Source: an uncultured Lachnospiraceae bacterium
GTDB lineage: Bacteria > Bacillota > Clostridia > Lachnospirales > Lachnospiraceae
Length of the DNA: 64,000 nt
Direction: 5' to 3'
NCBI GenBank assembly: GCA_944384125.1
Contig: CALWSF010000010.1
Span: 1 to 64,000 of the forward strand
A program made the position numbers and the translations under genes. The notes below the pieces were generated by a model. It had not been told where the DNA came from and searched no databases. It saw only the letters and a program-made list of their open reading frames with translations. This document shows positions 1 through 64,000 of this stretch, piece by piece; positions within the stretch are counted from its first letter, which is position 1, and each line of letters begins with the position of its first letter.

Positions 1-92
1 TGAGAAAATACGTCTATGATCATTTTCTCTAGGGACAGTCTTTTTCATCTCAACTGACAATTCGTTTACTTCATCCAATCATACTGTTTATA

Positions 93-122
93 TGGACTTA
101 CCCAGTCTTAACATGTTATAAT
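93..122 (+). promoter_or_regulatory. Sigma-A type promoter for the first gene
   Basis: A perfect -10 TATAAT lies at 117-122, preceded by TG at 114-115 (extended -10), and a weak -35 TGGACT lies at 93-98 with an 18-base spacer. The predicted start, near 129, gives a leader of about 40 bases before the ATG at 172. This is read directly from sequence and has not been tested. Confidence 0.6.
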
Positions 123-171
123 AAATACAGGCAGTAATGAAGGAGCAGGGAAATAAAAAGGGGGTAATCAA

Positions 172-723
172 ATGAAAATTGGAGAAGCAAAGCAACTGTA
201 TCAGTCTCATCTCAGTACTCTCTCATCATACAGACAAAAGCTCAAAAAAAGCCTGGAATCCGTTCCTGAAAACCATCCGAATTTTGATCGGACAGAAATT
301 TCCAGTGAGCTGTCACGCATATCAGCTGAATATGAGCGGACAAAAGCCGGCCTGGAACAAATCTGCTCCCAGGAAACACTCATTCAGAATGCCGAGGCAT
401 CCAGGCAGGAAAGTGAAGCAACCGCTGAAGCCATGGAAGAGATGATGAAATGTCTTGAAATCGCGCGCAGAATCTCAAACGGTGACAAAGTTCCCGCCTC
501 TGATGAGAAGAAACTGATGGAATATGACTACAAACTCTATATTTCTGCCAAAAACATGGCAATGGTAAATAAAAATAACAAGCCAAAGGAGTATGACTCT
601 CTCTGGGATGAAGAAGAGACGGATGAGCCTGCTTCCTCTCCTGAGGAAATTGCCGAAAATACAGAAATCAATATTGCGCCGCCCTCGGCGGGAGAAACGG
701 GTGCAGAAGCCCCCTCTGAATAA
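172..723 (+). CDS. Hypothetical coiled-coil protein, 183 aa
   Basis: I do not recognise the family. The protein is hydrophilic and has no signal peptide or membrane segment. Residues 1 to about 110 are rich in Lys, Glu, Gln and Ser with heptad-like spacing, which suggests a helical coiled coil; the last 40 residues are acidic and rich in Glu, Pro and Ala and look disordered. The ATG at 172 has a G-rich ribosome site (AGGGGG) about 8 bases upstream and a good promoter at 93-122, so it is very likely expressed alone or with the lipoprotein that follows. No function is assigned. Confidence 0.75.
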   Translation: MKIGEAKQLYQSHLSTLSSYRQKLKKSLESVPENHPNFDRTEISSELSRISAEYERTKAGLEQICSQETLIQNAEASRQESEATAEAMEEMMKCLEIARRISNGDKVPASDEKKLMEYDYKLYISAKNMAMVNKNNKPKEYDSLWDEEETDEPASSPEEIAENTEINIAPPSAGETGAEAPSE

Positions 724-821
724 TGTCACAGGAGTTTTTACCGGCAAATCGGCAATATTTCTTATCAACTCTTAACATTACTTAATAATACTTAAATTCA
801 CTTTCTTTGTTTGACCGGATA

Positions 822-830
822 TGGTATGCT
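822..830 (+). promoter_or_regulatory. Possible extended -10 promoter of the lipoprotein gene
   Basis: TATGCT at 825-830 is preceded by TG at 822-823 (TGnTATGCT). No convincing -35 is seen at the right distance. The strong ribosome site AAGGAGG lies just downstream at about 843-849, so transcription could instead come from the promoter in front of the preceding gene. Confidence 0.3.
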
Positions 831-858
831 ACCTCAAAAATAAAGGAGGTAGTTTCAA

Positions 859-1467
859 ATGAAACTCAAACTTATATTATTTTCCGCTCTGTGCGCAGTT
901 TCTCTGGCGGCATGCCAGAATCTCCCTATTCCCTCTGCCGGACAGGAAAGTTCTTCTGCATCTTCAGAAGCGGAACAGTCCTCTGCTGCACAGAAGGAAG
1001 AAAAAACCAGCTCTGCTGATTCACAGGCTGAAACATCAGACGAGACAAATACCTCTGTGGATACAGCTCCGACTGTTGTGGATTTTCAGAACATACTGGA
1101 TCTGATGGGGAAAAAGGATGCTGAGGTGGTTTCCGTACTCGGCGAAGGAGATCCTGTTGAAAATGACGATTCCACGATCTTAAACCGGGAATACACTCTG
1201 TCTCTGTTTGACGAAGATGCAACCGTTATTATGCATTTCAATCTCTATCACGAAGGTTCTGATGAACTGGAGCAGTGCACAATCAACCTTTCCAAAAAAG
1301 AACTGGAAGACTATGAAAAAATTCTGGAGGATATTCTGGGAAAACCGACAGAAACCTATGAAAAATCCTACTTTTTTGCCGATGAGACTTCAGATATTGT
1401 GCTGGCAAATCCCTATGATGATGAACCTTATATAGAGATAACCCTCAAAGATCTGGTCACTGAATAG
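859..1467 (+). CDS. Putative lipoprotein, 202 aa
   Basis: This is a secreted lipoprotein of unknown role. The N-terminus is a classical lipoprotein signal: Lys at residues 2 and 4, a hydrophobic core, then the lipobox LAAC with Cys19 as the lipidated residue. About 45 residues of Ser/Glu/Ala-rich linker follow, then a folded part from about residue 70 that contains acidic loops. The ATG is preceded by AAAGGAGG at ideal spacing. A bidirectional terminator follows the stop at 1501-1542. The folded domain resembles no family I can name with confidence. Confidence 0.8.
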   Translation: MKLKLILFSALCAVSLAACQNLPIPSAGQESSSASSEAEQSSAAQKEEKTSSADSQAETSDETNTSVDTAPTVVDFQNILDLMGKKDAEVVSVLGEGDPVENDDSTILNREYTLSLFDEDATVIMHFNLYHEGSDELEQCTINLSKKELEDYEKILEDILGKPTETYEKSYFFADETSDIVLANPYDDEPYIEITLKDLVTE

Positions 1468-1500
1468 TTTTTTCTTTTAGAATCTGAATTACGTTAGTTA

Positions 1501-1542
1501 AAAGCATCTGCAGGCTGCCTTTTTCGCCGCGCAGATGCTTTT
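1501..1542. terminator. Bidirectional intrinsic terminator
   Basis: AAAGCATCTGC (1501-1511) pairs with GCAGATGCTTT (1531-1541). T-rich flanks on both sides let it end the lipoprotein gene on the plus strand and the sensor kinase gene on the minus strand. Confidence 0.8.
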
Positions 1543-1594
1543 ATCAAATTTATTAAATTGAACCTATTTCCGTCTTTTTATTCCCGCTTAATTA

Positions 1595-3964
1595 TTATCG
1601 TTTTATCAGATCCAGCAGCGTCTGTGTCAAAACATTAAAATCAATAGGTTTGGAAATATGGCCGTTCATACCTGCATTTGACGTTTTTATGATATCCTCG
1701 GCAAAAGCGTTCGCCGTGACAGCAATAATTGGAACTGTCAGGGCATCCTGTCTGTCCATGGCACGTATTCTTCTCGCCGCCTCGCATCCGTCCATTACCG
1801 GCATCTGCATATCCATCAGAACAGCATCAAAATGGAATGGTGGAGATGCACTGAATATATGTACCGCTTCCCCGCCATTTACAGCCGAAACCACATCTAC
1901 GCCATTCATGCTGAGTATTTCTGTAGCAATCTCTCTGTTGAGTTCATTATCCTCCGCCAGAAGAATACGGCGTCCTTTCAGACTGTCTGCTCTGCTTTTC
2001 GGAACTGTTTCCGGCAGTTCCTGCTTTTTCCTGCTTACTACATCAAACGGAATTGCTACGGTAAATCTGCTTCCTTCTCCAAGGCGGCTCTCCGCTTTGA
2101 TCTCTCCGCTTAACTGACGGACAAGACTTTTTACAATCGGCATGCCCAGTCCGGTTCCCATAATTGTTTTTGAGGTAAAGCCGGTTTCTCTCGAATACGG
2201 ATCAAATATATGCTCTAAAAACTCTTCAGACATGCCTATGCCTGTATCCGCTACTATTATTTCATATTTACTCCGTTTCATGGATACACGCTGCCGCATG
2301 GTAACGCTGATTTCAGCTCCGGCATCACTGTATTTAAAGGCATTGGACAGAAGGTTATTCATAATCTGTTCCAGCTTAAAGGGATCTCCAAAAACAACAG
2401 CATCATTTACCTTAATATCCACTTTCAGATGTTTATGCTGCTCCTTTACTATTTCTTCAAACAGTGACACACTCCCACGAATACATTTTTCAATATCAAA
2501 TTCTTCATTTTTCAGTATGTTCTTTCCGGACTGAATTCTGGACAGCTCCAGAATATCATTGATAAGTTCCAGAAGCTGCCGGCCGGCATGGAGGATTTTA
2601 TCCATATAATCTGCCGTTTTTTCCCAGTTTCCCTGATTCTTCATTATCAGCTCACAATACCCGATAATGGCATTCAGAGGTGTCCGCATGTCGTGCGACA
2701 TTCTGTTAAAAAATGATTCTTTTTCTTTTGCACTCTCCCGGGCAGTTTCCAGCGCATCCTGAAGAATAACCAGATGCTGCTGTTGCTGACATTTCTCCAT
2801 GTCAACTTCCCTGAAACAGAATATAACCTTATCCGGTGCAATCTTTTCATTGTACAGTGTCCGGACGTTTACCCATTTGTATACATCGCCGAATCTGCGC
2901 CTGTAATCTCCTCCGTAATCTGATACTCTGTTCTTTACGCGTTCCCTTATTTTTTCCAGCGAAAATGCATTTTCAAATTCATCACTGATATCTTTTTCCA
3001 CATATTTTCTGATAACCTTCAGAAGCTCCTCATAAGTTCCCTTTAACGGTACTTCCTGAGCTATATCTTCAGAAGGCTTTATAAATTCGCATGTGCCTTT
3101 TTTTAAATTAAGCAGATAGATGGCATAAAATGAATCTCCCAGAATACGGATTGTGCTTTCTGACAGGCCAATCTGATGTATCTGAATGAGATCCCGCAGG
3201 ACCATAATAAATAAGATTATGAAAATCAGCAGGGAAACTCCGGCCAGGACATACACCACCATATTTTCCTCGCCCATAAGAACTGATTCAACAGGTATCG
3301 TGATAATAACTGTCCATCCCTCATCCATCTCATAATAATAAACACCCCTTTGTTTTCCCTCATAGTCCGCAAAGGATGAATCGTAAGATGTAAGAGAACC
3401 ATCCCTGATTCCCGAAAGCAGGTAGTTCACATTGTCCTGAAGCTCCTCCCGGGACATATTCCACGGCGTGGAAGATCTGATAAGATTACCGGAAGAATCA
3501 CACATATAAAAAGAACACTCTTTGGGGATATCCTGTTCGCCCTGCTGTTCATGGAATCTTTCCGGATAAAGATCAAACGCAAGAACATTACCCTTTTTTT
3601 TCAGCTCTTTTGCAAGTGTGACAATCGGCTGACCGGTAATTGCATCCTGATACACATCAGTAAAAATAGTTTCCCCCTGAGCCTCTATCGCGTCATTGTA
3701 CCACATGGTACTTCCATAATCATAGCTGTCATCCCCCTCCCAGGGATTTGCACCTACAATTTTCCCGTCTATCACAGCATAGGGATCTACTGTGTTTTCT
3801 CCCAGAATTACACTGAGCTTTTTAAAATAGCCCTGCAGCCAGTTCTGCATGGAATCCTGTTCTCCGGCAGCATGAAGCTCGTCCACATACTCCGCTCCCA
3901 GCTCCAGCATGTTTCTGAAGGACTGGATATTCATTTTCTCTTCATCTTGCATAGCTTTTGGCAA
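1595..3964 (-). CDS. Hybrid sensor histidine kinase (main reading frame, N-terminus lost by frameshift)
   Basis: Membrane hybrid kinase, 789 residues in the open frame. Visible in order: a Cache-like extracellular sensor (about 10-225), a membrane helix (about 236-256), a PAS-like region (270-385), a HisKA dimerisation domain with phospho-accepting His424 in SHDMRTPLNAI, an HATPase domain with NLLSNAFKYS and the G boxes DTGIGM and GTGLGM, and a C-terminal receiver with LAEDN and Asp718 in MDMQMPVMDG. Phosphate would pass from His424 to Asp718 and then to the HPt protein encoded just upstream. The first membrane helix is missing from this frame: it is encoded at 3942-4112 in another frame, starting with a GTG that has an excellent ribosome site. 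The open frame itself starts at a TTG with no ribosome site, so this is a frameshifted gene rather than a native start. Confidence 0.85.
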   Translation of the reverse strand: MPKAMQDEEKMNIQSFRNMLELGAEYVDELHAAGEQDSMQNWLQGYFKKLSVILGENTVDPYAVIDGKIVGANPWEGDDSYDYGSTMWYNDAIEAQGETIFTDVYQDAITGQPIVTLAKELKKKGNVLAFDLYPERFHEQQGEQDIPKECSFYMCDSSGNLIRSSTPWNMSREELQDNVNYLLSGIRDGSLTSYDSSFADYEGKQRGVYYYEMDEGWTVIITIPVESVLMGEENMVVYVLAGVSLLIFIILFIMVLRDLIQIHQIGLSESTIRILGDSFYAIYLLNLKKGTCEFIKPSEDIAQEVPLKGTYEELLKVIRKYVEKDISDEFENAFSLEKIRERVKNRVSDYGGDYRRRFGDVYKWVNVRTLYNEKIAPDKVIFCFREVDMEKCQQQQHLVILQDALETARESAKEKESFFNRMSHDMRTPLNAIIGYCELIMKNQGNWEKTADYMDKILHAGRQLLELINDILELSRIQSGKNILKNEEFDIEKCIRGSVSLFEEIVKEQHKHLKVDIKVNDAVVFGDPFKLEQIMNNLLSNAFKYSDAGAEISVTMRQRVSMKRSKYEIIVADTGIGMSEEFLEHIFDPYSRETGFTSKTIMGTGLGMPIVKSLVRQLSGEIKAESRLGEGSRFTVAIPFDVVSRKKQELPETVPKSRADSLKGRRILLAEDNELNREIATEILSMNGVDVVSAVNGGEAVHIFSASPPFHFDAVLMDMQMPVMDGCEAARRIRAMDRQDALTVPIIAVTANAFAEDIIKTSNAGMNGHISKPIDFNVLTQTLLDLIKR

Positions 3965-4112
3965 GTGACATACCCAGGTCCTGGGTGTTCTGAAGCATTT
4001 TCTGCCGCACCAGCAAAATGCTGAGCACCAATGTAATCAAAACAGTAAGCAGTATAAATATATTCAGAAAATTATTGGCACGCAGTCTCCATTTACCATA
4101 TAACCTTTTCAC
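3942..4112 (-). pseudogene. Frameshifted N-terminal segment of the hybrid sensor kinase
   Basis: A GTG start at 4112 with ribosome site GGGGGAG 7 bases upstream opens a frame encoding a basic start, a strongly hydrophobic helix (about residues 16-36) and the linker ending SLAKSYAR, then a TGA at 3942-3944. Removing one base near 3947-3948 joins this segment in frame to residue 7 (Asp) of the open kinase frame, giving the expected two-helix Cache sensor layout. There is no slippery heptamer at the junction, so programmed frameshifting is unlikely. It is either a true lesion or a sequencing error. Confidence 0.75.
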
Positions 4113-4131
4113 GCCGTTGCTCCCCCGCCTG

Positions 4132-4431
4132 CTAAAATTTACTGTTTTTCATGCGTTCCAGCACACTTACCACCTGCTCATACGCATTTTTCAGCTCCGG
4201 CATCATAAGCTTTGCCTTCTCAATATCTCCTGATCGGAGATATTCCACCTGTTCTTTCAGCAATATTTCCATTCCTTTGACTGAAAGATTTCCGCAGACG
4301 CCTTTTAAAGTATGTGCAGCTTCAAAAGCTTTCCGGCATTCTCCCTCCGCAAGGGAATCGCTGAGTATCCTGTAATTTTCATCTTCCGTAAACCGAATGA
4401 GATACTTTAAGTAAAGCATCTCATTTCCCAT
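4132..4431 (-). CDS. HPt histidine phosphotransfer protein (remaining open part)
   Basis: This 99-residue remnant holds a full HPt four-helix bundle with the phospho-accepting His40 in AAHTLKGVCGNLS. HPt proteins relay phosphate between a hybrid kinase receiver and a response regulator, and here the gene sits exactly between the two (17 bases to the REC/HD-GYP stop when measured from the native start, 19 bases to the kinase GTG). The frame stays coding upstream of this ATG, back to an ATG at 4500 with ribosome site GGGAGGAG, but is interrupted by TAA at codon 6. The ATG at 4431 has only a weak ribosome site, so expression may be low or absent. Confidence 0.75.
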   Translation of the reverse strand: MGNEMLYLKYLIRFTEDENYRILSDSLAEGECRKAFEAAHTLKGVCGNLSVKGMEILLKEQVEYLRSGDIEKAKLMMPELKNAYEQVVSVLERMKNSKF

Positions 4432-4500
4432 AAATCTTTCTATGGCCTCTTCCGGCTCAACTCCAACCTTTCTCAGTTCTTCTTACTGCACTGTGGCCAT
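4432..4500 (-). pseudogene. Native 5' end of the HPt gene carrying a nonsense codon
   Basis: ATG at 4498-4500 is preceded by GGGAGGAG (4506-4513, spacing 5). Codons 1-5 read MATVQ, codon 6 is TAA (4483-4485), and codons 7-23 read EELRKVGVEPEEAIERF, continuous with the open HPt frame. The HPt-like character of the residues after the stop shows that the gene once began at 4500. A single C-to-T, G-to-T or A-to-T change (from CAA, GAA or AAA) would explain the stop. Confidence 0.75.
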
Positions 4501-4512
4501 ACTGACTCCTCC

Positions 4513-5577
4513 CTAAATCTGCGTATATAATTTTCTGCATTTTTCCTCTACGGAGAGAAATGCCCGAAGCAGTCTGGGATTGAATGCTCCACACTCTCTA
4601 TTTTTAATCATTTCCACCGCATTCCCGAATTCAATGGCATTTTTATATACACGCTTGCTTACAAGCGCATCATACACATCTGCAATGGAAACAATCTGCG
4701 CACTTATCGGTATCTCATCCCCTTTAAGCCCGTCCGGATATCCTCTTCCGTCCCAGCGTTCATGGTGATACCTCGCTATATCATATGCATACTGGTATGC
4801 CTCATGCTTTTTCATCTGTGGAATCTGACTGAGCATCTCCGCACCTATAACCGTATGTTTTTTCATCTCATCATATTCTTCAGCCGTCAGTTTTCCGGGC
4901 TTATTAAGGATCTGATCTGAAACGGCAATCTTTCCTACATCATGCATAATGGATCCCAGTGAAATCTGTTCAATCTCATCGGAAGTCAGTCCCTCTCCAA
5001 ATTCCGTGTTCTCCAGCATAATCCTCGTAATGCTGCTGATCCTTTTAACGTGCTCTCCCGACTCTCCGCTTCGAAATTCAATTGCCGTTGACAAAGCTTC
5101 GATCATACCTTTGTTAAGTTCAATAATCTGCTGTGCCTGCTTCAGGATTTCAGAGCTCTGCTGTTTCACTTTTTCACTCAGTTTCTTCCTGGCACGAAAA
5201 AGTTCAATTACCGAATCAACTCTTCGCCGGATCATATAAGGAACAACCGGCTTATTTATCACATCCATGACCCCGAGCTCATACGCCTCCCTGAGCACAT
5301 CCGCCCTTTCAGATGCTGTGATCAGAAAAACCGGAACATCTTTTATCTGTTTTTCTTTCTTCATCAGACGGAGAAATTCCAGTCCGTCCATCACAGGCAT
5401 GACAACATCCAGAAGAATGGCACATATACTCTCTTTGTTCTGTAAATATGTCTCCCATCCTTTTGCACCGTCTGCAGCCAGTGCTATCCCATATGTATCT
5501 GAAAATATGTGGCTTAAAATTACTCTGTTTACCCCACTGTCATCTATGATCAGCAATGTATCTGCAACCTGGCCCAT
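4513..5577 (-). CDS. Response regulator with HD-GYP domain
   Basis: Two-domain output regulator, 354 aa. The receiver spans residues 1-125 with the acidic pair IDD (11-13), phospho-acceptor Asp57 in LLDVVMPVMDG and Lys109. A coiled-coil linker (about 128-165) leads to an HD-GYP domain with His212-Asp213 (HDVGKIA), HH at 271-272, and GYP at 279-281. HD-GYP proteins hydrolyse cyclic di-GMP; the key motifs are intact. It is first in the operon, followed by the HPt and hybrid kinase genes, so it is the likely end point of that phosphorelay. With both downstream genes damaged, it may now act without its cognate kinase. Confidence 0.9.
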   Translation of the reverse strand: MGQVADTLLIIDDSGVNRVILSHIFSDTYGIALAADGAKGWETYLQNKESICAILLDVVMPVMDGLEFLRLMKKEKQIKDVPVFLITASERADVLREAYELGVMDVINKPVVPYMIRRRVDSVIELFRARKKLSEKVKQQSSEILKQAQQIIELNKGMIEALSTAIEFRSGESGEHVKRISSITRIMLENTEFGEGLTSDEIEQISLGSIMHDVGKIAVSDQILNKPGKLTAEEYDEMKKHTVIGAEMLSQIPQMKKHEAYQYAYDIARYHHERWDGRGYPDGLKGDEIPISAQIVSIADVYDALVSKRVYKNAIEFGNAVEMIKNRECGAFNPRLLRAFLSVEEKCRKLYTQI

Positions 5578-5662
5578 TTTTCAATTTCAACCTCCCCAAC
5601 CATTCCTCCTGCACAATCTTTATAATTATAAAGCCGGAGCAAAAATCTTACTTTTGATTATC

Positions 5663-5692
5663 ATTTTACTCCATCTGATCGCTGACATTCAA
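5663..5692 (-). promoter_or_regulatory. Candidate promoter of the phosphorelay operon
   Basis: On the minus strand TTGAAT (5687-5692) is followed after 18 bases by TAAAAT (5663-5668). It lies about 90 bases upstream of the REC/HD-GYP start. Confidence 0.45.
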
Positions 5693-5774
5693 GAATAACC
5701 TGCATAAATCCGTCAAATAATTGCTTTTTTCCCCATATTCTGCAGTTTTTCTCCCTTTTTTGTATCCCCGCTGC

Positions 5775-5820
5775 AAAAAAGACATCTGCAGACAGGTATT
5801 TGCCCTGCCTGCAGATGCCT
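5775..5820. terminator. Terminator downstream of glyS
   Basis: A 14-bp stem pairs 5783-5796 with 5804-5817 (one wobble pair). T runs on both sides give a strong minus-strand terminator for the glyS transcript and a plus-strand hairpin with TTTTT as well. Confidence 0.85.
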
Positions 5821-5838
5821 TTTTACACAGATTGCTAA

Positions 5839-7227
5839 TTAAAAGCGGAACTTATCCTCAAAATAATTTTTCAGTTCTGCAATCGGAACCCTTACCTGTT
5901 CCATCGTATCTCTGTCACGAACCGTAACCGCTCCGTCCGTCTCAGAGTCAAAATCATAGGTTACGCAGAACGGTGTACCGATCTCATCCTGTCTTCTGTA
6001 TCTCTTTCCGATATTTCCTCTGTCATCAAATTCACAGTTATAATACTTTGACAGTTCTGAATAGATCTTCTCCGCACCCTCGTTAAGTTTCTTTGAAAGA
6101 GGCAGAACTCCGATCTTCACAGGAGCGATGGCAGGATGGAAATGAAGTACTGTTCTCACATCTCCCTCGCCGATCTCTTCCTCATCGTATGCAGCACAGA
6201 GGAAGGCCAGTGTAACGCGATCCGCTCCCAGAGACGGCTCGATTACATAAGGAATGTATCTCGTCTTTTTCTCGTCATCGAAATAAGTCAGATCCTGTCC
6301 GGAAGTCTCCTGATGACGGCTCAGATCATAATCAGTTCTGTCAGCGATTCCCCAAAGCTCGCCCCAGCCGAACGGGAACAGGAACTCAATATCCGTCGTC
6401 GCTTTGCTGTAGAAGGAAAGCTCCTCCTTCTCATGATCTCTGGCGCGCATCTCCTCCGGTTTGATTCCCAGCGTCTGCAGCCAGTTAATACAGAACTGCT
6501 TCCAGTATGCAAACCACTCAAGATCCGTATCCGGCTCACAGAAGAACTCCAGCTCCATCTGCTCAAACTCTCTTGTACGGAAAGTAAAGTTTCCGGGCGT
6601 AATCTCGTTCCTGAAAGATTTTCCAATCTGCGCAATTCCGAAGGGAACTTTCTTTCTTGATGTTCTCAGAACATTTTTAAAATTAACAAAAATACCCTGT
6701 GCCGTCTCCGGTCTCAGATATACGGTATTTTTGGCATCCTCTGTAACGCCCTGGAATGTCTTGAACATCAGATTGAACTGACGGATATCCGTAAAGTCGT
6801 GCTTTCCGCAGCTGGGGCAGCAGATATTGTTGTCATCAATATACTTTTTCATCTCTTCCTGTGACCAGCCGTCCACGGAGCCTTCAATCGTAATGCCGTG
6901 CTCTGCCATATAATCCTCAATAAGCTTGTCGGCACGGAATCTCTCCTTACAGCACTTGCAGTCCATCAGCGGATCAGAAAAACCGCCAAGATGTCCGGAA
7001 GCCACCCATGTCTGGGAATTCATCAGAATCGCGCAGTCAACTCCCACATTATAGGGGCTCTCCTGCACAAATTTCTGCCACCAGGCGCGCTTTACATTGT
7101 TTTTCAGCTCCACGCCAAGGTTTCCATAGTCCCATGTATTAGCAAGGCCACCGTAAATCTCAGAGCCGGGATATACAAAGCCCCTCGATTTGGCAAGAGC
7201 CACGATTTTTTCCATCGTCTTCTCCAT
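5839..7227 (-). CDS. glyS: Glycyl-tRNA synthetase, single-chain class II type
   Basis: Charges tRNA-Gly with glycine in the cytoplasm. The 462-residue length and the start [19 protein letters not shown] are those of the homodimeric GlyRS used by many Gram-positives, not the two-subunit GlyQ/GlyS. Class II motif 2 is visible around [19 protein letters not shown], and motif 3 near the C-terminus in [13 protein letters not shown] Cys-rich insert (CKCCKERF, then [10 protein letters not shown]) looks like a zinc site. A C-terminal anticodon-binding domain follows (about 365-462). It lies 20 bases after the lipoprotein gene and ends at a clear terminator. No T-box leader was found in front of it. 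Confidence 0.97.
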
Positions 7228-7247
7228 CTTCTTTTCCTCCTGAATTT

Positions 7248-7901
7248 TTATTTAAACACAACCAGCGCCCTGCCATCTGCAGGCACGGCCGCCGTATATG
7301 CATCTTTTGCCTCTGTCCCCTCGGACATGTACACAATTTCTCCGGAAAACATCACTGTTCCGCCTCCCTCAATAACTGCGGCGGTTCCTTCCTGTTCCTT
7401 CGCAACATCATCTGCCGAAGCTGCACTTTTGTCTGCTTTCACAATAGCCGTACCGTCAAACCAGCCTGCCGCTGCAGCCTCCGTTACGGGAAGGACTTCC
7501 AGAGATGTAATGGAATTGCTGGAATCCTCATTGTCCTCTGTCTGCCGGAATGCCACGAGATCCTCCAGAGAAGCATATTCAAATATTACGCGGAGCGTAT
7601 CCCCATCTTTTGTCACACTCTGAAGAGCTGCCGGAAGCCTGTCAGTTCCGCTTCCATTTTCAGCCTCCGCCTTTGCTCCTCTCTCCTGATTGAAGCGGAT
7701 GACTGCCGCCTCCAGATATTGTTTCAAATCTTTCTCATCTACATCAGCGCCCCCTGTGTCCTCCACAAGAGCACTGGATAAAGAGCCGTCCTCTGCCACA
7801 TACACACAGTTCTCCGAAGGAGAGAATGCAGCTTTCTGCCCGGAACAGCCGGACAGCAGTACTCCCACTGCTGCCGCCAGAAGCAGTCGCGACTTTTTCA
7901 T
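7248..7901 (-). CDS. Putative lipoprotein upstream of glyS
   Basis: Unknown secreted lipoprotein of 217 aa. I take the start at 7901 because AGGAGG lies 9 bases upstream; a longer in-frame ATG at 7925 would place charged residues before the signal. The signal is [16 protein letters not shown] followed by lipobox LSGC. The rest is rich in Ala, Glu and Ser, with a beta-rich middle. The short distance to glyS (20 bases) suggests co-transcription, but no functional link is evident. No domain is recognised with confidence. Confidence 0.8.
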
Positions 7902-8059
7902 ACCACCCGTTCCTCCTGACTCCATTTTTACATCAAGTTTTTATAGTATACCCGCTTTTTCCTTTATTTTCAAGACTCACAAAGTAAAAAAGCAAAATCC
8001 CCTCCCTTTTACCCTCTCTCTCCTTTTTATTTTTAATCCTCCGAAAATCAGCCTCTTCT

Positions 8060-9085
8060 TTACCGGCCGCCGTTCAGAACCATCCACACTTCTGGAAGGA
8101 AACGGCGCAGAAAGCGTGCCGCCTGAAAACATACGGACACAGCAATAACCGGCATAAAGAAAAACAGGAGCACCGCCACAGCCTTCTGTCCGGGAAACAA
8201 AATAGCCGCTGCCTTGTTTATAAACCTTACAGGAATAAAATGAAATGCGTAAATAAAAAAGGTGCATGTCATAAACGGACGGATTCTGCCCAGCCGCTCC
8301 TCATTTACCATAAGCCAGACACTGATGGACGCTGCCAGCTGATAGAGAACGATCCCCGGCACAAAATACTCTGTATAATATCTTCGTCCCACAAAAATCC
8401 CCGCTGCCAGAAGTACAATGCCAAAAAGGACACGGCGCCGGCTCCATGGAGCCTCAGCGCTTTCCTTCAGATGAACAGCAATAAAAGCCGCAGCGGAATA
8501 ATAAATGAGTGCATCAAGATTGAGTTCAGGAAGCGCCACGCCCATAAAAAGCGCATACAGAAGAACCGCCAGAAAGATTATCCCCGACCACACACGCTGC
8601 AGAAAAAAATAGAGTACAGGTGCAAGAGCCACCAGAATAAGAAGCTGGTACATAAACCAGAAAACGGGATTAAAAGCAAAGCGCACAATGGCATTAAAAG
8701 CTCCCTCAAATGTCAGGCTGAGCCCTGGTTTATTGACAATCCCCTGCAGTCCGTCCACATGGCTGGTCAAAAGATAACCTGCATAATAAAGCGTATTCCA
8801 GAGAAGATATGGAATCAGAAGAGAACGGACTCTCCTCTTCCACTTTCCCATCAGCTTATCCCAGCTGAAATCCCGATAGAACAGATAGCCTGACAGCATG
8901 ATAAAACAGGGAATATTGACTCTGATAATTTCCGGGACAATACGGTATTCAAAGTGCATCAGCGGATCATCCGCCGCGATCCCCGGGAAAAAAAGCTCCG
9001 CATTCCCGGAATGATTCCAGATAACCAGCACGCAGCAGATAAAATTAAACCAGGTAATTTTTGCACGGAATTTCCTTTCCTCCAT
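8060..9085 (-). CDS. Membrane acyltransferase, acyltransferase-3 family
   Basis: Integral membrane protein of 341 aa with about ten hydrophobic helices. The first helix carries the family signature (VIWNHSGN, with the conserved His), followed by the typical MLSGYLFYRDFSWDKLM loop with basic residues. Family members transfer acetyl or similar groups to cell-surface sugars, peptidoglycan or glycolipids; the substrate cannot be told from sequence. It stands after the recO terminator hairpin and does not belong functionally to the repair genes upstream. Confidence 0.88.
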   Translation of the reverse strand: MEERKFRAKITWFNFICCVLVIWNHSGNAELFFPGIAADDPLMHFEYRIVPEIIRVNIPCFIMLSGYLFYRDFSWDKLMGKWKRRVRSLLIPYLLWNTLYYAGYLLTSHVDGLQGIVNKPGLSLTFEGAFNAIVRFAFNPVFWFMYQLLILVALAPVLYFFLQRVWSGIIFLAVLLYALFMGVALPELNLDALIYYSAAAFIAVHLKESAEAPWSRRRVLFGIVLLAAGIFVGRRYYTEYFVPGIVLYQLAASISVWLMVNEERLGRIRPFMTCTFFIYAFHFIPVRFINKAAAILFPGQKAVAVLLFFFMPVIAVSVCFQAARFLRRFLPEVWMVLNGGR

Positions 9086-9122
9086 CCGCTGAAGCTCCTT
9101 TCTTTCCTCTGTAAAATCATTT

Positions 9123-9162
9123 CGGGAGCAGGCGAATTTTTCCCCCTATCCGTCTGCTCCCG
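9123..9162 (-). terminator. Hairpin between recO and the acyltransferase gene
   Basis: CGGGAGCAGGCG (9123-9134) pairs with CGTCTGCTCCCG (9151-9162), 12 bp with one wobble. The T content after it on the minus strand is modest, so it may attenuate rather than fully stop transcription from recO. Confidence 0.5.
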
Positions 9163-9166
9163 CTTC

Positions 9167-9814
9167 CTACAACATTACCCGCAGTATCTCCAGAGAATGG
9201 AATTTCCGATCTATGTATCTGTTTTTATTTTTTTCCACACATGCCTCAAATTCCTCAAAAGCATCCTCCGTCAGAATAAAAGTATACAGTTTTTCAATCG
9301 GAGAAAAAACCACAAACTCCCATGCATATGAAGCAGAATCGCCCGCGGGCAGAGGCGGTTTCTCTGTGTATTCTCCGTTTATAACCATGATTCTCAGCTC
9401 AAAAATCCGCCGTACCAGTCTGTTGGGGAGCGACGGCTTCAGAAGGGCCCGAAAAGACTGATACAGGAGCAGAAGCGTTTCCCCGCCCTCAATTCCCTCA
9501 CGTCCGTAGTAGTCAGCAAACTCGGCAAAATAGGAGGCAATACAGGTACACTCCACATCACGTTCCAGCCCGTCAAAATAATTTTCTATATCCGCCCCGT
9601 AAAGATTATACGCATCACGGGTTTCCGAAAGAGTAAAAACGCCGAAAGCAAAGGGGCGGCTGGCTGCGCGCAGAAGGCTTCCTGTTCTCTTCGCTCCCCT
9701 GGCAAAGGCAGTTACCTTTCCTCTCTCCTTCGTGAGGATCACAAGACGCTTGTCATAATCTCCCACCGAAGAAACACTGAGCACCATGCCCGTAGCCTTT
9801 ATAAGCTCTCTCAC
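9167..9814 (-). CDS. recO: DNA repair protein RecO
   Basis: Recombination mediator that helps load RecA at single-strand gaps with RecR. The N-terminal OB-fold is clear (GMVLSVSSVGDYDKRLVILTKERGKVTAFARGAKR, seen as overlapping short motifs within residues 9-44), followed by the helical domain. At 215 aa it is at the short end for the family (about 240-250), and no CxxC zinc site is present, as in some other Clostridia. It lies directly downstream of era, an arrangement found widely in Bacillota. Confidence 0.93.
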   Translation of the reverse strand: MRELIKATGMVLSVSSVGDYDKRLVILTKERGKVTAFARGAKRTGSLLRAASRPFAFGVFTLSETRDAYNLYGADIENYFDGLERDVECTCIASYFAEFADYYGREGIEGGETLLLLYQSFRALLKPSLPNRLVRRIFELRIMVINGEYTEKPPLPAGDSASYAWEFVVFSPIEKLYTFILTEDAFEEFEACVEKNKNRYIDRKFHSLEILRVML

Positions 9815-9868
9815 ACGCTACCGTCCTCCCTGCTTTCGACCCTGCTCTCCTGACCGGCCTGCTTGTTC

Positions 9869-10774
9869 TCAGCCTAGATCCCTGGGGTTATAGCCGTAAT
9901 TTTTCATATACAGATCACTGTCCCGCCACTCACGGCGCACTTTGACCCACAGTTTCAGATTTACTTTTGTATCCATCAGATTTTCAATCTCAATCCGGGC
10001 AGCTGTCCCGATTTTCTTAAGCATCGCGCCGCCTTTTCCTATTATGATTCCCTTGTGCGAATCACGCTCACATACAATCGAAGCATCAATATCCACAATC
10101 CCGCTGGGGCGTTCCTTCATGCAGTCGATGACCACTGCGATGCCGTGAGGAATCTCATCGTCCAGCATACGCAGAGCCTTCTCACGGATAAGCTCGGCCG
10201 CAATCTGACGCATCGGCTGATCCGTTACCGTATCCTCATCATAAAACTGCGGGCCCTCAGGCAGATACTTGAAAATACAGTTTTTCACATCCTCTATATT
10301 TATTTCTTTCAGAGCCGACACCGGAATAATCTCTGCAAAATTCAGAATATCCTTATAGGCAGCTATAAAAGCAAGGATCTCCTCTTTTTTCACAGTATCA
10401 ATCTTGTTAATCACAAGGATAACCGGTGTTTTAACCCGGGAAAGCTGCTCTGCAATATGTCTCTCCCCGGCCCCGATAAAGGTGGTTGGCTCCACCAGCC
10501 ACAGTATCACATCAACCTCTTTAAGTGTATGCTCAGCCACACTTACCATATATTCGCCGAGTTTGTTTTTCGCCTTGTGGATTCCGGGCGTATCCAGGAA
10601 AATAATCTGTCCTCTTTCATCGGTATAGACCGTCTGAATCCGGTTGCGCGTCGTCTGCGGTTTTTCTGACGTGATGGCAATCTTCTGGCCGATCAGATGG
10701 TTCATCAGTGTGGATTTCCCCACGTTCGGCCTTCCAATCAGCGTCACAAATCCCGATTTGTACTTTTCATTCAT
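9869..10774 (-). CDS. era: GTPase Era
   Basis: Essential Ras-like GTPase that binds the 3' end of 16S rRNA and assists 30S assembly. All G motifs are present: GRPNVGKS (G1), DTPG (G3) and NKID (G4), and the C-terminal KH domain carries GKGGAMLKKIG. Length 301 aa is normal. It stands between the M16C peptidase gene and recO on the minus strand with short gaps, consistent with one transcript. Confidence 0.97.
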   Translation of the reverse strand: MNEKYKSGFVTLIGRPNVGKSTLMNHLIGQKIAITSEKPQTTRNRIQTVYTDERGQIIFLDTPGIHKAKNKLGEYMVSVAEHTLKEVDVILWLVEPTTFIGAGERHIAEQLSRVKTPVILVINKIDTVKKEEILAFIAAYKDILNFAEIIPVSALKEINIEDVKNCIFKYLPEGPQFYDEDTVTDQPMRQIAAELIREKALRMLDDEIPHGIAVVIDCMKERPSGIVDIDASIVCERDSHKGIIIGKGGAMLKKIGTAARIEIENLMDTKVNLKLWVKVRREWRDSDLYMKNYGYNPRDLG

Positions 10775-10810
10775 GTTTTCTCCATCCTCTGCCTGCCGGC
10801 AGGCCGTCCT

Positions 10811-13768
10811 TTAATTGAAAAGATTCTTTATCTCTCCGAACATCTCTCTGTTCTCTCTGATTTTCTCCTGATTTCCAATGGCGCACAGACTTCCCTGAGC
10901 CAGAATTGCCCGGATCACTCCGGCCAGAGCCCGTATATCTTCAGGCTGGGCCGTCAGAATCTCCCGGCGCTCCTGCGCCAGCATCTCATCCGTAACACCC
11001 GAGAACCATGCCGAATCTGCCTTGGCACCCTTATAAGGAGGAAGAAGCGGTGTATCAAGGTCACTGATGGTTCCGATAACATACTTTGTCATATCCCGCT
11101 CATCTGCCTCAAAGTTCTCCAGATAAGGAACTACGCCTTCAAAGACCTGATTGGTCTCCTTGAGATTGGGATCTCTGTAGGATACAAAATAGCCATCCCC
11201 CGAACGCCCGGCTCCGTTCATCACACCGTACGCACCTCCCTTGACACGCACGTTAATCCACAGATAATCATAGCCCAGAACAGGCTTTAATATCTTAAGC
11301 GCTCCAGTATAGGAAAAGCCGCTCCCCAGGAAATTTCCGCATCGGGCCATATAATTTACCTGTGAGGATGTCATAAATCCCTCATTTTTATTTCCCTTTT
11401 CCCATTTGAAGGGATATATCTTTCCCCCGCCGGCCGGAAGTCTGTCTCTGAGAATTCCCAGAGAGTTTTCAAGAGCTTTTATTCCCTCCGCATCAGCTGT
11501 ATAACTGATTATCATGTTATCTGCCGTAAAAAGCTTTTCTGCCGTCTCTCTCAGCCTGCGGCTCAGCTCCTCTTTTCTCTCCTCATAATGGGCTGCCGTA
11601 TCTTCCAGGAACTGGTAATACCCTATACCGCCTGTCAGATCGCCAAAGGCGGCAGCCGCAGAGAAATAGGAATTGGCTCTTGATACGGCCGCAGAGTGGG
11701 AGGCACTGTTTAACTTCATCTGACTCTTTGACCGGGTCTCCGCCACAATCTCTCCCAGACGCTTTGTATCCTCTAAAATGGAATCTCTGAGAATCTCGGC
11801 AATGGCACTCATTCCAAAATCCAGCTTATCATAGAGAACTCTTGCACTGGCCACAAACAGACCGGTAAAATCATCCAAAGAAGAATTCTCCTCCCCGGAC
11901 GGAGCTTTTTCTCCGTTATCAGGGAATTTCTGATAGGATGTGACACTTAAGCTGATGCCGCCGCTGTTTAAATTTATCTCATCTGACAGATCTCTGTAGG
12001 TATGCTCTTTTGTGTCAACATATCCCAGAACAGATTTAAGCAGGGCCACATAGGGAAGATCCTCTGAAGGAACACGGTTTGTATTGAACATAACCCGCAG
12101 ATATCCGATTCCGGACGTAAACATCTCATGAGCCAGAACGGTTGTGTTTCCCATGTGCATTTCTCTGAGGCAGAGCTTCTCGGGCTCAGGCGATATATCC
12201 TCCCTCTTAAGAAGCGGAATCTTTTCCAGATCCTCTCGGGGAGACGGAGTGTCCTGATAAATCTTTAATTCCTGTGTGTCACGGACAAGTCTTGCAATCT
12301 CCTCCCGGGACAGGCTTTTCTTATACTCCGCCAGCTTAATCCGAAGTTTCTCATCCTCCGCAGCAGTCATGCCCTTTTTCGGGCTTACTACAATCACTGC
12401 CTCAAAAGGATTGTCAAGCAGATACGTCCGTATCAGATTTTCAAAATACCCTTCCTCTGCTGCTTTTTTAAGGAAAGCAAATGTCTCCTCATACTCCAGG
12501 TGCATCAGAGGATCTCCCCCGTAAAGCCAGCTGTCAAGACTCTGAAGGCCGTACATAAGTCCTTTCGGTGCATTGCCGAAGTCCGCTTCTCTGTAACGGA
12601 ACTCATAGTAATTGATCCCCGCAAGCAGACTCTTTCTGCTGATTCCCTGATCTGCCAGTTTCCGCAGCGTACCTTTCACAACAGCCAGAAATTCTCCCTT
12701 CTGATCTCTGTCGGCATCCTTTGCAGTAACGGAAAAATAAGGCTGCAGAATTCCGCTCTCATAACCTCCCAGAACATCCTGTCCGATTCCGGCTTCCACC
12801 AGTTCTTTTTTCAGGACGGCGCCGGGAGCATCAAGGAGAACATACTCAAGTATCTGAAATGCCATATAGAGAACGGGATCCAGATCATCTCCCACTACTG
12901 TATTGACCGAAAGATATGTGGCATGATCCTCTGATTCTGTTTCTGTGACAGGATAAAATATCTCCCTCTCCACCGGGCTTTCAAATGCTTTCTGATAATG
13001 GATCTCTGAATCGACCGGCTGCTTTTCGTACCGGCTTAAATATTCTCTGTCAAGCCATTCCAGCTTTTCTGCCATATCCATATTTCCGTACAGATAAATA
13101 AAGCTGTTGGACGGATGATAATATTTCCGGTGGAAATCAAGGAATTCATCATACGTCAGATCCGGGATCGCCTCCGGCGCTCCGCCCGACTCATACGTAT
13201 AGCAGGTATCCGGATAAAGGGCATTCTGCGTATAACGCTCCAGAACTCCCTCCGGAGAAGAGAATGCTCCCTTCATTTCATTGTAGACAACGCCGTTTAA
13301 TGTGATTGGTGCATCCTCCGACTCCAGCTCATAGTGCCAGCCCTCCTGGCGGAAAATCTTTTCCTCCCTGTAAATATTGGGATGAAGAACAGCATCCATG
13401 TACACGTCCATCAGGTTCTGAAAATCCTTGTCGTTGCAGCTTGCAACTGGATATACCGTCTTATCCGGATACGTCATGGCATTCAGAAACGTATTTAAAG
13501 AACCTTTTACAAGCTCCACAAAGGGATCCTTTACCGGAAATTTTGCCGAGCCGCACAGAACACTGTGTTCCAGAATATGGGGGACACCGGTGCTGTCGGA
13601 AGGAGGCGTGCGGAAGCCAATGCAGAACACCTTGTTTTCGTCATCGTTGGAAAGCAGAAAAACTCTGGCACCCGTTTTTTTGTGTTCCAGAATAATCCCG
13701 TCTGAATTAAGCTCATTTACCCTCTTCTCACTGATTACCTGATAACTGTTTAAATCCTTTACTGTCAT
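10811..13768 (-). CDS. M16C zinc metalloprotease (presequence-protease/insulinase family)
   Basis: Large cytoplasmic zinc peptidase, about 985 aa, the usual size for the M16C group made of four homologous domains. The inverted zinc motif HILEH (HxxEH) sits in GVPHILEHSVLCGS near residue 70, and the distal Glu is expected about 75-80 residues later in NGVVYNEMKGAFSSP. Such enzymes degrade short peptides inside a closed chamber. Two starts are possible: 13783, with GGAAG directly adjacent, and 13768, preceded by AGAGGAG; I prefer 13768, but the choice is uncertain. It is encoded just after the YdcF-like protein in the same direction. Confidence 0.92.
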   Translation of the reverse strand: MTVKDLNSYQVISEKRVNELNSDGIILEHKKTGARVFLLSNDDENKVFCIGFRTPPSDSTGVPHILEHSVLCGSAKFPVKDPFVELVKGSLNTFLNAMTYPDKTVYPVASCNDKDFQNLMDVYMDAVLHPNIYREEKIFRQEGWHYELESEDAPITLNGVVYNEMKGAFSSPEGVLERYTQNALYPDTCYTYESGGAPEAIPDLTYDEFLDFHRKYYHPSNSFIYLYGNMDMAEKLEWLDREYLSRYEKQPVDSEIHYQKAFESPVEREIFYPVTETESEDHATYLSVNTVVGDDLDPVLYMAFQILEYVLLDAPGAVLKKELVEAGIGQDVLGGYESGILQPYFSVTAKDADRDQKGEFLAVVKGTLRKLADQGISRKSLLAGINYYEFRYREADFGNAPKGLMYGLQSLDSWLYGGDPLMHLEYEETFAFLKKAAEEGYFENLIRTYLLDNPFEAVIVVSPKKGMTAAEDEKLRIKLAEYKKSLSREEIARLVRDTQELKIYQDTPSPREDLEKIPLLKREDISPEPEKLCLREMHMGNTTVLAHEMFTSGIGYLRVMFNTNRVPSEDLPYVALLKSVLGYVDTKEHTYRDLSDEINLNSGGISLSVTSYQKFPDNGEKAPSGEENSSLDDFTGLFVASARVLYDKLDFGMSAIAEILRDSILEDTKRLGEIVAETRSKSQMKLNSASHSAAVSRANSYFSAAAAFGDLTGGIGYYQFLEDTAAHYEERKEELSRRLRETAEKLFTADNMIISYTADAEGIKALENSLGILRDRLPAGGGKIYPFKWEKGNKNEGFMTSSQVNYMARCGNFLGSGFSYTGALKILKPVLGYDYLWINVRVKGGAYGVMNGAGRSGDGYFVSYRDPNLKETNQVFEGVVPYLENFEADERDMTKYVIGTISDLDTPLLPPYKGAKADSAWFSGVTDEMLAQERREILTAQPEDIRALAGVIRAILAQGSLCAIGNQEKIRENREMFGEIKNLFN

Positions 13769-13798
13769 ATTCTCCTCTTCCATCTTCCAAATCTTTTT

Positions 13799-14614
13799 TT
13801 ACATTCTTCCCATAAATTTATCTTTCAGTACGGCAAATGCCTCCCTGACCCACATATGCAGGGCAAGAACTGTATCATCCCGGGCCGTTACCCCCGTCAG
13901 CTCAATAATCCCCTCTTTCCTTGCAATCGCCTTTGCACGGAAAAGATGATAATCGCTGGTCAGAATGGCAATCCGGAGCAGATCTCCCTCGCCCCGCGCA
14001 TGGTAGCTGTCCAGAAGATGAGCCTGCGCCGCCTGGGCTTTATTATACTCCTGCCGCTCTATTACTGTCTTGCTGAATGCGATATTTTCCACCGTGTCGG
14101 AAGACTGATCCTCGATAAGCAGTTTTTCCGCCGGCACATCATTGTAGCGCAGATAATCATACATGGCACGTGCCTCGCTTATTTCCTCCCCTTCTCCCCG
14201 GCCGCCGGACAGCACAAGTACCGTATTGGGATACTGTTCCGCATACTCAATAGCCCTGTCAAGGCGCAGTCTCAGAGAATTACTGGGCTCCGTTCCCCGC
14301 ACTCTTGCACCGAGAACAATCACATAATCCGCCGCACGCCCCTTTGCCGTCAGAGCATTCCAGCCTATCAGCGCTTCTGTGATAACAAAAATGAAAAAGC
14401 AGGCTCCAAAGAACGTCCCCACAGAAACAGACAGCCATACGGGAATCCGGCCGGGATGGTGGCTGTTAATATAAACTCCCAGGCCCAAAAGGGCCAGAAC
14501 AGCCGCCGTCACAGGCCAGAACAGTGCAAATGAGGTGGAAACCCCGGCATATACAGCGATTACTCCGTAATAGATCAGACACAAAAGTGCCGCTCCTTCC
14601 AACACCCAGGTCAT
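13799..14614 (-). CDS. YdcF/DUF218 family membrane protein
   Basis: 271 aa with an N-terminal membrane part (about four helices in residues 1-85) and a soluble DUF218 (ElyC/SanA/YdcF) domain. Family marks are VIVLGARV near residue 97, the VLVLSGGRGEGEEISEARAM segment, and the late LTSDYHLFRA motif. These proteins are linked to envelope and peptidoglycan precursor metabolism in other bacteria; the exact reaction is unknown. Ends 30 bases before the M16C gene. Confidence 0.88.
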   Translation of the reverse strand: MTWVLEGAALLCLIYYGVIAVYAGVSTSFALFWPVTAAVLALLGLGVYINSHHPGRIPVWLSVSVGTFFGACFFIFVITEALIGWNALTAKGRAADYVIVLGARVRGTEPSNSLRLRLDRAIEYAEQYPNTVLVLSGGRGEGEEISEARAMYDYLRYNDVPAEKLLIEDQSSDTVENIAFSKTVIERQEYNKAQAAQAHLLDSYHARGEGDLLRIAILTSDYHLFRAKAIARKEGIIELTGVTARDDTVLALHMWVREAFAVLKDKFMGRM

Positions 14615-14681
14615 CTGTCTCCTCCTTCGTGAAACTCGTACCGTTTTCTTTCGTCTGCTGCTTACGCCTTCTCAGGCGTCA

Positions 14682-15920
14682 TCAGCATCCCTTTTTCCGG
14701 ATTATATCGTATTTCTCTGCCTCAATCCCCAGATCTACCCACAGAATCTGTTTGGGATGAGGGGCACTTTCCTGCTCCGCTCCGCTTTCATCACGGATTG
14801 AGCGCACGACAGCCTGCAGATTCCGGCCGTCCGGTTTCATGACCTCCACCGTCTCTCCCACACTGAACTTGTTTTTCTGTTCGATGCGTACACGGCCGTC
14901 CGGTCCCAGTTCCTCAACCATACCAAGATAAATATAGTTTTTCACATACGTACTGTTGTCATAAATCTGAGCTTCCTTATCAGGTTTATGAAAATAAAAG
15001 CCCGTTGTATAAGCCCGGTACGTACATTTTCCAATTTCTTCCCGGTACCACTCCATATTGCTCATATATTTTTCCCGGCTCTCAAGGAAATCATCGATAG
15101 CCCGCCGGTACGTCCTTGTTACTGTGGCCGCATACAGGGCTGTTTTCATCCGCCCCTCTATCTTGAAGCTGTCGATTCCTGCCTCTATCATCTCCGGAAT
15201 GTGCTCAATCATGCACAGATCCTTTGAATTAAATAAAAAGGTTCCTCTCTCATTTTCATACACCGGCATGTATTCCCCTGGTCTGGTCTCCTCCACAACC
15301 GAATACTTCCAGCGGCACGGATGGGTACAGGCTCCCTGATTGGCATCTCTCCCCGCCAGATAATTGCTTAAAAGACACCGGCCTGAATAGGAAATACACA
15401 TAGAACCGTGAATAAAGCTCTCTATCTCCATATCTTCCGGAATCCTCTCACGTATCTCCCGGATTTCTGCAAGAGACAGTTCCCTGGCCGTTACCACCCG
15501 TTTCGCTCCCTGCCGGTACCAGAACAGATATGTCCCGTAGTTTGTATTATTCGCCTGTGTGCTGATGTGAATCTCCATCTTTGGAAGCACTCTTCTTGCA
15601 ATATCAAACACACCGGGATCCGATATAATCAGGGCGTCAGGACCTATTTCCCCCAATTCTTCAAAATACGCCTCCACTCCCGGAAGGTCGGAATTGTGAG
15701 CGAAAATATTGGCCGTAATATACACCCTTACCCCGTGGGAATGGGCAAACCGGATTCCCTCACGGAGCTCCTCGTCAGTAAAATTTCTGGCCTTTGCCCG
15801 CAGACCGAAGGACTCGCCTCCCAGATATACAGCATCCGCCCCGTAGCGCACAGCCGTTTTCAGCACATCCGGACTTCCAGCCGGAATCAGCAGTTCCAGT
15901 TTTCTCATTCTATCTATCAT
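14682..15920 (-). CDS. trhP: Peptidase U32 family protein, probable tRNA 5-hydroxyuridine synthase subunit
   Basis: 412 aa U32 protein. The start LELLIPAGSPDVLKTAVRYG and the signature ESFIHGSMCISYSGRCLLS are diagnostic, and Cys residues in CISYSGRC, QGACTHPCRW and the later KDLCMIEH are suited to an iron-sulfur cluster. Despite the peptidase name, characterised relatives (TrhP/YegQ, RlhA) hydroxylate RNA, and TrhP makes 5-hydroxyuridine at tRNA position 34. The neighbour just upstream is a TrmR-like methyltransferase that would add the methyl group, which strongly favours the TrhP role. The first ATG is used; an internal ATG four codons on (MRKLELLIPAG) is an alternative. Confidence 0.85.
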   Translation of the reverse strand: MIDRMRKLELLIPAGSPDVLKTAVRYGADAVYLGGESFGLRAKARNFTDEELREGIRFAHSHGVRVYITANIFAHNSDLPGVEAYFEELGEIGPDALIISDPGVFDIARRVLPKMEIHISTQANNTNYGTYLFWYRQGAKRVVTARELSLAEIREIRERIPEDMEIESFIHGSMCISYSGRCLLSNYLAGRDANQGACTHPCRWKYSVVEETRPGEYMPVYENERGTFLFNSKDLCMIEHIPEMIEAGIDSFKIEGRMKTALYAATVTRTYRRAIDDFLESREKYMSNMEWYREEIGKCTYRAYTTGFYFHKPDKEAQIYDNSTYVKNYIYLGMVEELGPDGRVRIEQKNKFSVGETVEVMKPDGRNLQAVVRSIRDESGAEQESAPHPKQILWVDLGIEAEKYDIIRKKGC

Positions 15921-15953
15921 CCTCTGCTTTTTATTGTTATTCCCTGTTTCCAG

Positions 15954-16598
15954 TTACCGTCTCTTTACGCTGACAGTCACACCGTCCCCGATTGGCACAA
16001 TCGAAGTCTCAAATTCTTCCATGTGAGTCAGCGTGTAAAGGTATTCCCGCATTCTGGCATGAATGGTTCTGTTGCGCCGCTCCACTGCATAACGGGATTC
16101 TATGATATCCCCATCCTGAAGCACATTGTCAGACACAAGAACTCCTCCCGGAGGAAGAAGTTTCAGAAGAAGCGGAAGCCAGTGCAGATACTGCCCTTTT
16201 GCCGCATCCATAAATATAAAATCATAAGGGCCGGAAAGTGTTCTGAGTATCTCCTCGGCATCCCCTTCCAGCAGGGTAATACACTGTTCCTTTCCCGCCC
16301 TTTTGAAATTTTCCTTTGCAGCCGGAATCCTTTTTTCATATTTCTCAATTGTGGTAATATGGCAGTCCTCCGGCATAACCCGGCTCATAAGAAGCGCCGA
16401 GTATCCTACTGCTGTTCCCACCTCAAGGATCTGGCGCGGTCTTTTCAGCGCGACCAGCGTTTTTAAAAGAGAGGCTGTCTCTCTTCGGATAACGGGGACA
16501 CGGGAAACCAGAGCCTCCTCCTCAATTGAATCGCAGAGGGCCCCGTTTCCCGTATCCAGAGAATTGATATAAGCTGTAATTCTGTCATTTACGATCAT
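15954..16598 (-). CDS. trmR: Class I O-methyltransferase, probable tRNA 5-hydroxyuridine methyltransferase TrmR
   Basis: 214 aa SAM-dependent methyltransferase of the catechol-O-methyltransferase type. Motif I is ILEVGTAVGYSALLMS, the acidic pair TIEKYEK follows, and the metal-site Asp residues occur in FIFMDAAKGQY and LVSDNVL. Relatives such as B. subtilis TrmR (YrrM) convert 5-hydroxyuridine at tRNA position 34 to 5-methoxyuridine. It starts 2 bases after the MltG-like stop and is followed by the U32 gene, matching the B. subtilis order. Confidence 0.87.
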   Translation of the reverse strand: MIVNDRITAYINSLDTGNGALCDSIEEEALVSRVPVIRRETASLLKTLVALKRPRQILEVGTAVGYSALLMSRVMPEDCHITTIEKYEKRIPAAKENFKRAGKEQCITLLEGDAEEILRTLSGPYDFIFMDAAKGQYLHWLPLLLKLLPPGGVLVSDNVLQDGDIIESRYAVERRNRTIHARMREYLYTLTHMEEFETSIVPIGDGVTVSVKRR

Positions 16599-16600
16599 TT

Positions 16601-17011
16601 TTATTCACTCCCGCTTTCTTCGGCGGCCTTCTCAGCGCTGGCCGCCTCATCAAGCTCCCGAAGCATATCCTTTGACGTCTCAGATGTATTGAACTGATAC
16701 GTTCCGGGATGAATCTCATATTCATAAATCTTTGCCTGAATCACAAAGATCATACGGCTGGAAATAAGCCCCTCCTCTTCCATCTTTGCGGCCACGTCAG
16801 AAAGACTTTCTCCCTCCTCAATGACAATTTCTTTATCTGTCCCGGGTGCTTCTTCCATGGCTGTCGGCGAAAAAATTTCATAGCCGATATGATATCCCCG
16901 GGTAATCCCCTCATAGAGAAGGAAGAGCACAAGAGCAAAAAACAGAAGCTTTCCTGAAAGGCTGATGATCGTCGTTGTAATTAAATTTATTTCCCTTGTT
17001 GTTCGGCTCAT
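16601..17011 (-). CDS. Short MltG/YceG-like membrane protein without catalytic domain
   Basis: 136 aa: an N-terminal membrane helix (about 18-38), then an extracytoplasmic region with the pattern of the MltG N-terminal module (VIEEGESLSDVAAKMEEEGL, then a PGTYQFNTS segment). Full MltG lytic transglycosylases have about 350 residues with a catalytic Glu domain that is absent here. It is therefore a truncated relative or a dedicated small protein of unknown role. Coupled in a minus-strand series between rnjA and trmR. Confidence 0.8.
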   Translation of the reverse strand: MSRTTREINLITTTIISLSGKLLFFALVLFLLYEGITRGYHIGYEIFSPTAMEEAPGTDKEIVIEEGESLSDVAAKMEEEGLISSRMIFVIQAKIYEYEIHPGTYQFNTSETSKDMLRELDEAASAEKAAEESGSE

Positions 17012-17032
17012 ATTCTCTCACTCCCGCCGTGC

Positions 17033-18715
17033 CTATACCTCCATGATAATAGGAAGAATCATGGGATTTCTCTTCATTTTCTTCCACAGAAAATCGCTGA
17101 GACTGTCGCGGATAATATTCTTTATCTTGCCCCAGTCACTTACCCGGCGCTTGAGGCAGCCCTGCACCGCCTCGTCCACAACCCTCTGTGCCTCTTCCAT
17201 AAGATCCTCAGATTCCCTCACATAGACGAAGCCCCGGGAAACAATATCCGGACCGGCAAGAAGCTGATTGCTGTATTTTTCCAGGGTAAGAACCACAATG
17301 ATAATTCCGTTCTGTGCCAGATTCTGGCGATCCCGGAGAACAATATTTCCCACATCCCCGATTCCCAGACCATCCACAAGGATTCCTCCGGCCGGCACAT
17401 GATCCGTAACCCTGTAGCCCTCATCGCTTATCTCTACGACATCTCCTGAAGACATGATAATAACGTTTTCCTTTGGAATGCCCATTGATTCCGCAAGACT
17501 TTTCTGAGCCATAAGGTGGCGGTATTCGCCGTGCACCGGAATTGAATACTGGGGACGAATCAGCGAGTACATCAGCTTGATCTCTTCCTGACACGCATGA
17601 CCGGACACGTGGGTATCCTGATTGATAACCTCCGCTCCCTTCATGGAAAGCTCATTGATAACTTTGGAAACCGCTTTCTCATTTCCGGGGATAGGCGTGG
17701 AACTGAGAATGACGACGTCTCCCGGCATGATGGAAACCTTTTTGTGCAGATCAGCCGCCATCCGTGAAAGCGCAGCCAGAGATTCTCCCTGACTTCCGGT
17801 GGTTATCAGAACTGTATCTTCTTTTTTGTAATTTTTAAGATGTTCAATGTCAATCAGCGTATTCTCCGGAATCTGAATATATCCCAGTTCGCTGGCCGTA
17901 CCTATGACATTGATCATACTGCGCCCTTCAACCACTACCTTGCGGCCGTAATGGTAGGCCGTATTAATTATCTGCTGTACACGATCCACGTTGGACGCAA
18001 ATGTGGCCACAATAATCCTGTTATTTTTATGCTCGGCAAAAATAGAATCAAAGGTACGCCCCACGGTTCTCTCTGACATGGTAAAACCGGGACGGATGGC
18101 ATTGGTACTGTCACACATAAGTGCCAGAACGCCCTTTTTCCCAAGCTCCGCAAAACGCTGCAGATCAGCGGATTCTCCGAAAACAGGAGTATAGTCAATT
18201 TTAAAGTCTCCCGTGTGGACAATGATGCCGGCCGGTGTAAAGATCGCCAGTGCCGAAGCGTCCGCAATACTGTGGTTCGTCTTTATAAACTCAATCCGGA
18301 AGCATCCCAGATTGATGGACTGGCCGTGCTTTACCACTTTCCGGCGCACCGTTTTCATCATATTGTGCTCTTTCAGTTTATTCTCAATCAGGCCAATCGT
18401 CAGCTTTGTTCCATACACAGGAGCCGGAACCTCCTTGAGAACATAGGGAATGGCCCCGATATGATCTTCATGTCCATGGGTAATAACAAACCCTTTTACT
18501 TTATCAATATTATTTTTAAGATATGTCACATCCGGTATGACAAGATCGATTCCCAGCATGTCATCGCTGGGAAATGCCAGACCGCAGTCCACCACAATAA
18601 TACTGTCTTCATACTCAAAGGCAGTCATATTCATGCCGATCTGCTCCAGGCCTCCCAGCGGAATGATCTTAACCTTATTATGTTTATTTTCCTGCTTCAA
18701 ACATTGCACCTCCAT
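17033..18715 (-). CDS. rnjA: Ribonuclease J
   Basis: Metallo-beta-lactamase-fold RNase with endonuclease and 5'-3' exonuclease activity, central to mRNA decay in Bacillota. The zinc motif HGHEDHIGAIP lies near residue 80, with further ligands in HTGDFKIDYTP and, near residue 390, HVSGHA followed by IPVHGEYRHL. A beta-CASP domain and the C-terminal domain complete the normal length (560 aa). Upstream DUF1292 and ruvX genes are in the same direction. The N-terminal ATG at 18715 is preceded by a weak ribosome site, and a shorter start at MTAFEYE is unlikely because the first strand would be lost. Confidence 0.96.
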   Translation of the reverse strand: MEVQCLKQENKHNKVKIIPLGGLEQIGMNMTAFEYEDSIIVVDCGLAFPSDDMLGIDLVIPDVTYLKNNIDKVKGFVITHGHEDHIGAIPYVLKEVPAPVYGTKLTIGLIENKLKEHNMMKTVRRKVVKHGQSINLGCFRIEFIKTNHSIADASALAIFTPAGIIVHTGDFKIDYTPVFGESADLQRFAELGKKGVLALMCDSTNAIRPGFTMSERTVGRTFDSIFAEHKNNRIIVATFASNVDRVQQIINTAYHYGRKVVVEGRSMINVIGTASELGYIQIPENTLIDIEHLKNYKKEDTVLITTGSQGESLAALSRMAADLHKKVSIMPGDVVILSSTPIPGNEKAVSKVINELSMKGAEVINQDTHVSGHACQEEIKLMYSLIRPQYSIPVHGEYRHLMAQKSLAESMGIPKENVIIMSSGDVVEISDEGYRVTDHVPAGGILVDGLGIGDVGNIVLRDRQNLAQNGIIIVVLTLEKYSNQLLAGPDIVSRGFVYVRESEDLMEEAQRVVDEAVQGCLKRRVSDWGKIKNIIRDSLSDFLWKKMKRNPMILPIIMEV

Positions 18716-18743
18716 GATTTTATTTCCGTTCAGAGATCTGCGC

Positions 18744-19040
18744 TTACCGCTCTATACCGACTCCCAGATCACTCATCAGTTCCTCAAAAACTCTGGACAT
18801 ATACTCCAACTCTCCGTCATCGTCCACAAATTCATAGGAAGCCTCCGGATCCTCCGGGCTCGATTTATCCCTCAGAAGGTAGCACTCTCCGTCTCCTTCT
18901 TTTGAATCACTTACAAGCAGATATGTCTCTCCATTCTGCGTTGTTTCCTCCAGCACATAAAATGTTGCCTCTTCTCCGTCATCCGTCCGGAGTGTAATGG
19001 AGCTTTCCATTCCCTCCAGCATCTTATCCAGATCACTCAT
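18744..19040 (-). CDS. DUF1292 domain protein
   Basis: 98-residue acidic protein of the DUF1292 family, common beside ruvX in Clostridia and Bacilli. The family pattern is visible as [19 protein letters not shown], then TYLLVSD and the [13 protein letters not shown] segment. No biochemical function is established. Its start overlaps the ruvX stop by a few bases, indicating translational coupling. Confidence 0.9.
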
Positions 19041-19497
19041 CGCAAGTTTCCTTTCCCGCTGCCTGCTCAGTCTTCTTTCCGTACAGATCCAGATATCCCT
19101 GAAGAATCAGAACAGCAGCTATTTTATCAATTACTTCTTTTCGGTTTTCGCGGCGCACACCGCTCTCTATCAGTATCTGCTCTGCAGCAGTCGTAGTCAG
19201 ACGTTCATCCCATAAAATCACGGGAAGACCGGTACGGCGTTCCAGCATCTCTTTGAATGCCTCCGTTTTTTCCGCCCTTTCTCCCAGCGTATTATTCATA
19301 TTTTTAGGATACCCTAAAACAATGGTTTCAATCTCATACTCACGAATCAGTTCCTCCAGCCTGGCACACGTCTGGCGAAGTTTGTTTTCCTCTTTTCGGG
19401 TAATCGTCTCCAGCCCCTGCGCTGTAAGGCCCAGCGGATCGCTTACGGCCACACCCGTTGTCTTAGAACCGAAATCAAGTCCCATCACTCTCATCAT
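19033..19497 (-). CDS. ruvX: Holliday junction resolvase-like RuvX (YqgF)
   Basis: RNase H-fold nuclease, about 155 aa, linked to pre-16S rRNA maturation and recombination. First acidic motif [16 protein letters not shown], then [10 protein letters not shown], then [10 protein letters not shown] and the late [14 protein letters not shown] carry the catalytic acids. A longer frame starting at 19533 adds residues foreign to the family, so I choose the ATG at 19497 (an adjacent ATG at 19494 is equally possible). Gene order ireB-ruvX-DUF1292 is typical of Bacillota. Confidence 0.93.
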
Positions 19498-19763
19498 TTT
19501 TACCCACAACAAAACAAGCTGGCAAATCGCCAACTATCCTGATCTTCCTATCCATCCTGACGTCACACTGTCTGTTTTCTCTGCACAAGAAGCATACCCG
19601 AACAAATCCGGCCAGGCAAAGCTGAAAGCTGCACCGCCGGACATCACATAACCCGTTCACACGGCATAGTAATACAAAAGCCAGCAGTCCCGGGGCTCTG
19701 CTGCGCATCTCCACAGCACTGCTGACACAAAATATCTTCTTCAAACAAAACAGACAGCCTGCC

Positions 19764-20027
19764 CTATCTGAGCCGTGTATCTACATAAACCTTTACAAGC
19801 TCTTCCAGAATCTCGTCACGTTCCACCTTCATAATCAGACTTCTGGCGCTCTTATGACTGGTAATATAAGTCGGATCTCCCGACATAATATACCCGACGA
19901 TCTGATTGATCGGGTTGTAGCCCTTTTCAGTCAGAGCAACATAAACCTGCTCCAGAACCTGGCTGGCGTCCAGTTTCTTCTCTTCCTGTACTGCTTTAAA
20001 AAATTGTGTATTACTGATATCGCCCAT
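19764..20027 (-). CDS. ireB: IreB family regulatory phosphoprotein
   Basis: Small dimeric regulator (87 aa) of the IreB/DUF965 family, a substrate of the PASTA kinase IreK in enterococci. The conserved end [22 protein letters not shown] is present in full as shorter family blocks, and the [15 protein letters not shown] block is exact to the family. I choose the ATG at 20027 over a GTG at 20039 because MGDIS is a usual start and the GTG would abut the ribosome site AGAAGGA. The 266 bases between this gene and ruvX hold nothing I recognise. Confidence 0.92.
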
Positions 20028-20168
20028 GATTCTATTCACGTCCTTCTAACTACTCTTATCTATTCTACATTAAAATAATGATTTCGGCAAGGGGATTTTT
20101 TGAGACATAAAAGCTCCCGCAGCGTGAAAAACCGCTCCTCTGTCCTACGCCGGGAAGCATAAAGCAGG

Positions 20169-20211
20169 AAAAACCTTCTCTCCCCGGCACACAGCCGGAG
20201 AGGAAGGTTTT
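20169..20211 (-). terminator. Terminator after the M24B aminopeptidase gene
   Basis: A long imperfect stem pairs AAAACCTTCTCTCC.. with ..GGAGAGGAAGGTTTT around the loop near 20190, followed on the minus strand by a T run. It separates this unit from ireB. Confidence 0.75.
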
Positions 20212-20217
20212 GTGAAT

Positions 20218-22017
20218 TTATTTTGAAATTTCCCTTGTAGCTTCCTTAAGCCACTCTCTTTCTTCCTCCGTCAGGTACGGAGAAATTTTTTCATACACTT
20301 CTCTGTGATACTCATTCAGCCGCCGTATATCATTTTCATCCATATACTGCGGATCAACCGCATCCAGATCAATAGGAGCCCATGTCAGGAACTCAAAGCG
20401 CAGGAACTGTCCGTACTGGTTTTTCTCATCCGGTACACAGAGAATCATATTTTCCGTTCGCACTCCGAATCTGCCCTCAAAATACAGTCCCGGTTCATCC
20501 GAACAAATCATTCCCGGTTCTATCACGGCACTGTCCTGGCGCTCCGGCACTACTTTCCACCGGATTCCGTTAGGCCGCTCATGAACCGTTGACACAAATC
20601 CCACACCGTGTCCGGTTCCGTGATTGAAGTCAAGTCCCCTCTTCCAGAACGCCTCCCGAATCGTGTAATCAAGATTTATGCCGCGGCATCCGTACAGAAA
20701 CTTCATATCTCCGGCCTTCAGCATGCTTGCTGAAACGATAGTGAAATACTCTTTTTCCTCCTGCGTAACGGGGCCGAGCGCATATGTTCTTGTAATATCC
20801 GTAGTTCCGTCCAGATAATGTCCACCGGAATCCACCAGAAGAAGTCCTTCCGGAAGAAGTCTGCTGCACGCCTCATCGCTGGGATGATAGTGGCACATGG
20901 CAGCATTTTCACGGTACGCTGCGATTGTAACAAAACTTGGACCTATGTACCCTTCCTGCTCTGCTCTGAGAGATTCTATTTTTCTTGCCGCAGTCATCTC
21001 AGTCACATCTTCTGTCAGGGACAGATGTTTAAGCCAGTACATGAATTTCGTAACTGCCACTCCGTCTTTGATATGAACACGGCGCATATTTTCTATTTCA
21101 ACCGGGTTTTTAACCGCCTTGAGAACAGCACAGGGATTCATGGCATCTACTATACGGTTCGTTTCATCCAGGTTCTCGCATATGGAAAAACTGATCTTTT
21201 TCCGTTCCAGGAGAATGGTACGCCCCGCCAGTTTTCCGGCTGCCTGTGAAAATTCTCCGTACGGCTTTACCGAAACGCCCAGACGATTCAGATATTCCCC
21301 GGTATCCGGAAGCAAAGCCTTCTCCTGTATGTAGAGCGTCGCCTCATCCAGAGAAATAACTGCGTTTGCCAGAAAAACCGGATTATTCACGATGTCGCCG
21401 CCCCGGAGATTAAAGAGCCACGCGATTTCATCAAGCATCGTCATAAGATGCACATCACAGCCCTTCTCCCTCATAACAGAACGGACGCAGTCCAGCTTAT
21501 CTTCTGTCCTCATCCCCGCAAACCGCTCCTCAAGAATCCAAACCGGCTCACAGGACATAGGCGGACGCTCTGTCCAGATTTCTCCTACAAGATCACGGCT
21601 GTCGGAAACTGATACCTGCTTATCCTCCAGCGCACTCAGAAGTTCTCTTCCAACCTCGTCGCTCACAACGCGCCCGTCAAATCCAAGAACGCCTCCCTGC
21701 GGAATTTCCTCCCGCAGGAACTCTCCGATGGAGGGGACGCCGGGATCTCCCATCCGGAATAATCTGACACAGCTTCCCGAAAGCTGACTCTCAGCCTGGA
21801 CAAAATACCGTCCGTCCGTCCAGAGTCCCGCTTTGTCCGCCGTAATCACAGCCGTTCCGGCCGTTCCGGTAAATCCCGTCAGAAAATGACGGCATTTAAA
21901 ATATTCTCCCACATACTCCGACTCGTGATAATCAGCTGTGGGAACAAGATATGCATCTATTCCCTGCTCTCTCATCAGTTTGCGGAGCATCTGTACTCTA
22001 TCATTTACTTCTTGCAT
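20218..22017 (-). CDS. Xaa-Pro aminopeptidase (M24B, aminopeptidase P family)
   Basis: Cytoplasmic metallopeptidase that removes an N-terminal residue before proline. 599 aa, the long eukaryote-like form with two N-terminal creatinase-like domains and a C-terminal pita-bread domain. Metal ligands are visible as DSGGHYLDGTTDITRTY (two Asp), HGTGHGVGF (His), and the Glu residues in the MICSDEPGLYFEG and TENMILCV segments. Ribosome site GAGGAAG precedes the ATG. It follows the AbgT transporter gene by about 100 bases without a minus-strand terminator, so the two probably form one unit controlled by the LacI-type operators at 23790-23860. Confidence 0.92.
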   Translation of the reverse strand: MQEVNDRVQMLRKLMREQGIDAYLVPTADYHESEYVGEYFKCRHFLTGFTGTAGTAVITADKAGLWTDGRYFVQAESQLSGSCVRLFRMGDPGVPSIGEFLREEIPQGGVLGFDGRVVSDEVGRELLSALEDKQVSVSDSRDLVGEIWTERPPMSCEPVWILEERFAGMRTEDKLDCVRSVMREKGCDVHLMTMLDEIAWLFNLRGGDIVNNPVFLANAVISLDEATLYIQEKALLPDTGEYLNRLGVSVKPYGEFSQAAGKLAGRTILLERKKISFSICENLDETNRIVDAMNPCAVLKAVKNPVEIENMRRVHIKDGVAVTKFMYWLKHLSLTEDVTEMTAARKIESLRAEQEGYIGPSFVTIAAYRENAAMCHYHPSDEACSRLLPEGLLLVDSGGHYLDGTTDITRTYALGPVTQEEKEYFTIVSASMLKAGDMKFLYGCRGINLDYTIREAFWKRGLDFNHGTGHGVGFVSTVHERPNGIRWKVVPERQDSAVIEPGMICSDEPGLYFEGRFGVRTENMILCVPDEKNQYGQFLRFEFLTWAPIDLDAVDPQYMDENDIRRLNEYHREVYEKISPYLTEEEREWLKEATREISK

Positions 22018-22121
22018 TCACAACTTCCTCTCTTTCCCGCTCTGAGCACAAACAGAGCATAACACCTTCGGTTTTATGTACCGTTTCCGGCATTACAGGC
22101 ATTTATTGCCGTGCCTTTTTA

Positions 22122-23684
22122 TTACAGATACATGCCAACGCCCGGTCCCAGCGGAAGATTGAGTACAATCCAGATAACGAGAAGGATACTCCATCCAATC
22201 AGGAAACATACACTGTAAGGAAGCATCGTCGATACAAGTGTTCCGATTCCCGCATTTTTATCGTACTTTTTCATAAATACAATAATCATTGCAAAATAGG
22301 ACATCATAGGTGTGATAACGTTGGTACATGAATCGCCGATTCTGTATGCCACCTGAGCGAATTCAGGCGTATAGCCCAGAAGCATGAACATGGGAACGAA
22401 TACGGGGGCGATCAGCGCCCACTTTGCCGATGCTGAACCCATGAACAGGTTTATAAAAGCTGCAAACAGAACGAACAGGATCATCATCGGAATCGTTCCG
22501 ATTCCCGAATTTCTGAAGAAATCTGCCCCTTTGAGAGCCAGAATTGTTCCCAGGTTTGTGTAGCCGAAATAGTTGATAAACTGTGCTGCCACAAATGTCA
22601 GGGCAATATAGGAACTCATGCTTCCCATTGCTCTTCCCATTGCCTGGCAGACATCCTTCTCGCCTGTATACTTTCCGGTCATAAATCCGTATACAACAGA
22701 AGGAACAAAAAACAGAACCGTTATAACAGGGATAATTCCTTCCATAAGAGGAGAATTACCCAGAAGAGTACCGTCTTCCGCTCTCATAACAGAATTTGCG
22801 GGCAGACAGAACGCAATCAGCGCTACCAGAAGAACAAGCAGGATAAGACCGGAAACTTTAAGTGCTTTTCTCTCTTTTTCCGTTACCTTATACTCAGCCA
22901 TATCAAATCCGTCCTCAGACTCTCCACTGTAATTTCCGAATCTGGGGGCAACAACTTTCTCGGTAATGATAGTTCCCAGGATTGTGATAAGGAACGTGGA
23001 AACCATCATGAAGTACCAGTTTCCTGTCGGCTCTACCACGTAGGTGGGGTCAACCATCTTAACAGCCTCATTTGTAATTCCGCAGAGAAGCGGATCCAGA
23101 GTACCAATCAGAAGATTGGCGGAGAAACCGCCGGACACGCCTGCGAATGCAGCAGCCATACCTACGAGAGGATGACGGCCGTAAGCCATAAACATCAGGG
23201 CCGCGATCGGGATAAGCACGATATATCCAACGGCATCTGCCAGGTTGGACATAACTCCCAGAAATACAACCACCGGCGTGATCAGTTTTGCCGGAGTTAC
23301 CTCAACAGCACATTTGAGTGTTCCGCCAATAAGTCCGCTGTCTTCCAGAAGTCCGATTCCGAACATGGCAACAAGTACAACGCCCAGAGGCGCAAATCCC
23401 GTAAAGTTTGAAATCGCATGTGTAATCATGTAAACAAAGCCTTCGCCGTTTAACAGGCTGACAGCTGTGACAGTCTGCTCTTCAACCACTCCCTTGCTGC
23501 GGTTAACAAGCTCTCCTGTTGCCGAAACACCTATCATTTCACAGAGTGCTGACACAAGAATGACAATTAAAACAAGAATTGCAAAAATACTGATCGGATG
23601 CGGCAGTTTGTTTCCTACCCTCTCGATTCCATTCAGCCACCGGTTTAAAAGGGACGGCTTTTCTTTGGCAACTTCTTTTCCCAT
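22122..23684 (-). CDS. AbgT family transporter
   Basis: Inner-membrane secondary transporter of about 520 aa with 11-13 hydrophobic segments. The AbgT pattern is clear (WLNGIERVGNKLPHPISIF at the start, then NLADAVGYIVLIPIAALMF and GVSGGFSANLLIGTLDPLL). E. coli AbgT imports p-aminobenzoyl-glutamate; other members export sulfonamides. Here the downstream aminopeptidase suggests import of small peptide-like amides for cleavage, an inference. I choose the ATG at 23684, which has GGAGGAAAGG upstream, over 23708. Confidence 0.9.
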   Translation of the reverse strand: MGKEVAKEKPSLLNRWLNGIERVGNKLPHPISIFAILVLIVILVSALCEMIGVSATGELVNRSKGVVEEQTVTAVSLLNGEGFVYMITHAISNFTGFAPLGVVLVAMFGIGLLEDSGLIGGTLKCAVEVTPAKLITPVVVFLGVMSNLADAVGYIVLIPIAALMFMAYGRHPLVGMAAAFAGVSGGFSANLLIGTLDPLLCGITNEAVKMVDPTYVVEPTGNWYFMMVSTFLITILGTIITEKVVAPRFGNYSGESEDGFDMAEYKVTEKERKALKVSGLILLVLLVALIAFCLPANSVMRAEDGTLLGNSPLMEGIIPVITVLFFVPSVVYGFMTGKYTGEKDVCQAMGRAMGSMSSYIALTFVAAQFINYFGYTNLGTILALKGADFFRNSGIGTIPMMILFVLFAAFINLFMGSASAKWALIAPVFVPMFMLLGYTPEFAQVAYRIGDSCTNVITPMMSYFAMIIVFMKKYDKNAGIGTLVSTMLPYSVCFLIGWSILLVIWIVLNLPLGPGVGMYL

Positions 23685-23759
23685 ATTCCTTTCCTCCATA
23701 TTCCGCAATGTCCTGGGACACTGTCTTATAATATTACCTTACTCCCTTTTGAATCTCTC

Positions 23760-23786
23760 CATGGGCAAACGGCCGTTTTGTCCATG
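23760..23786. promoter_or_regulatory. Imperfect 27-bp palindrome upstream of the transporter gene
   Basis: CATGG (23760-23764) and CCATG (23782-23786) flank a perfect core AAACGGCCGTTT (23767-23778). It differs from the two TTATACGTATAA sites nearby, so it could be a second operator or, in the transporter mRNA, a leader hairpin. Confidence 0.45.
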
Positions 23787-23789
23787 ATT

Positions 23790-23805
23790 ACTTATACGTA
23801 TAAGT
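23790..23805. promoter_or_regulatory. LacI-family type operator 1
   Basis: Perfect 16-bp palindrome ACTTATACGTATAAGT. With the copy at 23845-23860 (centres 55 bp apart, about five helical turns) it lies between the abgT gene and the divergent LacI-type regulator, the expected place for its binding sites. Confidence 0.8.
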
Positions 23806-23844
23806 TGTTAAAAAAATAATTCTCCCCGTTTCTTTTTCCGCTTC

Positions 23845-23860
23845 GCTTATACGTATAAGC
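23845..23860. promoter_or_regulatory. LacI-family type operator 2
   Basis: Perfect palindrome GCTTATACGTATAAGC with the same 14-bp core CTTATACGTATAAG as operator 1. A half site ACTTATAC follows at 23916-23923. The rest of the 322-base gap (23685-24006) holds AT-rich promoter-like sequence without a clear single promoter. Confidence 0.8.
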
Positions 23861-24006
23861 TAGGATTTACTAAAACATTACCATATCGCACTGCATTTTT
23901 CAAGAGGAAACTGTCACTTATACAAAAAATTGTTGGTTTTTGCAGAATTTTACTGGACTTTTTTATGTATATTTAATAAACTCAAGGGAGAGAGGAGGCA
24001 CATCGC

Positions 24007-25029
24007 TTGAAAAAAAATGTGACAGCAAAGGACATCGCACAGTTCTGCGGTGTTTCTCAGGCCACCGTATCCTATGTGATTAATAACCGGACTGATCAGA
24101 AAATCAGCGAGGAGACACGCCAGAAAATTCTGGACGCAATTGAAGAGCTTCACTACTATCCCAACGCATCTGCAAGAAACATGCGCACAAGAAACTGCAC
24201 TTCCATCGGAATTGTCTGCGCAAGGGATTACAGCCGCCAGGCATTTCTGAATGCCCTGACTGGAATCAGCCGTTTTCTTTCACGGCTGGACTATACCATT
24301 ACCATATTCAATGAGGAGAATCTCAGGCCGGAGGAGAACAGTGCACCTCAGTATGTAAAAAGCTACTACTCCAATCTCATTGACGGGCTTATTTATATTT
24401 CCAATCATGATCATCTGGCCTTCATCCGACCGGCTGTTGAACATCAGATTCCCTATGTGGTTCTCTGTATGGACGGCGTTTTTTCCCGCCATTCCCCTAC
24501 TCCCCATGCCTTTGACCGGGTCCTGGAGGAATGTGCTGAATTCTGCCGCCGGCGGGGGTTTTGCGATATACGTTATTTCTCCATTGACAACGCCGGACTT
24601 TTCGTAAACAACAAGTACCCTGTTTTCCGGGAAGCTCTGCACAAAATCGCACCCGACTGTCAGCTCAGGCACATTATCTGCCCGGCAAAGAACAGGGAAC
24701 TGGCTGAAATGCAGTTATTCCTTGCTGATTATATGCAGAACAGCCAGTTTGATCTGGCCATATCCCAGAACTATGATATCGGCCTCTGTCTGCAGCGGGA
24801 AATTCTCAGAAAACACTTTTCAATCCCGCAGCCGATACGAAATCTGTTTCTGAATGACGTAAACTTCTATGACATGACATATCCGTCGGTCAGCGGAATT
24901 GCTATCCCCTACGATGAAATGGGCGAGTATGCCGCAGAGCTCATACTGGCCATTCTGGAGGGAGCGGAGGACTCATTCTCATACCGGGAATTTAAATGCC
25001 ATCTTATTCTGCGGGAATCCACACTGTAA
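24007..25029 (+). CDS. LacI/GalR family transcriptional regulator
   Basis: 340 aa repressor. N-terminal helix-turn-helix: VTAKDIAQFCGVSQATVSYV, then the hinge helix (PNASARNMRTR). The C-terminal periplasmic-binding-like ligand domain runs from about residue 60. The start is a TTG at 24007, with GAGAGGAGG 8 bases upstream. It is divergent from abgT-aminopeptidase and lies beside two matching palindromes, so it most likely controls that unit and itself. The ligand is unknown; a peptide-derived or aromatic amide molecule would fit the neighbours. Confidence 0.93.
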   Translation: MKKNVTAKDIAQFCGVSQATVSYVINNRTDQKISEETRQKILDAIEELHYYPNASARNMRTRNCTSIGIVCARDYSRQAFLNALTGISRFLSRLDYTITIFNEENLRPEENSAPQYVKSYYSNLIDGLIYISNHDHLAFIRPAVEHQIPYVVLCMDGVFSRHSPTPHAFDRVLEECAEFCRRRGFCDIRYFSIDNAGLFVNNKYPVFREALHKIAPDCQLRHIICPAKNRELAEMQLFLADYMQNSQFDLAISQNYDIGLCLQREILRKHFSIPQPIRNLFLNDVNFYDMTYPSVSGIAIPYDEMGEYAAELILAILEGAEDSFSYREFKCHLILRESTL

Positions 25030-25043
25030 AGCAGGATTCCCGC
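25011..25043. terminator. Shared hairpin at the convergent gene ends
   Basis: GCGGGAATCC (25011-25020) and GGATTCCCGC (25034-25043) form a perfect 10-bp stem spanning the stop of the LacI-type gene and facing the end of mtaB. There is no immediate T run, so termination strength is uncertain. Confidence 0.5.
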
Positions 25044-25052
25044 AGTCACAGA

Positions 25053-26375
25053 CTACACTTCTGTATTTTTTTCCGAAAGCCGCAGAATTTCTTCATTCAG
25101 CTGTTCCACAAAAACGCCTTCAGCCGTCTTATTTTTGAGCCCGTCCCTGTACGGCACGGCTCCCTTCACATATCTGGCAGTATGACCCAGCATATAGCGC
25201 TTCCCGTCTATTTCTGCTTCCTCTTCAAGAAGAAGCTTCTCTTCCTGACCGAGAAAACTGCGGCGATAATTCTCAGAAAGCTCCCTGTCAAGTTTTAAAA
25301 GCTCATCACTTCTCTCCGACTTGACATTCTCCGGAATCTGTCCCTCCATGACCGCCGCCCGGGTTCCTTCCCGCCGTGAATACTTGAATACATGCATCTC
25401 ATAGAATCGAACTTTTTCCAGAAATGCCCGGGTCCGGGAAAATTCTTCCTCTGTCTCCCCGGGAAATCCCACGATCACATCGGTTGTGATTGCAGGATTC
25501 TTAAAAGTATCCCTCAGTATCTCACATCTTTTAAGATAATCTTCTGTCGTGTAGTGCCGGTTCATCCGGCGGAGCGTCTCATCGCACCCGCTCTGCAGCG
25601 ACAGATGAAAATGGGGGCAGACCGTCCGCATTGAGGCAAGACGCTCTGCAAATTCACGGGTAATAATGCAGGGTTCCAACGATCCCAGGCGGATTCTCTC
25701 AATCCCCGGTATCCTGTCCAGCCGCTCTGTCAGACTCAGAAGATTTTCTTCCCCGTTAAAATCCACTCCGTAGGAGCTGAGATGTATTCCCGTCAGCACG
25801 ATTTCCCTGTATCCCGCAGACGAGAGACGGGAAACCTCATTGAGAATCTCCTCCGGGCGGCGGCTTCTTACACGCCCTCTCGTATAGGGAATAATACAGT
25901 AGCTGCAGAACTGGTTGCATCCGTCCTGTACTTTTATAAATGCCCGGGTATGATCAGAAATTTTCCGTATGTGAAGCGGTTCATATTCCCGCTCCGCAGC
26001 GATATCCACGACATCCTCCCTTACGCTCCGATCTGCAAAATGCTCGTCCAGAAGATGAACCAGATCCTTTTTCCTGTTATTGCCCACGATCAAATCGACA
26101 GCACTGTCCTCTGCCAGCCTGGAAGCCGCCGCCTGCACATAGCAGCCCGCTGCCACCACCACTGCGGCCGGATTGAGTTTTTTCGCTCTGTGAAGCATCT
26201 GCCGCGACTTTTTATCCGCCACATTTGTCACAGAACATGTATTTATGATATATACGTCCGCCTTTTCCTCAAAGGGAACTATCTCGTATCCAGCATCCTC
26301 CAGAAGCTGCTGCATTGCCTCCGTCTCATAGGCATTTACCTTGCATCCCAGATTGTGAAACGCCGCTTTTCTCAT
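25053..26375 (-). CDS. mtaB: tRNA (t6A37) methylthiotransferase MtaB
   Basis: Radical SAM methylthiotransferase that turns t6A37 into ms2t6A37 in tRNAs reading ANN codons. 440 aa with all three parts: the N-terminal UPF0004 domain with Cys in NLGCKVNAYE, INTCSVTN and AAGCYVQ (auxiliary cluster), the radical SAM motif CNQFCSYC near residue 155, and a C-terminal TRAM domain. The NLGCKVN start is the MtaB signature rather than MiaB or RimO. Ribosome site GGAAG precedes the ATG. Confidence 0.95.
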   Translation of the reverse strand: MRKAAFHNLGCKVNAYETEAMQQLLEDAGYEIVPFEEKADVYIINTCSVTNVADKKSRQMLHRAKKLNPAAVVVAAGCYVQAAASRLAEDSAVDLIVGNNRKKDLVHLLDEHFADRSVREDVVDIAAEREYEPLHIRKISDHTRAFIKVQDGCNQFCSYCIIPYTRGRVRSRRPEEILNEVSRLSSAGYREIVLTGIHLSSYGVDFNGEENLLSLTERLDRIPGIERIRLGSLEPCIITREFAERLASMRTVCPHFHLSLQSGCDETLRRMNRHYTTEDYLKRCEILRDTFKNPAITTDVIVGFPGETEEEFSRTRAFLEKVRFYEMHVFKYSRREGTRAAVMEGQIPENVKSERSDELLKLDRELSENYRRSFLGQEEKLLLEEEAEIDGKRYMLGHTARYVKGAVPYRDGLKNKTAEGVFVEQLNEEILRLSEKNTEV

Positions 26376-26459
26376 TTTATCTTCCTTTCCCGTCTTCTGC
26401 CGGCCGCCCTGCGGCGCCGTAAGCCATGTTCAGGCAGTGTATCAATTTCAATATCTCTC

Positions 26460-26488
26460 TTGACTTTTCTACTATTAGTTTGTAGTAT
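26460..26488 (+). promoter_or_regulatory. Promoter of the HPr-like gene
   Basis: TTGACT (26460-26465), a 17-base spacer and TAGTAT (26483-26488). The predicted leader is about 100 bases. Confidence 0.65.
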
Positions 26489-26596
26489 AGAACTAGGTTT
26501 GCAGCTGAATCAAATCAGGCCATTCCGGCTGGCTGTCGCTGCGGGCCCCATCATCAAAACACGCTGATTTTGAAGCAGCAAGAGGAGGTTTTTTTC

Positions 26597-26827
26597 ATGA
26601 AAACAGTTCGTATTTCATTAAACTCAATTGATAAGGTTAAATCATTTGTGAATGATCTGGCAAAATTTGATGTGGATTTCGACCTCGTATCCGGACGTTA
26701 TGTCATCGATGCCAAGTCCATCATGGGTATTTTCAGTCTGGATCTCTCCAAACCCATCGATCTGAATATTCATTCTGAGACACAGGTTGATGAAATCCTC
26801 ACTGTTCTGGCTCCCTACATTGTATAA
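26597..26827 (+). CDS. HPr-like protein lacking the phosphorylatable histidine
   Basis: 76 aa protein with the HPr fold: strand MKTVRISLNS, a helix KVKSFVNDLAKF, and the second-helix motif AKSIMGIFSLDLSKP which matches the Ser46 region of HPr. The His15 loop (normally GLHARPA) is replaced by NSIDKVKSF, so it cannot accept phosphate from enzyme I. It therefore resembles Crh-type regulatory proteins more than a PTS carrier; whether Ser in KSIMG is a target of HPr kinase is not known. The ATG at 26597 has AGAGGAGG upstream and is chosen over 26570. Confidence 0.85.
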   Translation: MKTVRISLNSIDKVKSFVNDLAKFDVDFDLVSGRYVIDAKSIMGIFSLDLSKPIDLNIHSETQVDEILTVLAPYIV

Positions 26828-26854
26828 GCAATACGGCCTGTTTTGAACGAAAAA

Positions 26855-26887
26855 AACCGCTGTCTAAGCCCTCGCTTTGCAGCGGTT
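26855..26887. terminator. Terminator between the HPr-like gene and thiI
   Basis: AACCGCTG (26855-26862) pairs with CAGCGGTT (26880-26887). A run of A before and T-rich sequence after the stem make it usable in both directions. Confidence 0.7.
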
Positions 26888-26922
26888 CTTTCTTTATTAA
26901 GACATCCTCCGGCGAATATTTT

Positions 26923-28101
26923 CTAGCATCTGATAATCTCTGTCGTCTCAATCGCCGTTTTCATAAGCTCATCAATCTTTTCCTCCAGATTTTTCTCGGA
27001 TTTTTCAATCCCCGCAAGATTGGGCCTTGTCACAGGATGTTTGGCGACGAAAATTGTGCAGCAGTCCTCATAAGGCTCTATGGAAGTCTCATAGGTTCCT
27101 ATTTTCTGAGCGATATCCACAATATCCTGTTTGTCAAAGCCGATGACGGGACGGAATACCGGAAGTGTGCACACTGCATTGGTTACCGCCAGAGAATGAA
27201 CTGTCTGTGAGGCTACCTGACCAATGCTCTCTCCTGTGATGAGTCCCAGGCACTGATCCCGCTTTGCCAGTTCCTCCGCAATCTTCATCATATAGCGGCG
27301 CATGATAATGGTAAGCTCCTCATGGGGGCATTTATCATATATATAAAGCTGAATATCTGTGAAATTAACGATATGAAGACGAATCGGTCCCGCATACCTG
27401 GAAACCTGCTTTGCCAGGTCAATTACCTTCTGCTTTGCGCGCTCGCTTGTGTAGGGCGGAGCATGGAAATAGGTAGCCTCAATGGTAACGCCTCTTTTGG
27501 CAATCATATATCCTGCCACCGGACTGTCAATTCCGCCTGACAAAAGAAGCATGGCTTTTCCGTTGGTGCCCACCGGCATTCCGCCTGGTCCGGGGATAAT
27601 CCTGGAATAAAGGTTGATTCCCTTTGCCCGCACTTCCACATTTAAGAGCACATCCGGGTTATGAACATCCACTTTCGTCTCAGGAAATGCCTCCAGAATC
27701 TCTCCGCCCAGCTCCCGGTTAAGTTCCTCAGACGTATAGGGATACTGTTTGTTTGCTCTTCTTGCATTGACCTTGAAGGTAAAGTTTTTATCGGGATACG
27801 CTTCATCTATATAGCGGATAACCTGCTCTTTCAGATCTTCGTATCCGCGATCCTCGATACGCACCAGAGGACAGATAGCGGCAATGCCGAACACACACTT
27901 CAGCGCCTCAATTACCTCGTCATAATCAAACGGCTCGGAGGCATGAGCGTAAATGCGGCCTGACTCCTTGGTTACCGTAAACTTTCCGTCCAGACGCTTC
28001 AGCGTGTGGTGGATATGGGACATGAGAGAATCCTCAAATAAATACCTGTTTTTACCTTTGATGCCGATCTCGGCATATTTTATCAGAAATGACTGAAACA
28101 T
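26923..28101 (-). CDS. thiI: tRNA 4-thiouridine synthetase ThiI
   Basis: Thiolates U8 of tRNA using sulfur from a cysteine desulfurase. 392 aa: N-terminal ferredoxin-like and THUMP domains (to about 170), then an adenylating PP-loop with LLSGGIDSPVAGYM near 185. No C-terminal rhodanese domain, as in most Gram-positives. The cysteine desulfurase gene lies immediately upstream (about 50 bases), giving a complete sulfur relay unit. The 26855-26887 hairpin follows. Confidence 0.96.
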   Translation of the reverse strand: MFQSFLIKYAEIGIKGKNRYLFEDSLMSHIHHTLKRLDGKFTVTKESGRIYAHASEPFDYDEVIEALKCVFGIAAICPLVRIEDRGYEDLKEQVIRYIDEAYPDKNFTFKVNARRANKQYPYTSEELNRELGGEILEAFPETKVDVHNPDVLLNVEVRAKGINLYSRIIPGPGGMPVGTNGKAMLLLSGGIDSPVAGYMIAKRGVTIEATYFHAPPYTSERAKQKVIDLAKQVSRYAGPIRLHIVNFTDIQLYIYDKCPHEELTIIMRRYMMKIAEELAKRDQCLGLITGESIGQVASQTVHSLAVTNAVCTLPVFRPVIGFDKQDIVDIAQKIGTYETSIEPYEDCCTIFVAKHPVTRPNLAGIEKSEKNLEEKIDELMKTAIETTEIIRC

Positions 28102-28153
28102 TTTTTATCCTTTCTCTGTAAACCTGAAATACACTGCCGCCAAAACTTTCCGC

Positions 28154-29308
28154 TTATCTGGCGCGGTAACGGCGAAGAACGGGAAGGAGCTCTTTTAACA
28201 CACTGACGGCATAATCAACCTCTTCCTCCGTGTTAAATGCACCGAAGCTGAAGCGCAGTGTGGAATCAAGAAGCTCTTTTTTCACACCTATGCCCTTAAG
28301 CGTACCGCTGACACCCGGATGACTGGAGGAACATGCGGAACCCGAGGAAACATAAACGCCTCTGTCCTCCAGAGCATGGAGCAGTACCTCGCTGCGCACA
28401 CCCTCAAAACTGGCGCTGACAATCTGCGGCGCATTGCTTCGATCCTCACAGCCGTTTATCGTTACTCCCTCAATGGACTTAAGCTGTCCGATCAGCCGCT
28501 CCCGCAGTACATAGAGTTTTTCGGTTCTCTCTTCATGATTCCCAAAAATCTCCCGGACAGCAGCTCCCAGCCCGGCACAGCCCGGCACATTCTCCGTTCC
28601 GGAGCGCATTCCTTTCTGCTGTCCGCCGCCGAAAAGAATAGGCCGTATCTTAACCTTCTCATCAATATATAAAAATCCCACTCCCTTGGGCCCGTGAATT
28701 TTGTGACCGCTGGCCGACAGAAGATCGATTCCCTGCTTTTTGGGACGAATGAGAATCTTCCCATAGGACTGGATTGCATCCACATGAAAATATACCGACG
28801 GATTTTTCTTTTTTATCCTCCGTGAAATTTCTTCCACCGGCTCTACCGCGCCGATCTCATTGTTCACGTGCATGACAGATACAAGGATCGTGTCATCCCG
28901 GACGGCCTCCTCCAGCTGGTCCGGAGAAATATGACCGTTTTTATCTACCGGAAGATAGGTAACGGAAAAGCCCATCTCCTCCAGAAAAGCCGTTGTATTG
29001 TAAACAGACGGATGCTCAATCGCTGTGGTAATAATGTGCTCCCCTCTTCTCCGGTTCGCAAGCGCCGTGCCGATCAGGGCCGTATTGTTGGATTCCGTAC
29101 CGCCTGAAGTAAAAAGGATTTCTTTCTCCTGTACCTTCAGAGAAGCGGCAACCTCTTTTCTTGCCTCCCTGACAATACGCTCCGCTTCCACTCCCTTCAT
29201 ATGACGGGCGGCCGGATTTCCATAATCCACACACATGGCATTTACCACTGCATCCCGTACGCTGTCAAAAACCCTTGTGGTAGCCGAATTATCAAAATAT
29301 GCTTCCAT
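28154..29308 (-). CDS. Cysteine desulfurase (NifS/IscS type)
   Basis: PLP enzyme that removes sulfur from cysteine and hands it on. Real start taken at 29308 (MEAYFDNSATT); a longer open frame to 29506 codes for residues unlike the family and overlaps rsmE. 384 aa, with the PLP lysine in LSASGHKIHGPKG, and the mobile loop Cys in SSGSACSSSHPG. AGGAG lies 12 bases before the ATG, rather far. Downstream thiI is the obvious partner, as with NifZ-ThiI in B. subtilis. Confidence 0.94.
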   Translation of the reverse strand: MEAYFDNSATTRVFDSVRDAVVNAMCVDYGNPAARHMKGVEAERIVREARKEVAASLKVQEKEILFTSGGTESNNTALIGTALANRRRGEHIITTAIEHPSVYNTTAFLEEMGFSVTYLPVDKNGHISPDQLEEAVRDDTILVSVMHVNNEIGAVEPVEEISRRIKKKNPSVYFHVDAIQSYGKILIRPKKQGIDLLSASGHKIHGPKGVGFLYIDEKVKIRPILFGGGQQKGMRSGTENVPGCAGLGAAVREIFGNHEERTEKLYVLRERLIGQLKSIEGVTINGCEDRSNAPQIVSASFEGVRSEVLLHALEDRGVYVSSGSACSSSHPGVSGTLKGIGVKKELLDSTLRFSFGAFNTEEEVDYAVSVLKELLPVLRRYRAR

Positions 29309-29363
29309 AAATATATCTATCTCCTGTCCCTGACCCGCCGCCCTTAAAAGAGGCAGCCAGGCT

Positions 29364-30113
29364 CTATTCTTCCGGCTCTCTCTCCAGAGAGAGCATAAGT
29401 GCCGACAAAATACACAGTCCCGCTGTTTCTGTCCGGAGAATCCGTCTGCCCAGCGTGATTGGAACCACACCGGTCTCGCCGGCCTGTGCGATCTCATCCG
29501 GCTCAAAACCGCCCTCAGGACCTATAAACACAGCTATATCCATCCCCGGCTCCGCCTGTGCAATGAGACGCCGCGTCCCCCCGATTCCCTCCGCACACTC
29601 ATAGGGGATCAGTTTAAGCCCGAAGCTTTCAGCCTCTTTTAACGCCTCACTGAAGGTCAGAAGCCCCGACACTTCCGGTATCAGGCTCCGGCCCGACTGC
29701 TTGGCCGCACTCTCCGATACCGCGTTCCAGCGCCGCAGCTTCGCCTCTTCCTTTTTGCTGTCCAGACGGACCACCGCACGCCTTGTGCTCACAGGTACAA
29801 TCCGGTATGCCCCCAGTTCAACCGCTTTCTGAATGATAAGATCCATCTTATCTGCCTTGGGGAGACCCTGATACAGATGAATCCGTGCAGGAAGTTCCCT
29901 GCTGTCCTCCCTTTTTTCCTCCACAGAAAGAAAAACCACATCCGGAGCAAGTTCCCGCACACGGCAGTGATAATCGCCGCCGCTTCGGCTGCTTATAAGA
30001 ACCTCCTCCCCCGGCCGCATCCGGAGGACATTTTTTATATGGTTGACATCTTCTCCCGTTATCCGGATTTCATCCTCTCCGATCTGTGCGGGATCCACAA
30101 AAAAATGGTACAT
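29364..30113 (-). CDS. rsmE: 16S rRNA m3U1498 methyltransferase RsmE
   Basis: SPOUT methyltransferase, 249 aa. Conserved segments are QGLPKADKMDLIIQKAVELG, then SAAKQSGRS, IGPEGGFEPDE, and the knot LGRRILRTETA. It acts on helix 44 of 16S rRNA during 30S maturation. It follows prmA by 3 bases, a common pairing in Clostridia. Confidence 0.96.
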   Translation of the reverse strand: MYHFFVDPAQIGEDEIRITGEDVNHIKNVLRMRPGEEVLISSRSGGDYHCRVRELAPDVVFLSVEEKREDSRELPARIHLYQGLPKADKMDLIIQKAVELGAYRIVPVSTRRAVVRLDSKKEEAKLRRWNAVSESAAKQSGRSLIPEVSGLLTFSEALKEAESFGLKLIPYECAEGIGGTRRLIAQAEPGMDIAVFIGPEGGFEPDEIAQAGETGVVPITLGRRILRTETAGLCILSALMLSLEREPEE

Positions 30114-30116
30114 ACC

Positions 30117-31073
30117 CTACTTCCTTCTCGCTGTGACGGATATCCACTCTCCCTGCCGGGTAATCTCCAGAATCTCAAAAGCATCATTGGCTTTAAAAGC
30201 CTTCGTCACTGCCTCTTCCTTCATGTCAATTATGCCGGAGGTAATAAAAATCCCGCCTTTTTTTATGTGCACCGGTATCTCCTTCTGAAGAAGGATAATC
30301 ACATCCGCCAGAATATTGGCTACCGCAATATCATAGCACTCATAGCCGACAGCGCTCTGTACCGTCTCCTCACTGATGATATTTCCCTGCAGCACATGGA
30401 ACTGCTCCGGCGATATACCGTTGGACTCAAGATTTTCTCCCACAGCCGTGATGGCATTCTCATCCAGATCTGTGCTGAACACATCTCCCGCTCCCAGTTT
30501 GAGCGCGGCGATTCCCAGAATTCCGCTCCCTGTTCCCACATCCAGAATACGCATGCCCGGGCGGACATACTTTTTCAGCTGGCGGATACACAGCTGAGTC
30601 GTCTCGTGCATTCCCGTCCCGAATGCGGTTCCCGGATCAATCTGAATCAGAAGTTTGTCCGCATGCTCCTTGGGGATCTCCTCCCATGTGGGTTTGATAA
30701 GAATGTCGTCCACAGTAAAAGGCTTAAAATACTGTTTCCAGTTATTAATCCAGTCCTTGTCCTCCGTCTCCGACTCCTCAATGGTGCAGGCCCCCAGATC
30801 CACAAAGGCGCGAAGTTCTTCCAGAGCCTCTCTGGCCTTTTGAAGCATACTCTCTGCATCCTCATTGTCATCAAGATAGAAGCTGACCTTTGCAACACCG
30901 TCATCAGGAGGAAGCTCAGGAAGAATGTCAATAAACATTCCCTTCGTCTCCTTCTCCGTCAGAGGCACATTGTCTTCAATCTCAATTCCTTCAATTCCAA
31001 TCTCGTCGAAGGCACAGCTTATCAGATCCACTGCCTCCGTTGTTGTAGTCAGAGTATATTTTTTCCACTTCAT
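30117..31073 (-). CDS. prmA: Ribosomal protein L11 methyltransferase PrmA
   Basis: 318 aa SAM methyltransferase that trimethylates L11. N-terminal substrate domain (residues 1-100, with ferredoxin-like pattern), then motif I ILDVGTGSGILGIAALKLGA in shorter form near 178, followed by the FSTDLDENA acidic loop and the NPY-like element replaced by VANILADVI. Just upstream of rsmE in the same direction. Confidence 0.95.
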   Translation of the reverse strand: MKWKKYTLTTTTEAVDLISCAFDEIGIEGIEIEDNVPLTEKETKGMFIDILPELPPDDGVAKVSFYLDDNEDAESMLQKAREALEELRAFVDLGACTIEESETEDKDWINNWKQYFKPFTVDDILIKPTWEEIPKEHADKLLIQIDPGTAFGTGMHETTQLCIRQLKKYVRPGMRILDVGTGSGILGIAALKLGAGDVFSTDLDENAITAVGENLESNGISPEQFHVLQGNIISEETVQSAVGYECYDIAVANILADVIILLQKEIPVHIKKGGIFITSGIIDMKEEAVTKAFKANDAFEILEITRQGEWISVTARRK

Positions 31074-31090
31074 GCTTTTCCTCCCCTGCT

Positions 31091-31852
31091 TTATCCCAGC
31101 AGAACCTTAACAAATAATATGGCAAGAACAAACAGAACTACCGGACGGACAATCTTCTGTCCTCCCTCCAGCACCAGACCGGAGCCGATATAATTTCCCA
31201 GAATACCGAACACGCCGGCAACAAGCCCCAGCGGATAAATTACCTTTCCGTTCAGGAGGAAGGTAAGGATCGCCGCCACATTGGATGCCAGATTGATTGC
31301 CTTCGTTGTTCCGGCCGCATCCCGCATGGTATACCGGGCAGCCCCCGTCAGGAGAAGAATCAGGAATGTGCCGGTTCCCGGCCCGTAAAATCCGTCATAC
31401 ATTCCCACTCCGAAAGCTGTGGCCAGGGCAATGAGGAAAGAGCGGCGGGCCGGTATGGTCCCCGCCCGGGAGTCATCCCCCATCTTTTTATTCCGCAGTA
31501 CATAAAAGGCCACCACCGGCAGCACAATTATCATCATGTACTCCACAATCCGCTCGCTGACGAGAAGAGTCAGATTTGCTCCGATCGCGGACGCAATCAG
31601 AGCAGCGACAATAAACCAGATTACCTTTTTAAGTTTTATGTAGCCATTTTTTGCAAAGCGGGCCGTGGCAATGGCTGTCCCCATAGACGAACTGAGTTTG
31701 TTTGTGCCAAGAGCCATGTGAGGAGGAACCCCCGCAATCAGATATGCCGGAAGGGAAATCAGTCCTCCGCCTCCCGCTATGGCATCCACAAGACCTGCAA
31801 AAAACACAAGAGGGCACACAATCAGAAACTGCAGAAGCGTAACCTCCATCAC
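31091..31852 (-). CDS. TSUP (TauE/SafE) family membrane permease
   Basis: 253 aa with about eight membrane helices and the repeated family signature: FAGLVDAIAGGGGLISLPA at the N-terminal half and GMYDGFYGPGTGTFLI in the second half. TSUP proteins move small sulfur-containing anions such as sulfite or taurine-derived compounds. Located between hemW and prmA, a position that in many Clostridia holds hrcA-grpE-dnaK-dnaJ. Substrate not assignable. Confidence 0.9.
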   Translation of the reverse strand: MMEVTLLQFLIVCPLVFFAGLVDAIAGGGGLISLPAYLIAGVPPHMALGTNKLSSSMGTAIATARFAKNGYIKLKKVIWFIVAALIASAIGANLTLLVSERIVEYMMIIVLPVVAFYVLRNKKMGDDSRAGTIPARRSFLIALATAFGVGMYDGFYGPGTGTFLILLLTGAARYTMRDAAGTTKAINLASNVAAILTFLLNGKVIYPLGLVAGVFGILGNYIGSGLVLEGGQKIVRPVVLFVLAILFVKVLLG

Positions 31853-31905
31853 ACCAATCCTCCGTTTTCCTCTTACTTAATCCGGATATTTTACTCCGGA
31901 TATTT

Positions 31906-33129
31906 TTACTGCAGAAAGCCAGCCATCACATAATTGCTGATATCCAGCCCCTGCTCCGTCAGGGCATACCGCCAGTCCCCGTTCTCCCTCCGGACTGCCA
32001 TAAGGCCCTCTTTCACATATTTATCAATCCTGGCCCCGTAAATATCCTCAAGAGACACGCCGAAGCGCCGGTAAAAATCCCCGTTTCTCACTCCCCGTAC
32101 CAGACGGAGGCCCAGAAACATAAATTCCTCCATCTGCTCCCGGCGCGAAAGGACAGAACTGTCCGCATACTGCCTTCCCCGGGCAAAGGCCTCCCTGTCA
32201 AAATCCAGGTATTCATCCATCCGGCGCGTCACGGAGAACCTCTTCCCATCCGTCATGGAAGACGCTCCCAGGCCGGTTCCCAGATAATCCGCGCCTGTCC
32301 AGTATCCTTCATTGTGAATACACTCACGCCCCGGCCGGGCATAGTTGGATATCTCATACCTCTCATATCCGTATCCGGAAAGCACAGTGCGGGTATGGCG
32401 GTACATGGCGCGCTCCGTCTCCTCTCCGGGGAGCAGAAGCTGTCCCTCATACCGTCTGCGGCGGCGGGCCGGTATCTCATCATACTCGCCGTACCTGTCC
32501 AGATCCTCTCTCTGTTCCCCGTATTTTCCATAATACGGGGTACCCGGCTCGATGATCAGACTGTATGCAGAAATATGCTCCGGGCAGAGCTCTGCTGTTT
32601 TTACAAGAGTCTCCTCCCAGTCCGCCTCCGTCTGTCCCGGAAGAGCGGACATCAGATCCACATTGATATTGTCAAAGCCCCACTCTCTCGCAAGATAAAA
32701 GGTTTCCAGAAAGCTTTTTGCACTGTGAATACGCCCCAGTACCGCCAGCTCTTTATCCTGCATGGACTGAAGCCCCAGACTCAGCCGGTTGATTCCCGAC
32801 CGGCGCCAGGCAGCCAGAAGCTCTCTGCTGCATGTCCCAGGATTTGCCTCTATGGTTATCTCCGCATTATGTGCTACCGCAAAAGAATCATAAACCGTCT
32901 CCATAAGCCCGCAGATCTGGGATTCTGAAAGTATGGACGGCGTCCCGCCGCCTATAAAAACAGAAACCACTTTTTTCTCCCGGATTTCAGGGCGGCCAGC
33001 GCATGCCGAAAGCTCCTCCTCCAGCTTTTTTACATACCTCTGCCTCACATCCTCCGATGCAGGGAATGAGAGGAAATCACAGTAAAGACATTTTTGCACA
33101 CAAAAAGGAATGTGAATGTAAAGCTCCAT
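31906..33129 (-). CDS. hemW: Radical SAM heme chaperone HemW
   Basis: About 407 aa after choosing MELYIHIPFC as start (33129) rather than the longer frame to 33156, since YIHIPFC is the usual N-terminus. The radical SAM motif CVQKCLYCDF is present, then IGGGTPSIL and the TIEANPGTC loop. HemW-type members carry heme for insertion into enzymes and lack coproporphyrinogen oxidase activity; the CxxxCxxC spacing without the extra Cys of HemN supports HemW. Directly downstream of lepA. Confidence 0.94.
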   Translation of the reverse strand: MELYIHIPFCVQKCLYCDFLSFPASEDVRQRYVKKLEEELSACAGRPEIREKKVVSVFIGGGTPSILSESQICGLMETVYDSFAVAHNAEITIEANPGTCSRELLAAWRRSGINRLSLGLQSMQDKELAVLGRIHSAKSFLETFYLAREWGFDNINVDLMSALPGQTEADWEETLVKTAELCPEHISAYSLIIEPGTPYYGKYGEQREDLDRYGEYDEIPARRRRRYEGQLLLPGEETERAMYRHTRTVLSGYGYERYEISNYARPGRECIHNEGYWTGADYLGTGLGASSMTDGKRFSVTRRMDEYLDFDREAFARGRQYADSSVLSRREQMEEFMFLGLRLVRGVRNGDFYRRFGVSLEDIYGARIDKYVKEGLMAVRRENGDWRYALTEQGLDISNYVMAGFLQ

Positions 33130-33145
33130 AAGCTTCCCGCTTTCT

Positions 33146-34960
33146 CTACTCCTCATCCAGCTTCAGAACGCTCATAAACGCCTTCTGCGGAATCTCCACG
33201 TTTCCTATCTGGCGCATCCGCTTCTTGCCCTCCTTCTGCTTCTCGAGGAGCTTGCGCTTCCGGGAAATATCTCCGCCGTAACACTTTGCAAGAACATCCT
33301 TTCGCATCGCCTTGACCGTCTCGCGGGCAATAATCTTGCCGCCCACAGCCGCCTGAATCGGAATCTCAAAAAGATGGCGCGGAATCTCCTCTTTCAGCTT
33401 TTCACACATCTTTCTTCCTCTCTCATAGGCCGATCCCTCGAAGACAATGAATGAAAGCGCATCCACTTCCTCCCGGTTCACTAGAATATCCAGCTTCACA
33501 AGCTTTGACTGCTGATATCCCTTAAGTTCATAGTCAAAGGAAGCATATCCGCGGGAACGGGATTTAAGCGCATCGAAAAAGTCATAGATGATCTCATTCA
33601 GAGGCAGCTCGTAGCGCAAAAGCGCTCTGCTTGCCTCAATATATTCCATGCCCAGATATACGCCTCTGCGTTCCTGGCACAGCGTCATAATGGCACCGAC
33701 AAACTCCGTCGTTACCATAATTTCTGCCGATACGATGGGCTCCTCCATATATTCGATCTCCGAAGGATCCGGCAGATTGGACGGGTTTGTGAGCTCAATT
33801 ACCTCTCCGTTCGTCTTGTGTACCCGGTATACAACGCCGGGCGCGGTAGTAACCAGATCAAGATTGTACTCCCGCTCAAGCCGCTCCTCGATAATATCAA
33901 GGTGAAGCAGTCCCAGGAAACCGCACCGAAAGCCAAATCCCAGCGCGATGGACGTCTCCGGTTCAAAAAACAGGGACGCATCATTGAGCTGGAGCTTCTC
34001 AAGGGCATCTCTGAGATCCGGGTACTTTGCACCGTCGGCAGGATAAAGTCCGCAGTAAACCATAGGCGTAACCTTTTTATAGCCGGGAAGCGGTTCGGCA
34101 CAGGGATTTTCCCGATCTGTAATCGTATCTCCCACCATAGTATCACGGACATTCTTGATGCTGGCCGTCATGTATCCTACCATCCCGGCACTCAGCTCCT
34201 CACAGGGGATAAACTGCCCCGCTCCGAAATATCCCACTTCCACCACATCTGCCGTCGCCCCCGTCGCCATCATGCGCACCTGGGTTCCCTTGCGGATCGT
34301 CCCGTTTTTCACACGGCAGAATACAATTACACCTTTGTAGGAATCGTACAGGGAGTCAAAAATAAGTGCCTGCAGCGGCGCATCCGGGTCTCCTTTGGGG
34401 GCCGGTATCTTCGTCACGATTTCCTCCAAAACCTCCTCAACGTTAAGTCCCGTCTTGGCTGAGATCCTCGGCGCATCCGCCGCCTCCAGACCGATCACAT
34501 CCTCAATCTCGGCTGCAACCCGATCCGGCTCGGCACTGGGCAGATCTACCTTGTTGAGAACAGGAAAAACATCCAGATCGTGATCCAGGGCCAGGTAAAC
34601 ATTGGCCAGAGTCTGAGCCTCGATTCCCTGGGCGGCATCCACCACCAGAATCGCTCCGTCACACGCCGCCAGGCTTCTGGATACTTCATAATTAAAATCC
34701 ACATGTCCGGGTGTATCGATCAGATTGAAGATGTATTCTTCTCCGTCCCGGGCCTTGTAAACGGTACGGACAGCCTGGGCCTTGATGGTAATTCCCCGCT
34801 CCCGCTCCAGCTCCATATTGTCCAGAACCTGTGCCTGCATCTCACGGCTCGTCAAAAGTCCGGTCATCTCTATAATCCGATCCGCCAGCGTTGATTTGCC
34901 ATGATCAATGTGCGCGATAATACAAAAATTTCTGATTTTGCTCTGGTCAACAATTGCCAT
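33146..34960 (-). CDS. lepA: Elongation factor 4 (LepA)
   Basis: Ribosomal GTPase of 604 aa. G1 [14 protein letters not shown]2/G3 with [10 protein letters not shown] and DTPGHVDF, and G4 NKVD are intact, and the distinctive LepA C-terminal domain ends in [12 protein letters not shown]. It affects 30S assembly and translation under stress. Standard position between spoIIP and hemW. Confidence 0.98.
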
Positions 34961-35073
34961 CTGTATTTCCTCTCTTCTTTTTGCAAAATGGGCATAATAT
35001 GTCAGCTTAGATGACTATACCATTTTTTTCGCCCCGTAGCAAGACCCGAATCGCCGGAAAAGACAAATGCGTT

Positions 35074-36408
35074 TTACTGGAGTACCATCGCCAGGATATC
35101 AGCCAGAGGCTCCATGGCATTTTTTGCCTCCTCATAAGTATTGTTCTGCGCTCCCACCTCAATCAGAGTCGACCGGGGCCTGACATGAAGATTATACCGA
35201 AGACCCTTCAGATAAATATTTCTTGTAAATCCGGGATAACATGCATCAGCACAGAGTTTCATCTGAAAACTGAATGCAAGGTTATCATCCCGGTACGGAT
35301 TTTCCAGATAATCAATGGGACCGTCCGGAGTCTCGCTGGTTCCGTTAAAAAACATTACCGTAGCTGTCTTTTTTCCGTCAATCTCCGTTACCAGATGGGT
35401 ATCTTCACTCACACCGTCCCTGTGAAGATCAATTACTACCTCTATGGATGGATTTTTTTCCAGGATTTCCGTTATTCCTTCCAGTGCATATGTATAGGCT
35501 TTGCTGCGATCCAGCTTTCCGTCCCGCAGATCGTAAACCGTTTTATCATGAATCACACTGTATCCTTTTTCCTTGAGAAGTTCAGAAAGGTAATCCCCCA
35601 CACCTACAATCGTAGCCTCCCTGTTTCCCTGGCTGTAATCTGCAAATTCTTCCTGGGAATGCGTGTGGTAAATCAGAATCTGAGGCCTGTTTCCCTCTTT
35701 CTTTCCAAGAGAAAAATTTTTTGACAGAAATGTTTCCGCTTTCATTAAGTCCCGCCCCGCCGCTGCAGTGGGATGAACCGTATAAAAATGCTTCATCAGA
35801 AAATCATAATCTGCAAGCTGCTCCTCCATATAGCGCACGCCGGTTATCTCTGCCCCCTCAAGAAGCCTGCTCCCTGCCTCCGTTCCCAGAGCCTCCTGAA
35901 TCACGTGATTCTCCTCTCTGGGATTTGCAGGCTGCTCTCCCGTTCCCGAAAAAAAAACCGAACTGCCTGCCAGGGTCTGCCACAGGCTCTGATATTCCTC
36001 CAGTATACCTGCATTCTCCATGTATTTTCTATAGGAAGGATCCGCCTCCCCTTTAATCCCGTTGTCCCCTCCATCCTGAAGCCTCTTATAATAGGAAGAA
36101 TGACGCAGAATAAAACCTGCCAGCCACCCGGAAATGCCTTCTTCTTCCCCAAAGGCACCGCTCTGGCTTTCAGCATGCCGGACACCCGTTTCCGGATACC
36201 AGAAGCCTTCAATCCATGCTGTCGTCCCACGCTTTAAAAGGGTATCTGCCAGGGCCCCGATGCGTTCTGTCAGAATGCCTCCCCGCAGCCAGACAGCCGC
36301 CGCAAGCAGGACGGGAAGCAGACAGCAGCATATCCGCTTCCACAATCGGCGTCTGAATGCCCGCACCAGCCAAATCTGTCCCCGTCCCGCTCTCTTTCCC
36401 AGATTCAT
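35074..36408 (-). CDS. spoIIP: Stage II sporulation protein P
   Basis: Septal peptidoglycan hydrolase acting in engulfment with SpoIID and SpoIIM. The start at 36408 (MNLGKRAG) has GGGGGAGGAATC upstream and is preferred over 36444. About 444 aa: an N-terminal membrane helix, a variable linker, and a C-terminal amidase-like domain with IYHTHSQEEFADYS, VGDYLSELL, VIDLHRDGV, and NIYLKGLRYNLHVRPRSTL. Presence shows the organism can sporulate or descends from one that did. Confidence 0.95.
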   Translation of the reverse strand: MNLGKRAGRGQIWLVRAFRRRLWKRICCCLLPVLLAAAVWLRGGILTERIGALADTLLKRGTTAWIEGFWYPETGVRHAESQSGAFGEEEGISGWLAGFILRHSSYYKRLQDGGDNGIKGEADPSYRKYMENAGILEEYQSLWQTLAGSSVFFSGTGEQPANPREENHVIQEALGTEAGSRLLEGAEITGVRYMEEQLADYDFLMKHFYTVHPTAAAGRDLMKAETFLSKNFSLGKKEGNRPQILIYHTHSQEEFADYSQGNREATIVGVGDYLSELLKEKGYSVIHDKTVYDLRDGKLDRSKAYTYALEGITEILEKNPSIEVVIDLHRDGVSEDTHLVTEIDGKKTATVMFFNGTSETPDGPIDYLENPYRDDNLAFSFQMKLCADACYPGFTRNIYLKGLRYNLHVRPRSTLIEVGAQNNTYEEAKNAMEPLADILAMVLQ

Positions 36409-36462
36409 TCTGATTCCTCCCCCGCAAAGTCTCCCTCCTATCATTCTATGCAGATGCTTCTT

Positions 36463-37437
36463 TTATTTCTTCCCGTTTTCCTGATAAAGTGCTCTGTGAA
36501 TCCCCTCAGATACAGTAAAGCTAAGACGCTTTACCCTCTCATCAATGTCCTGGGGCGTCACATACATAGGTCCGAACTCAGGTTCCATCAGTTCCCGGAT
36601 CAGTTCATACTGACTCTCCGGATCCAGATCCTCCATATATTTTCCATATCCCGCCGTCCCCTCATGACAGGCCAGCGTCTGAATCAGTGTCTCAACTGTG
36701 CCGTGGACAATGGCTGCCGCCCCCACTACCGTAGGAATCCCCAGCGCTGCCACCGGCACACCCAGGCTCTCTTTTGTAAGGCTGTGACGATGATTGCCCA
36801 CACCCGAGCCGGGGTGTATCCCCGTATCCGTCAGCTGAATGGTCGTCGCAAGCCTTCTCACATTTCGGGCCGCAAGGGCGTCGATGGCAAGAACCATATC
36901 AGGGCCTGTCTGCTCCACAATTCCCCTGACAATCTCCGCCGTCTCCATGCCCGTCTGCGCCATCACACCCGGAACAATACCGCTCAGAACAGGCAGCCCG
37001 TGTTTTCTGCAGAACTCCTCCCCATACTCCGCCTGAAAATGACGGGTCATCCGGAGATTATTTACAACTCTCGGCCCCAGTGAATCCGGAGTTACCTGGA
37101 TATTTCCCAGTCCGACCACAAGAACCGAGGGATTTTCCGTATTTTCCGGACACATTTTTTCTATCAGGGCTTTCAGCTGACGTCCCAGTTCCTCAGAAAC
37201 CTCTTCATGGTAGTCTTCATCCTGTTTTTCCATCTCCGGCACATCCAGTGTCAGGTATGTCCCGACAGGCTTTCCCATGGCACGCGCTCCCTCTTCATTC
37301 ATGACAGAGACCTCCGTCATGCGGATATGGCTTCCCCTGTGATGCCATTTGCGCAGAGAAACACCCCTTATCTCTCCTTCTTCCCCTGAGAAGCTCTCCT
37401 GCTCCTCCACCGCCAGGTCCGTTCTGACTTCAAACAT
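36463..37437 (-). CDS. gpr: Germination protease GPR
   Basis: Aspartic-type protease that degrades small acid-soluble spore proteins at germination. 324 aa. The propeptide region is MFEVRTDLAVEE, followed by family motifs VVGLGNIQVTPDSLGPRVV, SGIVPGVMAQTGMETAE, and the catalytic Asp region DALAARNVRRLATTIQLTD in shorter pieces. Gene order rpsT (divergent)-gpr-spoIIP-lepA is characteristic of Clostridia. Expected under sigma-G, but no confident sigma-G site was found. Confidence 0.96.
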   Translation of the reverse strand: MFEVRTDLAVEEQESFSGEEGEIRGVSLRKWHHRGSHIRMTEVSVMNEEGARAMGKPVGTYLTLDVPEMEKQDEDYHEEVSEELGRQLKALIEKMCPENTENPSVLVVGLGNIQVTPDSLGPRVVNNLRMTRHFQAEYGEEFCRKHGLPVLSGIVPGVMAQTGMETAEIVRGIVEQTGPDMVLAIDALAARNVRRLATTIQLTDTGIHPGSGVGNHRHSLTKESLGVPVAALGIPTVVGAAAIVHGTVETLIQTLACHEGTAGYGKYMEDLDPESQYELIRELMEPEFGPMYVTPQDIDERVKRLSFTVSEGIHRALYQENGKK

Positions 37438-37563
37438 TTCCCATTACTCCTTTCCGACCGCAGTTTTTCCTCATTTTTTCTATAGTTTTTCTCCGAAAAC
37501 CAAAAATATACCGCATATGAAAATCAGCAGCCGGCAATTCCTGCAAATTAAGGAAAATAAGGA

Positions 37564-37592
37564 TTGACAACCCCATATTTATTGAGTAAAAT
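37564..37592 (+). promoter_or_regulatory. Promoter of rpsT
   Basis: Perfect -35 TTGACA (37564-37569), 17-base spacer, -10 TAAAAT (37587-37592), in the 261-base gap between gpr and rpsT. The leader is about 100 bases. Confidence 0.8.
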
Positions 37593-37698
37593 ACAATAGT
37601 ATGTTTACATTGAACTGTCCGTGTCCAGGCTTTGATGCAAACCAAATACGATGAATTAGTCATGGTAAATAATAGAAAGGTAATGGAGGTGTACCAGA

Positions 37699-37962
37699 TT
37701 GGCTAACATTAAATCCGCAAAGAAAAGAATCTTAGTAGCAGAGACGAAGGCTGCAAGAAACAAAGCTATCCGCTCCAAAGTAAAGACAGCTGTTAAGAAG
37801 GTTGAGGCTGCTGTTGCTGCCGGCGACAAGGCTGCTGCACAGGCTGCATTATTAGCCGCTACCAGCGAGATTGACAAGGCTACTTCCAAGGGAGTATATC
37901 ACAAGAATACTGCTTCCCGCAAAGTATCCCGTCTGTCCAAGGCTGTAAGCGCTATGGCTTAA
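37699..37962 (+). CDS. rpsT: 30S ribosomal protein S20
   Basis: 87 aa, highly basic and helical, typical S20 start ANIKSAKKRIL and end KVSRLSKAVSAMA. Translation begins at a TTG at 37699 with GGAGG at 37685-37689, an unusual start known for S20 in other bacteria, where it limits expression. Strong own promoter and terminator make it a single-gene unit. Confidence 0.98.
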   Translation: MANIKSAKKRILVAETKAARNKAIRSKVKTAVKKVEAAVAAGDKAAAQAALLAATSEIDKATSKGVYHKNTASRKVSRLSKAVSAMA

Positions 37963-38013
37963 TTGGCAACCGGCTGGAGTTTTAACTGATTTATAAAATT
38001 TATCTGACCCATT

Positions 38014-38102
38014 TCTCCGCGGTTCAGTAACCGTCGCTTCGCGGAGACATTCATAAAAGAGAGAAGATTATGCAGGGTGTGGCACAATCTTCTCTCTTTT
38101 TT
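38014..38102 (+). terminator. Two hairpins after rpsT, the second a strong terminator
   Basis: TCTCCGCG (38014-38021) pairs with CGCGGAGA (38040-38047). Then AAAAGAGAGAAGATT (38055-38069) pairs perfectly over 15 bp with AATCTTCTCTCTTTT (38086-38100), ending in six T. The second hairpin is a textbook intrinsic terminator. Confidence 0.85.
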
Positions 38103-38144
38103 ATCCGAAATATGATATTTACATTTTCACAGGAGGTACCTTTT

Positions 38145-38873
38145 ATGAGACTGCTGATCATCCGCCACGCAGACCCGGATTATTCCATAGACTCCCTGAC
38201 TGCCACAGGAAAAATTGAAGCCGAACTTCTCTCCCGGCGCATCGCCCCTCTGCGCGATGCATACTTTTATGTCTCTCCCATGGGAAGAGCCAGAGATACG
38301 GCTGCGCCGTCCCTGAAGCTCGCTGAACGCACTGCTGTGGAATGCGACTGGCTGCGGGAGTTTTCTCCCGGCTTTCCCCATCCGGGCAAAGATTCCGGGC
38401 ACTGCGCCTGGGACTGGCTGCCTGATGCATGGACCGCAGAGCCGGAATATTTCGATCATCTCAACTGGGCACGCACCCCAATCATGAAGGAGGCACATGT
38501 GGAGGAGGAATACCTCCGCGTCACTGAAAATCTTGACAGACTTCTGGCCTCCCACGGATATGTGCGGAACGGTTTCTTCTACCGCGCCGAAAAGGCCAAT
38601 GAGGACACTCTCGTTTTTTTCTGCCATTTCGGCGTTGAATGTGTGCTTTTAAGCCATCTCCTCAACATATCTCCCATGCAGCTGTGGCACGGAACATGCG
38701 CACTGCCGTCCTCCGTTACCACTCTGTATACCGAAGAACGGCGCAGGGGAATTGCCTGTTTCCGGATGAGTTCCTTCGGGGATATTTCCCATCTCTACGC
38801 CGCCGGACGGGAGCCTTCTTTCGCCGCCCGCTTCTGTGAGACGTATGACAGAATGGATCAGAGACATGACTGA
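38145..38873 (+). CDS. Histidine phosphatase family protein
   Basis: 242 aa member of the phosphoglycerate-mutase-like superfamily. The phosphohistidine motif IIRHADPDYS lies at residues 5-14 (Arg6, His7 region), and SPMGRARDTA carries the second Arg. A late VFFCHFGVECVLL has the second His. ATG at 38145 with AGGAGG directly upstream is chosen; an earlier frame start at 38070 lies within the terminator. Substrate unknown; related clostridial proteins are small-molecule phosphatases. Confidence 0.9.
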   Translation: MRLLIIRHADPDYSIDSLTATGKIEAELLSRRIAPLRDAYFYVSPMGRARDTAAPSLKLAERTAVECDWLREFSPGFPHPGKDSGHCAWDWLPDAWTAEPEYFDHLNWARTPIMKEAHVEEEYLRVTENLDRLLASHGYVRNGFFYRAEKANEDTLVFFCHFGVECVLLSHLLNISPMQLWHGTCALPSSVTTLYTEERRRGIACFRMSSFGDISHLYAAGREPSFAARFCETYDRMDQRHD

Positions 38874-38895
38874 CCTTTAAATATCCCTGTATTCT

Positions 38896-39870
38896 TTAAT
38901 TTTGCCAGTTTATCTGCTGCTCCTTCAAAAGCTCAAAAACAGTCAGGCTTTCTTTCTCCATATTTTCCTCATTCATACGCACTGCCTGAATCTGATTATT
39001 GTCATAGGTTTTGTAATAGTAAATTCCTTTTCCGGCATTGACACAGCAGGAATAGGTTGTAATGTCCTCGCGGCCTTCCGCGGTAATCACAGAGCCGCGT
39101 ACCATGGCCGCCCCGTCCAGGATATGGAAAAACTGTGATACATTGGATCCCTCATCCTCCGGCGAACGGGAATTCCACTTAAGAAATGCCGCCCTGACAA
39201 AACGGGAGGCAGGAGAAAAATCTCCCGGAAGCCCCACTGCGCCCAGCCCCTGACCATACACAGAAAGCTCCACGCCCCCGGCAAACCGGTTTTCCGGATA
39301 CTTTCCTGTCAGATTCATATAATTGCTCAGATGTGCCTGATAATAAGGGAACGGCGGATTATTAGTCAGAACGCCGTAAGGATTCTCATAAATGTGGATT
39401 CCGTCCCGGGTCGATTCAAGGACAATACATGCATCACTGTCTGCAATCATCCAGTGCAGGGGAGCCAGGGGAAGCCCCGGAGCAAAGGGAACATTCAGAA
39501 GGTTAATGTTTTCCAGAAGCCGCCGCACCTCACTGACAGAAGCGCACTGTGCAAGAAGCCACGGGATCAGCTCAAATGGAGTCACATTGTCCTTTCCCTT
39601 TTCTTCCTCCTGATACACAGCATTGCCCGGAAAATTCAGGCCTGCCATTCCCAGTCCCTTCTCATTAACCGCCTCCGCATAAAGGGGGTATCCGTCCTGT
39701 ACGGAAGCCATCCCGATCATAGCGTAATGTTTTTTGATCTCCGGAAGTTTTTTAAACTCAAATCTGTAATTTCGCGGTGTAATAACAACCTTTTCCCCAA
39801 AGCCATATTCCAGATCCAGATTCCGGCCAAAATAAAAATCTCCGTTTTTACAGGTAATACAGGTACACAT
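38896..39870 (-). CDS. Bile salt hydrolase (choloylglycine hydrolase family)
   Basis: Ntn hydrolase that cleaves the amide bond of glycine- or taurine-conjugated bile acids; penicillin V acylase is the alternative activity in the family. 324 aa, nucleophile Cys2 exposed after Met removal, with Arg16 and Asp19 in FGRNLDLEY, Asn79 in AGLNFPG, Asn170-Asn171 in VLTNNPPF, and Arg223 in GLPGDFSPASRF. These match the bile salt hydrolase set, and the GQGLGAVGLPGDF segment favours it over penicillin acylase. It has a likely own promoter at 39978-40006 and a long leader hairpin. Marks a gut habitat. Confidence 0.93.
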   Translation of the reverse strand: MCTCITCKNGDFYFGRNLDLEYGFGEKVVITPRNYRFEFKKLPEIKKHYAMIGMASVQDGYPLYAEAVNEKGLGMAGLNFPGNAVYQEEEKGKDNVTPFELIPWLLAQCASVSEVRRLLENINLLNVPFAPGLPLAPLHWMIADSDACIVLESTRDGIHIYENPYGVLTNNPPFPYYQAHLSNYMNLTGKYPENRFAGGVELSVYGQGLGAVGLPGDFSPASRFVRAAFLKWNSRSPEDEGSNVSQFFHILDGAAMVRGSVITAEGREDITTYSCCVNAGKGIYYYKTYDNNQIQAVRMNEENMEKESLTVFELLKEQQINWQN

Positions 39871-39890
39871 ATTTCTCCTTTACATTTATC

Positions 39891-39930
39891 CTGCCAGGTG
39901 CATCATTCTGCCTCAGAATACACCCGGCAG
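39891..39930 (-). repeat. Long hairpin in the bile salt hydrolase leader
   Basis: A 40-base inverted repeat (CTGCC..GGTG..ATTCTG against CAGAAT..CACC..GGCAG) lies just before the ribosome site. It has no T run on the minus strand, so it looks like a stabilising or regulatory leader stem rather than a terminator. Confidence 0.55.
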
Positions 39931-39977
39931 AAATATTCATTATTATCCGTATATTTTTTCGTGTTTCTTCTGTCTCT

Positions 39978-40006
39978 ATACTACCCTGATTTGTTTATTA
40001 CTGCAA
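39978..40006 (-). promoter_or_regulatory. Candidate promoter of the bile salt hydrolase gene
   Basis: Minus-strand TTGCAG (40001-40006), 17-base spacer, TAGTAT (39978-39983), between the SDR stop and the hydrolase start. Confidence 0.5.
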
Positions 40007-40031
40007 GACTCCGGCAGATATTTTCCGTTAA

Positions 40032-40826
40032 TCAATATGCCTTTGTCATCCCCCCGTCCAGTAAAATCGTCTGTCCGGAAATATAACTGTTTGCCTCCGA
40101 ACAGAGGAAAGCCGCAAGGCGCCCGTATTCATCCGTACTCCCGTATCTTCCGAGAGGAAACGTTTTCAAATCATTTTTTTCATACTCATCAACGGTAACA
40201 CCGGCCTTTTTTGCCCTCATGGCATTAAGATCGGCTATCCGCGCCGTTCCGATACGTCCGGGTCCGATCACATTAATCAGAATCTTATCTTTTCCCAGCT
40301 CCGAAGACAGCGTCTTGCTCATTCCCACAACTCCCATTCTCATTGTATTTGACAGAATGAGGTTATCGAGACAGTCTTTGACTGATGAAGATGTGGAATT
40401 TACTATCCGTCCTCCTCCCAGACGGCGCATGGAAGGCAGGCAGGCTCTGATCGTCCGGACATATGACAAAAGACACATATTAAACGCCTTTTCCCAGTCT
40501 TCATCCCCGAAAGCATCAAAGGGCCCCGGCTTCGGGCCCGGACACATATTTACCAGCGCCCAGATATCTCCCAGTCTCTTTACCGTATAATCTGCCAGAT
40601 TCTTAATATCCTCTGCAGAATTCACATCGCAGATACAGACTTCCGGGCGGTTTCCCGTTTCTCTCTCGATCTCATCCTGAGTCTCGAGAAGCTGATCTTT
40701 GAATTCCTCTGCTGTACTGAGCATAACCTTCGCTCCCTCTCTGGCCATTTCCGTGGCAATTCCTTTTCCAAGCCCCGCAGCAGAAGCCATACACAAAACT
40801 GCTTTTCCCTTTAATCCCATATTCAT
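40032..40826 (-). CDS. SDR family oxidoreductase with altered catalytic residues
   Basis: 264 aa short-chain dehydrogenase fold. Cofactor motif is ASAAGLGKGIA (residues 14-24), with a later VNMCPG in place of NNAG. Ser residues occur in NSTSSSV (143-149), but the catalytic Tyr-x-x-x-Lys is replaced by Ser159 and Arg163 in LSNTMRMGVVGMSK; the C-terminal SGQTILLDGGMTKAY is normal. The substitution means that the usual hydride transfer chemistry is doubtful. Third gene of the aminotransferase-FAH-SDR operon. ATG 40826 has GGGAGG upstream. Confidence 0.87.
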   Translation of the reverse strand: MNMGLKGKAVLCMASAAGLGKGIATEMAREGAKVMLSTAEEFKDQLLETQDEIERETGNRPEVCICDVNSAEDIKNLADYTVKRLGDIWALVNMCPGPKPGPFDAFGDEDWEKAFNMCLLSYVRTIRACLPSMRRLGGGRIVNSTSSSVKDCLDNLILSNTMRMGVVGMSKTLSSELGKDKILINVIGPGRIGTARIADLNAMRAKKAGVTVDEYEKNDLKTFPLGRYGSTDEYGRLAAFLCSEANSYISGQTILLDGGMTKAY

Positions 40827-40898
40827 ATTTTAATCCTCCCGTCCGTAATTCATATTTATCAGTCCTTACAATTTGTAATTTATGCAAAATCCGGTTTC

Positions 40899-41843
40899 TT
40901 ATATCTGCCTGTATGCACCGCCTTTTTCCGGATGAAGTTTCAAATCTTCCACAGGATTTACAAGGGCCCTCATTTTAAATCCATCCGGCCCCAAAATACG
41001 GCACTCCGCCGTATCTCCATCCTTTATCTCAAAAGCCCTCGGCGTTCCCGTAGAAAGGATATCCCCCGCAAACCAGCCCTGAATACGGCTGTGCAGCGAC
41101 ACAAGCTCTGAGGGACGGTGTGTCATATTGCTTACTGTATTTCGCGCATAAACCTCTCCGTTACGAACGCTCTGTACCTCCAGTTTAAGTACATCCGGCA
41201 CCTCATCCGGTGTGACCAGTTCCGGTCCGAAGGAAAAGAAAGTGGGAAAGTTTTTTGCAATTGTAAGATATCTCGGATTTCCCTGTACATAATCATTTCC
41301 TTTTAAAATCGATTCTTCCGTCATATCCAGAATTGTCGTATAACCTACAATAACTTTCTCCCAGTCCTTTTCCTCCACATCACGGCAGTCGCATCCCAGA
41401 ATGATTCCCAGCTCCGCCTCCGCTGTCGTCCTCTGCGCTTCCTTTAAGGCCGGCAGCTGTATCTTATCGCCCGGACCGATGAGCGTATCCGCCTGCTTAA
41501 AGAAACTCCCGGGAAATCCGACAGGAGCAGACGCTCCGATGTCTCCCGCATGCTCCGTGTAGTTTAATCCTATCCCGAAAATTCTTCTGGGACTGCGATA
41601 CAGCGGGGCATATTTTACCTCATCTCCGGGAACAAATCCCGCCATTTTCTCAAGCTCCCGTTTTCCTCCCTCATTATACCAGGTGGTCAGACCTGGAATC
41701 TGTCCTGCACAGATAAGCTCATACATTTCCTCCTTCCATGCTGTTCCTTTGACTGCATTTACTGCATAAACCGGAACAACTCCGTTTTCTGTAACAATCC
41801 CCGCTTTTTCTCTGCCTTTTATCTTAATGGTAACCAGACGCAT
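40899..41843 (-). CDS. Fumarylacetoacetate hydrolase family protein
   Basis: 314 aa. An N-terminal small domain is followed by the FAH fold with the metal-binding Glu residues in the AEAELGIILG segment and the Asp later in the TTILDMTEESIL segment; the GIGLNYTEHAGDIG loop and the STGTPRAFEIKDGD end are family features. Members hydrate, isomerise or cleave small diketo or hydroxy-acid compounds from aromatic or sugar acid pathways. Its neighbours (aminotransferase, SDR) suggest breakdown of an amino or keto acid; the substrate is unknown. Confidence 0.9.
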   Translation of the reverse strand: MRLVTIKIKGREKAGIVTENGVVPVYAVNAVKGTAWKEEMYELICAGQIPGLTTWYNEGGKRELEKMAGFVPGDEVKYAPLYRSPRRIFGIGLNYTEHAGDIGASAPVGFPGSFFKQADTLIGPGDKIQLPALKEAQRTTAEAELGIILGCDCRDVEEKDWEKVIVGYTTILDMTEESILKGNDYVQGNPRYLTIAKNFPTFFSFGPELVTPDEVPDVLKLEVQSVRNGEVYARNTVSNMTHRPSELVSLHSRIQGWFAGDILSTGTPRAFEIKDGDTAECRILGPDGFKMRALVNPVEDLKLHPEKGGAYRQI

Positions 41844-41891
41844 ATTATTTTCCTCCTTTTTTACCTGTTATCTGTGTCCCGTGTCCGCATT

Positions 41892-43079
41892 TTACACATT
41901 TCCATCCTGAAGCTTTTTTACCGCACCGGCAATCCTGGCGCAGCCTTCTCTTATCGTCTCCATTCCCGCAGCAAAAGACATTCTCAGATACCCCTCTCCG
42001 CCGGGTCCGAATACATCTCCCGGAACCAGAGCAACCTTTGCCTCATTTAAGAGATACTCTGCCATCCACGCACTTGAATAACCAAGAGATTTAATGTTGA
42101 TAAAGATATAAAAAGCACCTTTTGGAGAAAGGCAGCTCAGCCCCGGAACAGCGTTGATGGCTTTTACCGCACAGTTGCGGCGCTCCTCATATTCTCTGAC
42201 CATTTCATCAACCTCATTATTCTCTTCTCTCAGAGCTGTAACCGCCGCTCTCTGCACGAAAGACGGCGCGCATGTCGTGTTATGCTGATGTATTTTATTA
42301 AGAACTGCTATGTACTCTTTCGGAGCTGCAACATAGCCTATTCTCCAGCCTGTCATAGAATACGCCTTGGAAAATCCGTTCAGCGTGAAGGTCCGTTCCT
42401 TCATTCCGGGCAGCGATGCAATACTTATATGTTTTTCCCCGTCATAAATCAGACGCTCATAAATTTCATCAGCAATTACCAGGAGATTTTCTCCGACTGC
42501 CAGCCGGGCAATCCCCTCAAGCGTTTTTCTGTTCAGAACGCCCCCAGTGGGATTATTCGGCGTCACAATTACCAGAGCCTTCGTTTTTTCTGTTACTTTA
42601 CTGCGAAGCTCTTCCAGATCAATCTGATAATTATTTTCCTCTCTCAGAGAGTAAGTAACGGGAACAGCTCCCAGAAGCTTCGGCACATTCAGATAATTCA
42701 TCCACACAGGATCGGGAACCAGAATTTCATCCCCCTCATCCAGGACAGAACATAATGTATCAAATACCGCCTCAGACAAACCTACCGTAACCAGAATTTC
42801 ATCTGCACAGTAATTCACATTGTTTTCTTTTACCAGCTTCTCCGCAACAGCCTGACGCAGCTCCATATTTCCCAGATTGGAGGTATAAAATACATCTCCA
42901 TCCTCCAGAGCCAATATACACGCTTTCTTAATGTATTCCGGCGTATCAAAGTCAGGACGCCCCAGCTCAAAATGAAGCACTTTTTCTCCGTTTCTCTCCA
43001 TAGCCAGCGCCTTCTCATTTACTTTTCTGATTCCTGACGGTACAAGCCTGTCCATTCTCTTCGATGTTCTCAATTCCAT
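41892..43079 (-). CDS. Class I/II pyridoxal-phosphate aminotransferase
   Basis: 395 aa from the ATG at 43079, which has AGGAGG 8 bases upstream; a longer frame to 43151 lacks support. Family marks are the start SGIRKVNEKA, TVGLSEAVFD (phosphate cup), the VTPNNPTGG loop, DEIYERLIYDG, and the PLP lysine in NGFSKAYSMTGWRIGY. AspC/AspB-like subgroup I gamma. First gene of the operon divergent from a LysR regulator, which probably controls it. Confidence 0.93.
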   Translation of the reverse strand: MELRTSKRMDRLVPSGIRKVNEKALAMERNGEKVLHFELGRPDFDTPEYIKKACILALEDGDVFYTSNLGNMELRQAVAEKLVKENNVNYCADEILVTVGLSEAVFDTLCSVLDEGDEILVPDPVWMNYLNVPKLLGAVPVTYSLREENNYQIDLEELRSKVTEKTKALVIVTPNNPTGGVLNRKTLEGIARLAVGENLLVIADEIYERLIYDGEKHISIASLPGMKERTFTLNGFSKAYSMTGWRIGYVAAPKEYIAVLNKIHQHNTTCAPSFVQRAAVTALREENNEVDEMVREYEERRNCAVKAINAVPGLSCLSPKGAFYIFINIKSLGYSSAWMAEYLLNEAKVALVPGDVFGPGGEGYLRMSFAAGMETIREGCARIAGAVKKLQDGNV

Positions 43080-43144
43080 ATTTTTACCTCCTGAGTAATA
43101 TAATCTTATATTTTGCCTGTTCTTCCCGAAGTCCCCAAACCTTT

Positions 43145-43158
43145 CTGTCAATTGACAG
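43145..43158. promoter_or_regulatory. 14-bp palindrome overlapping the lysR -35
   Basis: CTGTCAATTGACAG is a perfect palindrome that contains the -35 TTGACA on both strands. It sits between the aminotransferase and lysR genes, where autoregulation would be expected. Confidence 0.55.
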
Positions 43159-43180
43159 TGGCAGATTCACATTGTATGAT
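43152..43180 (+). promoter_or_regulatory. Promoter toward the LysR regulator gene
   Basis: TTGACA (43152-43157), spacer 17, TATGAT (43175-43180). The -10 is also the left arm of TATGAT-N3-ATCATA (43175-43189), a second symmetric site. The predicted leader is about 160 bases. Confidence 0.65.
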
Positions 43181-43347
43181 AAAATCATATTTTTATTTAC
43201 TGTCCCTCCTTTTTATTACCTGGCAGTCTCTGTTTTCTGCCTTTATTGTAAAAAGAAGATACCGAAAAGTAAAATATGTAAAACTTTAAAGCCTTATTTC
43301 TGATTTGGTATAGGAAAAAATACAGACTGCTGAAAGGAGGCATCCCA

Positions 43348-44298
43348 ATGCTCGATTACAAAGAATATATCTGTGCCATCAGTGAAGAAAGAAGTTTTTC
43401 CAGAGCAGCACAGAAACTGTATGTGTCCCAGCCCTGGCTGAGCAGCGTAGTCAAAAAAACGGAACAGGAAATCAACACTCCTATTTTTGATCGCAGCACA
43501 ACCCCGATTTCACTGACGGAAGCCGGGACCTATTATATAGAACAGGCCCGAAGGGTAATGGCCATTGAAGAAGAAATGCGGCAGCACTTTAAAGAACTGA
43601 GTCTGAAAGCTGAAAAAGGAATCAATATCGGAAGCTCCATGTTTTTCTGCACCTATGTTCTGCCAGGTCTTCTACAGGAATTCCGGGCAGCCAATCCCGG
43701 GTTTACGCTTACCTTTACCGAAGGCGGCAGCCAGGCTCTTCTGGAAAAACTGCTGGAGCAGAAGCTGGATTTTATATTGGAAGCAGAGCCTTTAAATGAT
43801 CCCCGGATACAGTCAACCGCCTGGGCCGTTGAGGAGATTGTTCTGGCTGTTCCTTCCCGGTTTCCCATTAATCGTGAACTTAAGGAGTACTGCTACACCT
43901 CTGAAGAATTTCAGAACCGGAAAAAATCCGCCTGCAAAAAGCCGCCTGTTCCCCTGAGTGCCTTCAGAGATGGGCCTTTTCTTATGCTCCAGCAGGGAAA
44001 TGATATATATAACCGCAGTATGGATCTGTGCCGGCATGCCGGCTTTGAGCCAAAAGTTTCCATGTATCTGACACAGATGATGACGGTTTACTTTCTTGTC
44101 TGCGAAGGCCAGGGCGTCTCTTTTCTGCGCTCAACAATTTCGGAATACGCCCCTCATACTGAAGAGATCGTTTTTTATCTGCTGGACAATCCGGCAGCTG
44201 TGCGGAACATATATCTTTCTCAGCGCAGACAGGAGCCGGACGAGCGGCAGCAGAAGCTTCTCAATTATCTCTGGGGGCATAATCTTCTGCAAAAATAA
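43348..44298 (+). CDS. LysR-type transcriptional regulator
   Basis: 316 aa. N-terminal winged helix with SFSRAAQKLYVSQPWLSSVVK and FDRSTTPISLTEAG, then a periplasmic-binding-like effector domain (about 90-300). LysR proteins usually control a divergent neighbour, which here is the aminotransferase-FAH-SDR unit; the 268-base gap holds two symmetric sites. ATG 43348 has AAAGGAGG upstream. The effector is unknown. Confidence 0.93.
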   Translation: MLDYKEYICAISEERSFSRAAQKLYVSQPWLSSVVKKTEQEINTPIFDRSTTPISLTEAGTYYIEQARRVMAIEEEMRQHFKELSLKAEKGINIGSSMFFCTYVLPGLLQEFRAANPGFTLTFTEGGSQALLEKLLEQKLDFILEAEPLNDPRIQSTAWAVEEIVLAVPSRFPINRELKEYCYTSEEFQNRKKSACKKPPVPLSAFRDGPFLMLQQGNDIYNRSMDLCRHAGFEPKVSMYLTQMMTVYFLVCEGQGVSFLRSTISEYAPHTEEIVFYLLDNPAAVRNIYLSQRRQEPDERQQKLLNYLWGHNLLQK

Positions 44299-44319
44299 AA
44301 AAGCTCTTAAAACACAACA

Positions 44320-44362
44320 GGGCCGTCACAGCCGCCCGGTTAACAGGCGGCTGTGACGGCCC
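44320..44362. terminator. Very strong 17-bp hairpin between convergent genes
   Basis: GGGCCGTCACAGCCGCC (44320-44336) pairs perfectly with its complement at 44346-44362 around a 9-base loop. U-rich sequence follows on the minus strand (TGTTGTGTTTT), so it can end the small 44388-44648 gene; on the plus strand it follows lysR. Confidence 0.7.
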
Positions 44363-44387
44363 ACACGCGTAACACATCATCTGCAGA

Positions 44388-44648
44388 TTAAAATACAGTA
44401 TATGAATGCACAAGCCTCTTTGCCTTTTCATAATCTTTCCCGGATACGAGCACTTCATACCGGTACATTTTCTTCAGTATATTGTCTCCGCTGTCACTTA
44501 AGGTTCTTGTTCTTTCAAAAGAATTACTTAAATTAATTGTATTACAGACTGTCTTCACGTTGTTATTCTCCAGAAATTGTTTTATCTCCATACATCTCTG
44601 ACAGTCATTACCATTCCACACACATTTCCATAAATATTTTTCAAACAT
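44388..44648 (-). CDS. Hypothetical small protein, 86 aa
   Basis: Not recognised. A short Cys cluster lies near the N-terminus (KCVWNGNDCQRCMEIKQFL, with CxxC at 16-19), followed by a loop, and a C-terminal YRYEVLVSGKDYEKAKRLV strand-helix resembling DUF2007-like proteins. It starts 50 bases after the MFS gene stop and may be co-transcribed. ORF quality is fair, and the ribosome site (CAGGAGG) upstream supports translation. Confidence 0.6.
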   Translation of the reverse strand: MFEKYLWKCVWNGNDCQRCMEIKQFLENNNVKTVCNTINLSNSFERTRTLSDSGDNILKKMYRYEVLVSGKDYEKAKRLVHSYTVF

Positions 44649-44698
44649 TATAAATATGCCTCCTGATAAAGCTGCACCTTACGTCTGCCGACGCCCGC

Positions 44699-45907
44699 TC
44701 ACGAATGCGCTTTCCCGAATCTGTTCAGAATAAACAGGGACACGACCAGCACCAGCGGAAATACACAGCCTGCAAGCATTCCCATCTGAAGATTATTTCC
44801 TGCATTCTGTGTAACAGCTCCCACAAGGCCGGGGCCAAATGCCCCGCCCAGATCCCCGGCCATCGCCAGGAGGGCAAACATCGCTGTTCCGCCGGCCGGC
44901 AGCTGTCTGGAGGATATGCTGATGGTTCCGGGCCACATAATTCCCACTGAAAAACCGCAGATCATACATCCGGCCAGACCGATAAGCGGATTGGACGACA
45001 CAGAAGCCATCAGATAGCAAATCAGACACAGAATTCCCGATCCCATCATAAATGTTCTAAGATTCATCCTGTCCCCGAATTTCCCGTAAATCGAACGGCT
45101 CATTCCCATTGTCACTGCAAACATACATGGGCCGGCGATATCTCCGGCTGTCTTGGAAAGCCCCGCCGCCGACTCAGCATATGCAGACGCCCACTGTGCC
45201 ATGGAAAGCTCTGACGCCCCGGCACACACCATCAGAATGACACATACCCAGAAGAGTGGAATCCTCAGAAGGCCGAGAATTCCCAGGCCTTTTCCGTCCT
45301 CCACCAGATACTCAATGGGACAGACTGCAAAATTGTATATATTATACAGAGGAATCAGCGCCCAGATGGCGGCTAGCCACCTCCACCTGTCAATTCCGAA
45401 TACCGCAAAAAACAGGGTGGATAAAAGCACAACTCCCACCGTTCCCCAGCAGTAAAAGGAATGCAGAAGACTCATTACCGCTTCCTTGTGATCAAAAGGA
45501 CACGCCTCCACAATGGGACTTCCCAGAACCTCGATCAGACCGCTTCCAACCGCATAAATTACCACACTCACAATAATTCCCGTAAAAGGATCCGGAAAAC
45601 AGCCCGGGAAAACCGCAAGGCCAATCAGTCCTGCAGCAGAACAAACCCCCGATGCAACAACACTCCTGCGGTAGCCAATCCGATCCACAAACCGGGCACA
45701 GAGAATATCGGTAACCAGCTGCGTCATAAAAAATGTTGTTGAAATCAGCGCAATTTTCCCAAGCGGTATCCCATAATCCCTGTGGAATTTCAGGAACAGA
45801 AGAGGTGCAAAATTTGCCATAACAGCCTGCGTAATGTATCCCAGATAACACGCTGTCAGTGTTTTTTTATAATCTTTAACCATTTTTCCAAAACCAGCCT
45901 TTTTCAA
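44699..45907 (-). CDS. MFS transporter
   Basis: Major facilitator of about 400 aa with 12 predicted membrane helices. The loop-2 motif is DILCARFVDRIGYRRS, and the middle linker separates two six-helix halves. Substrate cannot be assigned. The frame opens at a TTG at 45907; an ATG at 45883 (MVKDYKKTL) is the alternative start and neither has a strong ribosome site. It stands next to, but is separated by a terminator from, the arsenic operon. Confidence 0.88.
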   Translation of the reverse strand: MKKAGFGKMVKDYKKTLTACYLGYITQAVMANFAPLLFLKFHRDYGIPLGKIALISTTFFMTQLVTDILCARFVDRIGYRRSVVASGVCSAAGLIGLAVFPGCFPDPFTGIIVSVVIYAVGSGLIEVLGSPIVEACPFDHKEAVMSLLHSFYCWGTVGVVLLSTLFFAVFGIDRWRWLAAIWALIPLYNIYNFAVCPIEYLVEDGKGLGILGLLRIPLFWVCVILMVCAGASELSMAQWASAYAESAAGLSKTAGDIAGPCMFAVTMGMSRSIYGKFGDRMNLRTFMMGSGILCLICYLMASVSSNPLIGLAGCMICGFSVGIMWPGTISISSRQLPAGGTAMFALLAMAGDLGGAFGPGLVGAVTQNAGNNLQMGMLAGCVFPLVLVVSLFILNRFGKAHS

Positions 45908-45960
45908 TTATTCTTTTAAGACTATACTTCTTTTTTTCATACATATCAACTGTCGGACAT

Positions 45961-45988
45961 AAAAACAGCGGACAAAAACTGTCCGCTG
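45961..45988 (-). terminator. Terminator of the arsenic operon
   Basis: CAGCGGACA (45966-45974) pairs perfectly with TGTCCGCTG (45980-45988); on the minus strand a TTTTT run follows directly. Confidence 0.85.
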
Positions 45989-46007
45989 CCATCCAATCTG
46001 CATCATC

Positions 46008-46412
46008 TTAAAAACTGCCAAGCTCTGTTTTTAATTCTGAGATTTTCTTCTCTATCTCCCATATAACTGCTCTGAACTCCTTATCCGGCTTTCCCGTTGG
46101 ATCTTCAAGCCCCCAGTTATCATCAAATTCTCTTCCCATGAAGGGACATCCCACATTGCAGCCCATGGAAATGGCAATATCCGTTTCCGGAATGTCAGAT
46201 ATCAGCTTGCTGTACTGCCCGTCTGCCTCCATATCAATCCCATACATTTCCTTCATCAGCCTGACCGCATCCTGATTGATCTGCGGTTTTACTTCTGTGC
46301 CTGCTGAATAGCTCTCGAACACATCTCCCGCCAGATGCCTTCCGAGAGTCTCTGCAATCTGGCTCCTGCAGGAATTGTGAACACAGACAAATACAACCTT
46401 TTTCCTACCCAT
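46008..46412 (-). CDS. arsC: Arsenate reductase ArsC, LMW phosphatase type
   Basis: Reduces arsenate to arsenite using a Cys relay and thioredoxin. 134 aa from the ATG at 46412, which overlaps the acr3 stop as TAATG and has AGAGG upstream; a longer frame to 46451 is inside acr3. Catalytic P-loop CVHNSCRSQIAE gives the nucleophilic Cys, and SMGCNVGCPF provides the later Cys pair; all of this is the thioredoxin-linked ArsC of Gram-positives. Last gene of the ars operon. Confidence 0.95.
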   Translation of the reverse strand: MGRKKVVFVCVHNSCRSQIAETLGRHLAGDVFESYSAGTEVKPQINQDAVRLMKEMYGIDMEADGQYSKLISDIPETDIAISMGCNVGCPFMGREFDDNWGLEDPTGKPDKEFRAVIWEIEKKISELKTELGSF

Positions 46413-47458
46413 TACTGAAACCTCTTTTCTTTCCTGTTTGCAAACCGGCACAGTGCAAGCATTACGGGAACCTCCGTCAATACCCCCACTGTAGTCGCAA
46501 GCGCTGCAGGACTGGATGTGCCAAACAGCGCGATCGCCACGGCAACAGCCAGCTCAAAAAAATTAGACGCTCCTATCATTCCTGCAGGAGCTGCAATATC
46601 ATGACTTAATTTTAGCATCCCGGCTGCCCCGTAAGCAATGGCAAAAATAAAAACAGTCTGCAGAATAAGCGGAACAGCGATCAGTATAATGTGGACAGGA
46701 TTGCTCAGAATCACTTCCGTCTGGGATGCGAAAATCAGAACAAGTGTAAGCAGGAGCCCCGCTGTAGTCGCATTATCAAATTTGTGAATAAACACATTCT
46801 CAAAATATGCCTGCCCCCTGCTGCGAATCATCCGCACTCTCGTCAGAATCCCGCCCGCAAGAGGAATTACAACAAAAAGTCCCACACTGATAAACAGAGT
46901 ACTGTACGGAACCGTTACATTTGATACTCCCAGCAAAAATTTCACAATGGGGACAAAAGCTATGAGAATAATCAAATCATTTGTCGCCACCTGAACCACG
47001 GTGTACGCCGGATTTCCTCCGGTAAGGGTGCTCCACACGAATACCATTGCCGTACATGGAGCCGCCCCGAGAAGAACCGCTCCGGCCAGATATTCAGAAG
47101 CCAGTTCCGGAGCAATAAATGCCTTAAAGACAGTAAACAGGAAGAAACTGCTGATGGCATACATGGTAAAAGGCTTGATCAGCCAGTTTACCACCCATGT
47201 CACAAGAAGCCCTTTCGGGTTTTTTCCCACCTCCTTTATGCTCTGAAAATCCACCTTCAGCATCATGGGGTAGATCATTACCCAGATAAGAACGGCAATG
47301 GGAATGGAAATTCCCGCCACAGACAGCTTATCTAAAAATTCAGGAACCGCCGGCATAAACTTTCCAGTCAATATTCCCACCGCCATGCAAAGCAGTACCC
47401 ACACACTTAAATATTTCTGAAAAGAACTGATGCCCTCTGTTCTGTTCTCTCTGTTCAT
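46412..47458 (-). CDS. acr3: Arsenite efflux pump ACR3
   Basis: Ten-helix membrane carrier of the ACR3 family, 348 aa, that exports arsenite. Family marks: VLIWVMIYPMMLKVDF, the conserved Cys in LLGAAPCTAMVFVWS, and NDLIILIAFVP near the second functional helix. Coupled to arsC by overlapping codons and preceded by a permease. Confidence 0.95.
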   Translation of the reverse strand: MNRENRTEGISSFQKYLSVWVLLCMAVGILTGKFMPAVPEFLDKLSVAGISIPIAVLIWVMIYPMMLKVDFQSIKEVGKNPKGLLVTWVVNWLIKPFTMYAISSFFLFTVFKAFIAPELASEYLAGAVLLGAAPCTAMVFVWSTLTGGNPAYTVVQVATNDLIILIAFVPIVKFLLGVSNVTVPYSTLFISVGLFVVIPLAGGILTRVRMIRSRGQAYFENVFIHKFDNATTAGLLLTLVLIFASQTEVILSNPVHIILIAVPLILQTVFIFAIAYGAAGMLKLSHDIAAPAGMIGASNFFELAVAVAIALFGTSSPAALATTVGVLTEVPVMLALCRFANRKEKRFQ

Positions 47459-47475
47459 ACGTATCCTCCTGTTGA

Positions 47476-48471
47476 TTAAAAAAGCAAATGCTCTATTGCA
47501 TTAAAAAAATATCCGACAATTATGATGCCCGCTGTGCACAGGGCTGTAAACATTCCCAGAAGCCTGGGTTTAACTGCCTTTTTTAACATTATCATTGACG
47601 GAAGGCTCAGCGTTGTGACCCCCATCATAAAAGAAAGCACCACGCCAAGTCTGGCTCCTTTTGCAAGCAGCGCTTCTGCAATGGGAATACATCCGAAAAT
47701 GTCCGCATACATGGGGATTCCGACTGCCGTTGCAATAATAACTCCGAACGGGTTTCCGGTTCCCAGAAAACCTGCAATGAAATCTTCCGGAATCCAGTTA
47801 TGAATAACAGCTCCGATACCCACTCCTGCCAGAATGTACGGAAATACTTTTTTTAATGTCCCCGCGGCCTGTTCCGCCGCATATCTCATCCGATCTTTGA
47901 CTGTGAGCTCTGCCTGCGGCATATCTATCTGCTTTGCATTTCTGATAAAATCCTCTACCTGATCCTCCATATGGAGCTTTTCAATCAGAGTTCCTCCCAT
48001 CACTGCAATAACAAGACCGAGAACAACGTATACAACTGCTACTCTGGCACCGAAAATACTCATAAGAAGCACAAGAGAGCCAAGATCAACCATCGGCGAT
48101 GAAATGAGAAATGAGAATGTTACGCCCAGCGGCAGCCCCGCACTCGTAAAGCCCATAAAAAGCGGAATGGAGGAACAGGAACAGAACGGTGTCACGGTTC
48201 CGAGAAGAGCCGCTGTGATATTTGCTCCAATCCCATGAAATTTTCCAAGAATTTTCTTCGTTCTCTCAGGCGGAAAATAGCTTTGGATAAAACTTATGAA
48301 AAATATCAGGACGCAGAGCAGAATGACAATCTTTATGACATCATAAAGAAAAAAATGAATGCTTCCTCCGATTCTGCCTGACACATCCAGCCCGGATGCA
48401 GTCAGAAGATTCCCTATCAGGGTATTCAGCCATTTCATGCCAAGTATCTGCTCCTGCACAAAGTCCCACAT
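47476..48471 (-). CDS. Permease of the ArsP/DUF318 type
   Basis: 331 aa with about eight helices in two repeats. The signature TPFCSCSSIPLFMGFTSAGLP (Cys-Ser-Cys) is typical, as is the second-half motif GIPMYADIFGC with a further Cys. Family members include ArsP, which exports trivalent organoarsenicals, and thioredoxin-linked permeases of unknown substrate. Preceded by its own ArsR-type operator and promoter. The neighbouring CxxC thioredoxin-like gene is a common partner. Confidence 0.88.
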   Translation of the reverse strand: MWDFVQEQILGMKWLNTLIGNLLTASGLDVSGRIGGSIHFFLYDVIKIVILLCVLIFFISFIQSYFPPERTKKILGKFHGIGANITAALLGTVTPFCSCSSIPLFMGFTSAGLPLGVTFSFLISSPMVDLGSLVLLMSIFGARVAVVYVVLGLVIAVMGGTLIEKLHMEDQVEDFIRNAKQIDMPQAELTVKDRMRYAAEQAAGTLKKVFPYILAGVGIGAVIHNWIPEDFIAGFLGTGNPFGVIIATAVGIPMYADIFGCIPIAEALLAKGARLGVVLSFMMGVTTLSLPSMIMLKKAVKPRLLGMFTALCTAGIIIVGYFFNAIEHLLF

Positions 48472-48488
48472 AACATATACCTCCTTTT

Positions 48489-48534
48489 ACATAGATATTC
48501 ATCTATATATAAGCCACATTTTTTGCCGGCACAA
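48489..48534 (-). promoter_or_regulatory. Promoter with ArsR-type operator for permease-acr3-arsC
   Basis: Minus-strand TTGTGC (48529-48534), 17-base spacer, TATATA (48506-48511). The operator ACATAGAT-N4-ATCTATAT (48489-48508) overlaps the -10 and shares sequence with the site in front of arsR. Confidence 0.75.
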
Positions 48535-48565
48535 TCCGCACCGGCACTGTTAATACTTTTTGCAT

Positions 48566-48796
48566 TTACCGCAAAAGCTTCTCAATTTCACTGCTTTTCA
48601 GAACCCTTCCCACAGAAACGATCCTGTCATCTATCATGAGAGCAGGCGTACTCATTATCCCATAACTGCCGATCACGGCAAAATCCGTAATATACTCTAT
48701 ATCCGCATCCGCCCCCGTACTGGCTACTGCCTCTTTCACATTTGAAAGAAGTGTCTCGCATTTACTGCAGCCGCCTCCCAGCACTTTCACATTCAT
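48566..48796 (-). CDS. Small thioredoxin-like protein with CxxC
   Basis: 76 aa glutaredoxin/thioredoxin-fold protein (the MTH895 type). Active-site CSKC lies at residues 10-13 in VLGGGCSKCETL, followed by the cis-Pro region STPALMIDD. ATG 48796 has GAAAGG upstream and is preferred over 48805. It lies between arsR and the permease and could reduce the permease substrate or an arsenical. Confidence 0.88.
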   Translation of the reverse strand: MNVKVLGGGCSKCETLLSNVKEAVASTGADADIEYITDFAVIGSYGIMSTPALMIDDRIVSVGRVLKSSEIEKLLR

Positions 48797-48839
48797 ATTC
48801 CACACATTCCTTTCTTAAAAATAATATTGCAAAACTGTT

Positions 48840-49169
48840 TTATTCCCCGCACGTTCCTCCGCAGCCGGACAACGATCCGGCTTTTCCTGAGACATCACAG
48901 CAGCAGGTAATGGCGGCAATATATTCCTTATACTCCCTGAATCTTTCACAGTTAATGGAATAATGGTGCCACTTGCCGTCCCTGTAGGAACTTACCAGGC
49001 CGCAGTCGGCAAGAACTTTCATATGATGAGATAATGTGGGCTGAGTAACATGAAGCTCCTCCAGAAGTTCACAGCCACATTTCTCCCCCTGCGTGAGCAT
49101 CTCAATGATCTTAAGTCTGTTTGCATCAGACATTGCCTTGCAGATTCCTGCAACCTCTTCTCTTGTCAT
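48840..49169 (-). CDS. arsR: ArsR family metalloregulator
   Basis: 109 aa winged-helix repressor that releases DNA on binding arsenite. The recognition helix is in HVTQPTLSHHMKVLADCGLV. Cys in EKCGCELLEEL form the usual arsenic pair, and the C-terminus carries many more Cys (TCCCD, SGCGGTCGE), which could add a metal site. Preceded by a promoter and an operator at 49183-49202, so it is self-regulated. Confidence 0.95.
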   Translation of the reverse strand: MTREEVAGICKAMSDANRLKIIEMLTQGEKCGCELLEELHVTQPTLSHHMKVLADCGLVSSYRDGKWHHYSINCERFREYKEYIAAITCCCDVSGKAGSLSGCGGTCGE

Positions 49170-49182
49170 TCGTCCCCTCCTT

Positions 49183-49234
49183 ACATAGATTCTTATCTAT
49201 GTATACATATATCATATGCATAGATGTTTGTCAA
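49183..49234 (-). promoter_or_regulatory. arsR promoter and ArsR operator
   Basis: Minus-strand TTGACA (49229-49234), 17-base spacer, TATATG (49206-49211). A perfect inverted repeat ACATAGAT-N4-ATCTATGT (49183-49202) lies just after the -10. Confidence 0.85.
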
Positions 49235-49301
49235 TGTGTTTCCGATCATTCACATTATAATTAAGCGTCAAAAATATCCCCGGCCAGATTACTTTCTGAA
49301 A

Positions 49302-49330
49302 TTGACTTCCCCGAAAAAAGTACTTATAAT
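49302..49330 (+). promoter_or_regulatory. blaI-blaR1 promoter
   Basis: TTGACT (49302-49307), spacer 17, TATAAT (49325-49330). The predicted start, near 49337, lies within the BlaI site that follows. Confidence 0.85.
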
Positions 49331-49338
49331 AATTTTAT

Positions 49339-49348
49339 TACATTTGTA
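49339..49348. promoter_or_regulatory. BlaI/MecI operator in front of blaI
   Basis: TACA-N2-TGTA (TACATTTGTA) matches the known BlaI/MecI core and sits at the transcription start, fit for autorepression. The same core occurs twice upstream of the PBP gene. Confidence 0.7.
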
Positions 49349-49378
49349 GGATTTATGTGATTTAAGGAGGACAATCGT

Positions 49379-49774
49379 ATGCGTGACCTGCCCCAGATCT
49401 CCGAAGCCGAATTTGAAGTTATGAAAATCGTATGGAAATATGCTCCCATCAGCACCAATGATATAACAGACAGGCTGATGCAGACTACCAGCTGGAGCCC
49501 GAAAACAATACAGACCCTGATCAAACGTCTTGTGACAAAAGGAGCTCTGACGTATGAAAAGCAAAGCCGGATGTTCGTCTACACTCCAATGGTAAAGGAA
49601 AGCGAATACATCAGCCGGGAAAGCAGCACTTTTCTGAACCGGTACTATGACGGAGATATTACGGCCATGGTTTCCGCATATCTTAAAAACGACAGGCTGA
49701 CTGAAAAAGACATAGCCGCTCTCCGCTCTCTCCTCTCCGGAAATTCAGAAAAAGGAGGGGATTTGAATGACTGA
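49379..49774 (+). CDS. blaI: BlaI/MecI family repressor
   Basis: 131 aa. Winged helix with PQISEAEFEVMKIVWKYAPIS and SWSPKTIQTLIKRLVTKGAL, then a helical dimer domain. BlaI is cleaved when BlaR1 senses beta-lactam, freeing its operators. ATG 49379 has AAGGAGG 7 bases upstream. The end overlaps blaR1 by 8 bases. Confidence 0.94.
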   Translation: MRDLPQISEAEFEVMKIVWKYAPISTNDITDRLMQTTSWSPKTIQTLIKRLVTKGALTYEKQSRMFVYTPMVKESEYISRESSTFLNRYYDGDITAMVSAYLKNDRLTEKDIAALRSLLSGNSEKGGDLND

Positions 49775-51566
49775 TTTCATGGTACATTTTTTAATCTGCA
49801 ATATACTCATCGGAGGCGCCGTCATAATTATCCTGACTGCCAGGCGGATATTCCGGCACGCTCTGTCCGGCCGGATGCGGTATAACCTGTGGTTTATACT
49901 TCTCGGACTGCTGCCCGTCCCCTTTCTTCCCCTGCGCCTGAGCGGATTTTCACAATTTTTCCCCCTGTCTGCAGGTTCGGGCATCTTTTCCGCGCCCAAT
50001 ACGGCTGACGGAAAAACTCCAGGAATAAGCCCCGCCGGACATACGGACTGGATGTATGATTTCACACTCTCAGTAAGCAGCAGGACACCGTCCGCCGCAG
50101 GACTTATTTTATTTTGTATATGGATTTGCGGCACATCTATAGTTGCCCTTCTCATAATCCGGTCTTTTCTCCGTCTGCGTACTCTTGAAAAATCTGCACT
50201 TCCCCTTCAGAACCGGGAGATCCGCTGTCTGTACAGACGCTGCCTTAAGGAGATGGGAATTGGAAGGGATATTCCTGTTCTGAGCACTGCATATCTTAAA
50301 TCCCCCATTATCACAGGATTCCTGAAACCCCGTATTTACCTGCCGATCCATCTGATCTCCGATTACAGGGAGGAGGAAATGCGGTTTATGATACTGCATG
50401 AACTTCAGCATTTCAGACATCACGATTCCATCGCCGGATTCCTGATGAACCTTGCCGCGGCAGTATACTGGTTCAATCCGTTTGTGTGGCTCGCCCTGCG
50501 GGAAATGCGAAACGACAGGGAGATTGCATGCGATGCATCTGTCCTCAGAATGCTTAAAAAGGAGGAATACAGAGCATACGGCAGCACGCTCATTAACTTC
50601 GCCGAAAAAACTTCCCTGTCATCTTTCCCGTTTGCCGCCGGCCTGGGCGGAAGCATGAAGCAGATGAGACAAAGAATATTAAATATTGCATCCTATGAAA
50701 AGCCAACCTTTATAAAAAAAGCAAAAAGCACAGCCGTGTTTCTGCTGACTTTTCTTATTCTCTCCGGAACGGTTCCCTGTCTCTCCTCCTACGCCGGCGA
50801 CGAAGGCCGTTACCGTTGGGACACCTCCTCAGAAAATGTGAGATACGCCGATTTCTCTTCATATTTTGGAAAATATGATGGGAGCTTTGTTCTGTACGAT
50901 ATGAAAAATGATGCCTGGAGCGTCTATAACCCGGAATCCGCCGTCCGAAGAACCTCTCCGGATTCTACCTACAAAATATATGATGCCCTGTTCGGACTGG
51001 AGGCAGGAGTCATCACGTCAGAAAATTCCTTCATGCCATGGGACGGTAAAATCTGGTCCTTTGAAGAGTGGAACACCGATCAGACTCTTGCTTCTGCCAT
51101 GAAATCTTCTGTCAACTGGTATTTCCAGGAAGTGGACAGGCGGCTCCGGATCGCCTCTGTCAGAAGCTTTGTTCATGAAATCGGATACGGAAACGAAGAC
51201 ACAGACAGCGATCTGTCGTCCTACTGGATGGAATCATCCTTAAAAATCTCCCCCGTCGAGCAGGCAGAACTTTTAATCCGACTGTATAACAACGACTTTG
51301 ATTTTGCTTCTGAAAACATTGAAACGGTAAAAGATGCCATCTGTCTCTCCGCCTCCGAAACCGGAACGCTCTACGGAAAAACAGGAACGGGACGTGTGGA
51401 CGGCCAGGATATAAACGGATGGTTTGTCGGATTCGTGGAACAGCCGGACAACACATATTTTTTCACTGCCAATATAAACGCAGACAGCGGCGCTTCCGGG
51501 AGCACCGCTGCAGAAATAGTCATGTCTGTCCTTTCCGATATGAATATATATACGCAGAAGGAATAG
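49767..51566 (+). CDS. blaR1: BlaR1/MecR1 beta-lactam sensor-protease
   Basis: 599 aa membrane sensor. N-terminal four-helix membrane part carries an M56 zinc protease site HELQH (211-215) with Glu212, and a following Glu at DREIACDASVL. The C-terminal extracellular sensor is class D penicillin-binding: Ser400 and Lys403 in SPDSTYKIYDALFGLE, the SVN tract around MKSSVNWYF, and KTG in LYGKTGTGR. Beta-lactam acylates Ser400, the protease then cleaves BlaI. Co-transcribed with blaI by overlap. Confidence 0.95.
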   Translation: MTDFMVHFLICNILIGGAVIIILTARRIFRHALSGRMRYNLWFILLGLLPVPFLPLRLSGFSQFFPLSAGSGIFSAPNTADGKTPGISPAGHTDWMYDFTLSVSSRTPSAAGLILFCIWICGTSIVALLIIRSFLRLRTLEKSALPLQNREIRCLYRRCLKEMGIGRDIPVLSTAYLKSPIITGFLKPRIYLPIHLISDYREEEMRFMILHELQHFRHHDSIAGFLMNLAAAVYWFNPFVWLALREMRNDREIACDASVLRMLKKEEYRAYGSTLINFAEKTSLSSFPFAAGLGGSMKQMRQRILNIASYEKPTFIKKAKSTAVFLLTFLILSGTVPCLSSYAGDEGRYRWDTSSENVRYADFSSYFGKYDGSFVLYDMKNDAWSVYNPESAVRRTSPDSTYKIYDALFGLEAGVITSENSFMPWDGKIWSFEEWNTDQTLASAMKSSVNWYFQEVDRRLRIASVRSFVHEIGYGNEDTDSDLSSYWMESSLKISPVEQAELLIRLYNNDFDFASENIETVKDAICLSASETGTLYGKTGTGRVDGQDINGWFVGFVEQPDNTYFFTANINADSGASGSTAAEIVMSVLSDMNIYTQKE

Positions 51567-51590
51567 AAAAGCGGCATATCGTCCAGAGAA

Positions 51591-53723
51591 TTAATTGCCT
51601 GCAAACCAGCTTTCCAGAACTTCTCTGTCTTTCTCTACCACATATCCGCTTCCGCCCCTGCCCTTTACATCCTCCGTCATACTGACAATGAGTATGGGCT
51701 TTTCTGCATCCTTTTGTGCCGTGTAAACGGCAAACCACCCCAGTTCCGTTCCGGATGTATCCTCCTTTGAAGCCTTGATTTCCGCCGTGCCCGTCTTTCC
51801 CGCCAGCATAACATCATCCCGGCGGGCGCCGTACCCCGTTCCATTCTGATCGTTTATAACTTTCTTCGTCCCCTCCAGTACGCGGCCGGCCGTTTCCTCC
51901 GAAAAGGCATTTTCAATCCAGTACCCGGCTTTCTCCCCGTTCCGATACCTGAGATATGGCTGTATCACGCTGCCCTCATTGCAGAAAGCAGAGTAAATAC
52001 AGGCAATATGCAGAGGATTTGCCAGTACCTGGCCCTGGCCGTAACCGCTGTCGGCCAGCTGTATCTGTGTCTCTATGTTCTCCGTATTGGAATACTGGGA
52101 CGCTGCCATCGTAATTTCAAACGGCAGCTTCTCCCCGAAGCCCAGTTTTGTCAGATAGCTTTCAAGATTTTCAGCACCAATCTTCAGCGCTGCCTTGGCA
52201 AAGTAAATATTATCTGAATAAATAAGTGCGTTTTCCAGAGTAACCGGCTCATATGCGTGAAGCGTTGTCACATAGTAGGAACCCCACGAAGCATCCTTCT
52301 GCCAGCTCAGACCCTCATTCCCGAAATCCTCATCCGGATCGATTGCCCCTGTCTCCAGGCCGATTGCGGCAATAACCGGCTTAAACACAGAGCCGGGACA
52401 CCACACCTGCCTGAACCGGTTATACATGGGTTTATTCTCATCCCCGTTAAGAGCATCCCACTTTTCTGATGAAAGCCCCATAATAAAATCATTATTATCA
52501 TAGGACGGCGTACTGACCAGCGCCAGCACCTCCCCGGTATACGGATTTACCGCCACAGAACAGCCTTTATCTTCTTTAAAATTCTCATAAAGCGAAAGCT
52601 GCAGGTCCGCATCAATGGTAAGCCTTACATCCTGTCCGTGCTGTACGGGAATAAGAGCAAGCTCTTCCTTTTCATTTCCCTCTGAATCCACAATATAAAT
52701 CCGGCAGCCGTTTTGCCCCCTCAGTTCACTTTCAAACAGCCCCTCCATTCCGCTTCTTCCAATTACACTGTCCGATGTGTAGCCCTCTCCCGCATGCTCC
52801 TCCAGATCTTTTGCTGTAACATTCTGCACATATCCGATCAGATGCGCGGCCGCTTCCCCAAGCGGATACTGCCGCACCTGTGTATCGGAAATCATAATGC
52901 CGGGAATCTGAAGCAATTTTTCATGCCTTTCCTTTTCTTTGAGAACCTCTTCCTCCGGCTTTAGTATCATCAGTTCGGTCTCTTCAATGCCCGGAATTGT
53001 CTTAAGAGGCACAAAAGATTCCTCCTTTACCCACTGGGCGGACAGCTTTTTTTCTATGGCCTCCGGCGTCATTTCCAGAAGAGCGGCAGCCTGGCTGACC
53101 GCCTCCTCCCCGTTTTCCAGCTTTCCAGGAACAATTCCGACTGAGGATGCCGTACCCTCCCCCGCAAGGACACGGCCGTTCCGGTCAAGAATATCCCCCC
53201 GCTTTGCCGCGACAGTGGAAACTCTCACTTTATCGGAAGCAGTAAGATTTGGAAAAATCAGAGAGTCACTCCATATGAGCTCATACCCGTCCTCTCCCTC
53301 TGCAAAATACGCCTTATTCTCAAAGCTTATATTCCCTGCAGCCGTATCAAAGGATGTGTGATAGCTTACTGACATTTTCTCCTCATCGTATGACAGAATT
53401 TCCACCTCCATATTATTAAGTTCAATGCCTTCATAAATTGCCGAGTTTCGTTCCATAAAATCCTCACGGCTTATATTTCCCGACGCCTCTGTGTTTATCA
53501 TCTCATACATCTTTTCATACTCTCTCTCCGGAATATACGCCATGTACCTGGTCAGAAGCTCATCCGGCATCTTCCATGTACTCCGGCCGGTCAGAATCCC
53601 TGACACATATATAAAAAGCGCCGCTGCCGCAATTCCTGTCACAACGATTCCCGCCGCCGCTGCCCCACTCCTTAAGAACCTTCTCCTTTTTCTTCTCTGT
53701 CTGTATCTGCTCTCTCCCCTCAT
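51591..53723 (-). CDS. MecA-like class B penicillin-binding protein
   Basis: Membrane-anchored transpeptidase, 710 aa. One helix (about 20-42), an NTF2-like MecA_N domain (about 50-160), a PBP dimerisation domain, then the transpeptidase with SxxK (Ser445-Lys448, CPGSVFKPV), SDN (503-505) and KTG (643-645). The architecture is that of PBP2a/PBP3. Convergent with blaR1, and its promoter holds two BlaI-type sites. A low-affinity PBP induced by beta-lactams is inferred; resistance is not proven. Confidence 0.93.
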   Translation of the reverse strand: MRGESRYRQRRKRRRFLRSGAAAAGIVVTGIAAAALFIYVSGILTGRSTWKMPDELLTRYMAYIPEREYEKMYEMINTEASGNISREDFMERNSAIYEGIELNNMEVEILSYDEEKMSVSYHTSFDTAAGNISFENKAYFAEGEDGYELIWSDSLIFPNLTASDKVRVSTVAAKRGDILDRNGRVLAGEGTASSVGIVPGKLENGEEAVSQAAALLEMTPEAIEKKLSAQWVKEESFVPLKTIPGIEETELMILKPEEEVLKEKERHEKLLQIPGIMISDTQVRQYPLGEAAAHLIGYVQNVTAKDLEEHAGEGYTSDSVIGRSGMEGLFESELRGQNGCRIYIVDSEGNEKEELALIPVQHGQDVRLTIDADLQLSLYENFKEDKGCSVAVNPYTGEVLALVSTPSYDNNDFIMGLSSEKWDALNGDENKPMYNRFRQVWCPGSVFKPVIAAIGLETGAIDPDEDFGNEGLSWQKDASWGSYYVTTLHAYEPVTLENALIYSDNIYFAKAALKIGAENLESYLTKLGFGEKLPFEITMAASQYSNTENIETQIQLADSGYGQGQVLANPLHIACIYSAFCNEGSVIQPYLRYRNGEKAGYWIENAFSEETAGRVLEGTKKVINDQNGTGYGARRDDVMLAGKTGTAEIKASKEDTSGTELGWFAVYTAQKDAEKPILIVSMTEDVKGRGGSGYVVEKDREVLESWFAGN

Positions 53724-53750
53724 AACAACCTCCTGTTCCTCTGTTTTATC

Positions 53751-53772
53751 AAATATTACATATGTAATATTT
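53751..53772. promoter_or_regulatory. BlaI/MecI-type operator 1 of the PBP gene
   Basis: Perfect 22-bp palindrome with the core TTACATATGTAA. It lies downstream of the -10, in the leader. Confidence 0.8.
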
Positions 53773-53799
53773 ATGAGTAAAAAATATATTCAATATAAT

Positions 53800-53830
53800 A
53801 AATGTTACATCTGTAATATTTATCTGTCAA
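53800..53830 (-). promoter_or_regulatory. Promoter and operator 2 of the PBP gene
   Basis: Minus-strand TTGACA (53825-53830), 17 bases, TAACAT (53802-53807). An imperfect palindrome (53800-53821, core TTACA-N2-TGTAA, two mismatched pairs) covers the spacer and -10. The centres of the two operators are 49 bp apart. Confidence 0.75.
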
Positions 53831-53856
53831 GATATGTTTTGCAAACACATTCAAGC

Positions 53857-53885
53857 TTGACTTTTTAAAGAGAATATGATATACA
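53857..53885 (+). promoter_or_regulatory. Promoter of the MATE transporter gene
   Basis: TTGACT (53857-53862), 17-base spacer, TATACA (53880-53885), opening directly onto the structured leader. Confidence 0.55.
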
Positions 53886-53886
53886 T

Positions 53887-53970
53887 GGGAACGTACGGCC
53901 AATTTTCCGGCCGTGCTTCGTTTGATACATTATCGCTAACAAGTGTATGCTTGTTGGCATTTTTTATTTT
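53887..53970 (+). ncRNA. Structured leader, candidate guanidine-IV (mepA motif) riboswitch with terminator
   Basis: First hairpin: AACG-UACGGCC against GGCCGUG-CUU-CGUU (about 53891-53922). A short linker contains GATACATT (53924-53931). The second hairpin GCTAACAAG (53935-53943) / CTTGTTGGC (53950-53958) ends in a T run (53960-53970), an intrinsic terminator. Its loop TGTATG can pair with ATACA (53925-53929) in the linker, giving a pseudoknot that could hold the terminator open or closed. Two hairpins with this layout ahead of a MATE (mepA) gene in Clostridia are how the guanidine-IV class is described. The sequence match is from memory, so identity is likely rather than proven. Confidence 0.6.
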
Positions 53971-54000
53971 ATGAAGAATTGCAGTACAGGGGGATATTTT

Positions 54001-55365
54001 ATGCAGAGTAAATCCAGGGCATCCGCAACGGGAGATTTTTTATCAGGACCTATTTTGCCGGCGTTAGTCCGGTTTGCCTTTCCTCTTATGCTGTCGCTTC
54101 TCCTCCAGGCATTTTACGGCGGAGCGGATCTGGCGGTAGTAGGACAGTTTTCCCAGTCTGAAAGCGTGTCGGCCGTGGCAACCGGAAGCCAGGCAATGCA
54201 GGCAATCACAGCTCTGATTACCGGTCTGACCATGGGCGTAACGGTTCTTCTGGGAAAAGCCATGGGTGCGAAGGATTTTAAGAATGCCGGACAGGTCGTT
54301 TCCGGCCAGATTAAACTTTTTACCGCCATGGCCGTGGCTCTCACGGTAATTATGCTGTTTTTTGCTCCGCACATTGCCATTTTATTAAATGTGCCGGACG
54401 CCGCACATGCCGAGACGATACGGTACATCCGGATCTGTTCGGCAGGCATTATTTTTATTACCGCCTATAATGGAATAAGCGGCATTTTCCGCGGAATCGG
54501 AAATTCCCGCTCTCCTTTTCTTTTTGTGCTGATTGCCTGCATCATCAACGTATTTCTGGATCTGCTCTTTGTCGGAGTCTTTAAGATGAATGCCTCCGGC
54601 GCGGCACTTGCCACCATTATGGCGCAGGCATGCAGTGTTGTATTTTCCGTATGCTACATCCGCCGTCATCCGCTTCCCTTCTCCGTCAGAGAACAGTGGA
54701 GCAATGGAACCAGGACCGTCACAAAAATCCTGCAGATCGGGTCTCCCATCGCACTTCAGGATTTCCTGACTACCTTATCGTTTCTTATCATTACCGCCAT
54801 CATCAACACTCTTGGCGTCACGGCTTCCGCCGGCGTGGGAATATCAGAAAAGCTGTTCGTATTTCTGTCCATTGTCCCAATGTCCTTTATGTCCGCGCTC
54901 TCAAGCTTCGTGGCACATAATATAGGGGCGGGAAACAAAAAGCGGGCCGTCAGCTCTCTGTTTATTGCGCAGCGGATTTCCTTCTGCTGCGGTTTTATCA
55001 TGTTCCTTATGACGTGCTTTGCAGGCGAATTTCTGGCCTCCCTTTTCAGCCGGGATCCGGAAGTAATAACTGCCGCCGCCCAGTATCTCAGGGGAACCTC
55101 CCCGGAATATCTGATGGTTCCCATTACTTTCTGCTTTCTGGGGTACTTTAACGGGAGGGAGCACACTGCCTTCGTCATGACCCAGGGCCTGCTTGCTTCC
55201 TTTTTAATCCGGATTCCGTTTTCCTATTTCCTCAGCCGTCTTCCCGGAACCGGAATGTTTCTCATAAGTCTGGCTGTTCCGTTTTCCGCTCTGGCAAATC
55301 TGGTGCTGTGTGTGATATATTTTATATGGCTGCGCTGCCAGGACAGAAAACAGAGTGCAGCATGA
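54001..55365 (+). CDS. MATE family efflux transporter (MepA-like)
   Basis: 454 aa with twelve membrane helices; GGADLAVVGQFSQSESVSAV and the GISGIFRGIGNSRSP loop are MATE features. Exports cationic or guanidinium-like drugs in exchange for sodium or protons. ATG at 54001, preceded by AGGGGG, is chosen; the frame to 53947 runs into the terminator. The upstream leader suggests induction by guanidine, which would make it a guanidine exporter. Confidence 0.92.
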   Translation: MQSKSRASATGDFLSGPILPALVRFAFPLMLSLLLQAFYGGADLAVVGQFSQSESVSAVATGSQAMQAITALITGLTMGVTVLLGKAMGAKDFKNAGQVVSGQIKLFTAMAVALTVIMLFFAPHIAILLNVPDAAHAETIRYIRICSAGIIFITAYNGISGIFRGIGNSRSPFLFVLIACIINVFLDLLFVGVFKMNASGAALATIMAQACSVVFSVCYIRRHPLPFSVREQWSNGTRTVTKILQIGSPIALQDFLTTLSFLIITAIINTLGVTASAGVGISEKLFVFLSIVPMSFMSALSSFVAHNIGAGNKKRAVSSLFIAQRISFCCGFIMFLMTCFAGEFLASLFSRDPEVITAAAQYLRGTSPEYLMVPITFCFLGYFNGREHTAFVMTQGLLASFLIRIPFSYFLSRLPGTGMFLISLAVPFSALANLVLCVIYFIWLRCQDRKQSAA

Positions 55366-55443
55366 CCGGTCAGAATATCCGCACGGATAAATTCTGCGGA
55401 TCATAAACACAAGTCTTTGCAGTATAATTAAGGAGAACGGAGT

Positions 55444-56910
55444 ATGGGGAAATTACAGAATTTTTCACTGATAGCTTTAATCGCTTATTTCATGGTGCTT
55501 CTGCTTGCTGTAACGAAAGAAAAGAAAAACAGCAGTGTATTAGATTACTTTTTTGCAGGAAGAACACTGCCATTCTGGGCACTGTCCATCACATTTATTG
55601 CTTCCTGGTGGGGCGCAGGCTCTGCAATTTCCACTGCCGACCTGGCATATGAAGACGGACTGGGCGCATTCTGGTACTATGGCGTTCCCGTTTTGATTTC
55701 CACCTTCCTTATGATTATCGGCTCAAAAGCCATTCGACGGGTCGGATTTTTAACCCAGGGCGAAATGATGCAGGCGCGGTATTCCGGGGCCGCCGCAAAA
55801 GTTCTTTCACTGCTTATTCTGATATTCATGATATTTACCGCGGCTTCCCAGATGGTTGGAATCGGGGATTTTTTCGGCACCTATATGGGAATAAAATATG
55901 AATGGGCCGTGCTGACCGGAACAGGCATTGTGCTGATCTACTCTATGTTCGGCGGTTTCCGCGGAGTGGTTCTGACAGACATCATCCAGTTTGTATTGCT
56001 GCTCTGTTCCGCTCTGATTGTCTTCTTTACCGCAATGAAACAGTCGGGAGGACTTTCGGAAATCCGGGCCGCCGCAGATATTCTGGGCAAAAACAATTAT
56101 ATGAGCTTTACCTTTGGCGCTTCAAAATATATGACCTATGTCATCACATTCGGATGCGCCTGGATGATTCAGGCAAATGTCTGGCAGAGAATCTCAGCTG
56201 CAAAAACCGACAGAGACGCCCGCAGAATGACGGTTATGAGCTTTATAGCCTATATACCGCTTTATCTCATCGTTGTACTGACCGGAATGGCAGGCATTGT
56301 CATATACGACAGAATACCGGAAGGCGGCATCGTAACCGCAATTGTCATGAATTATATGCCGCCTGTTTCAGGAGCACTGGTATTCGTCGGTATTTCCGCA
56401 GCAATCATGTCCACAATGGATTCTCTTATCAATACCGGTGCCATGACTCTGGCAATCGATTTATATCCTTACCGGAGCGATGAGCAAAAAAAGCTGGCTT
56501 TCTCCCGGATCGCAACCCTTCTGGTTACTGCCGCGGCTCTGATTATTTCTCTTAGGATCCGCTCTATTCTGGAGGTTTCCTGGATTGCTTCCGATATTAT
56601 CACGACCGGGGTCTTTGTCCCTCTGATTGCCGGCTTTGTCTGGCGCAGGGGAAATTCCTGCGGCGCCATGGCATCCATGATCGCAGGGTTCATTTACTGC
56701 ACTTATAATCTGCTAATCAGCTTTGGAATTCCTCTGCCTTCTTTCTGGGAACAACAGTCTCCCGCACAGGTTATCTTAGGTGTAAGCTTATCTCTCACAA
56801 TCTATGTGGCAGCCAGCCTGCTGACAAAGCCGGAGTATGAAAAAGCGGATAAATTCATATCTCTGACCAGAAAAGAAGGCAGCGGCAGTCTGTCAGCAGA
56901 CACTCATTAA
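55444..56910 (+). CDS. Sodium:solute symporter (SSS family)
   Basis: 488 aa with 12-13 membrane helices. Family marks: FFAGRTLPFWALSITF, IASWWGAGSAIS, and the GFRGVVLTDIIQFVLLL helix; the sodium-site Ser/Thr in AAIMSTMDSLINTGA is intact. Substrate not determinable. AAGGAG lies 8 bases before the ATG. The last 18 bases overlap the convergent J-domain gene. Confidence 0.92.
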   Translation: MGKLQNFSLIALIAYFMVLLLAVTKEKKNSSVLDYFFAGRTLPFWALSITFIASWWGAGSAISTADLAYEDGLGAFWYYGVPVLISTFLMIIGSKAIRRVGFLTQGEMMQARYSGAAAKVLSLLILIFMIFTAASQMVGIGDFFGTYMGIKYEWAVLTGTGIVLIYSMFGGFRGVVLTDIIQFVLLLCSALIVFFTAMKQSGGLSEIRAAADILGKNNYMSFTFGASKYMTYVITFGCAWMIQANVWQRISAAKTDRDARRMTVMSFIAYIPLYLIVVLTGMAGIVIYDRIPEGGIVTAIVMNYMPPVSGALVFVGISAAIMSTMDSLINTGAMTLAIDLYPYRSDEQKKLAFSRIATLLVTAAALIISLRIRSILEVSWIASDIITTGVFVPLIAGFVWRRGNSCGAMASMIAGFIYCTYNLLISFGIPLPSFWEQQSPAQVILGVSLSLTIYVAASLLTKPEYEKADKFISLTRKEGSGSLSADTH

Positions 56911-59900
56911 TTTATTCCGCAGCTCTTCGCAGGTCATCATGTGTTTATATATCCTCGTCCCGTCTGAAAACTCTCCCACCTTTTCAAGAACCGGACGGGG
57001 ATTTTCAATCCGATCCAGAAGCAGCATCAGGAAAAATTTAAGTCTCACGATATCTTTATGCACACTGTATAAATGCATCGGCACGCCGCATACGGACACA
57101 ACCGGCGACTGTCCCTCCGGGACAAGATATTCATTCAGACTTCCTATGAGACAGTGAGCGGTGTTTTCCCTGTCGTCCAGATAATATAACGCGTATTTCC
57201 CTTCTTCCTGGAGAAGAAATATATGGGAATTCCACGCCTGATCTGCCTCTTTGAACTTCCAGCACAGGTGCAGATATTTTATGCTGCCCTGAAGATACAT
57301 CTGAAGATCCATATGGAGCTGATCCTTCGTTACCGGATTTAAGTCCATTCTCTCCTTTTCCCCATTTACTCTTATCTTTTCCGTATAAGCCGGAAACTTC
57401 GGAATAATGATTTTCCGCCTTACATTGAAATCCGTTATGATTCTCTCCGGCGGGAAATCGCCCAGCTTCATCTTGTCCACCAGATATGCATCGTATTTTC
57501 CAAAACGGTAAACATTCTCGGACCACACATACTTTCCATTTACACGGTTATCCGGCGCTTTCCCCGTTCCAAACTGGAAAAGCAGGGGGCACAGCTTTGT
57601 GACAAGCATTCTGGGACTGTTGAAAATATCATAGACAGCCAGTTCTCCCAGAAGAAACGGCTTATGCACGACCAGTTTGCTGTCCATAGTGCAGTAAATC
57701 TCCGGACTGAAAAGCAGCTTGCAGGTGGTGTATTCTTTGTCATTAAAATAAAAACAGGCACACTTATCCCCTGTATTTATAAGAACAACCTCTTCCTGCA
57801 GCCACCTCATTTCCACACGTCTGACTTTATTTTCAGCAAACCGATCCAGTGCTGAAATCAGAAGCTCTTCTGTGATTTCTTCTCCCTCATTTACCTCTGT
57901 CTTTCCTTTTTCCGGCTTTGTATAAAGAGATATGGGCATGATTCTCAATGCGGAAATATCGGCAGCCGTCTTAAGACACTGTACCGCCAGAAGCTCCTTT
58001 GCCAGTGAAACAGCCTCCGTCTCACTTTCAATATTTTCGTATATTCCATTTTCCACCGGTACCTTGCGGTACAGTTTCTGCTCATAAAAACAGAGCAGAC
58101 GGCTGAATTTCGACCAGGTGCAGACATACAGGGAAGTGTCATTCTCTCTGTAAACTTCAGTGGCATTGCAGTCAATAAACGGCTCCGCCCCATCCGGATC
58201 TTCTTTCTCGATCATACTGCCGCACAGGAGCATTTTTATCATGCCCTCTGCCAGAGCCGCGCTGTCTTCTTCAGAAAGGCATGTGGTTTTAAAACGGTTT
58301 TTTATGCTGTCAAGAACCAGGTTATACGTTTCCTCCTCATCAATAAAGGGAATCACGGCCGGCAGAAGCAGGAAAAACCGCGTGTCATCTTCTGTCTCCT
58401 CCAGGGCATACCACTGTATAAAGGGCTTATACATCGCCCTGTTTCCATAAAAATACTGGGCATATCTTCTGTGAAATTTTATTTCCACGGGTTTATTTCT
58501 GTACACTGTGAGAGACAGCTTATGCCCCTGCTCCGCAAAGCCTTTTGCCCACTCTTCCGAAAAAAGCATTTTTTTCTTCAGCACATCGGAGAAGTGAGCC
58601 GCCCGGTAAAATCCGATGTTGAGCCAGTACCGGAGAAACGGCCTGTGCGCTGTGCTGCACTCTGTGTACTGCCTGTCTTTCTCATCTTCCTTCAGGGCAT
58701 TTTCAGCATAAACTTCCTTCTCGCGGATTTTAATATTAAAAAGTATGTCCCGGGCCATGGATACATCGGTATTTTCAGAATAAAACCGGTACAGCCGCTC
58801 CAGAAAAGACGGATGATGGGGCATGGCAATCCAGTAGCCCAGTGTCTGATGAATAAAATGTCTGTCCCTGAGAAGCTTTTCCGTCTCCAGCGGGGCAAAA
58901 AAAGCTTCCACCAGGCTTAAATCAAACTGATTTCTTTCAAAGCTTCTGTGATAAGCGTAATACAGATCATAAATTTTCTTATAGCTTTCCCCTGACTTTT
59001 TCCCCGCCTTTTCATTTCTCTTCATGAGAATTTCCCGGATTTCACCGTAATAAATCTTACTTCTTCCGTTTACGGCGCCGTCCAGGGCATACATTTTCCA
59101 TATATAGGAATACATGTCATCAGGCAGCTCATATCTTCTTATAAAATCCGTTATCAGCCTGATCCCCAGGTAGCAGCGCTCTACATCGCTGTACTCCTTT
59201 TTCTCACAGCGTTCCTTTATGTAGGACATGACATACCGCTGAAAAATATCCTCCGCCTTCATCTTTGAAGTATCGCTCCACTGGTTTTCTTCAGCAAAAG
59301 CCGCCAGAATTCTGTATTCGCAGAAGCTTATAAACATGGCCAGATCATTCTGCGCCATTTTTCCGGGCCTGCCGCCCAGACTCAGTATTTTTTCAATATC
59401 CGAAAAACCGTCAAATAAGATGTGTCTTTCATACTGCACCTCTGTGAAAGAAGATGGATTATAAACGGCGCACCCGTAAACCGCATTGAGGCATTTTAAA
59501 AATACCCGGTTCACGGAAACCTCCCCCGTACTTTCACGGACCGTCTCAAACATCAGAGATGTGAATTTTGCTTCCCGCCATACATCCAGGAAATCAGGAG
59601 ACGTAAAATATGTATACCACTTTACGGCATCCCGGCACCGGCTGTCTTTATAAAGTTCCCTAAACTGCGACAGTGCGGCGGCACAGTCAACCTCTTTTTT
59701 ATCGGCCAGACCCGAAAAATCCCAGTAAGTGTCCTCCTCACGTTCTTTTCGGTACTCCGTTTTCTCTTCCTCATCCCGGCCGAATTTTTTCTGCTGCTCC
59801 CCGGTCTTTTCTCCCTCTTCCGGCAGAAAAGGCGGTTCTTCCTCATCCATAAAACCATCCGGGACAAAAAAGCCGCCTCCGCCGCCGGAGGAATACGCAA

Positions 59901-60048
59901 GGGCAGACTCATAGGCATTTCTCAGATTCAGAAATTCCTCCGGATGCTGCTCCGGATGATATTTTTTTGCCAGCGCTGCATACGCCTGCTTTATGATACG
60001 CACATCTGTTGTGGGCTCAATCCCCAGTACCTTCCAAAAATCAGCCAA
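56893..60048 (-). CDS. Very large J-domain protein, partner of the adjacent Hsp70
   Basis: 1051 aa. Residues 1-55 form a J-domain (FWKVLGIEPTTDVRIIKQAYAALAKKYHPEQHPEEF) in which the HPD tripeptide is HPE. Residues 55-110 are Gly/Glu-rich; the remainder, about 930 residues, is an unrecognised region rich in Trp, Tyr and helices, with no zinc finger or DnaJ C-terminal domain. It starts 3 bases after the Hsp70 stop, so the two are translationally coupled. Organisation recalls the HscC/DjlB-DjlC pairs. What the long part binds is unknown. Confidence 0.85.
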   Translation of the reverse strand: MADFWKVLGIEPTTDVRIIKQAYAALAKKYHPEQHPEEFLNLRNAYESALAYSSGGGGGFFVPDGFMDEEEPPFLPEEGEKTGEQQKKFGRDEEEKTEYRKEREEDTYWDFSGLADKKEVDCAAALSQFRELYKDSRCRDAVKWYTYFTSPDFLDVWREAKFTSLMFETVRESTGEVSVNRVFLKCLNAVYGCAVYNPSSFTEVQYERHILFDGFSDIEKILSLGGRPGKMAQNDLAMFISFCEYRILAAFAEENQWSDTSKMKAEDIFQRYVMSYIKERCEKKEYSDVERCYLGIRLITDFIRRYELPDDMYSYIWKMYALDGAVNGRSKIYYGEIREILMKRNEKAGKKSGESYKKIYDLYYAYHRSFERNQFDLSLVEAFFAPLETEKLLRDRHFIHQTLGYWIAMPHHPSFLERLYRFYSENTDVSMARDILFNIKIREKEVYAENALKEDEKDRQYTECSTAHRPFLRYWLNIGFYRAAHFSDVLKKKMLFSEEWAKGFAEQGHKLSLTVYRNKPVEIKFHRRYAQYFYGNRAMYKPFIQWYALEETEDDTRFFLLLPAVIPFIDEEETYNLVLDSIKNRFKTTCLSEEDSAALAEGMIKMLLCGSMIEKEDPDGAEPFIDCNATEVYRENDTSLYVCTWSKFSRLLCFYEQKLYRKVPVENGIYENIESETEAVSLAKELLAVQCLKTAADISALRIMPISLYTKPEKGKTEVNEGEEITEELLISALDRFAENKVRRVEMRWLQEEVVLINTGDKCACFYFNDKEYTTCKLLFSPEIYCTMDSKLVVHKPFLLGELAVYDIFNSPRMLVTKLCPLLFQFGTGKAPDNRVNGKYVWSENVYRFGKYDAYLVDKMKLGDFPPERIITDFNVRRKIIIPKFPAYTEKIRVNGEKERMDLNPVTKDQLHMDLQMYLQGSIKYLHLCWKFKEADQAWNSHIFLLQEEGKYALYYLDDRENTAHCLIGSLNEYLVPEGQSPVVSVCGVPMHLYSVHKDIVRLKFFLMLLLDRIENPRPVLEKVGEFSDGTRIYKHMMTCEELRNKLMSVC

Positions 60049-60051
60049 TGC

Positions 60052-61806
60052 CTACTCCTCCTCATCATCCGCATACTCTGAGTCATAATCATCATCGTCA
60101 TTACTGAGTATATTTTCAAAATCAACCTCACAGGATATAGTGCTTTCAAGCCTTTCAGCCGCTTCTTCCGCCTGTTCGCAGGCTTTCCGGCACATGATCG
60201 GACTCCCTGAAAAATATGCGCTTCCAAGATTTGAAATAATAAAGCCCATATACTCCTTTTGGGCGGGAGACGCAAAGGGATAAAGAGCCACCAGTCTCTC
60301 AATCAGCTCATTTGCATCCGAGCTTAACTGGCTCTCTATCATGTGGGTCAGCTTTTCTCTGCTCTTCTCCAGCTCCTCCTCACTCAGACGGAGCTTTTCA
60401 TTGACAATTTCCTTTTCCTTCACTTCGCCCGTGCAGCTTTTAACCGACACGTACAGAATTCCGTTTATATCATACATGAAGGTAACCTTTGCCCACTGAT
60501 TCCCGGCCCTGTCGGGAGTTACGCTTACCGTCAGCTCGCCCAGCTCCAGGTTGTTCTCGGCGTAGTACTGTTCGCCCTGGTATATTTTAAAATTTAACGC
60601 CTTCTGCCCGTCGTAAAGCGTGTAAAACATTTTTTCCCTCGCGCAGGGCAGCATGCTGCTCCGGGGTATGATCGTTTCCATGTACACGGTATCATCCGTT
60701 TTATTGTGACGCGCTCCAACGCCCAGTGAAAAAGGACACACATCCGTCATCACAATATCCTGCATATCCCCGTCGCGAAGTTTTATCCCTGCATAAACGC
60801 CGATGCCCAGAGCAACCGCGCCGCCCGGATCCGGGGAAACGTTGGCCTCTCTTCCGAACAGTCCTTTCAGATAATCCTGCAGCGCCTTTAACTGCGCCGA
60901 ACCTCCCACAAGAACCACATCCTTAATAAGAGGGCGGCGGGAACAGTTTTTAACGGCCTGATTTATGACTTTCTTTATCCTGGCAAATAAATTCCCGCAT
61001 ATTTCGCCGATTTTTTCATTTGTAAGTACGAGAGCATATTCCCTGCCGCAGGCGGCCAGCGCCATCTTTGCCGTATCGGCTGAGGACAGTGAAATTTTGG
61101 CTTTCTCGGCCTGGCGGTACAGCGCCGCTTTCTCCTCCGGATTCAGACTTTCCACTGAAATCCCATTCTGACTGCAGAAAAATGCCGCAATCTCATTGTC
61201 AACATCGTTTCCGCCCAGATGATTGTCTCCCGCTATGCCGATAATCTCCACAATGTTTTCAAAGCACTCCACAACGCTCACATCCAGTGTTCCGCCGCCA
61301 AAATCAATGACCATGATGCAGCCGTCTTTCTTTTCATACGTAAGCTGATGATAGAGAGCAGCGGCCGACGGCTCATTGATAAGCCGCTCCACATTGACCC
61401 CCGCCATCTGTGCGGCAAGCTTTGTGGCACACCTCTGAGAATCATTGAAATACGCCGGAACGCTTATAATCGCCTCCGTGACAGGCTCTTCCAGAAATTT
61501 TTCCGCATCGGATACAAGCTGCTTTATGACAAGGGCGGACAGCTCTTCCGGCAGAAAGCTCTGGTCTCCCAGAGTGTACGCCTTACTGGTTCCCATAAAT
61601 GTTTTAAAGGATGCAGCCGTTTTTTCAGGCGATAAAATCAGATTATTTCTGGCAGCATCCCCCACAATCAGTCCCCGATCCGTCAGGCTTACCACACTCG
61701 GCGTCTGGTATTTTCCCAGCTGATTGGGAATTAAAATAATTTCTCCGTTTCTGCAGGTACAGACAAGACTGTTTGTCGTACCCAGATCAATTCCTATAAG
61801 AGCCAT
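60052..61806 (-). CDS. HscC-like Hsp70 chaperone
   Basis: 584 aa. Nucleotide domain complete: IGIDLGTTNSLV, VPAYFNDSQR, INEPSAAALY, VIDFGGGTLDVSV, and VLVGGSAQLKALQ. The interdomain linker and a shortened substrate domain follow; the end is very acidic (DDDDYDSEYADDEEE). It is shorter than DnaK (about 610) and the sequence is nearer to HscC. Ribosome site GGGAGG upstream. First gene of the two-gene unit with the giant J protein. Confidence 0.93.
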   Translation of the reverse strand: MALIGIDLGTTNSLVCTCRNGEIILIPNQLGKYQTPSVVSLTDRGLIVGDAARNNLILSPEKTAASFKTFMGTSKAYTLGDQSFLPEELSALVIKQLVSDAEKFLEEPVTEAIISVPAYFNDSQRCATKLAAQMAGVNVERLINEPSAAALYHQLTYEKKDGCIMVIDFGGGTLDVSVVECFENIVEIIGIAGDNHLGGNDVDNEIAAFFCSQNGISVESLNPEEKAALYRQAEKAKISLSSADTAKMALAACGREYALVLTNEKIGEICGNLFARIKKVINQAVKNCSRRPLIKDVVLVGGSAQLKALQDYLKGLFGREANVSPDPGGAVALGIGVYAGIKLRDGDMQDIVMTDVCPFSLGVGARHNKTDDTVYMETIIPRSSMLPCAREKMFYTLYDGQKALNFKIYQGEQYYAENNLELGELTVSVTPDRAGNQWAKVTFMYDINGILYVSVKSCTGEVKEKEIVNEKLRLSEEELEKSREKLTHMIESQLSSDANELIERLVALYPFASPAQKEYMGFIISNLGSAYFSGSPIMCRKACEQAEEAAERLESTISCEVDFENILSNDDDDYDSEYADDEEE

Positions 61807-62117
61807 CTTATCCTCCCTCTGTTTCCGATATTTTCAGATATAGCTGTGATCGTCACAGCCCCAGGCAGTACGCCTGTCACTTTTTCAGTTTTTTCTGTCT
61901 GCGGCGGCTTATCCTTTACAGCCTGTATCAGATTGTTCTGCGATTGTGCTGCTGAGTTCTCTCTGCTGATATCCCCGCCGGCCAGAAAATTCATTGATAC
62001 TGATTCCCAGTATACCACATAATTTCATATAAATGGATAGCATGCACCGGGAAAGGCACCTTCTGAAAAAACCGGTTCACGAAAAATCGCAAACCGGCTG
62101 CCCCAGGGAATAAACGG
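61807..62117. other. Intergenic stretch between Hsp70 and yjdF
   Basis: About 311 bases. It contains the yjdF terminator (62066-62098) and an A/G-rich leader to the Hsp70 gene with no clear promoter. A 74-codon frame (61794-62018, minus) overlaps the Hsp70 start and lacks a ribosome site; I do not call it a gene. Confidence 0.5.
62066..62098 (-). terminator. Terminator of yjdF
   Basis: CCGGTTCACG (62072-62081) pairs with CGCAAACCGG (62088-62097), including two wobble pairs, around the loop AAAAAT; a T run follows on the minus strand. Confidence 0.8.
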
Positions 62118-62534
62118 TTAATGTCCCCTGTGCTTTTCTTTTCGTTTTTGCTGCCTCAGCTCAAATTTCTGCTCTTTTCTGGTCTCCCGCTGCTTTCGGG
62201 TGTTCTGCCTGTGTATGGTTTTCATCTCTTCCCGCTGCAGCTGCAATGCCTGCTGGGACTTTGTCCCTATACCCGTATGACAGGTCTGCTTTCTGGCATT
62301 GCGGAGTCTGCGCTTCGGATTCCTGACATCCGGTTCTGATTCGGCTTCAACAGCCGGACTGAACACAAGCCCGCTGTAATATCTGAGAATAAAATCCCAC
62401 ACTTCATAATCCTTCGGCTCCGCGCCAAAAATAACCTTGTGCACGGATAATTTCCCGTCAGAGATCCGCTCAAAGACCCCGACCCAAAAAGGATCCTCAA
62501 AGTACACTGTCAGCTTTCCGCCTGTTCTGTCCAT
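62118..62534 (-). CDS. yjdF: YjdF family protein (DUF2992)
   Basis: 138 aa, basic. The start KLTVYFEDPFWVGVFER and the block VIFGAEPKDYEVWDFIL are family marks; the C-terminal third is strongly basic (Arg/Lys/Gln rich), suggesting RNA binding. In other Bacillota yjdF is under the yjdF riboswitch, which senses aza-aromatic heterocycles, and such a leader lies directly upstream here. The biochemical role is unknown. Confidence 0.92.
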   Translation of the reverse strand: MDRTGGKLTVYFEDPFWVGVFERISDGKLSVHKVIFGAEPKDYEVWDFILRYYSGLVFSPAVEAESEPDVRNPKRRLRNARKQTCHTGIGTKSQQALQLQREEMKTIHRQNTRKQRETRKEQKFELRQQKRKEKHRGH

Positions 62535-62549
62535 AACAATCCCTCCTTA

Positions 62550-62680
62550 AAATGCGTTATGGACAAAGAACGGACAACCCGGGAGGGGCAGGTTACTTAC
62601 CCCGTCTTTTTCAGACGGGACGGCCGGGCTACCTACCGGCTCTGGCACATTCCAACAATGTGCGTTGCGTTTTTATCTTT
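62550..62680 (-). ncRNA. yjdF-type riboswitch leader
   Basis: About 130 bases upstream of yjdF are highly structured on the minus strand: a GC hairpin CCCGTCTGAAAAAGACGGG, a conserved-looking GTAAGTAACC followed by CGGTAGGTAGCCCGG with its partner CCGGGTTG, and a leading GCAACGCACATTGT segment. These match my memory of the yjdF motif, and the gene below is yjdF. No terminator is seen before the ATG, so control is likely at translation. Ends are approximate. Confidence 0.7.
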
Positions 62681-62739
62681 GTCTCTTTCTTTTATATGAA
62701 GCACTGGCGTGCCGCATATCATCTTTGTCTGCGGTGCCG

Positions 62740-63072
62740 CTACCCCAGGAGATTTTTCCGGGCGGCAGGGTTATTTGAAAAAACAGCCCCGACCGTCTGA
62801 CACGTTTCCACCTCCGGACATTCGCCGCATGTTGCCACCTGCTTTTTCAGCGCGCACTGGCGAATACTGCAGAGACTCTCGCAGAACACTGTTTTTGCTC
62901 CGTTCTCACGGCATCCCTCACAGTTGATATGTTCCGGGAGAATAGGCGCATGATTCAGCTTGGCCCAGACTTTTGCTGTTTTTTCGCGCAGCGCCTGGTC
63001 ATCGTTTACTGTCGCAATATATGCATCACATTTCTCACAGTCGAGACCGCAGTATGCAATTTTGTTTTTCAA
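62740..63072 (-). CDS. DUF3795 domain protein
   Basis: 110 aa Cys-rich protein. YCGLDCEKCDAYIAT near the N-terminus, NCEGCRENG, and ATCGECPEVETC near the end give about a dozen Cys, suited to a metal or cluster site. Function of the DUF3795 family is not established. AGGAGG lies just upstream of the ATG. Lies between a lipoprotein gene and the yjdF leader on the same strand; a weak link with the riboswitch unit is possible. Confidence 0.9.
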   Translation of the reverse strand: MKNKIAYCGLDCEKCDAYIATVNDDQALREKTAKVWAKLNHAPILPEHINCEGCRENGAKTVFCESLCSIRQCALKKQVATCGECPEVETCQTVGAVFSNNPAARKNLLG

Positions 63073-63112
63073 AGCTATGTACCTCCTGACAATTTATTTT
63101 TATCCCGTTATT

Positions 63113-63607
63113 CTATTTCTGTAAATCATCTTCTGAAATAAAACGCACACTGCTTCCATCTACGGAGATCGTTACCGTCTGATGATAGAGCACGCCGCTA
63201 TCCGTCTCCATCTGAAATGTTACCTTTCCATCTCCCAGATATTCAAAATCAGGATTGGACGCGGTTTTTGCAGCTATGGCGCACTGCTGCGCCGTACCAT
63301 CCGCAGCAAAAAAAGCAACATTTGTCGTCTCTTTGTCCGGATTCCAAAACAGAACTGCCCCAATACGATCGCCGGCTTTATCCGATACCGGCACACAGTC
63401 TATATATTCCAGACTGCCGTCCTGATTCATATTCTCAAACATCGAGACGATTTCCTCTTCCGACCGGATCCCATCCTCACTGGGGACACTTTCTGCCAAA
63501 AGACTGTTATCCGATACGCTTTCCGCCAGTAAACTTTCCTCCTTACCGCACGCAGACATCAGCAACGCACAAATAAAACTAAGAAACAAAACCCCCGATT
63601 TTTTCAT
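63113..63607 (-). CDS. Putative lipoprotein
   Basis: 164 aa. ATG at 63607 has GAGGGAG 8 bases upstream (chosen over 63628). Signal MKKSGVLFLSFICALL followed by lipobox MSAC. A short tandem repeat SLLAES (two copies) follows, then a domain with beta-strand pattern. No family recognised. Confidence 0.8.
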   Translation of the reverse strand: MKKSGVLFLSFICALLMSACGKEESLLAESVSDNSLLAESVPSEDGIRSEEEIVSMFENMNQDGSLEYIDCVPVSDKAGDRIGAVLFWNPDKETTNVAFFAADGTAQQCAIAAKTASNPDFEYLGDGKVTFQMETDSGVLYHQTVTISVDGSSVRFISEDDLQK

Positions 63608-63636
63608 GTGCAATACTCCCTCTCCCACACATTACT

Positions 63637-64000
63637 TTAATAATCTTTCAGATCGCACACCATGACGTACTCTTCCTCATTTTCATCCACTGTCTTAAAT
63701 CCCAGCTTCTGATACAGTTTCACAGCATAGTTTGCCTTCTGAACCGATAAAGAAGCTTTCCCATATCCCTGATCCTTCAGTTTCCGGAGCATCTCCGTCA
63801 TCAGGCGCGACCCGATTCCCTGCCCTCTGTATTCTCTGTACAGTGAAATAGCAAACGACGGTGTCTCATTATCCACATGTCCGTAATCATTCATGATTCT
63901 TGTCCACACAGCACCCACAACTCTCCCGCCGCACTCCGCAGCCAGGCAGTTGTCCCCGCGGCGCGTGCCGAATTCTTTGATATACACGCTCAGCTCCGGG
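63637..64000 (-). CDS. GNAT acetyltransferase, 5' end outside the window
   Basis: C-terminal part of a GNAT family N-acetyltransferase. The acetyl-CoA motif YREYRGQGIGSRLM is seen, followed by LSVQKANYAVKLYQKLGF. The frame remains open to the end of the window beyond the GTG at 63987, with continuing residues PELSVYIKEF, so the true start lies outside. Substrate unknown. Confidence 0.88.
   Translation of the reverse strand, partial: PELSVYIKEFGTRRGDNCLAAECGGRVVGAVWTRIMNDYGHVDNETPSFAISLYREYRGQGIGSRLMTEMLRKLKDQGYGKASLSVQKANYAVKLYQKLGFKTVDENEEEYVMVCDLKDY

Follow-up and report, generated by a model that had tools for sequence, protein, structure and literature searches.

What kind of regulatory RNA lies between the promoter and the MATE family exporter gene at this locus, and what signal might it read? 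The window, a stretch of 64,000 nucleotides from an uncultured Lachnospiraceae bacterium, carries directly upstream of the exporter gene a leader for which the initial annotation had proposed membership of the guanidine-IV riboswitch class. The features of the locus are collected in Table 1. The predicted promoter comprises the hexamers TTGACT (53857-53862) and TATACA (53880-53885), separated by a spacer of 17 nt, and was left unlisted by the sequence scan because that scan requires the second hexamer to end in T. Transcription is expected to start near 53892-53893, and most relatives with the exact 18-mer described below show, by eye, a recognisable promoter at an equal distance upstream of P1. 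Three terminator-like sites were detected in 53600-54200 (shuffle mean 0.5), two of which are the hairpins P1 and 2, the latter (53935-53958) forming the terminator together with the ATTTTTTATTTT that follows it. The fold of 53880-53972 reached -32.1 kcal/mol (z -4.61), with 0 of 200 shuffles as low. The terminator loop measures 4 nt in the window and 3-7 nt across 47 aligned leader rows. A ribosome binding site (AGGGGGA, 53988-53994) precedes the ATG at 54001, the likely start of the MATE gene, as opposed to the mechanical ORF start at 53947, which falls inside the terminator. The arrangement on which the initial annotation was built, two hairpins of which the second is an intrinsic terminator, placed between a promoter and a MATE gene, was thus borne out.

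Table 1. Features of the exporter leader and its gene (window coordinates).
Feature	Positions	Strand	Basis
Predicted promoter TTGACT-17-TATACA	53857-53885	+	Read by eye; 9/12 consensus bases
P1 hairpin GUACGGCC-AAUUUUCC-GGCCGUGC	53893-53916	+	8 pairs, 8-nt loop; scan, folding, relatives
Conserved core CGUUUGAUACAUUAUCGC (linker and start of terminator arm)	53919-53936	+	Exact in 30 genome-contig leaders
5' strand AUACA of linker x terminator-loop pairing	53925-53929	+	Covariation; anti-terminator in nascent fold
3' strand UGUAU of linker x terminator-loop pairing	53944-53948	+	Covariation; folding
Intrinsic terminator GCUAACAAGU-GUAU-GCUUGUUGGC and U-run	53935-53970	+	Scan, folding
MATE family exporter gene	54001-55365	+	PF01554 E 2.4e-51; TIGR00797 E 7.3e-62

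Relatives of the leader are scarce in its own lineage. When 299 genomes of the family were searched at the DNA level, one strong relative besides the window emerged (locus L003 of genome G059, E 1.1e-15), located before a MATE remnant, and the next best match reached E 5e-4 over 28 bases. The leader was found in none of the seven other genomes of the genus, two of which matched only DNA upstream of it. MATE homologues (E <=1e-80) were present in 108 of the 299 family genomes, and inspection of 30 of these loci located the core in the window's own locus only. A 28-base pattern with up to three mismatches occurred in two of 391 genomes of the class, namely the window's and G338, a member of another family with an intact MATE gene downstream. 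The exact 18-mer CGTTTGATACATTATCGC was found in 35 stretches of the genome collection; 30 of these are leaders in Clostridia, each followed by a gene of the same MATE family, and the other five are unrelated, with no such terminator by eye and no MATE motif. Since the scan required the exact 18-mer, the invariance of these bases in the 30 leaders is by construction, and the evidence is carried by the surrounding sequence, in which P1 sits where transcription is expected to start, the terminator reads YAACAAG-UGUAU-GCUUG or departs from it by few changes, and the MATE gene follows. In L003 and L097, whose leaders are identical, an intact leader precedes a MATE gene reduced to N-terminal and C-terminal pieces. 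At L089, an insertion of ~230 bases lies just 3' of the terminator hairpin and is followed by a second CGCCAACAAGTGTATGCTTGTTGGC copy, as if the insertion had duplicated the terminator.

Covariance model R1, built from 28 leaders, gave eight matches in 345 genomes of the order of G338, judged to comprise three MATE leaders, one EamA leader and four chance matches (L129-L132, assessed by eye). The only one of the three MATE leaders that departs from the exact 18-mer, L127, belongs to a family (f58) that is neither the window's nor that of G338, and contributes new information. A gapped core pattern was detected in six of 200 genomes of G338's family, four times before MATE and twice before EamA genes (reversed control 0). 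Among the 31 leader-bearing MATE proteins (30 contigs and L127), 28 align to the window MATE and share 55-76% identity with it (for L071, across just 214 residues); no score was obtained for L081, L099 and L097, where another reading frame or none was picked. Searches of plasmid, phage and viral sequences returned no homologue, and the 4 and 10 viral matches from two pattern searches were judged chance from their context. The least clear of these, L160 (480-580), is a phage contig where a gene is preceded by a long hairpin (GGTAGGTGGG...CCTACCG) that contains GGGTGAGCACCTACCG; this hairpin probably has no relation to the EamA leaders.

In G819 and G1120, the core of the EamA leader reads CGUUUGAACACCUAUCGC. 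Of 23 distinct related EamA loci, 15 contain a CGUUUGAACACCUAUCGC or CGGGUGNGCACCUACCG core, with small variants of it in L163, L170 and L174, and a downstream hairpin. The variant core of L147, which pairs at two of three positions, was excluded from the counts, no core was detected in L150, L152, L168 and L173, and L151 and L169 are located at contig ends. L167 keeps CGUUUGA only; its leader contains CGUUUGAGAUUGCCACCG and a different terminator and may be a divergent form. A P1-like hairpin before the EamA core was recognised by eye in L145 and L146 only. R1 scored the intermediate leaders L143 and L144 at E ~1e-5 and matched none of eight GGGUG-type EamA leaders (GGAUG in L163). Because R1 misses all eight, kinship of the GGGUG type to the MATE leaders rests on the core columns, on L143 and L144 and on the position of the pairing, which together suggest that the two sets are akin. 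A search with CGGGTGNGCACCTACCG found it in none of 157 genomes of the class (reversed control 1), a sample that includes G338 and few others of its family, the home of the EamA leaders. The gene association is narrow, comprising two exporter families in Clostridia.

Covariation was evaluated for both P1 and the linker x terminator-loop pairing. In relatives, P1 keeps 90 of 93 pair cells across 19 distinct arm pairs (shuffles <=79), and 96.9% of its cells are paired in composite rows. The alignment contained 47 rows (32 MATE, 15 EamA; 27 distinct composite rows), in which the partner of core positions 7-9 is formed by the three bases that follow the AG closing the 5' arm of the terminator, i.e. 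the last three of five in MATE leaders. These positions are pairable in all 47 rows, compared with a mean of 24.9 and a maximum of 34 in shuffles. Counting distinct strand pairs alone, six of six pair, a result equalled in 17 of 5000 shuffles, and the EamA set alone gives four of four, equalled in 222 of 5000. The MATE rows alone lend the shuffle test no power because every shuffle also pairs (32/32), and support for the linker-loop pairing consequently appears when the MATE group, L127 and the EamA leaders are set side by side. L127 carries a compensatory change from A-U to C-G, and core position 7 in the 15 EamA rows is A-U in 12, C-G in two and G-C in one. L094 breaks one of the five linker-loop pairs, and no more than three of them form in the EamA rows. 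For the P1 and linker-loop helices together (27 composite rows), 92.3% of cells are paired versus 69.1% when shuffled, 46 cells are changed on both sides versus 11.1, and eight of ten pairs show two-sided changes. The covariation score was 0.417 versus 0.119 shuffled, and the true register scored above every slid register, a control that partly favours the true register because the row design placed strands by expected pairing; the compensatory changes are independent of that placement. These changes lend weight to the observation, made in the initial annotation, that the terminator loop is complementary to the linker.

Three further candidate features were rejected. A helix between core positions 1-4 and 14-17 has one invariant pair and one nearly so, the rest lacking covariation support. 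No conserved frame indicates a leader peptide, as UUG-AUA-CAU-UAU-CGC runs into UAA in the window and into CAA in most relatives. A DNA operator GATA-CAT-TATC was dismissed, its spacing differing in L127 and its palindrome being lost in L143 and L144.

RNAalifold on 28 leaders and the fold of the full-length leader both placed a local hairpin, GAUA-CAU-UAUC, where the linker-loop pairing would form. A transcript ending at 53948 is predicted to fold as P1 and a 7-pair linker-loop hairpin, and one ending at 53964 as P1 and the terminator. As modelled, these two alternative folds have the usual layout of a terminator/anti-terminator switch. We consider it likely that the leader (53893-53970) is a cis-acting switch of transcription termination, most plausibly an ON riboswitch, that controls the MATE exporter. 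Transcription would begin at P1. As soon as the linker and the terminator's 5' half had been transcribed, AUACAUU (53925-53931) would pair with AGUGUAU (53942-53948) as an anti-terminator. Unless this pairing were stabilised, the 3' arm of the terminator would displace it and RNA polymerase would stop before the pump gene. A signal, probably a toxic small molecule removed by the pump, would keep the linker-loop pairing in place by binding to the conserved core, allowing transcription to read into the MATE gene. The conserved core, P1, the terminator, the linker-loop pairing and the constant position before MATE and EamA genes are established by sequence comparison, and the two alternative structures by folding predictions; from these we infer the ON direction, a small-molecule ligand and its link to the pump substrate.

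The most likely signal is a small molecule, given that the neighbourhoods inspected, those of the window leader and L066, showed no evident regulator and that the element accompanies the pump gene across families. In BglG/LicT and ANTAR systems, an RNA-binding protein stabilises the anti-terminator. That a protein and not a metabolite plays this role here is an alternative we regard as unlikely: the conserved core does lie in the linker and overlap a terminator arm, as would suit such a system, yet the lack of a noticed regulator around both loci speaks against it, as do the P1 loops, which are unlike the dual hexaloop that is the ANTAR target. A fixed attenuator or stabiliser of the mRNA end, devoid of a regulated state, is very improbable. 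P1 could protect the RNA from its position at the 5' end, but an unregulated terminator needs neither a conserved linker nor a covarying linker-loop pairing. On balance, we lean towards a ligand-responsive leader of a new riboswitch class of Clostridia, ~60-70 nt in length, that turns on MATE and EamA exporters for a toxic compound, perhaps one of the gut. Members of such a class would consist of an 18-nt core and a terminator with a loop that pairs with this core, optionally preceded by a covarying 5' hairpin.

Work on orphan riboswitches that precede exporter genes has revealed toxic compounds in nature that had not been suspected, with guanidine as the model case. The element described here would give a compact sensor for an exporter-linked compound, and a MATE clade and a clade of half-size EamA transporters may export the same compound in Clostridia, many of which are intestinal according to database records. 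In the surroundings of the exporter gene, a sodium:solute symporter-like gene (55444-56910, + strand) lies 3' of the MATE gene. The region 49379-53723 encodes a BlaI-like repressor, a BlaR1-like sensor and a PBP4(5)/PBP2a-like transpeptidase, the gene for the last being divergent from the MATE gene, and TTACATNTGTAA dyads, which we take to be BlaI/MecI-operator-like, were found at 53756-53767 and 53805-53816. Elsewhere in the window, a yjdF/azaaromatic riboswitch (RF01764, 66 bits; 62554-62686, - strand), ordinary and expected, immediately precedes the gene at 62118-62534, which from its position is presumably yjdF.

That riboswitch was the sole match to Rfam 15 in the whole window, none being found at the exporter leader, and a search of the 401 bases around the leader at E <=10 returned five chance-level matches and no guanidine class. 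The Rfam result does not constitute a test of guanidine-IV, because eight MATE loci whose leaders fit the guanidine-IV/Gd4v description were likewise unmatched; these are eight of the 11 loci of alignment A2, introduced below, and belong to 20 loci scanned against Rfam, among which the lone match was a tRNA. In 19 EamA loci, the gathering score of Rfam 15 families was reached by tRNAs and one T-box only. No such motif was found in the main text of the open papers searched, and it may be listed elsewhere. The element is best read as a previously undescribed orphan, riboswitch-like terminator switch for exporter genes that has no match in Rfam 15.

Other MATE genes of the family bear a different leader. 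Of 29 such loci (L036-L064), 24 encode proteins that align to the window MATE at <=49.4% identity, and 11 (L037, L039, L040, L047, L048, L050, L052, L054, L057, L061 and L064) form alignment A2. Their leaders consist of a hairpin with the loop AUCGGA and a terminator with an internal GAUG and a top hairpin, giving a conserved motif UUCAUCGGAGGG ... GCCGGAUAAGAUG-CAGGCUGAAAUGCCUG ... U-run that is unmatched in Rfam where scanned. In the available text of the published accounts, guanidine-IV and Gd4v RNAs both consist of two hairpins joined through pairing of conserved loops (PMC7736828, PMC9788692, PMC11611296, PMC12186494), and the sister leaders are presumably one or the other. Covariance model R2 was built from these same-family leaders as a stand-in and is taken to represent guanidine-IV/Gd4v. 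R2 also matched L055, L062 and L063. At E <=1 it recognised neither the window leader nor those of 16 related loci; L094 has two matches away from its leader (E 0.5 and 0.95), and the one in the window (E 0.09, 26850-26923) likewise lies elsewhere. Conversely, R1 did not match the sister MATE leaders, its weak matches in L054 and L059 (E 0.45 and 0.5) being far from them. From these mutual misses and the gap in MATE identity, it follows that the window leader and the sister leaders are distinct RNAs, carried by separate groups of MATE genes.

The interpretation of the initial annotation could consequently be retained in part: the evidence favours a riboswitch-like, terminator-based leader that regulates the MATE gene in cis, and does not support membership of guanidine-IV (mepA motif). 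Under the guanidine-IV explanation, guanidine would make the loops of both hairpins kiss and thereby block the terminator. The window leader does have a terminator as its second hairpin directly upstream of a MATE gene, and guanidine-IV RNAs are frequent before MATE genes in the text available from PMC12186494 and PMC7736828. In the accessible parts of the same two sources, however, both hairpins associate through their conserved loops (PMC7736828, PMC12186494), whereas the P1 loop differs in length and sequence among 31 leaders (GGG, GAG, TGG, TAG, CAG, AATA, AATG, CATA, TAGG, TGACC, AATTTTCC and others) and covariation supports pairing of the terminator loop with the linker. Furthermore, the leaders found all precede MATE or EamA genes, while sugE is the commonest guanidine-IV gene in the available text of PMC7736828. 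The label is thus unsupported, given the varying P1 loop, the linker partner and the absence of an R2 match, and this explanation is the least probable of those considered, scarcely credible for this leader. That this leader, as a member of a distinct RNA class, nevertheless responds to guanidine or a closely related compound is decidedly unlikely, somewhat less so than a fixed attenuator. Sister MATE genes bear leaders that fit the guanidine-IV/Gd4v description, and small cations are conceivable substrates of MATE and EamA exporters, but the leader-bearing MATE proteins stand apart in identity and EamA is absent from the guanidine-IV/Gd4v genes named in the accessible portions of PMC7736828 and PMC9788692. 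Membership of Gd4v itself was rejected, R2 having no match to window-type leaders. Guanidine-I was not found in the window; it was found at five of six SMR loci scanned (none at the sixth).

Compared with known systems, the new class of exporter leader favoured here differs from the HMP-PP (thiS) riboswitch (PMC6478431) and the HRC-8-4 motif (PMC8632094) in that these accompany other genes in the available text and that the window leader has no match among Rfam 15 families. Guanidine-IV (mepA motif, GGAM-1; PMC7736828, PMC11611296), as far as the accessible text describes it, resembles the window leader in its two hairpins ending in a terminator, its position before MATE genes, the long-range pairing of the terminator loop and an ON-switch logic that would also apply to the window leader. 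It differs in joining two conserved hairpin loops, in place of a variable P1 loop and a linker partner, and in most commonly preceding sugE, unlike window-type leaders with their MATE or EamA genes. The Gd4v motif differs in that its stand-in, R2, does not recognise window-type leaders; according to the available text of PMC9788692, it is likewise an orphan, known mainly from gut sequences, embedded in a terminator and also found before MATE genes.
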